A stretch of 33,140 bases of DNA from the IMG/VR virus record IMGVR_UViG_3300042400_001063, positions 1 through 33,140 of that record. One strand, written 5' to 3'. Made by a program: the position numbers and the translations under genes. How positions within the stretch are numbered: the first letter of the stretch is position 1; every line of letters starts with the position of its first letter. Of this stretch, positions 1-33,140 are shown piece after piece. The notes under the pieces were generated by a model, which saw nothing but the letters and a program-made list of their open reading frames with translations, was not told where the DNA came from and did no database searches. Source of the DNA: a virus.

Positions 1-131
1 GGTAGGAAATGTATGTCAAGCTTGCTATCTATGTTTTGTTTTTTTGCTTGTCTTTTTGTAAGAGGTACTCTTCTAGGATCGATCCATTTTGTACTAGGTC
101 TAAAAAACGGATACATTTCTTTTTTTAACAT
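1..131 (-). CDS. Hypothetical protein, N-terminal fragment cut by the window edge
   Basis: Only the first 43 codons are visible; the frame is still open at base 1. The protein begins MLKKEMYPFFRP and is basic, with a lysine/arginine-rich stretch (TKRQAKKQ) around residues 25-32. The start is well supported: AAAGGAG at 139-145 lies 7 nt before the ATG at 131-129. The ATG overlaps the stop of the sulfotransferase gene by 7 nt, so it is the next gene of the same minus-strand operon and probably translationally coupled. No family can be named from this fragment. Confidence 0.75.
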   Translation of the reverse strand, partial: MLKKEMYPFFRPSTKWIDPRRVPLTKRQAKKQNIDSKLDIHFL

Positions 132-1111
132 TCTAAAACTCCTTTATTTGTCATTATAAAATCATAAAGCTCAAAATCGTATTTATTAATTTCTATTATT
201 CTGTCTATTTGTTCTTTAGTTAGTATCTTTTTAATTTCTTCAGCAGCAAAGTCTGATTTGTTTTTTGTAACATTTTTTAAATCTGCTTTGTAGTCATTTT
301 TGTTTAAAATATTAGAAACTTTTTCCAAAAAAATATTTCTGTTTTCCACACAACCTATAACCTTAAAATTATTTAAACTTTCTTTCCATAACGATTCATT
401 ATTTTGTAAATCCATAAAGTTATAATTAAATGCTTGTGCGTTAATTAAATCAAACCTGGTTATATCATTATTTAAATATTTGTTTACCCAAAAAGAAGAC
501 AAGTCCGTATTTATGCTGGACGTCATTGTTCTTGTCTGATAGTTACTTATAGACTTTAAGTTACCCTCATCAGATAAAAAACTATCAAAATTTTTGCTAG
601 TTAAAGATTTTGTCCTAAATCCAAATACTGAATCTGCGACTTTGTATCTAAAAACAAAATGACTAATTGCCCTATCAACTGGATTTCTAACTATTGTTAA
701 ACCATTCAAATTCTTATTATTTTTTTGATATAGTAAAAACGGGAACATTGCAAAATGACCAGAAATTAATTTTGAATTTAACATATCCACTTCGTCTATA
801 TACTGCATGGTGTTAATAAAGTTTTGTTCGTTTAAAAAAACATTCTTTAACTCAGACAAAACTGCTATCCCAGATGTTTTTGGAATATGCAAAAAATAAA
901 AGCTTTCTTTGTTAGACTTAGTGTCCGTAGTCAGCCTTTTTATAAATTCCCCACCTTGAATCTTCATTCCATGCTCAAGGTCATTAAATTTTAAGTGTCC
1001 AATAGATGACGGATGAACAAATCCGCTAGTATACGCTTCATCTTTATAAATGCCCTCTATTTGAAATATATAATTTTCTGGATAAGGTATTCCATTTACA
1101 TAATTAGTCAA
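125..1111 (-). CDS. Sulfotransferase family protein (P-loop, PAPS-dependent type)
   Basis: A 328-residue protein from a TTG start at 1111. FYFLHIPKTSG at residues 71-81 is the 5'-phosphosulfate-binding loop of carbohydrate sulfotransferases. LISGHF near 115-120 fits the segment with the catalytic His. TIVRNPVDRAISHF at 139-152 is the 3'-phosphate-binding motif (R142, S150). Such enzymes move sulfate from PAPS to a sugar or other hydroxyl. A longer frame begins at ATG 1213 but lies over the upstream gene and has no ribosome site. The TTG has AGAGGAAG at 1118-1125, spacer 6, and overlaps the upstream stop by 8 nt, so I prefer it. The residues 36-120 that follow are hydrophilic, with no signal peptide, so a cytoplasmic enzyme is expected. 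The acceptor cannot be read from sequence; a virion or cell-surface glycan is an inference. Confidence 0.8.
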   Translation of the reverse strand: MTNYVNGIPYPENYIFQIEGIYKDEAYTSGFVHPSSIGHLKFNDLEHGMKIQGGEFIKRLTTDTKSNKESFYFLHIPKTSGIAVLSELKNVFLNEQNFINTMQYIDEVDMLNSKLISGHFAMFPFLLYQKNNKNLNGLTIVRNPVDRAISHFVFRYKVADSVFGFRTKSLTSKNFDSFLSDEGNLKSISNYQTRTMTSSINTDLSSFWVNKYLNNDITRFDLINAQAFNYNFMDLQNNESLWKESLNNFKVIGCVENRNIFLEKVSNILNKNDYKADLKNVTKNKSDFAAEEIKKILTKEQIDRIIEINKYDFELYDFIMTNKGVLEC

Positions 1112-1313
1112 CTTTATCTTCCTCTGAAGAATATGAAGGGGCAGGACCAAGTAAAAATCCTTGATCATGATACTCAACCATCTTAGAGGTTTTTTCGGAG
1201 CCAACAATTTCATTTGAAATCAAGCTTAGTAAATCATAAATTCTGTGAAGCATTATATAATTAACCATAGGAAGATTTTCTTCTATGTTCTGGCTTTCTG
1301 TACCCTCAGTCAT
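1104..1313 (-). CDS. Small hypothetical protein
   Basis: A 69-residue acidic protein with a central helix-like segment (MVNYIMLHRIYDLLSLISNEIV, about residues 16-37, two overlapping quotes of a single amphipathic stretch). Its C-terminus is acidic (SSEEDKVD). AAAGGGG sits just upstream of the ATG at 1313 and fits a ribosome site. It overlaps the upstream gene by 8 nt (ATGACTGA) and the downstream sulfotransferase start by 8 nt, so it is the middle link of a coupled operon. No family is recognised. It is a real gene by its ribosome site and overlaps, but the function is unknown. Confidence 0.65.
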   Translation of the reverse strand: MTEGTESQNIEENLPMVNYIMLHRIYDLLSLISNEIVGSEKTSKMVEYHDQGFLLGPAPSYSSEEDKVD

Positions 1314-1521
1314 TTTTTACCCCTTTAACTATAGAAACAATTTTATCATAATATGATATTCCTATAAAGTTTTTATAATTGCAAGAAAGGCAGTATAAAT
1401 ATATCTCGTCATTTAAATTTAAATTACAATAAAGAGAGCCTTGATCCATTGGACATTCAAGTCTAGGAACAAGGCCCTCTTCTGATAAGGCTATGTACTT
1501 AGATACATATTGTATCTGCAT
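1306..1521 (-). CDS. Small zinc-ribbon-like protein
   Basis: A 71-residue protein with four cysteines in a ribbon-like arrangement: C23 (in LECPMDQG), C32 (LYC) and the pair C44-x2-C47 (LYCLSCNYK). This fits one zinc site, as in many tiny phage proteins that bind nucleic acid or protein. The ribosome site (GTAGGTC) contains the TAG stop of the lysozyme gene, so the two genes are coupled. Zinc binding is inferred from spacing. The role is unknown. Confidence 0.65.
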   Translation of the reverse strand: MQIQYVSKYIALSEEGLVPRLECPMDQGSLYCNLNLNDEIYLYCLSCNYKNFIGISYYDKIVSIVKGVKND

Positions 1522-1526
1522 TTGAC

Positions 1527-2078
1527 CTACTTTTTCTGATCATTCGGGAATTGCAATAGCCATTCCTGTGCTTTTGGGGTCATACCCTTCCAAGCTGACC
1601 AATCAATACCGCCATTGGTCATATAATACGTTATCTCTGCGTTTGTTACTGGGTCGAATAACTCTTTGTTACTCTTTAGGTCGAATTTCTCAAGTCTTTC
1701 AGGACCAAGATTTCCGATCATGTTTATCTGGAATATTCCGTAAGAACTATCTCCAGTACTTTTATCCCCGTTATATGCAAGCGGTCTTCCGTTAGATTCA
1801 CGCTTTGCTATGGACCAAGCTTTTTTAAGGCCTGCTCCTTCGAATCCTACAGTCTTGAGTAATACTACTAGCTCTTCGTCTGTAAGCATCTCAGATGGCT
1901 TGTAAATTTCTTTACTGAACTTATCTAAGACTTCTTGCTTTAGTTGGGCTTCAGTTTTCACTAAAGGTTTTACTACTAAGGCTTGTGTAGGCTGGACTGG
2001 AAACATAAATAATGTTATCATTACTATTGTAACCAGATTATGAGCCAAATCACTAACCTGTTGCTTTATTTTCTCCAT
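1527..2078 (-). CDS. Lysozyme-like / lytic transglycosylase (SLT-type) endolysin
   Basis: A 183-residue protein. After a hydrophobic segment (about residues 14-28) and a TQA-type site near 33 comes a linker, then a lysozyme-fold domain. AKRESNGRP carries the likely catalytic Glu (E94), SSYGIFQINM is the SLT 'S/A-x-GxxQ' motif, and NAEITYYMTNGG plus DWSAW complete the fold. It should cleave the glycan strands of peptidoglycan. The N-terminus could be a signal peptide or a signal-anchor, so export may not need the holin. Two ATGs are possible: the one at 2084 is only 2 nt from AAAGGAGG (2087-2094), while the one at 2078 has an 8-nt spacer and is preferred. It is first in the minus-strand operon. 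It could be the lysis enzyme or a virion-bound muralytic protein. Confidence 0.85.
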   Translation of the reverse strand: MEKIKQQVSDLAHNLVTIVMITLFMFPVQPTQALVVKPLVKTEAQLKQEVLDKFSKEIYKPSEMLTDEELVVLLKTVGFEGAGLKKAWSIAKRESNGRPLAYNGDKSTGDSSYGIFQINMIGNLGPERLEKFDLKSNKELFDPVTNAEITYYMTNGGIDWSAWKGMTPKAQEWLLQFPNDQKK

Positions 2079-2111
2079 TGGCATTTCCTCCTTTAGAGAT
2101 AACGAACTATA

Positions 2112-2141
2112 ATAATACCATTGTAATTAAAAGAGTGTCAA
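2112..2141 (-). promoter_or_regulatory. Sigma70-type promoter for the minus-strand operon
   Basis: Reading the minus strand, TTGACA (plus-strand 2136-2141) and TATTAT (2112-2117) are separated by 18 nt. They lie about 30 nt before the lysozyme start. This is the best -35/-10 pair seen in the window, in the 79-base divergent gap between the lysozyme and glycosyltransferase genes. Confidence 0.6.
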
Positions 2142-2163
2142 GTCAGTCAACCAGAAAGATAAT

Positions 2164-3153
2164 ATGAATATATCGTTTTCCACAGTAATTGCTAACTTAA
2201 GAAGCAAAAACGGGTACGGCTACGCCTCAGAGAATATAGTTAAATCATTAAATAATCTAGGACACTTTGTTCCTTTTCAAGACCCAAAGTCTAAAGTGCA
2301 ATTAAACTTTTCACAACCTTCACATTTTAAGTTACATAAAAATCAATATCAGATTAGCTATACACCTTGGGAGTCAACTGTAATTCCAAATGAGTGGAAG
2401 TATTACATGGATGCATGCGATGAGATATGGACGACTTCTGATTGGTGTGCAAATGTATTTGAAGATAACGGATACAAAGTTTCAAAAGTTTATCCTCACG
2501 GAATAGATCCAATTTGGCAACCGTACAAAAGGCCAGACGATGGAGTAATAAAGTTTTTGCATATAGGAGAACCAGCGCCAAGAAAAGCTGGCCAAATGGT
2601 CGTAGAGGCATTCGTATCATTATTTGGAAATAATCCAAACTACTCTTTGACAATAAAAGCAGATCAAGTTAACACAACAAGAATTTTTAACAACTATATA
2701 GATAAAAATATAATAGGCTCTCCTGAAAAAATTTATTCAAACATTAATTTAATTACAGATGTTTTAAGTACTGAAGAGTTAGTTAGTCTTTACTACTCAC
2801 ACGATGTTTTAGTTTATCCTAGCTACGGAGAAGGTTTTGGATTTATACCGCTTCAAGCTCTTGCAACTGGAATGCCAACAATTTGCACAAGCGGATGGGC
2901 ACACTATGAAAAATATCTTGGGCCACTAAGATTAAAATCAAAGATTATAGATTCTCCATGGCCTTTTCCACATGAAGGAAAAGTTTTTGAGCCAAACTAT
3001 CAACATCTACTTGAAGTAATGAGAGATGTTTCTTTAAACTTTAAACCATATTCAAGTTATTACTATGCTCAAGCATCTAATATGCATAAAGAGTACAGCT
3101 GGGATCAGTTGACTAAGAATGCATTTAAAGACATATTCAAAAATTTTTCTTAG
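2164..3153 (+). CDS. GT-B fold glycosyltransferase (GT4-like)
   Basis: A 329-residue protein with the two-domain look of GT4 enzymes. The N-terminal half has a Gly-rich start (NGYGYASENIV) and ISYTPWEST. The C-terminal half has a nucleotide-sugar site, HIGEPAPRKAG at 133-143, and VYPSYGEGFGFIPLQALATG at 217-236. In the usual E-x7-E signature the first Glu is present (E223) but the second is Gln (Q231), which is unusual and might affect sugar-donor contacts. It is the first plus-strand gene after the divergent gap. No strong ribosome site is visible before the ATG (only a weak AAAGATA). It may glycosylate DNA, virion proteins or a surface polymer; donor and acceptor are unknown. Confidence 0.82.
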   Translation: MNISFSTVIANLRSKNGYGYASENIVKSLNNLGHFVPFQDPKSKVQLNFSQPSHFKLHKNQYQISYTPWESTVIPNEWKYYMDACDEIWTTSDWCANVFEDNGYKVSKVYPHGIDPIWQPYKRPDDGVIKFLHIGEPAPRKAGQMVVEAFVSLFGNNPNYSLTIKADQVNTTRIFNNYIDKNIIGSPEKIYSNINLITDVLSTEELVSLYYSHDVLVYPSYGEGFGFIPLQALATGMPTICTSGWAHYEKYLGPLRLKSKIIDSPWPFPHEGKVFEPNYQHLLEVMRDVSLNFKPYSSYYYAQASNMHKEYSWDQLTKNAFKDIFKNFS

Positions 3154-3177
3154 GGGCTTCCCCATATAAATAACATT

Positions 3178-3186
3178 TGATACAAT
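3178..3186 (+). promoter_or_regulatory. Extended -10 promoter upstream of the ribonucleotide reductase
   Basis: TG-A-TACAAT (TG 3178-3179, hexamer 3181-3186) has no good -35. It lies in the 83-base gap after the glycosyltransferase and would give a leader of about 45 nt containing the ribosome site GGAGG before ATG 3237. Confidence 0.45.
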
Positions 3187-3236
3187 TAGACTTCAATCAA
3201 ATTTAATTTATCTGCCAGGCGGAGGAAAAGGTCTAT

Positions 3237-5171
3237 ATGTCACAAGTAATCAAAAACCCATACGAAAATTTTATTGCGTTATCACGATACGCAAGATGGA
3301 TGCCAGAAGAAAATCGTCGTGAAACTTGGGGAGAGACTGTAGATAGATATTTCATATTTATGCTTGACCACCTATTTAAAGAACACTCGTACGAGCCAGA
3401 CGCAAAGCTAGTTGAAGAATTAAAGTCTGCAGTGTTTAATAGAAGTGTAATGCCATCAATGCGATCTGTAATGACAGCTGGCGCTGCGCTAGAAAGAGAT
3501 AATGTTGCAGGTTACAATTGCTCATTTGTTCCAGTAGATAACCCAAGGTCGTTTGATGAAACTATGTATATTCTTATGTGCGGAACTGGCGTAGGGTTTT
3601 CTGTTGAATACAAATATGTTAATAAGCTACCTTCAATACCAGACGCATTTGAAAAATCAGATACGGTAATTGTTGTAGAAGATTCCAAACAAGGATGGGC
3701 AAAGGCATACCGTGAACTTCTTGCTTTACTTTGGACTGGACATATCCCAGCAATCGATGTCTCTAAAGTTCGTCCAGCAGGCGCAAGATTAAAGACAATG
3801 GGTGGTAGATCATCAGGTCCTCAACCACTTGTAAACCTTTTTGATTTTACTATTGCAAAGTTTAAGAACGCAGCAGGCCGTCAGTTAAAGCCAATTGAAG
3901 CGCATGACATTATGTGTAAGATAGGTGAAGTTGTTGTTGTTGGTGGAGTTCGCCGTTCAGCAATGATTTCTCTTTCTAATATTAACGATATTGAAATGGC
4001 TGCAGCAAAGTCAGGAAATTGGTGGGAGAACAATACCCAACGAGCATTGTCAAATAATTCTGTTGCTTACTCACGCAAGCCAGATATGGAGCAATTTATT
4101 GCAGAATGGAAATCTTTATATGATTCAAAATCAGGAGAACGAGGCATATACAATGTGGCCGCAGCTCAAGCCCAAGCAGCCAAGTACGGAAGAAGAGATC
4201 CAGATATACACTACGGAACTAACCCATGTTCAGAAATTATTTTACGTCCTTACCAGTTTTGTAACCTTTCAGAAGTCGTATTACGTGAAGAGGATACAAA
4301 AGAGGATATTGCAAAAAAGGTAAGACTAGCCACAATTCTTGGAACTTGGCAATCAACATTAACTGATTTTAAATATCTTAGAAAGATTTGGAAAGACAAT
4401 ACAGAAGAAGAGCGTTTGCTTGGAGTTTCTTTAACTGGGCAATTTGGACACAAGTTTATGTCTGGGAAACAAGACATAATTGCTTTAGAAGCCTACCTTA
4501 TGTCATTAAGAGAATATGCTCGTGAAACAAATAAAGAAGAGGCTGGAAAAATTGGGATTTCCGAGTCTGCAGCTATTACTTGCGTAAAGCCTTCAGGTAC
4601 AGTATCTCAATTGGTCGGGGTGTCTTCAGGAATGCATGCGTGGCATTCTCCATATTATATTAGAACTGTTCGTGGCTCAAAAGGAGATCCAATTTCGGTA
4701 TTTCTTAAGGAGGTTGGAATTCCAGTAGAAGATGATGTAATGAAACCAAACGAAACATACGTATTTTCATTTCCAGTAAAGGCACCAGAGGGTGCAATTG
4801 TTAGAAATGATTTGACGGCTATTGAGCATCTAAACATTTGGTTAGTCTATCAACGTGCATGGTGTGAACACAAACCTTCTATTACAGTTTCTGTAAAGGA
4901 AGACGAATGGATGGAAGTTGGAGCTTGGGTATATAAGCATTTTGATGAAGTGTCTGGAATTTCGTTCCTACCGCACTCAGATCACAGTTACAAGCAAGCT
5001 CCTTACCAAGAGGTAACAAAAGAAGAGTACGAAGAACTTGTTTCAAAAATGCCTCAAAGTATTAGATGGGAAGATTTATCTTTCTATGAGACAGAAGATG
5101 GAACTTCTGGAAGCCAAACATTAGCCTGCACTTCAGATGGAAATTGTGAGATTGTGGATATATCCGCATAA
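3237..5171 (+). CDS. nrdJ: Adenosylcobalamin-dependent (class II) ribonucleotide reductase, monomeric type
   Basis: A 644-residue enzyme that makes deoxyribonucleotides, probably from NTPs, for phage replication. The active site matches the Lactobacillus leichmannii class: C95 (YNCSFVPV) and C342 (QFCNLSEV) as the redox pair, C331 in NPCSEI as the thiyl-radical cysteine, and catalytic E333. The C331-C342 spacing of 11 equals that of the L. leichmannii C408-C419 pair. GGVRRSAMISLS (236-247) and VKPSGTVSQLVGVSSGMH (450-467) are class II blocks. A C-terminal C631/C637 pair (ACTSDGNC) would relay reducing equivalents. It is shorter than the ~740-residue L. leichmannii enzyme. It needs B12 from the host. 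The start has GGAGG about 12 nt upstream. It stands alone between a glycosyltransferase and the holin. Confidence 0.95.
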   Translation: MSQVIKNPYENFIALSRYARWMPEENRRETWGETVDRYFIFMLDHLFKEHSYEPDAKLVEELKSAVFNRSVMPSMRSVMTAGAALERDNVAGYNCSFVPVDNPRSFDETMYILMCGTGVGFSVEYKYVNKLPSIPDAFEKSDTVIVVEDSKQGWAKAYRELLALLWTGHIPAIDVSKVRPAGARLKTMGGRSSGPQPLVNLFDFTIAKFKNAAGRQLKPIEAHDIMCKIGEVVVVGGVRRSAMISLSNINDIEMAAAKSGNWWENNTQRALSNNSVAYSRKPDMEQFIAEWKSLYDSKSGERGIYNVAAAQAQAAKYGRRDPDIHYGTNPCSEIILRPYQFCNLSEVVLREEDTKEDIAKKVRLATILGTWQSTLTDFKYLRKIWKDNTEEERLLGVSLTGQFGHKFMSGKQDIIALEAYLMSLREYARETNKEEAGKIGISESAAITCVKPSGTVSQLVGVSSGMHAWHSPYYIRTVRGSKGDPISVFLKEVGIPVEDDVMKPNETYVFSFPVKAPEGAIVRNDLTAIEHLNIWLVYQRAWCEHKPSITVSVKEDEWMEVGAWVYKHFDEVSGISFLPHSDHSYKQAPYQEVTKEEYEELVSKMPQSIRWEDLSFYETEDGTSGSQTLACTSDGNCEIVDISA

Positions 5172-5180
5172 TGGTAGAAT
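5172..5180 (+). promoter_or_regulatory. Extended -10 promoter for the holin
   Basis: TG-G-TAGAAT (hexamer 5175-5180) begins one base beyond the reductase stop. It is about 31 bases before ATG 5212, with AAGGAG in between. A second AT-rich match (TATAAT) overlaps at 5182-5187, so the exact hexamer is uncertain. Confidence 0.4.
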
Positions 5181-5211
5181 ATATAATGGCGAAGGCCAAA
5201 AAGGAGATAAT

Positions 5212-5406
5212 ATGAATACATACACAGAACAAATACTAGCAGCCCTAGGAACTTATGGAAGAGCGTTTTTAGCAGCAGCGACAGCTCTTTATATGACTGG
5301 AAATACAAATCCAAAGGATTTAATTGCAGCGGGTGTCGCAGCAGTTGCCCCAGTTATCCTTAAGGCATTAAGCCCAAGCAATACAGAGTTTGGCTTTAAA
5401 AAGTAA
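5212..5406 (+). CDS. Holin, small two-helix membrane protein
   Basis: A 64-residue protein with two hydrophobic helices: about 6-27 (ILAALGTYGRAFLAAATALY) and about 34-52 (LIAAGVAAVAPVILKAL). A short polar turn (TGNTNPKD) separates them. The ending LSPSNTEFGFKK resembles the 'LNP-D--FG' tail of holins in actinophages. Holins form membrane lesions that time lysis. The frame extends upstream to 5137 inside the reductase gene, but ATG 5212 has AAGGAG at 5201-5206, spacer 5, and is the clear start. It lies apart from the lysozyme-like gene, which is on the other strand. Confidence 0.75.
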   Translation: MNTYTEQILAALGTYGRAFLAAATALYMTGNTNPKDLIAAGVAAVAPVILKALSPSNTEFGFKK

Positions 5407-5438
5407 AATAAAATAACAGTCAATTAGGATGGCTCCTG

Positions 5439-5475
5439 TGCTAAAATAGGCATAGGAGTTTTCCTATTTTAGGAG
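5439..5475 (+). promoter_or_regulatory. Leader with extended -10 and overlapping hairpins over the ribosome site
   Basis: TG-C-TAAAAT (5439-5447) looks like an extended -10. The same bases are the left arm of a perfect 10-bp inverted repeat, CTAAAATAGG (5441-5450) with CCTATTTTAG (5463-5472). The right arm runs into the ribosome site AGGAG (5471-5475). A smaller perfect hairpin, ATAGGA (5452-5457) with TCCTAT (5462-5467), sits in the loop and carries a second AGGAG. A transcript starting near 5454 could still fold CCTA/TAGG over the ribosome site. Confidence 0.5.
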
Positions 5476-5484
5476 ATTTTGCAA

Positions 5485-5835
5485 ATGGCAGTACAAAAGA
5501 ATTTTGAAGTAGATCAAAATGCTACTTTTACCTTTGAGGTCCAATACACCGCAGAGGACGAAGTAACACCGATAAGTTTAGTAAACTCAACTGCAAAAAT
5601 GCAGGTGCGTGATACTAAGGGTGGATCTAAATTAGCATTTACATTAACATCACCATCTGGTGGTATAACAATTGATGGTCCAACTGGAACACTAACTGTT
5701 AAGATGACACCTACTCAAACAAACAAACTCTTTTATCCAAAATCTTCTTATGACATTATGGTTGTCGATTCTAACGGGAATAAAATAAAACTCCTCGAAG
5801 GGTTTTTAACTCTCAGTAGATCGGTAACTATATAA
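5485..5835 (+). CDS. Tail/baseplate-type beta-sandwich protein
   Basis: A 116-residue, beta-strand-rich protein. The pattern (TFTFEVQY, STAKMQVRDT, GTLTVKMTPTQTNKL, YDIMVV, LLEGFLTLSRSVT) is that of small phage baseplate or adhesion modules of the BppU-N / Ig-like kind. That assignment is from pattern only. A TTG three codons... two codons upstream (5479) is only 3 nt from the ribosome site, so ATG 5485 with a 9-nt spacer is preferred. It opens the fibre-gene block and its stop overlaps the next ATG by one base. Confidence 0.6.
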   Translation: MAVQKNFEVDQNATFTFEVQYTAEDEVTPISLVNSTAKMQVRDTKGGSKLAFTLTSPSGGITIDGPTGTLTVKMTPTQTNKLFYPKSSYDIMVVDSNGNKIKLLEGFLTLSRSVTI

Positions 5836-6287
5836 TGTCAGAAAAAGTAATAGTAACAGAAGTAAAAAATAAAGTAATTGTAAAAACCCCAGGACCACAA
5901 GGTCCTGCTGGAAGAACAATATTAAACGGTACAACAGCCCCAGCAAATAATTTAGGTGTTGTTGGTGACTTTTATTACAACACAGTAACTACGGATTTTT
6001 ATGGTCCAAAGTTAACAGACCTATCTTGGTCTGGAGCAACAGTAATTAAGTTTATTCAAGAAGGTTCTGAGTATTCATATTCTACCTCTTGGGAACTCGC
6101 TCAAGTAACAGGCCCAGTGTCTGGAGTATATTCTGTAGTTCTTAACCACAACTTAGACTTTTTCCCAAACGTAACGGTTAAGGCTAGCTCTGGAGATATA
6201 CTTGAAACTGGAATAGATTACAATAATACAAATACAATAACACTGACTATGGCTCAACCATTTTCAGGGACAGCATACCTGTCTTAA
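5835..6287 (+). CDS. Small tail protein with a collagen-like turn
   Basis: A 150-residue protein. After a short beta lead it has GPQGPAG (about 20-26), a minimal collagen-like segment. Next comes the module GVVGDFYYNTVTTDFYGPK (about 41-59), then a C-terminal beta domain (SVVLNHNLDFFPNVTVKAS). Phage tail proteins often have this order: collagen-like trimerising stem, then a compact head. The 'YYNT' module recurs in the next genes, suggesting a shared origin. It is translationally coupled to the gene before it (TAATG). Confidence 0.6.
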   Translation: MSEKVIVTEVKNKVIVKTPGPQGPAGRTILNGTTAPANNLGVVGDFYYNTVTTDFYGPKLTDLSWSGATVIKFIQEGSEYSYSTSWELAQVTGPVSGVYSVVLNHNLDFFPNVTVKASSGDILETGIDYNNTNTITLTMAQPFSGTAYLS

Positions 6288-6302
6288 AAAGGAGAAGAAG
6301 AA

Positions 6303-7586
6303 ATGGCAAGAAAATATGCGGTCAGCTTAGACCTTAATAAGAATGAGTTGCTGAATGCGAGAGTTCAAAATCTAGGATCAGCACCATCAAACCCAGTAAC
6401 TGGTCAAATTTACTACAACAATGTTTTAAATGTTCTGTTTTTCTATGACGGAACAAACTGGATACCAACATCAGGATCTACAGAAGTAATTCAGGATGTC
6501 ATTGGGTCTTCCGTACTTGCAGGCACAGCACTTACTGCAACTTATGATGATGTAGCAGGAACAACAACATTAAAGCTCAACGACACAGCAGTAAATGCAG
6601 GATCATACGGATCACAAACAAAAATACCTACATTTACAGTAGACGCACAAGGTCGTTTGACAGCAGCAGGTGAAGTTGATGTCGCAACAGAACTTTCAAT
6701 AACTGGAGATACTGGAACTACATCTATTTCATTACTTACAGAAGGATTAACTGTAAATGGTGGAGAAGGCATCGATATTGATGTAACAGAAAATACAATT
6801 ACGGTATCAGCAGAAGATGCAACATATACCAATAAGGGTGTTGCTTCATTTGATTCAAATGATTTTACAGTTACAGCAGGAGCAGTATCTCTTAATAAAG
6901 ACCCAGTAATCACTCTTTCAGGAGATGTAACTGGTTCTGCAACAATGACCAATCTTGGAGATGTAACAATCTCAACTACTATTGAGCCAAACTCAGTAGC
7001 CCTTGGCACAGATACAACTGGTAACTACATAGCAACAATTACTGGAACAGCAAATGAGATTGAAGTAACAGGCTCTGGCTCAGAGACAGCAGCAGTCACA
7101 ATAGGTCTACCAGATAATGTTGAAATTACTGGAAACTTACAAGTTGGTGGAAACCTTAATGTAATAGGAACAGTAAACTCTGTAAATACCACACAAATTA
7201 ATATAGAAGACAACAAGGTAAATCTTAATAGCAACGCAACTGGAACCCCAATAGCCGATGCTGGAATTCTTGTTGAGCGTGGCGATGAGGCAGATGCTGA
7301 AATTCTATGGAATGAAACAGCAGATGTTTGGCAAATTGGTCAAGTTGGTGGAAACTATCACAATATTTCAAGAAAATATGCAACCACAATTGGTGACGGA
7401 TCAGCAACTTCTTATGCGGTAACTCATAACTTAGCAACAAAAGACGTTACAGTTCAAATATTTGAAAACAATGCAGATTATAATCAAATAGAAGCAGACG
7501 TACAGCACACATCAGACTCAGTTGTTACTGTAAAATTTGCAGTAGCTCCTACAGCTGGTGAATACAGAGTAGTTATAGTAGGATAA
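6303..7586 (+). CDS. Tail fibre protein
   Basis: A 427-residue, Thr/Val/Gly-rich, repetitive protein of phage-fibre type. The N-terminus has the shared module GQIYYNNVLNVLFFYDGTNW (about 35-54). The middle has fibre hallmarks: FTVDAQGRLTAAG, ITLSGDVTGS, NLQVGGNLNVIGTV, INIEDNKVNLNSNATG and ADAEILWNETADVWQIG. The last ~70 residues form a separate beta domain (YAVTHNLATKDVTVQIFEN...AGEYRVVIVG), probably the receptor-facing tip. Ribosome site AAAGGAG with an 8-nt spacer. The Cys-free, low-charge composition is normal for a trimeric beta fibre. Confidence 0.8.
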   Translation: MARKYAVSLDLNKNELLNARVQNLGSAPSNPVTGQIYYNNVLNVLFFYDGTNWIPTSGSTEVIQDVIGSSVLAGTALTATYDDVAGTTTLKLNDTAVNAGSYGSQTKIPTFTVDAQGRLTAAGEVDVATELSITGDTGTTSISLLTEGLTVNGGEGIDIDVTENTITVSAEDATYTNKGVASFDSNDFTVTAGAVSLNKDPVITLSGDVTGSATMTNLGDVTISTTIEPNSVALGTDTTGNYIATITGTANEIEVTGSGSETAAVTIGLPDNVEITGNLQVGGNLNVIGTVNSVNTTQINIEDNKVNLNSNATGTPIADAGILVERGDEADAEILWNETADVWQIGQVGGNYHNISRKYATTIGDGSATSYAVTHNLATKDVTVQIFENNADYNQIEADVQHTSDSVVTVKFAVAPTAGEYRVVIVG

Positions 7587-7589
7587 TAA

Positions 7590-7952
7590 ATGTCAAGAAA
7601 ATTTAAGTCTTTACTGAACTTAACAACACTAGCCTCCGACCCGATTGGGTCGGTAGGTGATGTGTTTTTTAACACAACAGAAAAAGCCTTAAAGATTCAT
7701 AATGGGCTTATATGGATAACAATAGCAAGCAACACAGACCCAGCTCCATTCTATATGCATACACACACATACGATGGAGAAGTTCATACAATTGATATTG
7801 AAAATCCTATAACTTTTAGAGACATAAATACAACAGCAAGCGTATCAGAAATTCTTCCAAAGGTAATAGGTTTTGATGGAGGCGCACCTTCAAATAACGT
7901 TGATGATGCTAGCTTCTTAGAGCTTTCATTACTAGACGGTGGTAAAGTTTAA
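7590..7952 (+). CDS. Small tail protein with the shared 'NT...GxxW' module
   Basis: A 120-residue protein. Its N-terminal half repeats the module of its neighbours (ASDPIGSVGDVFFNTTEKAL, then KIHNGLIW). The C-terminus (FDGGAPSNNV, then LLDGGKV) echoes that of the 118-residue protein at 9916 (FADGGSPSTS, then SGVLV). It probably docks on the same partner as the other small fibre-block proteins. It starts 3 nt after the preceding stop, with TAGGA as ribosome site. Confidence 0.55.
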   Translation: MSRKFKSLLNLTTLASDPIGSVGDVFFNTTEKALKIHNGLIWITIASNTDPAPFYMHTHTYDGEVHTIDIENPITFRDINTTASVSEILPKVIGFDGGAPSNNVDDASFLELSLLDGGKV

Positions 7953-7976
7953 TTTCAGATATTTATAATTATTTGA

Positions 7977-7985
7977 TGATATAAT
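7977..7985 (+). promoter_or_regulatory. Extended -10 promoter
   Basis: TG-A-TATAAT (hexamer 7980-7985) is a perfect -10 with TG. It is in the 61-base gap before ATG 8014 and has no recognisable -35. The predicted leader is about 22 nt and holds the ribosome site AGAGG. Confidence 0.55.
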
Positions 7986-8013
7986 TATCATAAGTCATAA
8001 ATCAGAGGTAAAC

Positions 8014-8571
8014 ATGGCAACAAGCTTCCCAAACTCAGTAGATTCATTAGTAAACCCTAATGCATCTGATCCATTATCTAGCCCATCTCATTCGCAACAG
8101 CATGCAAACTTAAACGACGCAGTTGAAGCAATAGAGACAAAAATTGGAGTCAACGGATCTAGCGATACAAATTCATTGCAATACAAAATTGCAGAACTTG
8201 AATCATCAGTTTATGATATAGAAAACAACACTTCTTCACCAGAGATTTTACTAGGACTTGAAGGAAATAACGACCTTACAGTCTATGGTATTGAAAACCC
8301 TACCAATGTAGATTCATTTGCAAAAAATGCTTGGAAAACAGTAAGATACAATCTTCAAGTCACAAAAGGTTCAGATGTTTACACATCAGAGATACTTGCA
8401 ACTCAAGATGGATCAGACATGATGGTATCAGAATCTAATATCATTTCAAACACAATCAACAGCATATTTACTTATACTTTTGAAGAAAATTCAGGTATAA
8501 TTAGCTTAAGAGTCGCACCAGTTTCTGGCGAGATCGCAGTAAGATTTGTTAGGACAGCACTTAAAGTATAA
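8014..8571 (+). CDS. Tail protein with 'HSQQHANLNDA' N-terminus
   Basis: A 185-residue protein. Its N-terminus (TSFPNSVDSLVNP, then SPSHSQQHANLNDAVEAIE) is a type I know from many actinophage and cyanophage tail proteins, where it precedes short coiled coils (here LQYKIAELESSVYDIENN, about 58-75). The C-terminal ~90 residues are beta-rich and probably globular (TYTFEENSGIISLRVAPVSG). This looks like a short trimeric fibre or attachment protein. It has its own promoter-like -10 and ribosome site AGAGG. Confidence 0.65.
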   Translation: MATSFPNSVDSLVNPNASDPLSSPSHSQQHANLNDAVEAIETKIGVNGSSDTNSLQYKIAELESSVYDIENNTSSPEILLGLEGNNDLTVYGIENPTNVDSFAKNAWKTVRYNLQVTKGSDVYTSEILATQDGSDMMVSESNIISNTINSIFTYTFEENSGIISLRVAPVSGEIAVRFVRTALKV

Positions 8572-8597
8572 AATAGGCAACAAGAGGAGTCATATAA

Positions 8598-9851
8598 ATG
8601 GCAACAGTAGTAAAAAACTTTAGAATTAAATCAGGTCTTATAGTTGAAGGTACAACAGGTACAATCAACAACCAAAATATACTTACAGAAACAGGCGGAG
8701 ATTCTTATATTCTCAATCTTGTTGGTGGCCCTACACTTGTAAAGTCAGTCGACACAGGCGTATTTAATGTCGATAACGCTGGCAATCTTACAATAAATGC
8801 AAACACATTTGATGCATACGGCGCAGCATCAGCAGCCCAAGCAGCAGCAGAAGCTACTGCAGCAACCGATGCTACTTCTAAGGCTAACGCAGCACAAGCA
8901 GCAGCAGAGGCTACAGCCTCAGCAGATGCTACTTCAAAGGCTAACGCTGCACAGACTGCAGCAGCAACCGATGCTACTTCTAAGGCTAACGCAGCACAAG
9001 CAGCAGCAGAAGCAACTGCATCAGCAGATGCAACATCAAAGGCTAACGCTGCAGAAGCAGCAGCAATCACTGCAGCAGCACTAGACGCTACTTCTAAGGC
9101 AAACGCAGCACAAGCAGCAGCAAACCTTTACACAGATGGAGCAGTTTCAGCACTTGTTGATTCAGCACCAGAACTTTTAAACACACTTAACGAACTGGCA
9201 GAAGCACTTGGTGATTCACCAGATACAATTACAAACCTCACAACATTAGTTGGAACAAAGGCTGACACATCATATGTTAACTCAGAAATTTCTGATCTTG
9301 ACACAGCAGCACAGGGTTATGCATCAGCAGCACAGACTGCAGCAGAGGCTACAGCCTCAGCAGATGCTACTTCAAAGGCTAACGCTGCACAGACTGCAGC
9401 AGAAGCAACTGCATCAGCAGATGCAACAAGCAAGGCAAACGCAGCACAGTCTGCAGCAGAAGCCACAGCTCAAGCAGCACTTGACGATGTTCTAGACGGA
9501 ACAACAGAGTTTACAGCTTTAAACATAAATGATCTTAGCTCCCAAAGAGCAGCTCAAGGAGTAGTTCCTACAGCTCAAACAGGATCATCAGTAATGTCAT
9601 GGTCTAAGTCAGACTACGGAACAGCAAAAGCTTGGGTTAAGTTTGCAACAGCAACACACTCACAGATTTCAGAAGTTCTACTAACTACAGATTCATCAAA
9701 CAATATAGCAATAACAGAATTTGGTATGGTCGGAACCAACGGGTCTCTTGGATCAGTTGGAGCATCTTACCTAAATGGAAATCTTGCAATAGAAGTAGAC
9801 ACTGTTCATGCAAATACAACAGTAACAGTAGTAGCAACATTAATTAAATAA
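8598..9851 (+). CDS. Tail fibre protein with Ala-rich coiled repeats
   Basis: A 417-residue protein. The N-terminus KNFRIKSGLIVEG matches that of the 9916 gene (KNFKVKNGIDVAG), suggesting a common docking site. Residues 76-176 and 243-296 are Ala-rich helical repeats with seven copies of DATSKANAA (at 91, 110, 125, 144, 163, 256, 275), predicted to form a coiled coil. Between them is SALVDSAPELLNTLNELAEA (184-203), a module also present in the 1017-residue fibre. The C-terminal ~110 residues are a beta domain (KAWVKFATATHSQISEVLL), a likely receptor-binding tip. The repeats are near-exact in DNA too, so copy number probably changes by recombination. Ribosome site AGAGGAG, spacer 8. Confidence 0.8.
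   Translation: MATVVKNFRIKSGLIVEGTTGTINNQNILTETGGDSYILNLVGGPTLVKSVDTGVFNVDNAGNLTINANTFDAYGAASAAQAAAEATAATDATSKANAAQAAAEATASADATSKANAAQTAAATDATSKANAAQAAAEATASADATSKANAAEAAAITAAALDATSKANAAQAAANLYTDGAVSALVDSAPELLNTLNELAEALGDSPDTITNLTTLVGTKADTSYVNSEISDLDTAAQGYASAAQTAAEATASADATSKANAAQTAAEATASADATSKANAAQSAAEATAQAALDDVLDGTTEFTALNINDLSSQRAAQGVVPTAQTGSSVMSWSKSDYGTAKAWVKFATATHSQISEVLLTTDSSNNIAITEFGMVGTNGSLGSVGASYLNGNLAIEVDTVHANTTVTVVATLIK
8859..9402 (+). repeat. Exact internal DNA repeats in the Ala-rich fibre gene
   Basis: Two exact pairs are visible. A 50-base pair at 8859-8908 and 8961-9010 is offset by 102 bases (34 codons), so it is in frame. A 64-base pair at 8901-8964 and 9339-9402 is offset by 438 bases (146 codons), also in frame. 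Both encode AEATA-DATSKANAAQ helical repeats. The in-frame offsets would let unequal recombination lengthen or shorten the coiled coil. Confidence 0.85.
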
Positions 9852-9860
9852 TTAAATAAA

Positions 9861-9901
9861 GGTAGGGGGTCCTTTCAAAACCCCACCAAAACAATTAGGG
9901 G
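9861..9901 (+). promoter_or_regulatory. Intergenic leader with alternative hairpins
   Basis: GGT-A-GGGG (9861-9868) can pair with CCCCACC (9881-9887), 7 bp with a bulged A. Competing pairings are AAAGG (9858-9862) with CCTTT (9871-9875), and CCCC (9881-9884) with the AGGGG at 9897-9901, the only ribosome-site-like sequence before ATG 9916 (spacer 14). No U-tract follows, so it is not a standard terminator. Confidence 0.35.
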
Positions 9902-9915
9902 ATATGTGAACTTAA

Positions 9916-10272
9916 ATGTCAACAACAGATAAGAACTTTAAAGTTAAGAATGGAATCGATGTCGCAGGAGATGCCACATTTGGTTCTGACGTTATATTGG
10001 GAACAACCCCCTTAAGATTTGATACAGCAACAAATAAGCTACAAATCCAGTTAAATGGAACTTGGAGTCCTATAGCTTTTGTCTCAGATATTCCAGACAA
10101 CTCAACAGAAATTGGGTTTATGGATGTTGGATTAGCAATAGATTATAATGGACTTCCAATATACACAGTACAGGCAAACGGAGTAAACACCACAGCAACT
10201 AAATTTGCTGACGGTGGATCTCCATCGACTTCAGTATATGGAATTATATTTGATTCTGGGGTTCTAGTTTAA
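9916..10272 (+). CDS. Small tail protein, paralogue of its neighbours' N-termini
   Basis: A 118-residue protein. Residues 1-50 combine KNFKVKNGIDVAGDATFGSD (compare the start of the 8598 gene) with TPLRFDTATNKLQIQLNGTW, the module found in the 5835, 6303 and 7590 genes. The C-terminus FADGGSPSTS...SGVLV resembles the end of the 7590 protein. It looks like a minimal adaptor or decoration protein built only from modules that the larger fibres also use. The ribosome site is distant (AGGGG 14 nt upstream) and can be masked by a hairpin. Confidence 0.55.
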   Translation: MSTTDKNFKVKNGIDVAGDATFGSDVILGTTPLRFDTATNKLQIQLNGTWSPIAFVSDIPDNSTEIGFMDVGLAIDYNGLPIYTVQANGVNTTATKFADGGSPSTSVYGIIFDSGVLV

Positions 10273-10281
10273 ACAAAATAA

Positions 10282-10290
10282 TGCTATAAT
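10282..10290 (+). promoter_or_regulatory. Extended -10 promoter for the long fibre gene
   Basis: TG-C-TATAAT (hexamer 10285-10290) is a perfect extended -10 in a 40-base gap. The start site would fall near 10297, giving a leader of about 16 nt containing AAGGGG before ATG 10313. Confidence 0.55.
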
Positions 10291-10312
10291 TAGCAAATAA
10301 GGGGTAATAAAT

Positions 10313-13300
10313 ATGTCAACAGTAAGAATTCAAGTAAGAAGAGGCACAGCAGCAGAGTGGACCTCAGTAAATCCTACTCTAGCAGCAGGAGAAATGGGTG
10401 TTGAAACAGACACTCGTAAGTTAAAAATTGGAACTGGCAACACAGCATGGACTAGTCTTTCATACATAGCCGCTGACTCGCCAGCCATTACCGAAATTGC
10501 ACAAGATGCAATTGATCAAGCTCTTTCAATGGGCTCAGGTCTTACAAAGTCTTACAATGACGTTACAAATACAATTTCTATCACAGTTGATACAAATGTT
10601 ATTGCCACAAATTCATATGTAGATAACGCAGTTGGCGGATTACAAAATACAGTAACATCTGATTATGTTTTACTAGCAGATGTAGGAAATGCAGGCGGAC
10701 CAGCAAAGCTAGATGCTAACGGCAACCTACTTGTTCCAAAGTCAAGCATTATATTAGAGGGCACAACAGGTAATGATTTTGAAACTACACTTGCAGTAAC
10801 AGACCCAACAGCAAACAGAACTATCACCTTCCCAGATGCAACTACAACAGTTGTTGGAACAGATACAGCACAAACTTTATCAAATAAAACTTTAACAAGC
10901 CCTATTATAAATGGAGCAACAGTTGGAGGAGATATTATTCCTTCATCTGATGCCACATACGATTTGGGATCCCCTGAAAATAAGTTTAAAGATTTGTATC
11001 TATCTGGCACAACACTCTATTTAGACACAGCCACAATTGAGATAGACAGCACCGATATAAAGCTTAGCCATAGTGGAAACTCTACAACAATACCAATTGG
11101 AAACGGAAATCATACCGTAGTCACTTTAGCTGGACAACAAACCCTATCAGATAAGACTTTAACAACTCCAACAATTAACGGAGGAGAGATTACAGCAACT
11201 GGTGGCACTCCACGTATTCATGGAATCTATCTTCCATCACCACACTTTATTACTTTTGAAGGCACAACAAATAATGAGTTTGAAACAGTATTAGAGGCTG
11301 GGGACCCAACAGCAGACCGCACAGTTACTTTGCCAAACGCTTCAGGTACATTAGCCTTAACTTCATATGTAGACAATAAAGTTGCTGAACTTGTTGACTC
11401 TGCACCAGAAACACTTAATACTTTAAATGAGTTGGCGGAAGCTATAGGCGAAGATGAAAATTATGCAGCAACTATGACAAATGCATTGGGAGTTATTACA
11501 CAAGCTGGAATGACCCACTCTACATCAACAACAAATGTTCACGGCATTCCAGATACAACATTATTAGTAACAAACAGCGAGGTGTCTGAGTCTATTGGGA
11601 ATGCAATTACCACACATAATGGTACAGAAACTAACGTCCACGGAATTTCAAATACAGCAGATTTAATGCTAAAAACTGGTTCTACAATGACTGGAGCACT
11701 AGTACTAAGTGGAAGCCCACAAAATAATTTAGAGGCATCAACTAAGCAATATGTTGACAACGAAATTAGCAACACAGAAATTTATGCAGACAGCACCGCA
11801 GATTCTAAAATATCAACACATGCATCTGTAACTCAAAATGTTCATGGAATTGCTGATACAGCACTTCTAGCAACAAAATCATACGCAGACACAGCAGAAG
11901 CAGATGCAATTACAGCAGCACAAACATTTACTACAGATGCTATAAATGCATTAGATACTGATGATATTGAAGAGGGTACAACAAACAAGTACTACACATC
12001 AGTAAGATCTACAGCAGATGCTGTCGCAGCAATGTCTGACGGTGGGAATGCAATAGCTACAGATAGTTTAGAGGTATCTACAAATGACTTCAATGTCGGA
12101 GCAGATGCAAAAGATTTAAGAACAGACGATGATTATACAAACCCAATTGCAGTGTTTTCAACTGCAGCAAATGATTATGCACAAGTTGCAGTTAAAAATA
12201 CAACAGATGCACCAAATTCATCTACAGATGTGATTTTATACTCTTCAAATGGAAACGATGCTTCTGGATGGGTAAACATCGGAATTACCGCACCAACATT
12301 CGCAGACCCAGACTTTACGATAACTGGCGGAAATGACGGATACATATTTATGGAAGCCCCAGTAGGAACAGCTGGAAACGGAAATCTTGTAATTGCAACT
12401 GGTGCTAATGGAACACACAACCACATTGTTTTTGCTGCAGGAGGATTACAGTCAAACAATACACAAATGACTATTTTCCCAGATGAAAATGTTCACATTG
12501 AAATTGATACACCTTCTACATCACCAACAACAGGTGCATTAACCGTAGTTGGTGGAGTTGGTATTCAGGGAGACCTGAATATTAACGGAGATGTTACAAT
12601 TGAAGGAACTATTGTTTTCGGAGGAGAAGGAACAACTGTAGAAACATCAAACCTCTCAGTAACAGATCCACTAATTTTCACAGGAGACAACAACGCATCA
12701 GATATTGTTGACCTAGGTTTTATTGGAGAATACACTATTGGTGGCAACACTAAATATTCAGGTATTGTCCGTGATGCCTCCGACGGCGTTATTAAAGCAT
12801 TTAAGCATGCATCAACAAAGCCAACTTCAACTGTAAATTTCGCAGAAGCAGGTATTGAATATTCAGACCTACAAGTTGCAGCAATAAATGCATCATCATT
12901 AACGGTAGGAGATGTTTCAAATACAGAGTTTGGATATCTAAATGGAGTTACATCAGCAATTCAAACTCAAATAGATACTAAGGCCCCAATTAATGCTCCG
13001 ACATTTACTGGCACAGTGACTGTGTCAGCATCTGGAATCGCATTCTCAGACGGAACACAGACAAAGATTGGTGTTCCATCTATAACAACATTTGGAACAG
13101 AGAGAACATCATCAGAGACACTCGCATCTGGCGAGCAAGATAAGTTTATCCCAATAAGTGGAGCGGTACAAATTACTCTTCCTTCATCTGGATATTCAAC
13201 TGGTCAATCAATTGACTTCTACCAAGCGTCAGGAACTGGAGCATCATTTGCTTCAACAAACGGCGTTGTTGGTACACCAGGCTTAAAATTCAGAAACACA

Positions 13301-13366
13301 AACTCAGTAGTAACAGCAATGAAAACTCCAAGCGGTTGGTTAGTTTTTGGAGATCTTTTAGCTTAA
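10313..13366 (+). CDS. Long tail fibre with Mtd-like N-terminal domain
   Basis: The largest complete protein here, 1017 residues. Residues 4-52 (VRIQVRRGTAAEW..., GEMGVETDTRKLKIG) match the N-terminal domain seen in the major tropism determinant and many phage fibres; it probably anchors the fibre. Next come repeats with DPTANRTITFPDA (twice, near 160 and 330) and TYDLGSPENKFKDLYL. SAPETLNTLNELAEA near 365 is shared with the 8598 fibre. Three 'NVHGI' repeats lie near 407, 441 and 509. A GGVGIQGDLNINGDVTIEG stretch follows near 750, then a C-terminal beta domain (about 925-1017). No chaperone or peptidase motif is evident at the end. Ribosome site AAGGGG, spacer 8. Confidence 0.85.
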   Translation: MSTVRIQVRRGTAAEWTSVNPTLAAGEMGVETDTRKLKIGTGNTAWTSLSYIAADSPAITEIAQDAIDQALSMGSGLTKSYNDVTNTISITVDTNVIATNSYVDNAVGGLQNTVTSDYVLLADVGNAGGPAKLDANGNLLVPKSSIILEGTTGNDFETTLAVTDPTANRTITFPDATTTVVGTDTAQTLSNKTLTSPIINGATVGGDIIPSSDATYDLGSPENKFKDLYLSGTTLYLDTATIEIDSTDIKLSHSGNSTTIPIGNGNHTVVTLAGQQTLSDKTLTTPTINGGEITATGGTPRIHGIYLPSPHFITFEGTTNNEFETVLEAGDPTADRTVTLPNASGTLALTSYVDNKVAELVDSAPETLNTLNELAEAIGEDENYAATMTNALGVITQAGMTHSTSTTNVHGIPDTTLLVTNSEVSESIGNAITTHNGTETNVHGISNTADLMLKTGSTMTGALVLSGSPQNNLEASTKQYVDNEISNTEIYADSTADSKISTHASVTQNVHGIADTALLATKSYADTAEADAITAAQTFTTDAINALDTDDIEEGTTNKYYTSVRSTADAVAAMSDGGNAIATDSLEVSTNDFNVGADAKDLRTDDDYTNPIAVFSTAANDYAQVAVKNTTDAPNSSTDVILYSSNGNDASGWVNIGITAPTFADPDFTITGGNDGYIFMEAPVGTAGNGNLVIATGANGTHNHIVFAAGGLQSNNTQMTIFPDENVHIEIDTPSTSPTTGALTVVGGVGIQGDLNINGDVTIEGTIVFGGEGTTVETSNLSVTDPLIFTGDNNASDIVDLGFIGEYTIGGNTKYSGIVRDASDGVIKAFKHASTKPTSTVNFAEAGIEYSDLQVAAINASSLTVGDVSNTEFGYLNGVTSAIQTQIDTKAPINAPTFTGTVTVSASGIAFSDGTQTKIGVPSITTFGTERTSSETLASGEQDKFIPISGAVQITLPSSGYSTGQSIDFYQASGTGASFASTNGVVGTPGLKFRNTNSVVTAMKTPSGWLVFGDLLA

Positions 13367-13389
13367 AGAAATAATAGGGGAGAACATAC

Positions 13390-14697
13390 ATGTCAAAGCA
13401 AGCAGGTAGAATGAGCCAATCGGCTAATGACTTTTTAGAGCCATTTAAGCCAATTATAGGAACAGCAACAGATATAGGAACAAATAGACCGTTTAATAAT
13501 GGAGCTGCATCCGTATCATTTACAATGAGTGTAGATTCTCCACCAGCTACTTCATATACAGTCACATCAAATCCAGGAAACTACACTGGCTCTGGATCTG
13601 CTTCTCCTATTACAGTAGAAGGTCTACAGTCTACAACTGGCTATACATTTACAGTTATAGCTACAAATGCAGTAGGAAACTCAGTTCCTTCAGATGCAAG
13701 TAATTCAATTACAGCAACAACTGTCCCAAGTACACCAAATGCCCCAAGTCTCTCAAATAACGGAGCAGAAACAAACGCAGTATCCTGGTCAGCACCATCA
13801 TCAAACGGTGGAAAGGGCATCACAGGCTATTCTTTAATTGATCATGAAAATGATACTTACTCATACAATGCAAATACATTCTCTGCAAATGTTTCTGAAA
13901 ATGGAAACGAAGCCCAAACCATTAGAGTAAGAGCTCAAAATGATAACGGGTTTTCTTCATATAGCTCTAATTCAAATCAAATTACCACAACACCATTTAG
14001 CTTCTCACCATTCGGATTTACCCCATTTGGGTTCACTCCATTCGGATTTACACCATTCGGGTTTACACCATTTGGGTTTACTCCATTCGGGTTTACACCA
14101 TTTGGGTTTACTCCTAAGTCGGTAGGAGCAGAAACAATTATTAAGTCTAAGGTGCCAGAGGGACTAATTCTAGCTCACAATTTGAGCGTAGGAGATGTTC
14201 TTTACTCTGCAAATATCGAAGGTATTGATGTTTCGAATACAGCAATATTAGAGTATTTACAAAATTGGTCTTCAAATAGCGCAAGTATATCTCAGGATGT
14301 AGAAACAACTATTGTTGCAATGGCAGCAAGAATTTCTCAAGAGGGTGCTGTTGTTATTAATGGAAATAAGTACTCAAAGCAACACTTTGTTTTAATTAAA
14401 AGAAACAACGAGATTCAATTCCAGCCTTCTGCAGAGGTTTTAGAGACAGATTTAATCTTCTCACCATCAGAGTCAGACTGGGTGGCAATTACAGACTACA
14501 AGATTACAGATCAGAGAGAACTTTTGGTTTCAATTGACGTTGAACCATACGATGTATTCTTTACAGACAACGCATTAGTACACGACTCTTACAGAGCAAT
14601 AGATGATCCAAACGTGTTAACTTCTAGCGACGAAACATTTAGCGATAAGCTAGACGCAATGTATCAACAATGGAGAGATTCTCAAGACCAACAGTAG
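13390..14697 (+). CDS. FnIII - PFGFT repeat - Hint-like domain protein, virion-associated
   Basis: 435 residues. Two fibronectin III-like domains (about 33-111 and 115-200) are followed by seven perfect PFGFT units (207-241) after a degenerate PFSFS. From S244 a Hint/intein-like domain follows. SVGAETII fits block A with Ser at the nucleophile position, and LSVGDVLYS is the next strand. YSKQHFVLI carries the block-B His (S329-x2-H332). WVAITDYKI, then LLVSIDVEPYDVFFTDNALVHDS ends in H398-D399-S400. Inteins normally end His-Asn; here Asn is Asp. A ~35-residue acidic tail follows. It could cleave or splice itself, or be a structural relic. It lies downstream of the long fibre (23-base gap, ribosome site GGGGAG) and just before the modification cassette. 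FnIII domains suit a virion surface protein that binds sugars weakly. Confidence 0.7.
   Translation: MSKQAGRMSQSANDFLEPFKPIIGTATDIGTNRPFNNGAASVSFTMSVDSPPATSYTVTSNPGNYTGSGSASPITVEGLQSTTGYTFTVIATNAVGNSVPSDASNSITATTVPSTPNAPSLSNNGAETNAVSWSAPSSNGGKGITGYSLIDHENDTYSYNANTFSANVSENGNEAQTIRVRAQNDNGFSSYSSNSNQITTTPFSFSPFGFTPFGFTPFGFTPFGFTPFGFTPFGFTPFGFTPKSVGAETIIKSKVPEGLILAHNLSVGDVLYSANIEGIDVSNTAILEYLQNWSSNSASISQDVETTIVAMAARISQEGAVVINGNKYSKQHFVLIKRNNEIQFQPSAEVLETDLIFSPSESDWVAITDYKITDQRELLVSIDVEPYDVFFTDNALVHDSYRAIDDPNVLTSSDETFSDKLDAMYQQWRDSQDQQ
14008..14112 (+). repeat. Seven tandem 15-base repeats encoding PFGFT
   Basis: Seven in-frame 15-base units encode Pro-Phe-Gly-Phe-Thr with only third-position changes (cca ttc/ttt gga/ggg ttt/ttc aca/acc/act). 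Synonymous variation with no amino-acid change implies selection on the peptide. It bridges the FnIII part and the Hint-like domain. Confidence 0.95.
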
Positions 14698-14709
14698 TCA
14701 GGAATTAAC

Positions 14710-15357
14710 TTGTTTGAAAAATTAAAAAAAGCACATAGAATGGGCATTTCTGGTGCTAAATATTTTGATGGAAAACCTATACCAAGCTTTAGAAGGTATC
14801 CTAAGTATATAGAAGGAACCTGGGCTCAATACACTGTATTTACAGATAAAGGTAATTCTCAAGCAATAGAATGCTTGTATAAAAATACAGATAACGAGTC
14901 TGGCACTATTGTAATGTCTGGATTTATTAATAATGACTATCCAGTTTCATGGGCTACAATTATTATAGACGGATACGATAAAGATCATTATACTGCAATA
15001 ACAGATAGGTTTTATACAAGCCCGCTTCATAGAAAAAAGAAATATATGGAGTCTCTATCTCTTATTGGCTATCCAATATGGTGTAGTTTTTTTAATATAT
15101 TACCTAGACTTGGTCCAGGATATACCCAAGGCACACAAGCAGTAGCTTTAAGCGGATTAAATATGGTAGCAGCTTCAGCCAAAAAAAGGTTTAACTTGAC
15201 TGGCAAAAAAGCAGAAAAGGTAGTTAAGGGCGGGATGACTCCAGGAGAACTGCCACAGATAAATATGCCAGCAGACTTAGTAATATATAAAGACCCTGTT
15301 TTTCCTGCCCTGTTTCATTCCATGAGCGTTTGGGAGCCAAATGATAAAAAATATTAA
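14710..15357 (+). CDS. Hypothetical protein, first gene of the modification cassette
   Basis: 215 residues from a TTG start with AGGA 7 nt upstream. No family is certain. The centre (ATIIIDGYDKDHYTAITDRFYTSPLHRKKKYMESL, about residues 82-116, read in pieces) has the strand-then-basic-loop-then-helix look of an acyltransferase (GNAT) core, but I cannot see a full acetyl-CoA motif. The rest has a Gly-rich stretch (LGPGYTQGTQAVALSG) and no signal peptide. It follows the Hint-like gene by 12 bases, and the next gene begins inside its 3' end (17-base overlap). Confidence 0.5.
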   Translation: MFEKLKKAHRMGISGAKYFDGKPIPSFRRYPKYIEGTWAQYTVFTDKGNSQAIECLYKNTDNESGTIVMSGFINNDYPVSWATIIIDGYDKDHYTAITDRFYTSPLHRKKKYMESLSLIGYPIWCSFFNILPRLGPGYTQGTQAVALSGLNMVAASAKKRFNLTGKKAEKVVKGGMTPGELPQINMPADLVIYKDPVFPALFHSMSVWEPNDKKY

Positions 15358-15904
15358 TAACATAAACAATAAAACTTTGCTATCCGAATACAATAGAATG
15401 CTTGCGGAAATGCATGAGTATGTGTACAAGTTTAATCCTGGGCTAAAGCTTGGATTTAAGCCTAAAAAAGTATCACTAATTGATTATAGAACCTTTAACT
15501 TTTTTTCAATGTATAGTAGAAATATACATATTCTGTATAAAGAAATTAACGACATTGCAAAAGAATTTTGCAGAGAGTCAAATGTTAATTTTGAAAGAAA
15601 CTATTTTTACCTATTAGGGAATATAGTTAAAAACGAAACTGTTCCATTAAATACATATGTAAACTTTGCCCCAAACTATAAAACAACATTTGTAGGGTTT
15701 TATATATTGTCGTCAAATAACGATGAAATGTTTATTAATGATGAAAAAGTTGATCTAGTACCTGGACAATTAATATTCCTGGAGTCATCAGCAAAGATAT
15801 TATTTAATCAAATAAGCAATGATTTCGTAATGCTATCTTTTAATATTTCTCCCCTAGAGTATCTCTACAGACAGTACTATCAGAAATGGATACCGCTTTC
15901 ATGA
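15341..15904 (+). CDS. 2OG-oxygenase-like protein lacking its iron ligands
   Basis: 187 residues, clearly related to the intact oxygenase at 18079. Shared landmarks in order are DYRTFNFF / EYNVFQFY, ILYKEI / KLYKNI, VNFE, a G-x-N/F strand, GFYIL / GYYSV, ISPL / IVPL and the ending QKWIPLS / QHWIPLL. The metal motif WHDH of the relative is replaced by VNFA (107-110). The distal His and the 2OG-binding Arg region (GHPHAMG..., GPRVTIAY) are replaced by ISNDFVMLSF. So it is probably not an oxygenase. It may be a pseudoenzyme subunit or a binding protein. ATG 15341 has GGGAG at a 4-nt spacing and overlaps the previous gene by 17 bases. Confidence 0.65.
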   Translation: MIKNINNINNKTLLSEYNRMLAEMHEYVYKFNPGLKLGFKPKKVSLIDYRTFNFFSMYSRNIHILYKEINDIAKEFCRESNVNFERNYFYLLGNIVKNETVPLNTYVNFAPNYKTTFVGFYILSSNNDEMFINDEKVDLVPGQLIFLESSAKILFNQISNDFVMLSFNISPLEYLYRQYYQKWIPLS

Positions 15905-16617
15905 TTAATATAGAGTTTATTCCAAAATTTAGACTATATAGTAAGGTATTTCCAGAGCCAGTTAGTGTCGTATCGGCAATACCAGAGTGGTGGAAGTCAC
16001 AAGAAAGCCATTTAAATAATGATCAAAATGTCTATAGTGGAACAATGATGCTTACAGTTAAAAAATGTCAGTCGGTATTTGATGCAATGACATTCGGCTA
16101 CTACCTAAAGTGCCCAGCAGACATATCAATAGATGCAACAGGCGAAAAGCTACATGTTCAGCTAACTTCGGATATAATGGGAATGCAGCAACACCTTGTT
16201 GCAAACCATTTAAAAGAACAAATGGCCAAGTACCCGATACCAGATTACTTTCACCCAGAGGTTGTGAGGATACACCCAATGTGGTTGGTTCAAACAGAAA
16301 CAGGATACAGCTCTTTATTTGTTGCTCCTATGCACGGAGAAGATTCTCCTATCAAGGCGGTCCCAGGGGTAATAGATACAGACGAATATCCTTCTGATGG
16401 ATATTTATCTTTTTTTGTTAAAAAGGGATTTAAGGGAATTATTAAGCAGGGGACTCCAATTATGCAGGTCATTCCATTTAAAAGAGATGACTGGCAAAGC
16501 TCTATTAATAAAGAAAAAGATTCTGATTTTATGATAAAAGAAAAGAACTTAGGTGTAAGATCAGTTTTTCAAAATGGATACAGGATGAAGTTTTGGAAAA
16601 AGAAAACATATAAATGA
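15901..16617 (+). CDS. Conserved phage protein of unknown function (DUF6065-like), copy 1
   Basis: About 238 residues from ATG 15901, which overlaps the previous stop as ATGA; an ATG at 15886 is possible but has no ribosome site. It shares a long block order with the 17320 gene: IPEWWK / IPSWYK, K-C-x2-VFDAMTFGYY / FFDALTSGYM, then GYSSLFVAP / GYSLLITHP, GVIDTDEY / GIIDSDLW, and GIIKQGTPIMQVIPFKRDDW / GIIPKGTPIFQMIPIKREEW. The last block reads like a conserved ligand loop. I associate this pattern with DUF6065, but that needs checking. No catalytic triad is obvious. Part of the coupled cassette. Confidence 0.6.
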   Translation: MINIEFIPKFRLYSKVFPEPVSVVSAIPEWWKSQESHLNNDQNVYSGTMMLTVKKCQSVFDAMTFGYYLKCPADISIDATGEKLHVQLTSDIMGMQQHLVANHLKEQMAKYPIPDYFHPEVVRIHPMWLVQTETGYSSLFVAPMHGEDSPIKAVPGVIDTDEYPSDGYLSFFVKKGFKGIIKQGTPIMQVIPFKRDDWQSSINKEKDSDFMIKEKNLGVRSVFQNGYRMKFWKKKTYK

Positions 16618-17345
16618 GCACCAAAGTAATTAACAGGGTCCCATTCGAGTCAGAATCCTGGGGCTTGATGTCTAACATGAGCTTTGAGCAAATAGTTAAT
16701 TTTTCTAACCTTTTGCCAAAATGGAAAAATTGGTCATGTGTAAAAAACAATAAGGCATACAAGAAAGCAATACTTAAGCCAGTCAACATGTATGTTGCTA
16801 ATTTTTCAGATCCACCAGAAGTTATAAAAATTTCAGACACTCAGATTTATTTAAGATATAGTAACTATGCAGACATATTAATACAGATAGCAGACCCAAT
16901 GATGGGACACAAAGGAATATTTAAATCTAATCCAATAAATAGCTTGCTGTATGCTACGGATAAATGCTGGCTAAGACAGTTTTATCCATCTTCAAATATA
17001 TACAATATAGATAAAATAAACCCTATGTCCGATAGAGTTTTTAAAATGTTTATACCATGGTTTTTAGACATGGATATAAAGTATACGGTAAAAACAAACT
17101 TAGAAAATTCTTCTATTGTAGCAATAGAAAAAGAAGATTATTTTACAAAAACAAATGAAAATGTTATAATAAAAGAAGCTAATTTTGTTGATTTTTATTT
17201 TACAACATCTGATAAACATATGGAAGATAACATATGCGGTTTAATAAAAAGAGGATCTTACCTATTTGATATACAAATAGAATCTGATAGGAAAACAATT
17301 AAAAGAATTATAGGGGAGTATGAGAAAAAAAGAACTAAGGGTTAA
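16614..17345 (+). CDS. Unknown protein, possibly a divergent relative of its neighbours
   Basis: 243 residues. It starts with an ATGA overlap on the previous stop. It is rich in Lys, Ile, Asn and Tyr. LLPKWKNW (about 33-40) and the late GLIKRGSYLFDIQI (about 209-222) echo IPEWWK and GIIKQGTPIMQVI in the flanking genes, at similar places and in a protein of similar length. The middle has no clear match. It may be a fast-evolving third copy or unrelated. The downstream gene begins inside its last 26 bases. Confidence 0.5.
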   Translation: MSTKVINRVPFESESWGLMSNMSFEQIVNFSNLLPKWKNWSCVKNNKAYKKAILKPVNMYVANFSDPPEVIKISDTQIYLRYSNYADILIQIADPMMGHKGIFKSNPINSLLYATDKCWLRQFYPSSNIYNIDKINPMSDRVFKMFIPWFLDMDIKYTVKTNLENSSIVAIEKEDYFTKTNENVIIKEANFVDFYFTTSDKHMEDNICGLIKRGSYLFDIQIESDRKTIKRIIGEYEKKRTKG

Positions 17346-18078
17346 GTTCTCTCCAGCCTTCATTACAGACATAAACAGCTTTACAGACTATAGTTGTTTT
17401 AATGAACCACAAGAAGCAAAAAGACATATTCCTTCTTGGTATAAAAAACTATCTAAGTTTCATAAATCAAATAGTATTAGCAAGCTATACCCAGTAAATG
17501 ACAGAGGTACCGACGGAAGCGCAGCCTCGACAAAGCTATGTATGCCATTTTTTGATGCATTGACTTCTGGATATATGTACACCTTAGACTACGATCTTCA
17601 TGTAAGTCAAGATAAGAATGGCTTCCCAGTACTTTCTTGGGAAGGCGATAATATGATAGTAGATAAAAGATTGATGATAGATGTCCCAGTGCCCACCCAA
17701 CATCACCCAATGCATTATGGGTGGAAGGTTAACTGGTACTCAGAAACGCCAAAGGGATATTCTTTATTAATAACACATCCGTTAAATAGGCATGACTTGC
17801 CATTTACCACAATGAGCGGAATCATAGACTCAGATTTATGGCATACCCCAGTATTTACGTCCTTCTTCCTAAAACGCAACTTTATTGGTATAATACCTAA
17901 AGGAACTCCTATATTTCAAATGATTCCTATTAAAAGAGAAGAATGGTCTCTTGAAATAGATTATTCAAATGACAATATAGAGCAAAACCAAATCAAGGAC
18001 GAAAAAAGAAGATCTTTAATATATGCATATTATAAAAATATAATATGGCAACGGAAACAATATAGAGGGAAAATATAA
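17320..18078 (+). CDS. Conserved phage protein of unknown function (DUF6065-like), copy 2
   Basis: 252 residues and a clear paralogue of the 15901 gene (blocks listed there). It is closer to what I remember of the family: TKLCMPFFDALTSGY near 72-86, VNWYSETPKGYSLLITHPLN near 134-153, then TMSGIIDSD and GIIPKGTPIFQMIPIKREEW near 191-210. His-rich PTQHHPMHYGW precedes the middle block and might bind metal (inference). The ATG at 17320 has GGGG only 3-4 bases upstream and overlaps the preceding gene by 26 bases. Next gene follows with zero gap. Confidence 0.6.
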   Translation: MRKKELRVKFSPAFITDINSFTDYSCFNEPQEAKRHIPSWYKKLSKFHKSNSISKLYPVNDRGTDGSAASTKLCMPFFDALTSGYMYTLDYDLHVSQDKNGFPVLSWEGDNMIVDKRLMIDVPVPTQHHPMHYGWKVNWYSETPKGYSLLITHPLNRHDLPFTTMSGIIDSDLWHTPVFTSFFLKRNFIGIIPKGTPIFQMIPIKREEWSLEIDYSNDNIEQNQIKDEKRRSLIYAYYKNIIWQRKQYRGKI

Positions 18079-18723
18079 ATGGAAAATATGTATATGAACC
18101 AGCCAACAGGCAAAGAACATAAGTTTTTTGAGAGATACCTAGACAACGATCTCCCAGAGCTTGCAGAGTTTTTGCAAAATCAATATGCTAACATGGAAAA
18201 CCTTAAGTTGTCTGGAATAACAAAGGTTACGCCAAGAGATCACTGGCTATCATCCGATAGCGTGTCGACAATAAAATGGAGAGAGTACAATGTTTTTCAG
18301 TTTTATCATGAGTCTATTTATAAGCTGTATAAGAATATATCGGAAACTATTAAAGAAGCCTGTGAGTACTATGGTGTCAACTTTGAAGAGCAAAGATACA
18401 TGGTCCAGGGTTGGTTTAATATTAATTACAATCATAGTGGCAAGCTTGATTGGCATGATCACGGTGGCCCTTATGCCCCCTATTTTCACGGTTACTATTC
18501 GGTAAATGCAGAGCCTTCAACTACGTATTATAGCGTTTTTGGAAACAAAGTAGAAAATCATAACAAGAATAACAGAATGATTATCTCGGAAATGGGACAC
18601 CCACATGCAATGGGAGACTGGGACTGGGAAGGCCCTAGAGTAACTATTGCGTACGATATAGTTCCACTAAAAAGCTTAATTGCCAATAAAGCAGAACCAC
18701 AACACTGGATACCATTGCTGTGA
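18079..18723 (+). CDS. 2-oxoglutarate/Fe(II)-dependent oxygenase
   Basis: 214 residues, with a double-stranded beta-helix core. Metal ligands are likely H126 and H128 or D127 (KLDWHDHGGPYAP). FHGYYSVNAEPSTTYYSV is the following strand pair. GHPHAMGDW supplies the distal His (H174 or H176), and GPRVTIAYDIVPL the 2OG-binding Arg (R187). It resembles the phage 'putative 2OG-Fe(II) oxygenase' family with an HxH/HxD site (PF13759-like). It would hydroxylate an unknown substrate. It has a non-catalytic-looking relative at 15341. Ribosome site AGAGGGA; the next gene starts as GTGA on its stop. Confidence 0.8.
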   Translation: MENMYMNQPTGKEHKFFERYLDNDLPELAEFLQNQYANMENLKLSGITKVTPRDHWLSSDSVSTIKWREYNVFQFYHESIYKLYKNISETIKEACEYYGVNFEEQRYMVQGWFNINYNHSGKLDWHDHGGPYAPYFHGYYSVNAEPSTTYYSVFGNKVENHNKNNRMIISEMGHPHAMGDWDWEGPRVTIAYDIVPLKSLIANKAEPQHWIPLL

Positions 18724-19538
18724 CAAGCACTATTGGAATTTGTATATACTCATATCAAAATAAAAAGCTATTAGACTTAATAGAAGAAATAAAAGAAAAG
18801 TCTAGTAAAAAGAATATTTTGTATTTCTATGTCATAGACCAAAACAATTTGGATAGAACAAGAGGTTTTGCCGAGCCAGAATCTTATCACTCTACTTCAT
18901 ACAACTATGTTAAATGGGACTCAATTAAAAGCCCAATTGAGTATAAGCAACAGGCATTAAATATTTTAAATAAAACATATTATATGCAGGTTGAAGATGA
19001 CTTGAGCTTAATACAAAATTGGGACGAATATGCAATAGATTTCATATCAAAGAATAAAAATTCAATTCTAACTGGAAACTCTACTGTCTCGTTAAAGAAT
19101 AAGAACTGGTTCCATTTATCAGCAACAAGAACACCATCAAAAGAGTTTAATGAGATAAAATATATAGATAGAAATTTTCTATTTGGACTTACTGAAGATT
19201 TTAAAAAGATAGAGTATCCTAAATACTTAAAATATAATGGAGAAGAAGAGTCTATCTCGATAGATATGATAAATAATGGTATAAAGATGTATAACTTCCC
19301 AGACGAGTATTTATCTATACATAGATCTGATCTAGAAAAAGAATATACACCGTTTTCTTTAAACCATAATTATAATAAATTTGTTGATCTGTATAAGGAT
19401 GAGGTCAAAAAGCATTTTGGCTTAGACATAGAGCAATTGCCGTTTGAAGATAACGATGTTGCGTATGACCCAGCTCAATCTCAAACTGATAAAATTGGCG
19501 GCTTAAGATATATTAATAAAGTTAAGGAGCTTAGGTAA
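18720..19538 (+). CDS. GT-A type glycosyltransferase (GlcNAc-transferase-like)
   Basis: 272 residues from a GTG start overlapping the preceding stop by 4 bases. An N-terminal TIGICIYSYQNKK strand is followed by LYFYVIDQNN. YYMQVEDDLSLIQNWDEY (87-104) contains the acidic E92-D93-D94 metal/nucleotide-sugar site with the 'xQxDxxxxxxxxWD' layout of the PF11397 GlcNAc-transferase family. The rest is Lys/Asn/Tyr-rich. It probably attaches a sugar to a hydroxylated protein or glycan. That fits its place between oxygenases, which can create hydroxyl acceptors. The donor is unknown. Confidence 0.65.
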   Translation: MTSTIGICIYSYQNKKLLDLIEEIKEKSSKKNILYFYVIDQNNLDRTRGFAEPESYHSTSYNYVKWDSIKSPIEYKQQALNILNKTYYMQVEDDLSLIQNWDEYAIDFISKNKNSILTGNSTVSLKNKNWFHLSATRTPSKEFNEIKYIDRNFLFGLTEDFKKIEYPKYLKYNGEEESISIDMINNGIKMYNFPDEYLSIHRSDLEKEYTPFSLNHNYNKFVDLYKDEVKKHFGLDIEQLPFEDNDVAYDPAQSQTDKIGGLRYINKVKELR

Positions 19539-20080
19539 TGTTAATAAAAATAGTAGAAGACTTTATAACAGAAGAAGACGCAAATGTTTTAATCAATGAG
19601 ATGAAGAGGCCGTCAGAGATAAACGAGTATCCATCATACTATAAAGATAGAAACGGCGGTACTGCCTTCCCTTATAACAAAACAGTTATGTCGCTATTAA
19701 AGAAATATGCAGTCGATGCAAATAGGATACAGAAAGAATTTTTTGAATTAGAAAAAGATGTAATTGTTACAAAAGCTTTTGGTTCATTCTGGAATCCTGG
19801 CCAAAGTGGAGCACCACATATTGATGCGATAGAAAAAGAGCCTTTTATCGAATACAGCGCTGTGATATATTTAAATGATGAATATGAAGGCGGAGAGATT
19901 TATTTTCCAAGACAATCTTTTGAGCACAGGCCAAAGAAATACTCAGCAATATTTTTCCCAGGCAATAGTTTTAACTATATTCACGGGGTAAAAGAAATAA
20001 CAAGTGGTAATAGATTCACGGCTCTTTATATGCAATCTACAAAAAAAGAGTTCATGGATCCAGATTTTGAGGGGTGCTAA
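19538..20080 (+). CDS. Prolyl 4-hydroxylase-like 2OG-Fe(II) oxygenase, copy 1
   Basis: 180 residues. HxD is H94-x-D96 (GAPHIDAIE). The DSBH core reads EYSAVIYLNDEYEGGEIYFP (105-124). Distal H149 is in FNYIHGVKEI and R159 is in TSGNRFTALY. This is the textbook P4H arrangement (PF13640-like). Such enzymes hydroxylate prolyl or other side chains using 2OG, O2 and Fe(II). It starts one base inside the preceding gene's stop. Whether its substrate is the PFGFT or GPQGPAG prolines of the fibre block is a hypothesis. Confidence 0.85.
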   Translation: MLIKIVEDFITEEDANVLINEMKRPSEINEYPSYYKDRNGGTAFPYNKTVMSLLKKYAVDANRIQKEFFELEKDVIVTKAFGSFWNPGQSGAPHIDAIEKEPFIEYSAVIYLNDEYEGGEIYFPRQSFEHRPKKYSAIFFPGNSFNYIHGVKEITSGNRFTALYMQSTKKEFMDPDFEGC

Positions 20081-20734
20081 ATGAATTACGAAGAATTAGC
20101 TTTAGGGGCAGTTTATTATAAAAACATAATAGATAACCCAGCAGATTTAATTAACAAAATAGAAGACCTAGAAGAAAAAAGAAGTAATGCTGATTCCTAT
20201 AGATCTGAATCTGTAAAGCCATGGCAGGCATGGGACTATGACCATGGTAATAAAGAAAAAACAGTTTTCTGTTGGCAAAAGTTTTTACCAAAGCCAGAAG
20301 ACATTCAAAAAACAGATTTGTTTTACCAAGAACAATTTGAAATATCTTCAATCCTTTTCGATGGACTAGAAAAAGGTCTGCAGCATTATTTCTCTTTATA
20401 CCCATACGCAGAAAAGAATATTAAGTCTAGAGAAAAAACAATGCATCTTTTAAAGTATAAAGAAAGTGGATTCCTGCCAGCACATTCTGATCATGGAATA
20501 AGTAGTAGAGTCTTGTCTGCTCTTTTGTATTTAAATAATGATTATGAAGGTGGAAATATTAGATTCCCTCACGCAGGCATAGACATCAAGCCAGAAGCTG
20601 GAAGCCTGCTGTTTTTCCCTTCAAATTTTGTATACGTTCATGAAGTAGACGCAGTTACAAGCGGAACAAGATACTCTTTGCCAAACTGGTACCACAATAG
20701 AAAAAACGCATACTACTCAGACGGGACAGAATAA
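20081..20734 (+). CDS. Prolyl 4-hydroxylase-like 2OG-Fe(II) oxygenase, copy 2
   Basis: 217 residues with the same core as the gene before it but a longer N-terminus (about 120 residues of helix-rich sequence). HxD is H135-x-D137 (PAHSDHG), then LSALLYLNNDYEGGNIRFP (145-163), distal H187 (VYVHEVD) and R197 (TSGTRYSLPNW). The matched 'LND/NDYEGG' and 'TSG-R' strings show the two genes are homologous. Both keep all ligands, so both should be active. Zero gap to the preceding gene (GGGGTGCTAA-ATG). Confidence 0.85.
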   Translation: MNYEELALGAVYYKNIIDNPADLINKIEDLEEKRSNADSYRSESVKPWQAWDYDHGNKEKTVFCWQKFLPKPEDIQKTDLFYQEQFEISSILFDGLEKGLQHYFSLYPYAEKNIKSREKTMHLLKYKESGFLPAHSDHGISSRVLSALLYLNNDYEGGNIRFPHAGIDIKPEAGSLLFFPSNFVYVHEVDAVTSGTRYSLPNWYHNRKNAYYSDGTE

Positions 20735-21432
20735 TGTTTATAGTTACAGGGTCTAGCAGTGGTATGGGCAATGCAATTGTTAATAGGCTTTTAAAGAATG
20801 GATACGAAGTTTCAGGAATATCTAGAAACATACCAAAAAGCGGTTCACCGTTTAAAACCTATCAAGCAGACGTCTCAGATAAAAAAGCAATTAACGAAAT
20901 TGCAAATGAAATAAAATCTCAAGGCATAACGGTTAGCGGTTTAATAAATTGTGCTGGGCTGGGACAAGATTTCTTTACTGCTGATTGGACTAAGATGTCA
21001 GCTGAAGAAATTCAATCATTGTTTGGGACAAATATTATTGGTGTTATAAACACCTGTCAAGCATTTATACCTCTTATGAATAGAAAAGTTCATACACCAG
21101 TTATAAATATAAGTAGCCTAGCTGCTCATTCAAATTCAGAAATTTCTGTTTACGCAGCAAGCAAATATGCGGTAAAGGGCTATACAAGATCTTTGGCTAA
21201 GGTTTTAAGAGAGACATCAATTAGAGCAAACTGCATAGCACCAGGCATGATTAGGACAGAGATGACAAAGCACCTTTCTGATGATACATTTAACAGAATA
21301 CTATTTGGCTCTGGACAAACATTGAGCAATAAGATATTTACAACAGAAGACGTCTGTGACGTAGTAGATATCTTGATTGATCAAAAATCAAACAGTCTAA
21401 CTGGACAGACATTTCACGTGGGCGGATACTAA
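20734..21432 (+). CDS. Short-chain dehydrogenase/reductase (SDR)
   Basis: 232 residues with the full classical SDR set. TGSSSGMG (5-12) is the NAD(P) Gly motif, NCAG (72-75) the NNAG equivalent, ISS (126-128) the catalytic Ser, and YAASK (140-144) the Tyr/Lys pair. PGMIRTEM follows the active site. It probably oxidises or reduces a sugar or hydroxylated group with NAD(P)H. Starts as TAATG on the preceding stop, last of the coupled cassette. An apparent leaderless promoter follows, so transcription can restart for the LamG gene. Confidence 0.88.
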   Translation: MFIVTGSSSGMGNAIVNRLLKNGYEVSGISRNIPKSGSPFKTYQADVSDKKAINEIANEIKSQGITVSGLINCAGLGQDFFTADWTKMSAEEIQSLFGTNIIGVINTCQAFIPLMNRKVHTPVINISSLAAHSNSEISVYAASKYAVKGYTRSLAKVLRETSIRANCIAPGMIRTEMTKHLSDDTFNRILFGSGQTLSNKIFTTEDVCDVVDILIDQKSNSLTGQTFHVGGY

Positions 21433-21441
21433 CCCGTCAAA

Positions 21442-21450
21442 TGGTATAAT
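21442..21450 (+). promoter_or_regulatory. Extended -10 promoter giving a leaderless transcript
   Basis: TG-G-TATAAT (hexamer 21445-21450) is followed by only six bases, then ATG 21457. Transcription would start at or next to the A of the ATG, and no ribosome site exists. This is the geometry of actinobacterial leaderless genes. Confidence 0.65.
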
Positions 21451-21456
21451 TTTTAA

Positions 21457-23187
21457 ATGTCATACTACTACAAGGTTCTTAAAGATAGCCCAATTGGCTT
21501 TTGGAAGCTAGACGATAGCTCCACAACAGCAGTAGACTATTCTGGCTGCCAGAATAATGGATCCTATTCAGGACCAAAGGACAACAAGAATCCAATTGTT
21601 AGTGGCAGCTCGTACTCTTCAAAAGTAACTTCCTCTTCTAGTATTACATTTTCTTTAGACAAAGACTATTACGGCCAAACAGCAAAAGGCGGGTTTGCAA
21701 ATATTAATGATGGCGACAATGACTTTTCAATAGAGTGCTGGATATTACCACAAATAGAAACAGACAACCTTACACCGATAGTTGCGGACAAAGAAAATAA
21801 TATAGGAATTTTTTGGGATAACGGTAACATATTTTTTGGACTGGACACAGATTACTTAGAGTATTCAGTTCCAAATTTTAATAAGTCATTGCACATAGTT
21901 TGTACATACAGCGTAAATAAAGCATTTATTTATGTAGATGGTATTCTTTGTGTTAGCAAAATAATGCCCTCTAATCCATTTACAAATACAGATATATCTT
22001 TAAAGTCTGGCCCAACAGAAAATATACTTGATAAATTTTTAATTAATAACGTTGCAGTTTATAGATACGGATTGCCTGAAAGACAGATATACTCTCACTT
22101 TTTAGACAATAACAAGGTTATGCCTATACAGGTAGCCTATCCAGACGGCGGAGAAATCTTTTATATATACGACAACACAATGAGAAATTCTTTTTCTTTT
22201 TCATATCCCAAAGATAAATCTTGGGAGTATTTTTTAAATGAAGATTTAAACTTAAATAGGTCTGAAAACTATATAGAGTTGTCAAAAACAAACACTCAGG
22301 AAACAAAAGAAGTTATTTTAAACGATATAATTTCTATGCCTTCTGGTATCACAATGGACTCTTCAAGAATATTTTGGAGCGGTCAAAATGGAATTAGCGT
22401 TTATACAAGTTTAGACGACACAACATATTTGGAATGCAAAAATGGAGAACCAATACCTCAATTTAAGTATGCAGAATTTAGTGATCAAAAGTTCTTTTAC
22501 ATAAGAATCGTTATCAGCTCATCAGACTCATCAAAATATGTGCCTAAGTTGCATGGCCTAGAAGTTAATTTTTATAATACCCAAATACTGTACTCTAAAA
22601 ATGGCGGATCCTATATTTCAAAAATTGAAGATTTAGATGCAAACTTTGGGGAAGAAGCTTATCCTATTTTAAGTAATAATAGCTTAAATGGAATACTGGT
22701 TGATTCTGACTCTGGCTTTAATCTCAATACATCAAAATCTGTATCCACGATAGAATTTTTTTATACCCCAAATACAATTTCAAGCGGTTCTTTACTTTCA
22801 GCCGAGGGTACAGAATTTAGATGGTCTAGCAATGGAAGCATTACAAAAAACAACATATCTGGCCTTTATGTAAATGGGGTAAACAGGACATCTGAAACAC
22901 AAATATCGAATATATTTAAGCCAAAGGATTTGCACCATGTAGTCCTGGCCCTCACCAACCCAATAACCGAGCAGATCGTATTTAATTACAGGCAGGAGGG
23001 CTCTGAGAAGTCCTTATATCAATATGTAACAATATATGATTATGTCTTGGGGGCTGGCATGGCTCAAAGCCACTACGAGATGTACACAGAAAAATCAAAA
23101 TATCAATCTAGTGGATCAACACTAAGCCTGTCAGAAAATTCAGTAAATATATATAACAATGACTGGATCGTGCTACAAAACTCATAA
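21457..23187 (+). CDS. LamG/concanavalin-like tail adhesin
   Basis: 576 residues. The first ~210 residues form a laminin-G-like jelly roll (SPIGFWKLDD, then FSIECWILPQ and ICTYSVNKAFIYVDGILC). About 215-375 is a different beta region (WSGQNGISVYTSLDDTTY, FFYIRIVISSSDSSKYVPKL) that resembles a discoidin-like module. About 380-560 holds a second LamG-like unit (STIEFFYTPNTISSGSLLSA, LHHVVLALTN). LamG folds bind sugars or other ligands, so host-surface binding is likely. It has no signal peptide, as expected for a virion part. Ribosome site absent; the start fits a leaderless message. Confidence 0.75.
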   Translation: MSYYYKVLKDSPIGFWKLDDSSTTAVDYSGCQNNGSYSGPKDNKNPIVSGSSYSSKVTSSSSITFSLDKDYYGQTAKGGFANINDGDNDFSIECWILPQIETDNLTPIVADKENNIGIFWDNGNIFFGLDTDYLEYSVPNFNKSLHIVCTYSVNKAFIYVDGILCVSKIMPSNPFTNTDISLKSGPTENILDKFLINNVAVYRYGLPERQIYSHFLDNNKVMPIQVAYPDGGEIFYIYDNTMRNSFSFSYPKDKSWEYFLNEDLNLNRSENYIELSKTNTQETKEVILNDIISMPSGITMDSSRIFWSGQNGISVYTSLDDTTYLECKNGEPIPQFKYAEFSDQKFFYIRIVISSSDSSKYVPKLHGLEVNFYNTQILYSKNGGSYISKIEDLDANFGEEAYPILSNNSLNGILVDSDSGFNLNTSKSVSTIEFFYTPNTISSGSLLSAEGTEFRWSSNGSITKNNISGLYVNGVNRTSETQISNIFKPKDLHHVVLALTNPITEQIVFNYRQEGSEKSLYQYVTIYDYVLGAGMAQSHYEMYTEKSKYQSSGSTLSLSENSVNIYNNDWIVLQNS

Positions 23188-23232
23188 AATTGAACATTGT
23201 CTTGCCAAAATATGGACATTAACTAAAAAGAA

Positions 23233-23241
23233 TGGTAAAAT
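23233..23241 (+). promoter_or_regulatory. Extended -10 promoter, near-leaderless
   Basis: TG-G-TAAAAT (hexamer 23236-23241) is nine bases before ATG 23251. The predicted leader is 0-4 nt and no ribosome site is seen. Confidence 0.55.
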
Positions 23242-23250
23242 TAATACACA

Positions 23251-23586
23251 ATGGATATTAAAAGAATTAATCAGCAGGTAATAGAAGAGACCACCCTTGG
23301 AATCTATGTCTGGGAAATGCCAGATGGAAGATGGATCGGCGACGACGATGGAAACTTTTTATCCATCACAGCAAAAAAGGGCAATCGATCAAAAATAAAC
23401 CTGTTGGCGGATGCAGTTAGAGCACACGGAATATACGAAGGACAGCCTAAGTTTTTGGCAGGTCGTAGAAAAATTGATGATGAAGAATTTCAGCATCAAA
23501 AACAAAGATTAGAGTGGGGCCTTACACCAGATCCATTAGATATTGGAGTCTACAAAGACTCTCTAAAAAAAGGTGGTATGAGATAA
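23251..23586 (+). CDS. Conserved structural-region protein of unknown function
   Basis: 111 residues. ETTLGIYVWEMPDGRWIGDD (13-32) then GNFLSI and a C-terminal RLEWGLTPDPLDIGVY. I recall proteins of this look sitting before the portal gene in actinophages, without a known role. It is charged and soluble. The 3' end abuts the portal start, so it is probably co-transcribed with the head genes and leads them. Confidence 0.6.
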   Translation: MDIKRINQQVIEETTLGIYVWEMPDGRWIGDDDGNFLSITAKKGNRSKINLLADAVRAHGIYEGQPKFLAGRRKIDDEEFQHQKQRLEWGLTPDPLDIGVYKDSLKKGGMR

Positions 23587-25173
23587 ATGGAATTCATTAA
23601 CGATGACGACGTAAGCCCAGAGACTATTGACATATCAAATTCAGCCGATTGGTTTAAGTTTAACAATAAAGAAGTGGTGGTGGACACAGACCCATTTAAC
23701 ATAGAGGCACAAGAGTTAAAAAAGGTAAGCGGTCTTAGCACAACATTTCGTAGAAAAGTTTCAAGAGATATTCAAAAGAGACTTGTTGGACAAGAAGGAA
23801 CTGGAACACAGCAAAACCTATTACAGCAAGCGGTTACTGGCTACGCTATGTTTGACCTTGTTCAGCCAGTTTATAACCTAGAGTACTTATCAAAAATTTA
23901 TGAGATATCACCGTACAACTACGCAGCGATTAATGCAAAGGTTGCTAATATTGTTGGACTAGGATATTCTTTTGTAGAAACAAAAAAAGCAAATGATGCA
24001 TTAGATAGCATATCTGATACAAAGCAGCTAGAACGTGCTCGCAAAAAATTAAACAAGCTAAGACAAGATTTAGACAATTGGCTTGAGGAAACGAACGAAG
24101 AAGAAACTTTTACAGAAACACTAATTAAAGCATATACAGACCTAGAGGCAACTGGAAACGCCTATATTGAAATAGGAAGAACGGTTGCTGGAAATATTGG
24201 ATACATAGGCCATATCCCATCTAAAACAATGCGTGTTCGCAGATTGCGTGATGGATTTATTCAATTGCTTTACGGAAAGGCAGTATACTTCCGTAACTTT
24301 GGAGATCAAGAAACTCCAAATCCAATTGATGGTGGATTAGAAAGACCAAATGAAATTATTCATTTAAAAAAGTATACACCAATGAATAACTATTATGGAA
24401 TACCAGATATCATTGCAGCTCAGACAGCAATGGCTGGAAATGAATTTTCTGGAAAATATAACTTAGACTACTTTGAAAATAAAGCGGTCCCAAGATATAT
24501 AATTACAGTAAAGGGAGCAAAGCTATCTCCAGAGTCAGAAAGAAAGCTTCTTGAGTTTTTCCAAGTTGGACTAAAAGGTAAAAATCACAGATCCCTGTAT
24601 GTCCCCCTACCCCCAGACACCTCGGACTCTAAGGTTGAATTTAAGATGGAGCCAATTGAAGCTGGAAATCAAGAAGGCTCATTTGAAAAATATCGCAAAT
24701 CAAATAGAGATGAAATACTATTAGCACACAGAGTTCCAATTAATAAAATTGGTGTCCCAGAAGGAATAAGCTTGGCTTCTGCTAGAGACGCAGACAAGAC
24801 ATTTAAAGAGCAGGTATGCAGACCAGCCCAAGATATTCTAGAAAAGAAAATCAACAGAATAATATTAGAAAAAACAGATGCGTTATTGCTTAAGTTTAAC
24901 GAATTAACTTTAACCGATGAAGATACCCAGTCTAAGATTGACGAAAGATATTTAAGAATGCAGGTAATCACTCCAAATGAAGTAAGAATTAGAAAAGGAA
25001 TGATTCCTATGGATGGCGGAGACGAGGTTGTAGAATTAAAGCCACAGGCTGCAGCAGAACAAAGAGCCCAGGCTGGAAACTCAAGACAAAGAACCCAGGA
25101 AAGATCCTCTAATTCCCCCGATATTTCTGGGGAGGCCAGAAATCCAAAAGGTGAAGGAAGAACGACTGCCTAA
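23587..25173 (+). CDS. Portal protein
   Basis: 528 residues. It forms the dodecameric DNA channel at the capsid vertex. Typical landmarks are YNYAAINAKVANIVGLGYSF (110-129), ATGNAYIEIGR with GYIGHIPSKTMRVRR near 185-215, and ENKAVPRYIITVKGAKLSPE near 300. HRVPINKIGVPE follows, then FKEQVCRPAQDILEKKINRI, the helical stem and crown part. The length is normal for the HK97/PF04860-type portal. The last ~35 residues are low-complexity (QRAQAGNSRQRTQERS). The terminase gene is not beside it in this window. Confidence 0.92.
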   Translation: MEFINDDDVSPETIDISNSADWFKFNNKEVVVDTDPFNIEAQELKKVSGLSTTFRRKVSRDIQKRLVGQEGTGTQQNLLQQAVTGYAMFDLVQPVYNLEYLSKIYEISPYNYAAINAKVANIVGLGYSFVETKKANDALDSISDTKQLERARKKLNKLRQDLDNWLEETNEEETFTETLIKAYTDLEATGNAYIEIGRTVAGNIGYIGHIPSKTMRVRRLRDGFIQLLYGKAVYFRNFGDQETPNPIDGGLERPNEIIHLKKYTPMNNYYGIPDIIAAQTAMAGNEFSGKYNLDYFENKAVPRYIITVKGAKLSPESERKLLEFFQVGLKGKNHRSLYVPLPPDTSDSKVEFKMEPIEAGNQEGSFEKYRKSNRDEILLAHRVPINKIGVPEGISLASARDADKTFKEQVCRPAQDILEKKINRIILEKTDALLLKFNELTLTDEDTQSKIDERYLRMQVITPNEVRIRKGMIPMDGGDEVVELKPQAAAEQRAQAGNSRQRTQERSSNSPDISGEARNPKGEGRTTA

Positions 25174-25228
25174 TTATTAGGCAACTAGTTATTTGCATTT
25201 TTAGGAATACAAAGATAAAATTGAGCAT

Positions 25229-26539
25229 ATGAATATTGAAAAATCTTTGTGGTCCAGTCATGGCGACGATATAAGTCTATCGGTTCCTTTTACAAAAGTT
25301 AACCGTGAGAAAAGAACTGTTTCAGGCTTTGCTACACTAGACAATGTTGATCAAACAGGCGATGTAGTAACAGCAGAAGCAAGTCTTGGAGCATTTGAAA
25401 ATTTCCGTGGCAACATACGTGAGATGCACGGATCAAATGCAGTTGGCAAAATGGTTTCTTTTAAGCCAGAGACATACTACGATGCAAAAAGCGGAGAGTT
25501 CTACAATGGAGTTTATGTAGACGCATACATCTCAAAGGGCGCACAAGATACTTGGGAAAAAGTTTTAGATGGAACATTAACTGGATTTTCAATTGGCGGA
25601 AAAATTATTGATTCAGAAAATGAAGTAAACAAATCAACAGGACAGCCAGTCCGTTTTATTAAGCAGTACGCACTCATGGAATTGTCAGTCGTAGACTCCC
25701 CAGCAAATGAACTTTGCAACATCTTGTCTATTCAAAAAATGAATGGACAATTAATGTTTAAAGGAATAGCTGCGGAAACCGTAACAGAAAATATATTTTA
25801 CTGTGAGGAAAGCGACTCTGTTTTTATGTCAACAGAACAATCTTACGACTCTCCAGCAACTGGTAAGCCAGCTGTTTTAATTGGATGGGTAGAAAGTAAA
25901 GACATAAACAAAGCAAAAGAAATAGAAAAGATTCTTGCTTCATTCAAGAAGTCAAGATTTACGTTGCCTGAAATACAAACAATTGCAAAACAGGCAAACG
26001 CAGAAGGAGGTAATGAAGTGTCAGAAAACATAGAAACAGCAGTAGTCGAAGAGACTGCTCCAGTAGAAGTTTCAACTCCTGCAGAAGATGTAGTGGTTGA
26101 AGAGACTGTTACAAAAAATGTAGTAGCAGATGCTTCTGCCGAAACCGTTGAAAAAGCATCAGACGTCTCAGAGGTCGTTGTTGATGAACCTGATTTTGCA
26201 AAAATGTTAGGTGACTTAAAAGGCTTTTTCTCAGATACTCTAAGCAAGGCTTCAGAAGTAAATGCTGCACAGGTTTCAACTATTAAAGAAACAGTTGAAT
26301 CTTTTAGCAAGAGCGTAGAAGCGCAAATCTCAGAGTTGGCAGACAAACACACAGAACTCAGCAAGACAGTTGAGAATATCAAGAACACGATTGATACTGT
26401 AGAAAAGCGTGTCGACGCAGTAGAATCAGAGACTGCAATCAAGAAGTCCTCAGACCTTGGCGGGTCACAGGATGTAGTAGTACAAAAATCAAAATGGAAC
26501 GGTTCTTTCCTCGGTTCCGTAAACGAACTATTTAAGTAA
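25229..26539 (+). CDS. Prohead protease with C-terminal scaffold domain (S78 type)
   Basis: 436 residues. Residues 12-170 are the maturation protease: FATLDNVDQTGDVV, REMHGSNAVGKM with H67, and DGTLTGFSIGGKI with S121, the His/Ser of the S78/XkdF family. A linker (171-260) carries a second fold (VLIGWVESKDINKAKEIEKI). The remaining ~175 residues are acidic then coiled coil (about 320-405), a scaffold domain as in XkdF-type fusions. Inside is a strong ribosome site in frame, so scaffold alone is probably made too. The protein would shape and then clean the procapsid. Start ATG 25229 has only a weak ribosome site. Confidence 0.88.
   Translation: MNIEKSLWSSHGDDISLSVPFTKVNREKRTVSGFATLDNVDQTGDVVTAEASLGAFENFRGNIREMHGSNAVGKMVSFKPETYYDAKSGEFYNGVYVDAYISKGAQDTWEKVLDGTLTGFSIGGKIIDSENEVNKSTGQPVRFIKQYALMELSVVDSPANELCNILSIQKMNGQLMFKGIAAETVTENIFYCEESDSVFMSTEQSYDSPATGKPAVLIGWVESKDINKAKEIEKILASFKKSRFTLPEIQTIAKQANAEGGNEVSENIETAVVEETAPVEVSTPAEDVVVEETVTKNVVADASAETVEKASDVSEVVVDEPDFAKMLGDLKGFFSDTLSKASEVNAAQVSTIKETVESFSKSVEAQISELADKHTELSKTVENIKNTIDTVEKRVDAVESETAIKKSSDLGGSQDVVVQKSKWNGSFLGSVNELFK
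26018..26539 (+). CDS. Nested capsid scaffold protein, internal in-frame start
   Basis: The same frame as the protease gene, starting at GTG 26018 (its codon 264). AAGGAGG (26004-26010) lies seven bases upstream, a better ribosome site than that of the full-length gene. The product would be 173 residues: a Glu/Val-rich acidic start (about 1-55), then FSDTLSKASEVNAAQV and a heptad-like coiled coil, ending KWNGSFLGSVNELFK, which may bind capsid protein. The arrangement parallels lambda C/Nu3. Sequence-only; the product has not been seen. Confidence 0.7.
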   Translation: MSENIETAVVEETAPVEVSTPAEDVVVEETVTKNVVADASAETVEKASDVSEVVVDEPDFAKMLGDLKGFFSDTLSKASEVNAAQVSTIKETVESFSKSVEAQISELADKHTELSKTVENIKNTIDTVEKRVDAVESETAIKKSSDLGGSQDVVVQKSKWNGSFLGSVNELFK

Positions 26540-26559
26540 AGGGTAGGTGAAATAATATA

Positions 26560-27612
26560 ATGAGCAATGAATTATTAGAAAAGGCCGTAGCTGCTGATAC
26601 AACAGTTACAGGTACTTTCGCATCAGCAACTGGTGGAGAAGGCATTCACACTGCGTCTGAAAATGGCAACGGTGGTCTTCTTAACCCAGAACAATCAGCC
26701 CGCTTTCTAGATTATATGTTCGACGCAACCGTAATTGGTAAAGTCGCACGTACAGTAAGAATGAAGTCTGATACAACTGAAATTGATCGCATGGGCGTAG
26801 GCGAAAAGCTTATGAAGCTTGCGACAGAAGGAGATAACACTAACAGCGCAAACGCTGCAGTGACATTCTCAAAGATTTCTTTGACAACAAAGAAGCTACG
26901 TCTAGATTGGGAACTATCAACAGAGTCTCTAGAAGACAATATTGAGGGTGCAGATCTAGAAGATCACATTGCCCGCTTGATGGCAACACAGGCAGGTAAC
27001 GACATTGAAGATGTAGTCCTAAACGGAGATACATCACTATCATCAGATCAGCTTTACAAGGCATTTGATGGTGTAGTAAAGAAGGCTAAGGCAAACGCTC
27101 ACGTAGTTGACGCTGGCGGAGCTGCAATTTCTCGTGCTGTATTTAACAGCGCATTGAAGGCACTCCCACGTAAGTACAAGCAACGCCGTACAGACCTTCG
27201 CTTCCTAGCAGGATCAAACCTGATTCAGGATTACTTATACTCAACATCACAAAACATTCAGAACGTCAACCCACAGGATATTGCTTCAGGCATCATCCGT
27301 GGAGAAGTTGCACCTGTTTCAGGTCCAGCAGGATACGTTGCGCCATACGCATTCGGTATTCCAATCGTTGAAGTTCCTCTACTTTCAGAGACACAGAATG
27401 GCTCATACTCAGCAGCATCAGGATCACACGGTGACGTGCACTTGACATTCCCAAATAACGTAGTTATTGGTATCAAGCGTGACGTAACAGTTTACCGATT
27501 CTTCTGGCCAAAGAAGGACTCAATCGAGTACACAATGTATACTCGTGTTGGCGTTCAAATTGAGCAGGCAGACGCTTGGGTAGTTGTAAAGAACGTTAAG
27601 GTTGCTTCTTAA
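26560..27612 (+). CDS. Major capsid protein (HK97 fold)
   Basis: 350 residues. It sits right after the protease/scaffold gene and before a strong terminator. Typical features are NGNGGLLNPEQSARFLDYMF (36-55), KLRLDWELSTESLEDNI (about 111-127) and LPRKYKQRRTDLRFLAGSN (about 204-222). AYAFGIPIVEVPLL and FPNNVVIGIKRDVTVYRFF follow, the usual late P-domain/A-domain strands. No long N-terminal delta domain is visible, consistent with the scaffold being supplied by the gene before. Arg codons are CGN in 14 of 15, unlike most neighbours, suiting very high expression. AGGTGA is the likely ribosome site. Confidence 0.92.
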   Translation: MSNELLEKAVAADTTVTGTFASATGGEGIHTASENGNGGLLNPEQSARFLDYMFDATVIGKVARTVRMKSDTTEIDRMGVGEKLMKLATEGDNTNSANAAVTFSKISLTTKKLRLDWELSTESLEDNIEGADLEDHIARLMATQAGNDIEDVVLNGDTSLSSDQLYKAFDGVVKKAKANAHVVDAGGAAISRAVFNSALKALPRKYKQRRTDLRFLAGSNLIQDYLYSTSQNIQNVNPQDIASGIIRGEVAPVSGPAGYVAPYAFGIPIVEVPLLSETQNGSYSAASGSHGDVHLTFPNNVVIGIKRDVTVYRFFWPKKDSIEYTMYTRVGVQIEQADAWVVVKNVKVAS

Positions 27613-27633
27613 TTAAGAATTAACCAACAAAAG

Positions 27634-27660
27634 GCCCCCAATTAATTTTGGGGGCTTTTC
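27634..27660 (+). terminator. Rho-independent terminator after the capsid gene
   Basis: GCCCCCAA (27634-27641) pairs with TTGGGGGC (27648-27655), 8 bp around a 6-base loop, followed by TTTTC. It lies 21 bases past the stop. It would end the head operon; a new extended -10 follows 16 bases on. Confidence 0.9.
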
Positions 27661-27675
27661 ATTTGAATTTAGTAA

Positions 27676-27684
27676 TGATATAAT
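27676..27684 (+). promoter_or_regulatory. Extended -10 promoter for the connector genes
   Basis: TG-A-TATAAT (hexamer 27679-27684) follows the terminator closely. A -35-like TTTTCA (27656-27661) matches 4 of 6 at a 17-base spacer but overlaps the terminator's T-tract. The leader of ~20 nt holds AAGGAG before ATG 27711. Confidence 0.6.
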
Positions 27685-27710
27685 TAAACAACCTAGACTA
27701 AGGAGAATAT

Positions 27711-28106
27711 ATGTCATTTGAGACATTAAAATTAGCTGAGATTAAGAAGATCGCCGAAGACTTTGGCGTAGATATAAATAGCCTAAAGAGTAAGACAGAT
27801 ATAATTGCAGCACTGTCAGAAGAAGGGGTAAGCTGGTCAGTTTATTCTAAGACAATAAAAGACGTAGACGATGCAAAAGAAGAAATTGAAGTTTTACCAA
27901 AATTTGATCCCAAGAAAGCTCAAGACAAAGATTTGGTTTTAGTTAGAATGACAAGAGCAAATTTTAGATACGATACAATGGGATTTACATTCACAGACCA
28001 GCATCCATTTGTAGCAATGTCAGAAGAAGCAGCACAAGAAATTTTTGATAAGGAGGAAGGTTTTAGATTAGCCACACCAAAGGAAGCACAAGACTTCTAT
28101 AACTAA
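27711..28106 (+). CDS. Structural protein with Rho-N/SAP-like N-terminus
   Basis: 131 residues. LKLAEIKKIAEDFGVDIN and KTDIIAALSEEGV (about 5-38) form the helix-turn-helix of SAP/Rho_N-like motifs, which bind nucleic acid or partners. The C-terminal part (RMTRANFRYDTMGFTFTDQH, VAMSEEAAQEIF) is a separate small domain. Position after the capsid gene suggests a head decoration or connector role. AAGGAG with a 5-nt spacer fixes the start. Confidence 0.6.
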   Translation: MSFETLKLAEIKKIAEDFGVDINSLKSKTDIIAALSEEGVSWSVYSKTIKDVDDAKEEIEVLPKFDPKKAQDKDLVLVRMTRANFRYDTMGFTFTDQHPFVAMSEEAAQEIFDKEEGFRLATPKEAQDFYN

Positions 28107-28120
28107 TTTAAACCTTTAAT

Positions 28121-29107
28121 ATGGCAGAGATCCACATAAATACAAACTCGTCAGTATCTACTAAAATTATATACGGCGGAGAAGTCATTAATGCAGACGG
28201 AGACCTTGTAATGGCAACCGTTTATGACATAACAGAAGATCCTGCACTGGAGGTTCCTGTAAATCCAGAAACTCCCATATTTTCCTCAGAGGCTATAAAA
28301 ATAGAAACTGATAACGGGTCATATAAGATAAACATCCCATACCATCAAACATCAAGATTGAAAAATCTAAAGATTAGATGGGGATATAACATTAACGGTA
28401 GCGCACAGCAACATTTTTCTACTGTGGATATTGTTCAGCCATATTGCTCATTAGCGGAAGCAATAGAAGATTTAAATTTTGGAACAGACCCATCTGACCC
28501 AAACTATAAAACATATCATGAGCTAGTCATGGCAGAAAAATATGCAAGAAAGATAATTGATGATTTTACTGGACAAAAGTTTAGCTTATATGATGACGTA
28601 CATACAATTTATGGGTCAGGCTCTGATGTTTTGCCACTGCCTTATAAATTAAATACCCTTCATGAGCTTTATGTAAATGACATAATGCTTCTTGACAATA
28701 CCCAAGAAATAAACAATTGGGGTAGGTCAGTGCGTATATCTGAAACTGGATTCGGGCTAAGAGTAAATAGAGCAGATGAATTAGATAACAGCGTTTACTC
28801 TGCCAACGGAATGGTGCCACCAAGCATTAATGATATTGGTGGCGGATCATTCATAAAAGATTACGCATACCGTGTTCAGGGAAGATTTGGTTGGAGCGAG
28901 GTTCCAGATGAAGTTGAGCAGGCGTGTATACAACTAATGGGACATTTTTTTGATAAAGATAGAATATGGAAAGATCAATATATGAAATCTATATCTACTT
29001 TTGACTGGAAGTTTGAGTATACCTCAAATATAAATAGCGGTACTGGCTGCGCCTATGCGGACAAGCTGCTATCTCCATATGTTTTAAATCAAATGGTTGT
29101 GATATAA
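28121..29107 (+). CDS. Head-tail connector protein
   Basis: 328 residues. The N-terminal ~110 residues are a beta domain (KIETDNGSYKINIPYHQTSR, LKIRWGYNINGSAQQHF). The rest begins with helices AEKYARKIIDDFTGQKFS, the adaptor signature of HK97 gp6-like proteins. It ends WSEVPDEVEQACIQLMGHFF, a second helical hallmark. Such proteins form a ring under the portal. The extra N-terminal beta domain makes it longer than a minimal gp6-type adaptor. No Shine-Dalgarno is visible before the ATG (14 bases after the preceding stop). Next gene begins immediately at its stop. Confidence 0.7.
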   Translation: MAEIHINTNSSVSTKIIYGGEVINADGDLVMATVYDITEDPALEVPVNPETPIFSSEAIKIETDNGSYKINIPYHQTSRLKNLKIRWGYNINGSAQQHFSTVDIVQPYCSLAEAIEDLNFGTDPSDPNYKTYHELVMAEKYARKIIDDFTGQKFSLYDDVHTIYGSGSDVLPLPYKLNTLHELYVNDIMLLDNTQEINNWGRSVRISETGFGLRVNRADELDNSVYSANGMVPPSINDIGGGSFIKDYAYRVQGRFGWSEVPDEVEQACIQLMGHFFDKDRIWKDQYMKSISTFDWKFEYTSNINSGTGCAYADKLLSPYVLNQMVVI

Positions 29108-29536
29108 GTGTATTCCCTCATAGACTCAATATTGTCTATGAAAATGGACGTTTATAGGCAAACGGATAATCAAGACCCAAATACTGGTGCAATAGTAAAA
29201 GAATGGAATTACTATAAAACAGTAGATTGCCATGCAAAGGGAATGATAACAAACTCTTCCACAATTAGATCAAGCGACAATCAAACATTTAATAACAGAT
29301 ATGTTAATGAGCAAAACATACAAATAAGAACAGCAGAACGTATAACCTCAAGAGAAAAAATTACAAATATTAGAGATAGCAAGAATAACGTTATCTGGAC
29401 AGAAATTAATTTCCCTACAGAGACTCCAACTGTTTTTGAGATAATAGGAACCACCCCAATTACAGACCCATTTGGAAATATAATAGGATACAACTCTGCG
29501 GTAAAGAGATCGGAGAACCAGCAAATTGGACTCTAG
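29108..29536 (+). CDS. Head closure (stopper) type protein
   Basis: 142 residues from GTG 29108, with no gap after the previous stop. KMDVYRQTDNQDPNTGAIVK is the start typical of head-tail joining and stopper proteins, followed by a small beta domain (WNYYKTVDCHAKGM, YVNEQNIQIRTAE, NNVIWTEINFP, PTVFEIIGTTP). It would sit below the connector ring and hold DNA in. The next gene starts 11 bases before its end. Confidence 0.65.
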   Translation: MYSLIDSILSMKMDVYRQTDNQDPNTGAIVKEWNYYKTVDCHAKGMITNSSTIRSSDNQTFNNRYVNEQNIQIRTAERITSREKITNIRDSKNNVIWTEINFPTETPTVFEIIGTTPITDPFGNIIGYNSAVKRSENQQIGL

Positions 29537-30314
29537 CGTAGCTTTATTACAAGCAGCATCTGGCCTAGAAAGATTAATGGTAGGGCAGTCTCAAAATGCT
29601 GCAATTAAAGATAGCAACGTCGCACAGATATCTGCAGCCTTATATTACGAGGCAAATGTCATTGCTAAATTTAATAAAAGCAAGAAGTTTAAAAAAGCAT
29701 TTAAGCAAACAATCTTTACTCAGATAAATAAAGATTTTGGAGACCATATAGACTCACAGGCTAGGTCAAAGCCAAAGTCTCTTCATCACGTCTATGAGTG
29801 GAAAAAAGCTGGCAATAAGTCAGCTAGACTTTTTAAATTAAGATCAATTGATGGTGACGGAATTTCTTTTAAAATAGACTACGACTTACAGCCATCTAAA
29901 TCATTTGTCCCAGCACCAGCAAGTAGAAGAAAACATGTATTTATCAATAAGGCTTCTGTGATGGAAGCTGGAATGCCTCTAGTAATTGCTCCACGCCATT
30001 CTGAGAGACTTGTGTTCGAATCCAATGGTATGACAGTCTTCATGCCCAAAGGGGCTACAGTGACCGTTAGAAGGCCTGGAGGACCTAGTGTAAAAAATCA
30101 ATTTAGATTATATTATTCCAGATTCTTTAGTGGAAATTTGGTTAATAACTCAATTAAAAAATCTGGCTTTCAGAGACTATTTAATTCAGAACTCACAAAG
30201 GCTTTGATGATACCATCTTCAATTAAAAGAGTACAATATTCTTTTTCACCTAATTCAATTAGAGGCATGGCGGACGCAGCAGTAGAATCTTCATTTGGAG
30301 GGTCAATGGTATGA
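29526..30314 (+). CDS. Neck/tail-completion protein, unknown fold
   Basis: 262 residues from TTG 29526, overlapping the previous gene. A ribosome site (GGAG) lies about 10 bases upstream. The N-terminus is helix-rich and basic (KFNKSKKFKKAFKQTIF). Then come beta stretches (RLFKLRSIDGDGISFKIDYD, GMTVFMPKGATVTVRRPGGP). Position between stopper and terminator proteins suggests a neck role such as tail completion. Arg codons are AGA/AGG in 14 of 15. No family named. Confidence 0.55.
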   Translation: MDSSVALLQAASGLERLMVGQSQNAAIKDSNVAQISAALYYEANVIAKFNKSKKFKKAFKQTIFTQINKDFGDHIDSQARSKPKSLHHVYEWKKAGNKSARLFKLRSIDGDGISFKIDYDLQPSKSFVPAPASRRKHVFINKASVMEAGMPLVIAPRHSERLVFESNGMTVFMPKGATVTVRRPGGPSVKNQFRLYYSRFFSGNLVNNSIKKSGFQRLFNSELTKALMIPSSIKRVQYSFSPNSIRGMADAAVESSFGGSMV

Positions 30315-30823
30315 CAGCAAATTATAAATTAGACGCTATGTTTGAAATTAGAAAGTACCTTTGGGAAAATCTTGTGGAATATAATATTTTTGATGAGGAT
30401 GAATACTACAGCGATAACTTAGGTCAGACCATAATACCCATAATCCCAGTTCAGCAATCTGCGGAAATGAATCATTTTTTAAGCGGTAAAAAGCATATTG
30501 TTTACGACAAGGTAGGGCTATCGTATGAGGACAATTGGCTAATATGCTGCGAACAAATTTTATTTACAGTTTACTCTACAGATGTCTCAGAAATAGTAGA
30601 AATTAGAAACGTAATGACTGACCTATTTAGAAGAATGGACGATTCTGCCAAAGACGTTAATAGATCAGGGGCAATAAGCGACAAATTTAAATTCCACAGT
30701 ATATATATAGCAGACATATCGCCAACTGAGCCTTCTCAAGAAATACAGGGATTCCTGTCCTCTGATATTACGCTAGAGGTTAAGTATTCAAGAATAACAG
30801 ACCAAAACGGCAGATTCGTTTAG
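30311..30823 (+). CDS. Tail terminator-like protein
   Basis: 170 residues, starting as ATGA on the previous stop. Helix FEIRKYLWENLVEYNIF, then an alternating pattern of strands (DNWLICCEQILFTVYSTDVS, FKFHSIYIADISPTEPSQ, SSDITLEVKYSRI) with a helix (EIVEIRNVMTDLFRRMDD) between. That is the alpha/beta layout of the tail-terminator family (gpU-like) and fits the position just before the tube gene. It would cap the tail at its head-proximal end. Based on position and pattern. Confidence 0.6.
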   Translation: MTANYKLDAMFEIRKYLWENLVEYNIFDEDEYYSDNLGQTIIPIIPVQQSAEMNHFLSGKKHIVYDKVGLSYEDNWLICCEQILFTVYSTDVSEIVEIRNVMTDLFRRMDDSAKDVNRSGAISDKFKFHSIYIADISPTEPSQEIQGFLSSDITLEVKYSRITDQNGRFV

Positions 30824-30933
30824 ATTGCTTTATAGCCCAATATCCCGTATCATTGGATAAGAGGAAAGAAGCCTAGCCAGCTTTGGTATTAAAATATATA
30901 TATATAGTTTAAAACACAGGAGGTAGTAAACAC

Positions 30934-31644
30934 ATGGCACAAGTACAAGGTAATGCTAAAAATATTCTTGTTGGTGCGTCCCCACTGTTTCTTACAGTAG
31001 ACGACTCAACAGTACCAGGATACGCAGCAAACATGGAGCCAGGAATCGCTAAAACAGGAACTGCAGTAGCTGGTTCAACAAAACCATCTACAAAGGTCCC
31101 AGCATATTCCGCATCAGCATCATACACAACAACATTAAACTCACTCGACACAGCAGATGGTGGAGAGACTGCAGCAGCTTATCGTAACGTAGGTTTTACA
31201 AATAACGGTCTTCAGATCACTTATAACCCAACATACGACTCAGTAACTGTAGATCAGCTACTTGATACAGCTAAGCTGTTCAAGTCTGCAATGGAAGTTA
31301 TGATTGCAACAGAAATGTCAGAAGGTACACTAGAAAATACTCTAGTTGTATTTGGACAGAAGAAGGCAACACTAGATTCAGGAGTTCTTGGTCTAGCAGG
31401 TGGAGCACTAGGTGAAGCTCCAACAGAGCGTCAATTAATTGCAGTTGGACAAGCTCCAACCACAAGCTCACCAAATTCAGAGCGTGTATACTATGCACGT
31501 CGTGTTCTTTCTGTTCAACAGTCACAGTTCTCTTTGGCTCGTACAACAGCAACAACATTCCCTGTAACATTCCGTCTGCTCCCAGACGCATCTTACAGCG
31601 GTTCAGAATACGGTAAGATCATTGACCGTACATGGACAGCATAA
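30934..31644 (+). CDS. Major tail (tube) protein
   Basis: 236 residues, low-charge and rich in Thr, Ala, Ser. It sits between the terminator-like gene and the chaperone genes. AKNILVGASPLFLTV at the start, AYRNVGFTNNGLQITYNPTY (65-100 region), and SLARTTATTFPVTFRLLPDA near the end are typical of siphophage tubes. All eight Arg codons are CGT, matching the capsid gene and very high expression. AGGAGG lies 10 bases before the ATG. A 110-base gap precedes it; a strong terminator follows. Confidence 0.88.
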   Translation: MAQVQGNAKNILVGASPLFLTVDDSTVPGYAANMEPGIAKTGTAVAGSTKPSTKVPAYSASASYTTTLNSLDTADGGETAAAYRNVGFTNNGLQITYNPTYDSVTVDQLLDTAKLFKSAMEVMIATEMSEGTLENTLVVFGQKKATLDSGVLGLAGGALGEAPTERQLIAVGQAPTTSSPNSERVYYARRVLSVQQSQFSLARTTATTFPVTFRLLPDASYSGSEYGKIIDRTWTA

Positions 31645-31666
31645 TTTAATTTATTAAATTAGAAAG

Positions 31667-31690
31667 GCCCCCAGAAATGGGGGCTTTTCA
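31667..31690 (+). terminator. Rho-independent terminator after the tube gene
   Basis: GCCCCCA (31667-31673) and TGGGGGC (31678-31684) form 7 bp around a GAAA tetraloop, then TTTT. Nearly identical arms to the terminator after the capsid gene, including the following CATTTG. Confidence 0.92.
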
Positions 31691-31711
31691 TTTGTAGTGA
31701 TAATATCTATA

Positions 31712-31720
31712 TGTTATAAT
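31712..31720 (+). promoter_or_regulatory. Extended -10 promoter for the tail chaperone and tape measure genes
   Basis: TG-T-TATAAT (hexamer 31715-31720) lies 22 bases after the terminator's T-tract. The leader of about 20 nt holds AGGAGG before TTG 31747. Confidence 0.6.
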
Positions 31721-31746
31721 AATTAAGACGATCCTAGGAGGATAAA

Positions 31747-32079
31747 TTGGCTACAACAGTATACAATGTAGAAGAAATTGAACTACAAAATGGTTCAAAG
31801 GTTAAGCTTAAGCCATTAAGCATTAAGGCGCTACGCTTATTCATGGCAGAAATTCAAAAGACACAGTCAGCAGAAAATGAAGACGAAACATTAACAATTC
31901 TAATTAACGCATGCGGAATTGCAATACAGTCACAGTTGCCAGACTTGGTAGCAGATAAAGATGCATTAGAAGATGCTTTAGACATGCCAACAATTAACCG
32001 CATTCTTGATGTTTGCGGAGGAATTAAACTTGACGACCCAAACCTTCTAGCGGCAGCGGTTCTGGCTGGCCAGAACTAG
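31747..32079 (+). CDS. Tail assembly chaperone, short form (gpG-like)
   Basis: 110 residues from TTG 31747 (AGGAGG, spacer 5). The alpha-helical sequence (ALRLFMAEIQKTQ, ALDMPTINRILDVC) and position between tube and tape measure genes fit the G-type chaperone that coats the tape measure protein. It stops at TAG 32077-32079. A slippery site 34 bases before the stop lets a fraction of ribosomes continue in the -1 frame to a gpG-T fusion. Confidence 0.85.
   Translation: MATTVYNVEEIELQNGSKVKLKPLSIKALRLFMAEIQKTQSAENEDETLTILINACGIAIQSQLPDLVADKDALEDALDMPTINRILDVCGGIKLDDPNLLAAAVLAGQN
32037..32076 (+). promoter_or_regulatory. Programmed -1 frameshift site with downstream hairpin
   Basis: C-CCA-AAC (32037-32043) is a canonical X-XXY-YYZ heptamer in the zero frame. 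Shifting back by one enters the frame of the next gene, giving PSSSGSGSGWPELDLAALLG as the joining peptide. A perfect 7-bp stem GTTCTGG (32059-32065) / CCAGAAC (32070-32076), loop CTGG, follows 15 bases on and may stimulate the shift. An outer TCTAG/CTAGA pairing (32046-32050/32076-32080) is possible. Confidence 0.85.
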
Positions 32080-32405
32080 ATTTAGCCGCTTTGCTTGGGG
32101 AAGTTTTTCTTTTAGGTAATTGGAAAAATTACGAAGAACTAGAAGAAAGCCTTTCAATGCCAGAGTTAATTCAAACGTTTAAGTCTATGCAAAAAACAGA
32201 AGAAGAAAAAAGAAAATTTTTAGCTTCTTTACAGGGTGTAGATCTAGGCACAGAAGAAAAAAAAGAAGGTCCTACCTTCGAAGATATACAAAGAAGGGCT
32301 CTAGGAATAAACGCATCAGCAGACGATGTTGTTTCTTTACAAGGCCCACTTGCAGCACAGCAAGGATTTGGTATTGGAGCTGGTTTAGGATACTCAAAGG
32401 AGTAG
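32043..32405 (+). CDS. Tail assembly chaperone, -1 frame extension (gpT-like part of gpG-T)
   Basis: This is translated as an extension of the gene before it: 99 residues of the G part plus 120 from here, 219 in all. The Ser/Gly joint is followed by LDLAALLGEVFLLGNWKNYE and a charged helical tail (KTEEEKRKFLASL), ending in a Gly-rich FGIGAGLGYSKE. The T part of such fusions binds the tube protein while the G part binds the tape measure. A free start inside (TTG 32091) has no ribosome site, supporting frameshift expression. The stop is at 32403-32405. Confidence 0.85.
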   Translation, partial: PSSGSGSGWPELDLAALLGEVFLLGNWKNYEELEESLSMPELIQTFKSMQKTEEEKRKFLASLQGVDLGTEEKKEGPTFEDIQRRALGINASADDVVSLQGPLAAQQGFGIGAGLGYSKE

Positions 32406-32415
32406 AATATAGTTA

Positions 32416-33140
32416 ATGGCTGAAGAACAAATAGTAACCAATATAGTTGCTAAATCTGATTTTTCAAATCTTATTACAGATCTTAATAAGGTATCTTCAG
32501 CATTAACTGGCCTACAAGAAAAGCTTCAAACTACTAACAAAACATTAGCAGCACAAGTTGCTGTAATGAATAGATCATTTGCTGAAACAATGAGAAGCAC
32601 TGGTCAATTCTCTACCCATTTTGTAAGCTTAACTTCTGATGTTGATAAATTTGGAAATCAGCTAGACAGAGGTCAATTAAAACTTGGAAAATTTTTCCAA
32701 ACATACAGCCAACATGTTAAAACAAATGGCGGACTAATAAGAGATTTAGCAAAACAGCAAGTACAATTACAAAACTCTATACTACAGCCTTTAGGAAGAA
32801 ATGCCGAAGGATTAATGCAATACAATGTGCATATCCCAAGAGGTCTTGATCTAGTAAAGAATAAAACTGCTATTGCAAAGCAAGAATTAATGATCATGAA
32901 TAAGGTCATTCAAGAGGGTGCAAATCAATTAATTAACTGGGGTAAAAACACACAGTGGGCGGGTCGTCAGTTAACAGTAGGATTAACAGTTCCACTGGCA
33001 GCATTTGGTAAAGCTGCAGCTGATGCATTTAAAGAAGCAGATCAACAATTAGTTAGATTAACAAAGGTTTACGGCGGACTGTCTGCCGTTTCAACACAAG
33101 AGCTTGGTAAAGTACGAAAAGATGTAAGCGACACCGCAGC
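32416..33140 (+). CDS. Tape measure protein, N-terminal part, cut by the window edge
   Basis: 241 codons are visible from ATG 32416; the frame runs off the right end. The first ~120 residues are helical with long heptad stretches (LITDLNKVSSALTGLQEKL). NWGKNTQWAGRQLTVGLTVP then LAAFGKAAADAFKEADQQLV is the hydrophobic 'RQLT.GLTVPL' start found in many siphophage tape measures. It sets tail length and helps DNA exit. AAAGGAG lies 13 bases upstream, a long spacer. Confidence 0.9.
   Translation, partial: MAEEQIVTNIVAKSDFSNLITDLNKVSSALTGLQEKLQTTNKTLAAQVAVMNRSFAETMRSTGQFSTHFVSLTSDVDKFGNQLDRGQLKLGKFFQTYSQHVKTNGGLIRDLAKQQVQLQNSILQPLGRNAEGLMQYNVHIPRGLDLVKNKTAIAKQELMIMNKVIQEGANQLINWGKNTQWAGRQLTVGLTVPLAAFGKAAADAFKEADQQLVRLTKVYGGLSAVSTQELGKVRKDVSDTA

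Follow-up and report, generated by a model that had tools for sequence, protein, structure and literature searches.

Adjacency of a sulfotransferase and a cytochrome P450 in viral contigs

Our analysis revealed a putative PAPS-dependent sulfotransferase gene (STF) and a cytochrome P450 gene that lie side by side in viral contigs, and we are highly confident that together they form a real cassette. The DNA that was analysed, referred to below as the window, is a 33,140-nucleotide metagenomic viral stretch with a GC content of 37%. It carries on its minus strand the whole of STF (125-1111, 328 aa) and the first 43 residues of the P450 (3-131, minus strand), which runs off the window. As far as sequences can tell, both genes have kept their catalytic motifs whole, evolve under purifying selection and are constantly adjacent. 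The initial annotation had proposed a glycosyltransferase as the partner of STF, but the constant partner proved to be the P450, cut off by the window end.

Profile scans of the viral collection reported 22 loci with the P450 and 21 loci with STF. STF adjoins the P450 in 22 of the 23 distinct viral contigs that carry a full-length P450 of the same clade, a count of records and not of independent events, as some of the contigs are near-identical. Every STF contig with room for a P450 has it, and the three STF contigs that do not include a full P450 (the window, L003 and L125) all end in or just behind STF. L101 has the P450 and no STF detectable by HMM, and therefore the P450 can stand alone. 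Two gene orders were found: orf71-orf69-STF-P450, as in the window, and orf71-STF-orf69-P450, as in L102-L107 and L020. The pair persists where STF is as little as about 30-33% identical to that of the window, and where the P450 is as little as 38% identical to the L002 protein. Between L018 and L019 the P450 and the ribonucleotide reductase (RNR) are 97% identical and the glycosyltransferase (GT) is 95% identical, while STF is only 56% identical. By this comparison STF alleles appear to have been exchanged, and the two genes are not always inherited as one allele; the same two loci suggest that selection favours change in STF while the P450 stays.

The start codon of STF

The initial annotation had placed the STF start at a TTG codon, backed by a ribosome binding site and an overlap with the preceding gene. 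Both are present: the Shine-Dalgarno-like AGAGGAAG (1118-1125, minus strand) lies six bases ahead of the TTG, and the STF start overlaps by eight bases the small conserved orf69 (1104-1313, minus strand; phrog_12271). At the other end of the gene, the STF stop overlaps the ATG of the P450 (129-131) by seven bases. The mechanically called open reading frame begins farther upstream, at an ATG at 1213. Over the 102 nt between this ATG and the TTG, substitutions relative to the window hit codon position 2 of STF in 12 of 13 cases in L008, 11 of 15 in L007 and 13 of 13 in L003, and the single one in L006 does so too; in the frame of the upstream 69-aa ORF, this is the wobble position. Downstream of the TTG, in the comparison with the same relatives, substitutions shift to STF positions 3 and 1. 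Because the substitution phase across relatives switches frame at the TTG (1111), we take it to be the true STF start, as had been annotated. The upstream ATG was ruled out, since the substitutions preceding the TTG follow the orf69 frame. The codon at the TTG site is GTG in L012 and ATG in L120.

Family, motifs and predicted fold of STF

The proposed identity of STF as a sulfotransferase was supported by its family match, its motifs and its predicted fold. The window protein matches Pfam Sulfotransfer_2 (PF03567) with an E-value of 4.2e-7 and 30.8 bits, above the gathering cut-off of 22, and it also matches PHROG 3347, which is named galactose-3-O-sulfotransferase. The STFs of L018 and L020 reach 24.9 and 36.7 bits, respectively, that of L102 only 13.7 bits against the same cut-off, and that of L104 had no Sulfotransfer_2 match in the Pfam scan. 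The two PAPS-binding motifs, described as intact in the initial annotation, are present in the window and their key residues are invariant in 16 aligned relatives: K78, S80 and G81 in the 5'-PAPS motif HIPKTSG (869-889, minus strand; residues 75-81), and R142, D146, R147 and S150, as well as P144, in the 3'-phosphate motif RNPVDRAIS (662-688, minus strand; residues 142-150). His119 of an ISGH sequence (755-757, minus strand), likewise invariant in the 16, is a candidate catalytic base. In an HMM alignment to heparan-sulfate 2-O-sulfotransferase (HS2ST) that is weak, with an E-value that is not significant, it falls under the second His of HGH, and RNPIDRAISYF falls under IRDPIERLVSYY. The second His of HGH is the catalytic base in HS2ST.

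The AlphaFold model of STF (pLDDT 90.4, pTM 0.90) has a sulfotransferase-like fold. Using VIA-align, we found it closest to HS2ST (4ndz, 3f5f; Z 16.4, rmsd 3.1 over 214 residues, 14% identity), followed by heparan 6-O-sulfotransferase (Z 14.1), and the remaining rows listed had Z scores of at most 9.7, so that the HS2ST score stands well clear of the next group. Among the VIA-align rows listed, STF did not come out close to protein-tyrosine sulfotransferases. A Foldseek search of the PDB gave no match at E <= 0.001, its best being 1.7e-3.

The dN/dS of STF was 0.08-0.35, and 0.55 in one near-identical pair, by a counting method in which synonymous sites are saturated in distant pairs. A tblastn search with the window STF found no match among 50,697 phage records. 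Among cellular genomes, 396 from Actinomycetota gave three weak matches (E 9.5e-8 to 1.8e-6), and a search of three genomes gave one, in a Chloroflexota genome (E 7.5e-10); none fell within the 80 cellular P450 loci.

Other small proteins that resemble sulfotransferases and bear PRSGS(T/S) motifs are encoded on the contigs of L002 (9469-10197, minus strand), L008 (10350-11042), L018 (10423-11115) and L130 (17335-17901, minus strand). Their matches to Pfam Sulfotransfer_1/3 are weak and below the cut-off, and the L002 copy has no Pfam match; STF phages may carry several sulfotransferases. A catalase gene (Pfam E 1.2e-91) was also recorded at L130 14571-15845, on the 115-kb contig of L008.

The cytochrome P450

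As the window holds only 43 residues of the P450, membership in the family was judged on complete relatives. The window fragment is 91% identical to the P450 of L002, whose STF is 92% identical to that of the window. The L002 protein is complete (475 aa) and matches Pfam p450 with an E-value of 1.6e-67 and 228.7 bits, the cut-off being 22.8. The motifs AGFE(S/T)T, ETLR (ExxR) and RKCIG are intact, with ExxR and the Cys heme loop invariant in 14 aligned relatives, and dN/dS by the counting method was 0.05-0.07 in well-diverged pairs and 0.18 in one near-identical pair. The structural model of the P450 (pLDDT 72) is weaker than that of STF. Its top structural matches (Z about 34) are CYP102A1 and CYP46A1, enzymes with fatty acids and sterols as substrates, but these neighbours say little about the substrate of the phage P450, because all P450s have one fold. 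The top NCBIfam scores are those of terpene oxygenases, every one of them below the cut-off.

The phage P450s form one clade. The closest cellular P450s found, which showed 35-38% identity when searched for, belong to Actinomycetota, and a 28-row tree with limited sampling and long branches unites the two groups at 100/100. At the Actinomycetota loci of the nearest P450s (L239-L242) we saw neither a sulfotransferase nor a clear pathway, only conserved neighbours, in a search run without a positive control and with simple ORF calling, which is unreliable on DNA of 71-74% GC. With no STF seen nearby, the nearest cellular P450s give no hint of a shared pathway. As for a phage-encoded electron donor, neither Fer4_15 nor Fer2 ferredoxins were found on 20 contigs.

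The phages and the variable slot that holds the pair

The order of GT, RNR, portal, protease, major capsid and adaptor genes in the window is stanwilliamsviridae-like, as judged by gene order, and it resembles that of Streptomyces phage Evy (Stanwilliamsviridae), in which an endolysin gene, a divergent GT and then RNR, portal, protease and capsid genes follow one another. Based on this order and on the similarity across GT, RNR, portal, protease and capsid, we place the window as a distant AT-rich relative of Evy. No STF or P450 is annotated within the 22 kb of Evy that were examined. WhiB, which serves as an actinophage marker (PMC6802176, PMC10202952), was searched for on 16 contigs. It is encoded on two of them, the 115-kb contig of L008 and the 82.6-kb contig of L012, and had no match on the other 14, including the window fragment and the 84.5-kb L019 contig. 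The Evy-like gene order, the nearest cellular P450s in Actinomycetota and the two WhiB genes suggest an actinobacterial setting.

STF and the P450 are preceded on the minus strand by orf69, by orf71 (1306-1521), a second small ORF conserved in relatives, and by a lysozyme-like/transglycosylase gene (SLT_3; 1527-2084, Pfam E 1.3e-11), the first gene of this leftward operon. On the plus strand follow the divergent GT (2164-3153), identified by Pfam, PHROG and comparison with Evy, and the RNR, another core gene (3237-5171; PHROG 367, E 1e-188). The GT beside RNR is a core gene that is shared with Evy and with many relatives that yielded no STF. At its usual place no GT homologue was found in the STF-P450 contigs L020, L104, L105, L106 and L107, which are fragments that could carry a GT elsewhere. 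As several contigs with the pair have no GT at the usual place, its standing as a specific partner of STF is weakened. The earlier suggestion that STF modifies a surface sugar together with the GT is therefore retained in part: the fold resembling heparan sulfotransferases keeps a glycan acceptor in play, while the partnership with the GT loses ground.

Gene content across relatives places the STF-P450 pair in a variable enzyme slot behind the lysozyme-like gene of some stanwilliamsvirus-like actinophages, which are large and AT-rich. We searched for sister phages by RNR and examined the best 80 RNR loci among the matches listed. Of these, 35 were retained, namely L154, L177 and 33 loci that extend 2,600 bases or more past orf69. 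Among the matches listed, one of these 33 sister loci has the pair. This is the unbiased estimate, and three of 35 would overstate the frequency of the pair in the slot, because L154 and L177 were admitted for their visible pair. Other enzymes were found in or near the slot. L200 has a GT61 glycosyltransferase (5954-7090, minus strand) between orf71 and orf69, the position of STF in the second gene order; L171 has a TylF-like methyltransferase with a 2OG oxygenase; and a tryptophan halogenase (Pfam E 1.1e-102) lies next to the slot of L162, on the other strand (4839-6335). In a Pfam scan of ten ORFs from the sister loci, four had no match. A slot with differing tailoring enzymes suggests that some component of the host is chemically altered by these phages.

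Elsewhere in the window, behind the tail-fibre genes, about ten small overlapping genes (14710-21432) encode two phrog_7084 paralogues, 2OG-Fe(II) oxygenase-like proteins and an SDR, several of them having no family match. This region had no nucleotide match in the phage collection.

A possible oxidation-sulfation cassette and its alternatives

We propose, with about as much doubt as confidence, that STF and the P450 after it make up a two-gene oxidation-sulfation cassette whose overlapping genes are translated as such. In the infected cell, the P450 would draw on a host ferredoxin to hydroxylate a hydrophobic host molecule, which may be a lipid, a quinone, a carotenoid or a lipid-linked glycan. 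With PAPS as donor, STF would sulfate the hydroxyl so formed or one close to it. This would give an envelope compound with a negative charge, which could alter host physiology or block competing phages. That the two enzymes act on one acceptor we consider an evenly balanced proposition and no stronger, because the HS2ST-like fold favours a sugar or sugar-lipid acceptor; the closest folds of STF are glycan and not lipid sulfotransferases, and this counts against a joint substrate. More tentative still is a specific form of the proposal, for a lineage of uncultured actinophages: a self-contained P450-STF module would attach a charged, sulfated group to a membrane lipid, a quinone or a carotenoid of the host. 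It would be one of several interchangeable cassettes for tailoring secondary metabolites, along with the GT61, the O-methyltransferase with its 2OG oxygenase and the halogenase nearby, for which the genome reserves a slot. If true, the virus would be chemically remodelling the envelope or the respiratory chain of its host. Three of 20 contigs encode an APS-kinase-like domain fused to a cytidylyltransferase-like domain (L130 13527-14282; L128 1498-2253), and homologues occur in Stenotrophomonas, Xanthomonas and Clavibacter phages. Given these homologues in other phages, phage-made PAPS was not counted as a part of the cassette.

The same fold evidence fits a different account, that STF sulfates a glycan, either a host surface or a virion sugar, and that the P450 is an unrelated neighbour with another substrate. 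The two heparan sulfotransferases top the structural matches of STF by a wide step in Z (16.4 and 14.1 against at most 9.7), the matches to Sulfotransfer_2 and to PHROG 3347 agree with a sugar acceptor, a GT61 takes the place of STF between orf71 and orf69 in one sister phage, STF alleles are swapped while the P450 remains, and L101 retains the P450 without STF. An adjacency that holds in 22 of 23 contigs over deep divergence is harder to reconcile with unrelated neighbours, and the neighbouring GT is found in many relatives without STF, and no homologue turned up at its usual position in L020 and L104-L107. On balance we regard this account as a possible but minority reading.

Two other accounts seem improbable to us, and about equally so. 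The pair could modify phage proteins, for instance by hydroxylating and then sulfating tail-fibre residues, as one of several tailoring enzymes near tail genes. The 2OG-Fe(II) oxygenases and the SDR just behind the tail-fibre genes of the window would suit this, as would the 2OG oxygenases and the methyltransferase in the slot of sister phages, but cytochrome P450s usually act on small hydrophobic molecules and STF is not close to protein-tyrosine sulfotransferases among the rows listed. Alternatively, STF and the P450 could inactivate a host defence metabolite or an antibiotic in a phase I/phase II arrangement. P450 oxidation followed by sulfation is the classic order of detoxification, the slot varies among sister phages as host-specific arms-race genes would, and STF alleles differ on near-identical backbones; against this, nothing in the window or the contigs points to a defence metabolite, and we know of none for these hosts.

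Comparison with known systems

The closest parallel to the cassette that we propose is CYP128A1-Stf3 of Mycobacterium tuberculosis, which hydroxylates and then sulfates menaquinone-9 to yield sulfomenaquinone (PMC7404182). Common to both systems are a P450 and a sulfotransferase side by side and an actinobacterial setting; unlike CYP128A1-Stf3, the pair reported here is phage-borne and its STF is of the Sulfotransfer_2 type. The CYP128 signatures ETWR and FGSGIHLCPG (PMC7404182) differ from ETLR and F(G/S)EG(S/N)RKCIG in the main clade of phage P450s, and by these P450 signature motifs membership of the phage P450 in CYP128 was ruled out. We read the phage pair as possibly working like CYP128-Stf3 but lying outside that family by its P450 signature. 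HS2ST shares with the phage STF the fold, the PAPS motifs and the aligned histidine, and differs from it in sequence (14% identity) and in that the phage protein adjoins a P450.

Each of the two enzymes has counterparts among viruses. Sulfotransferases are phage cargo in PHROG 3347 and in Synechococcus and OM43 phages, as in the window, and the report on the latter terms their role in phages unclear; the sulfotransferases of the OM43 contigs are Sulfotransfer_3, whereas the window STF is Sulfotransfer_2 (PMC10580990). P450s are known in Mycobacterium phage Adler and in giant viruses, and the accessible part of the report describes them in very few phages before, mentions no sulfotransferase partner and, as here, recognises no viral redox partner (PMC9405906). 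The Adler P450 shares only 21% identity across 84% of the query. Phage P450s and phage sulfotransferases were known singly; we found no description of a phage P450-sulfotransferase pair in the open-licence literature, a coverage that leaves out most subscription journals and preprints. The conserved pair allows a concrete hypothesis of two biochemical steps and points to a product that could be sought. A partial P450-like match (31% identity over 38% of the query) was also recorded in the unannotated record of Pseudomonas phage Y1 (OQ572403, 46583-47113), which may be contaminated or chimeric.
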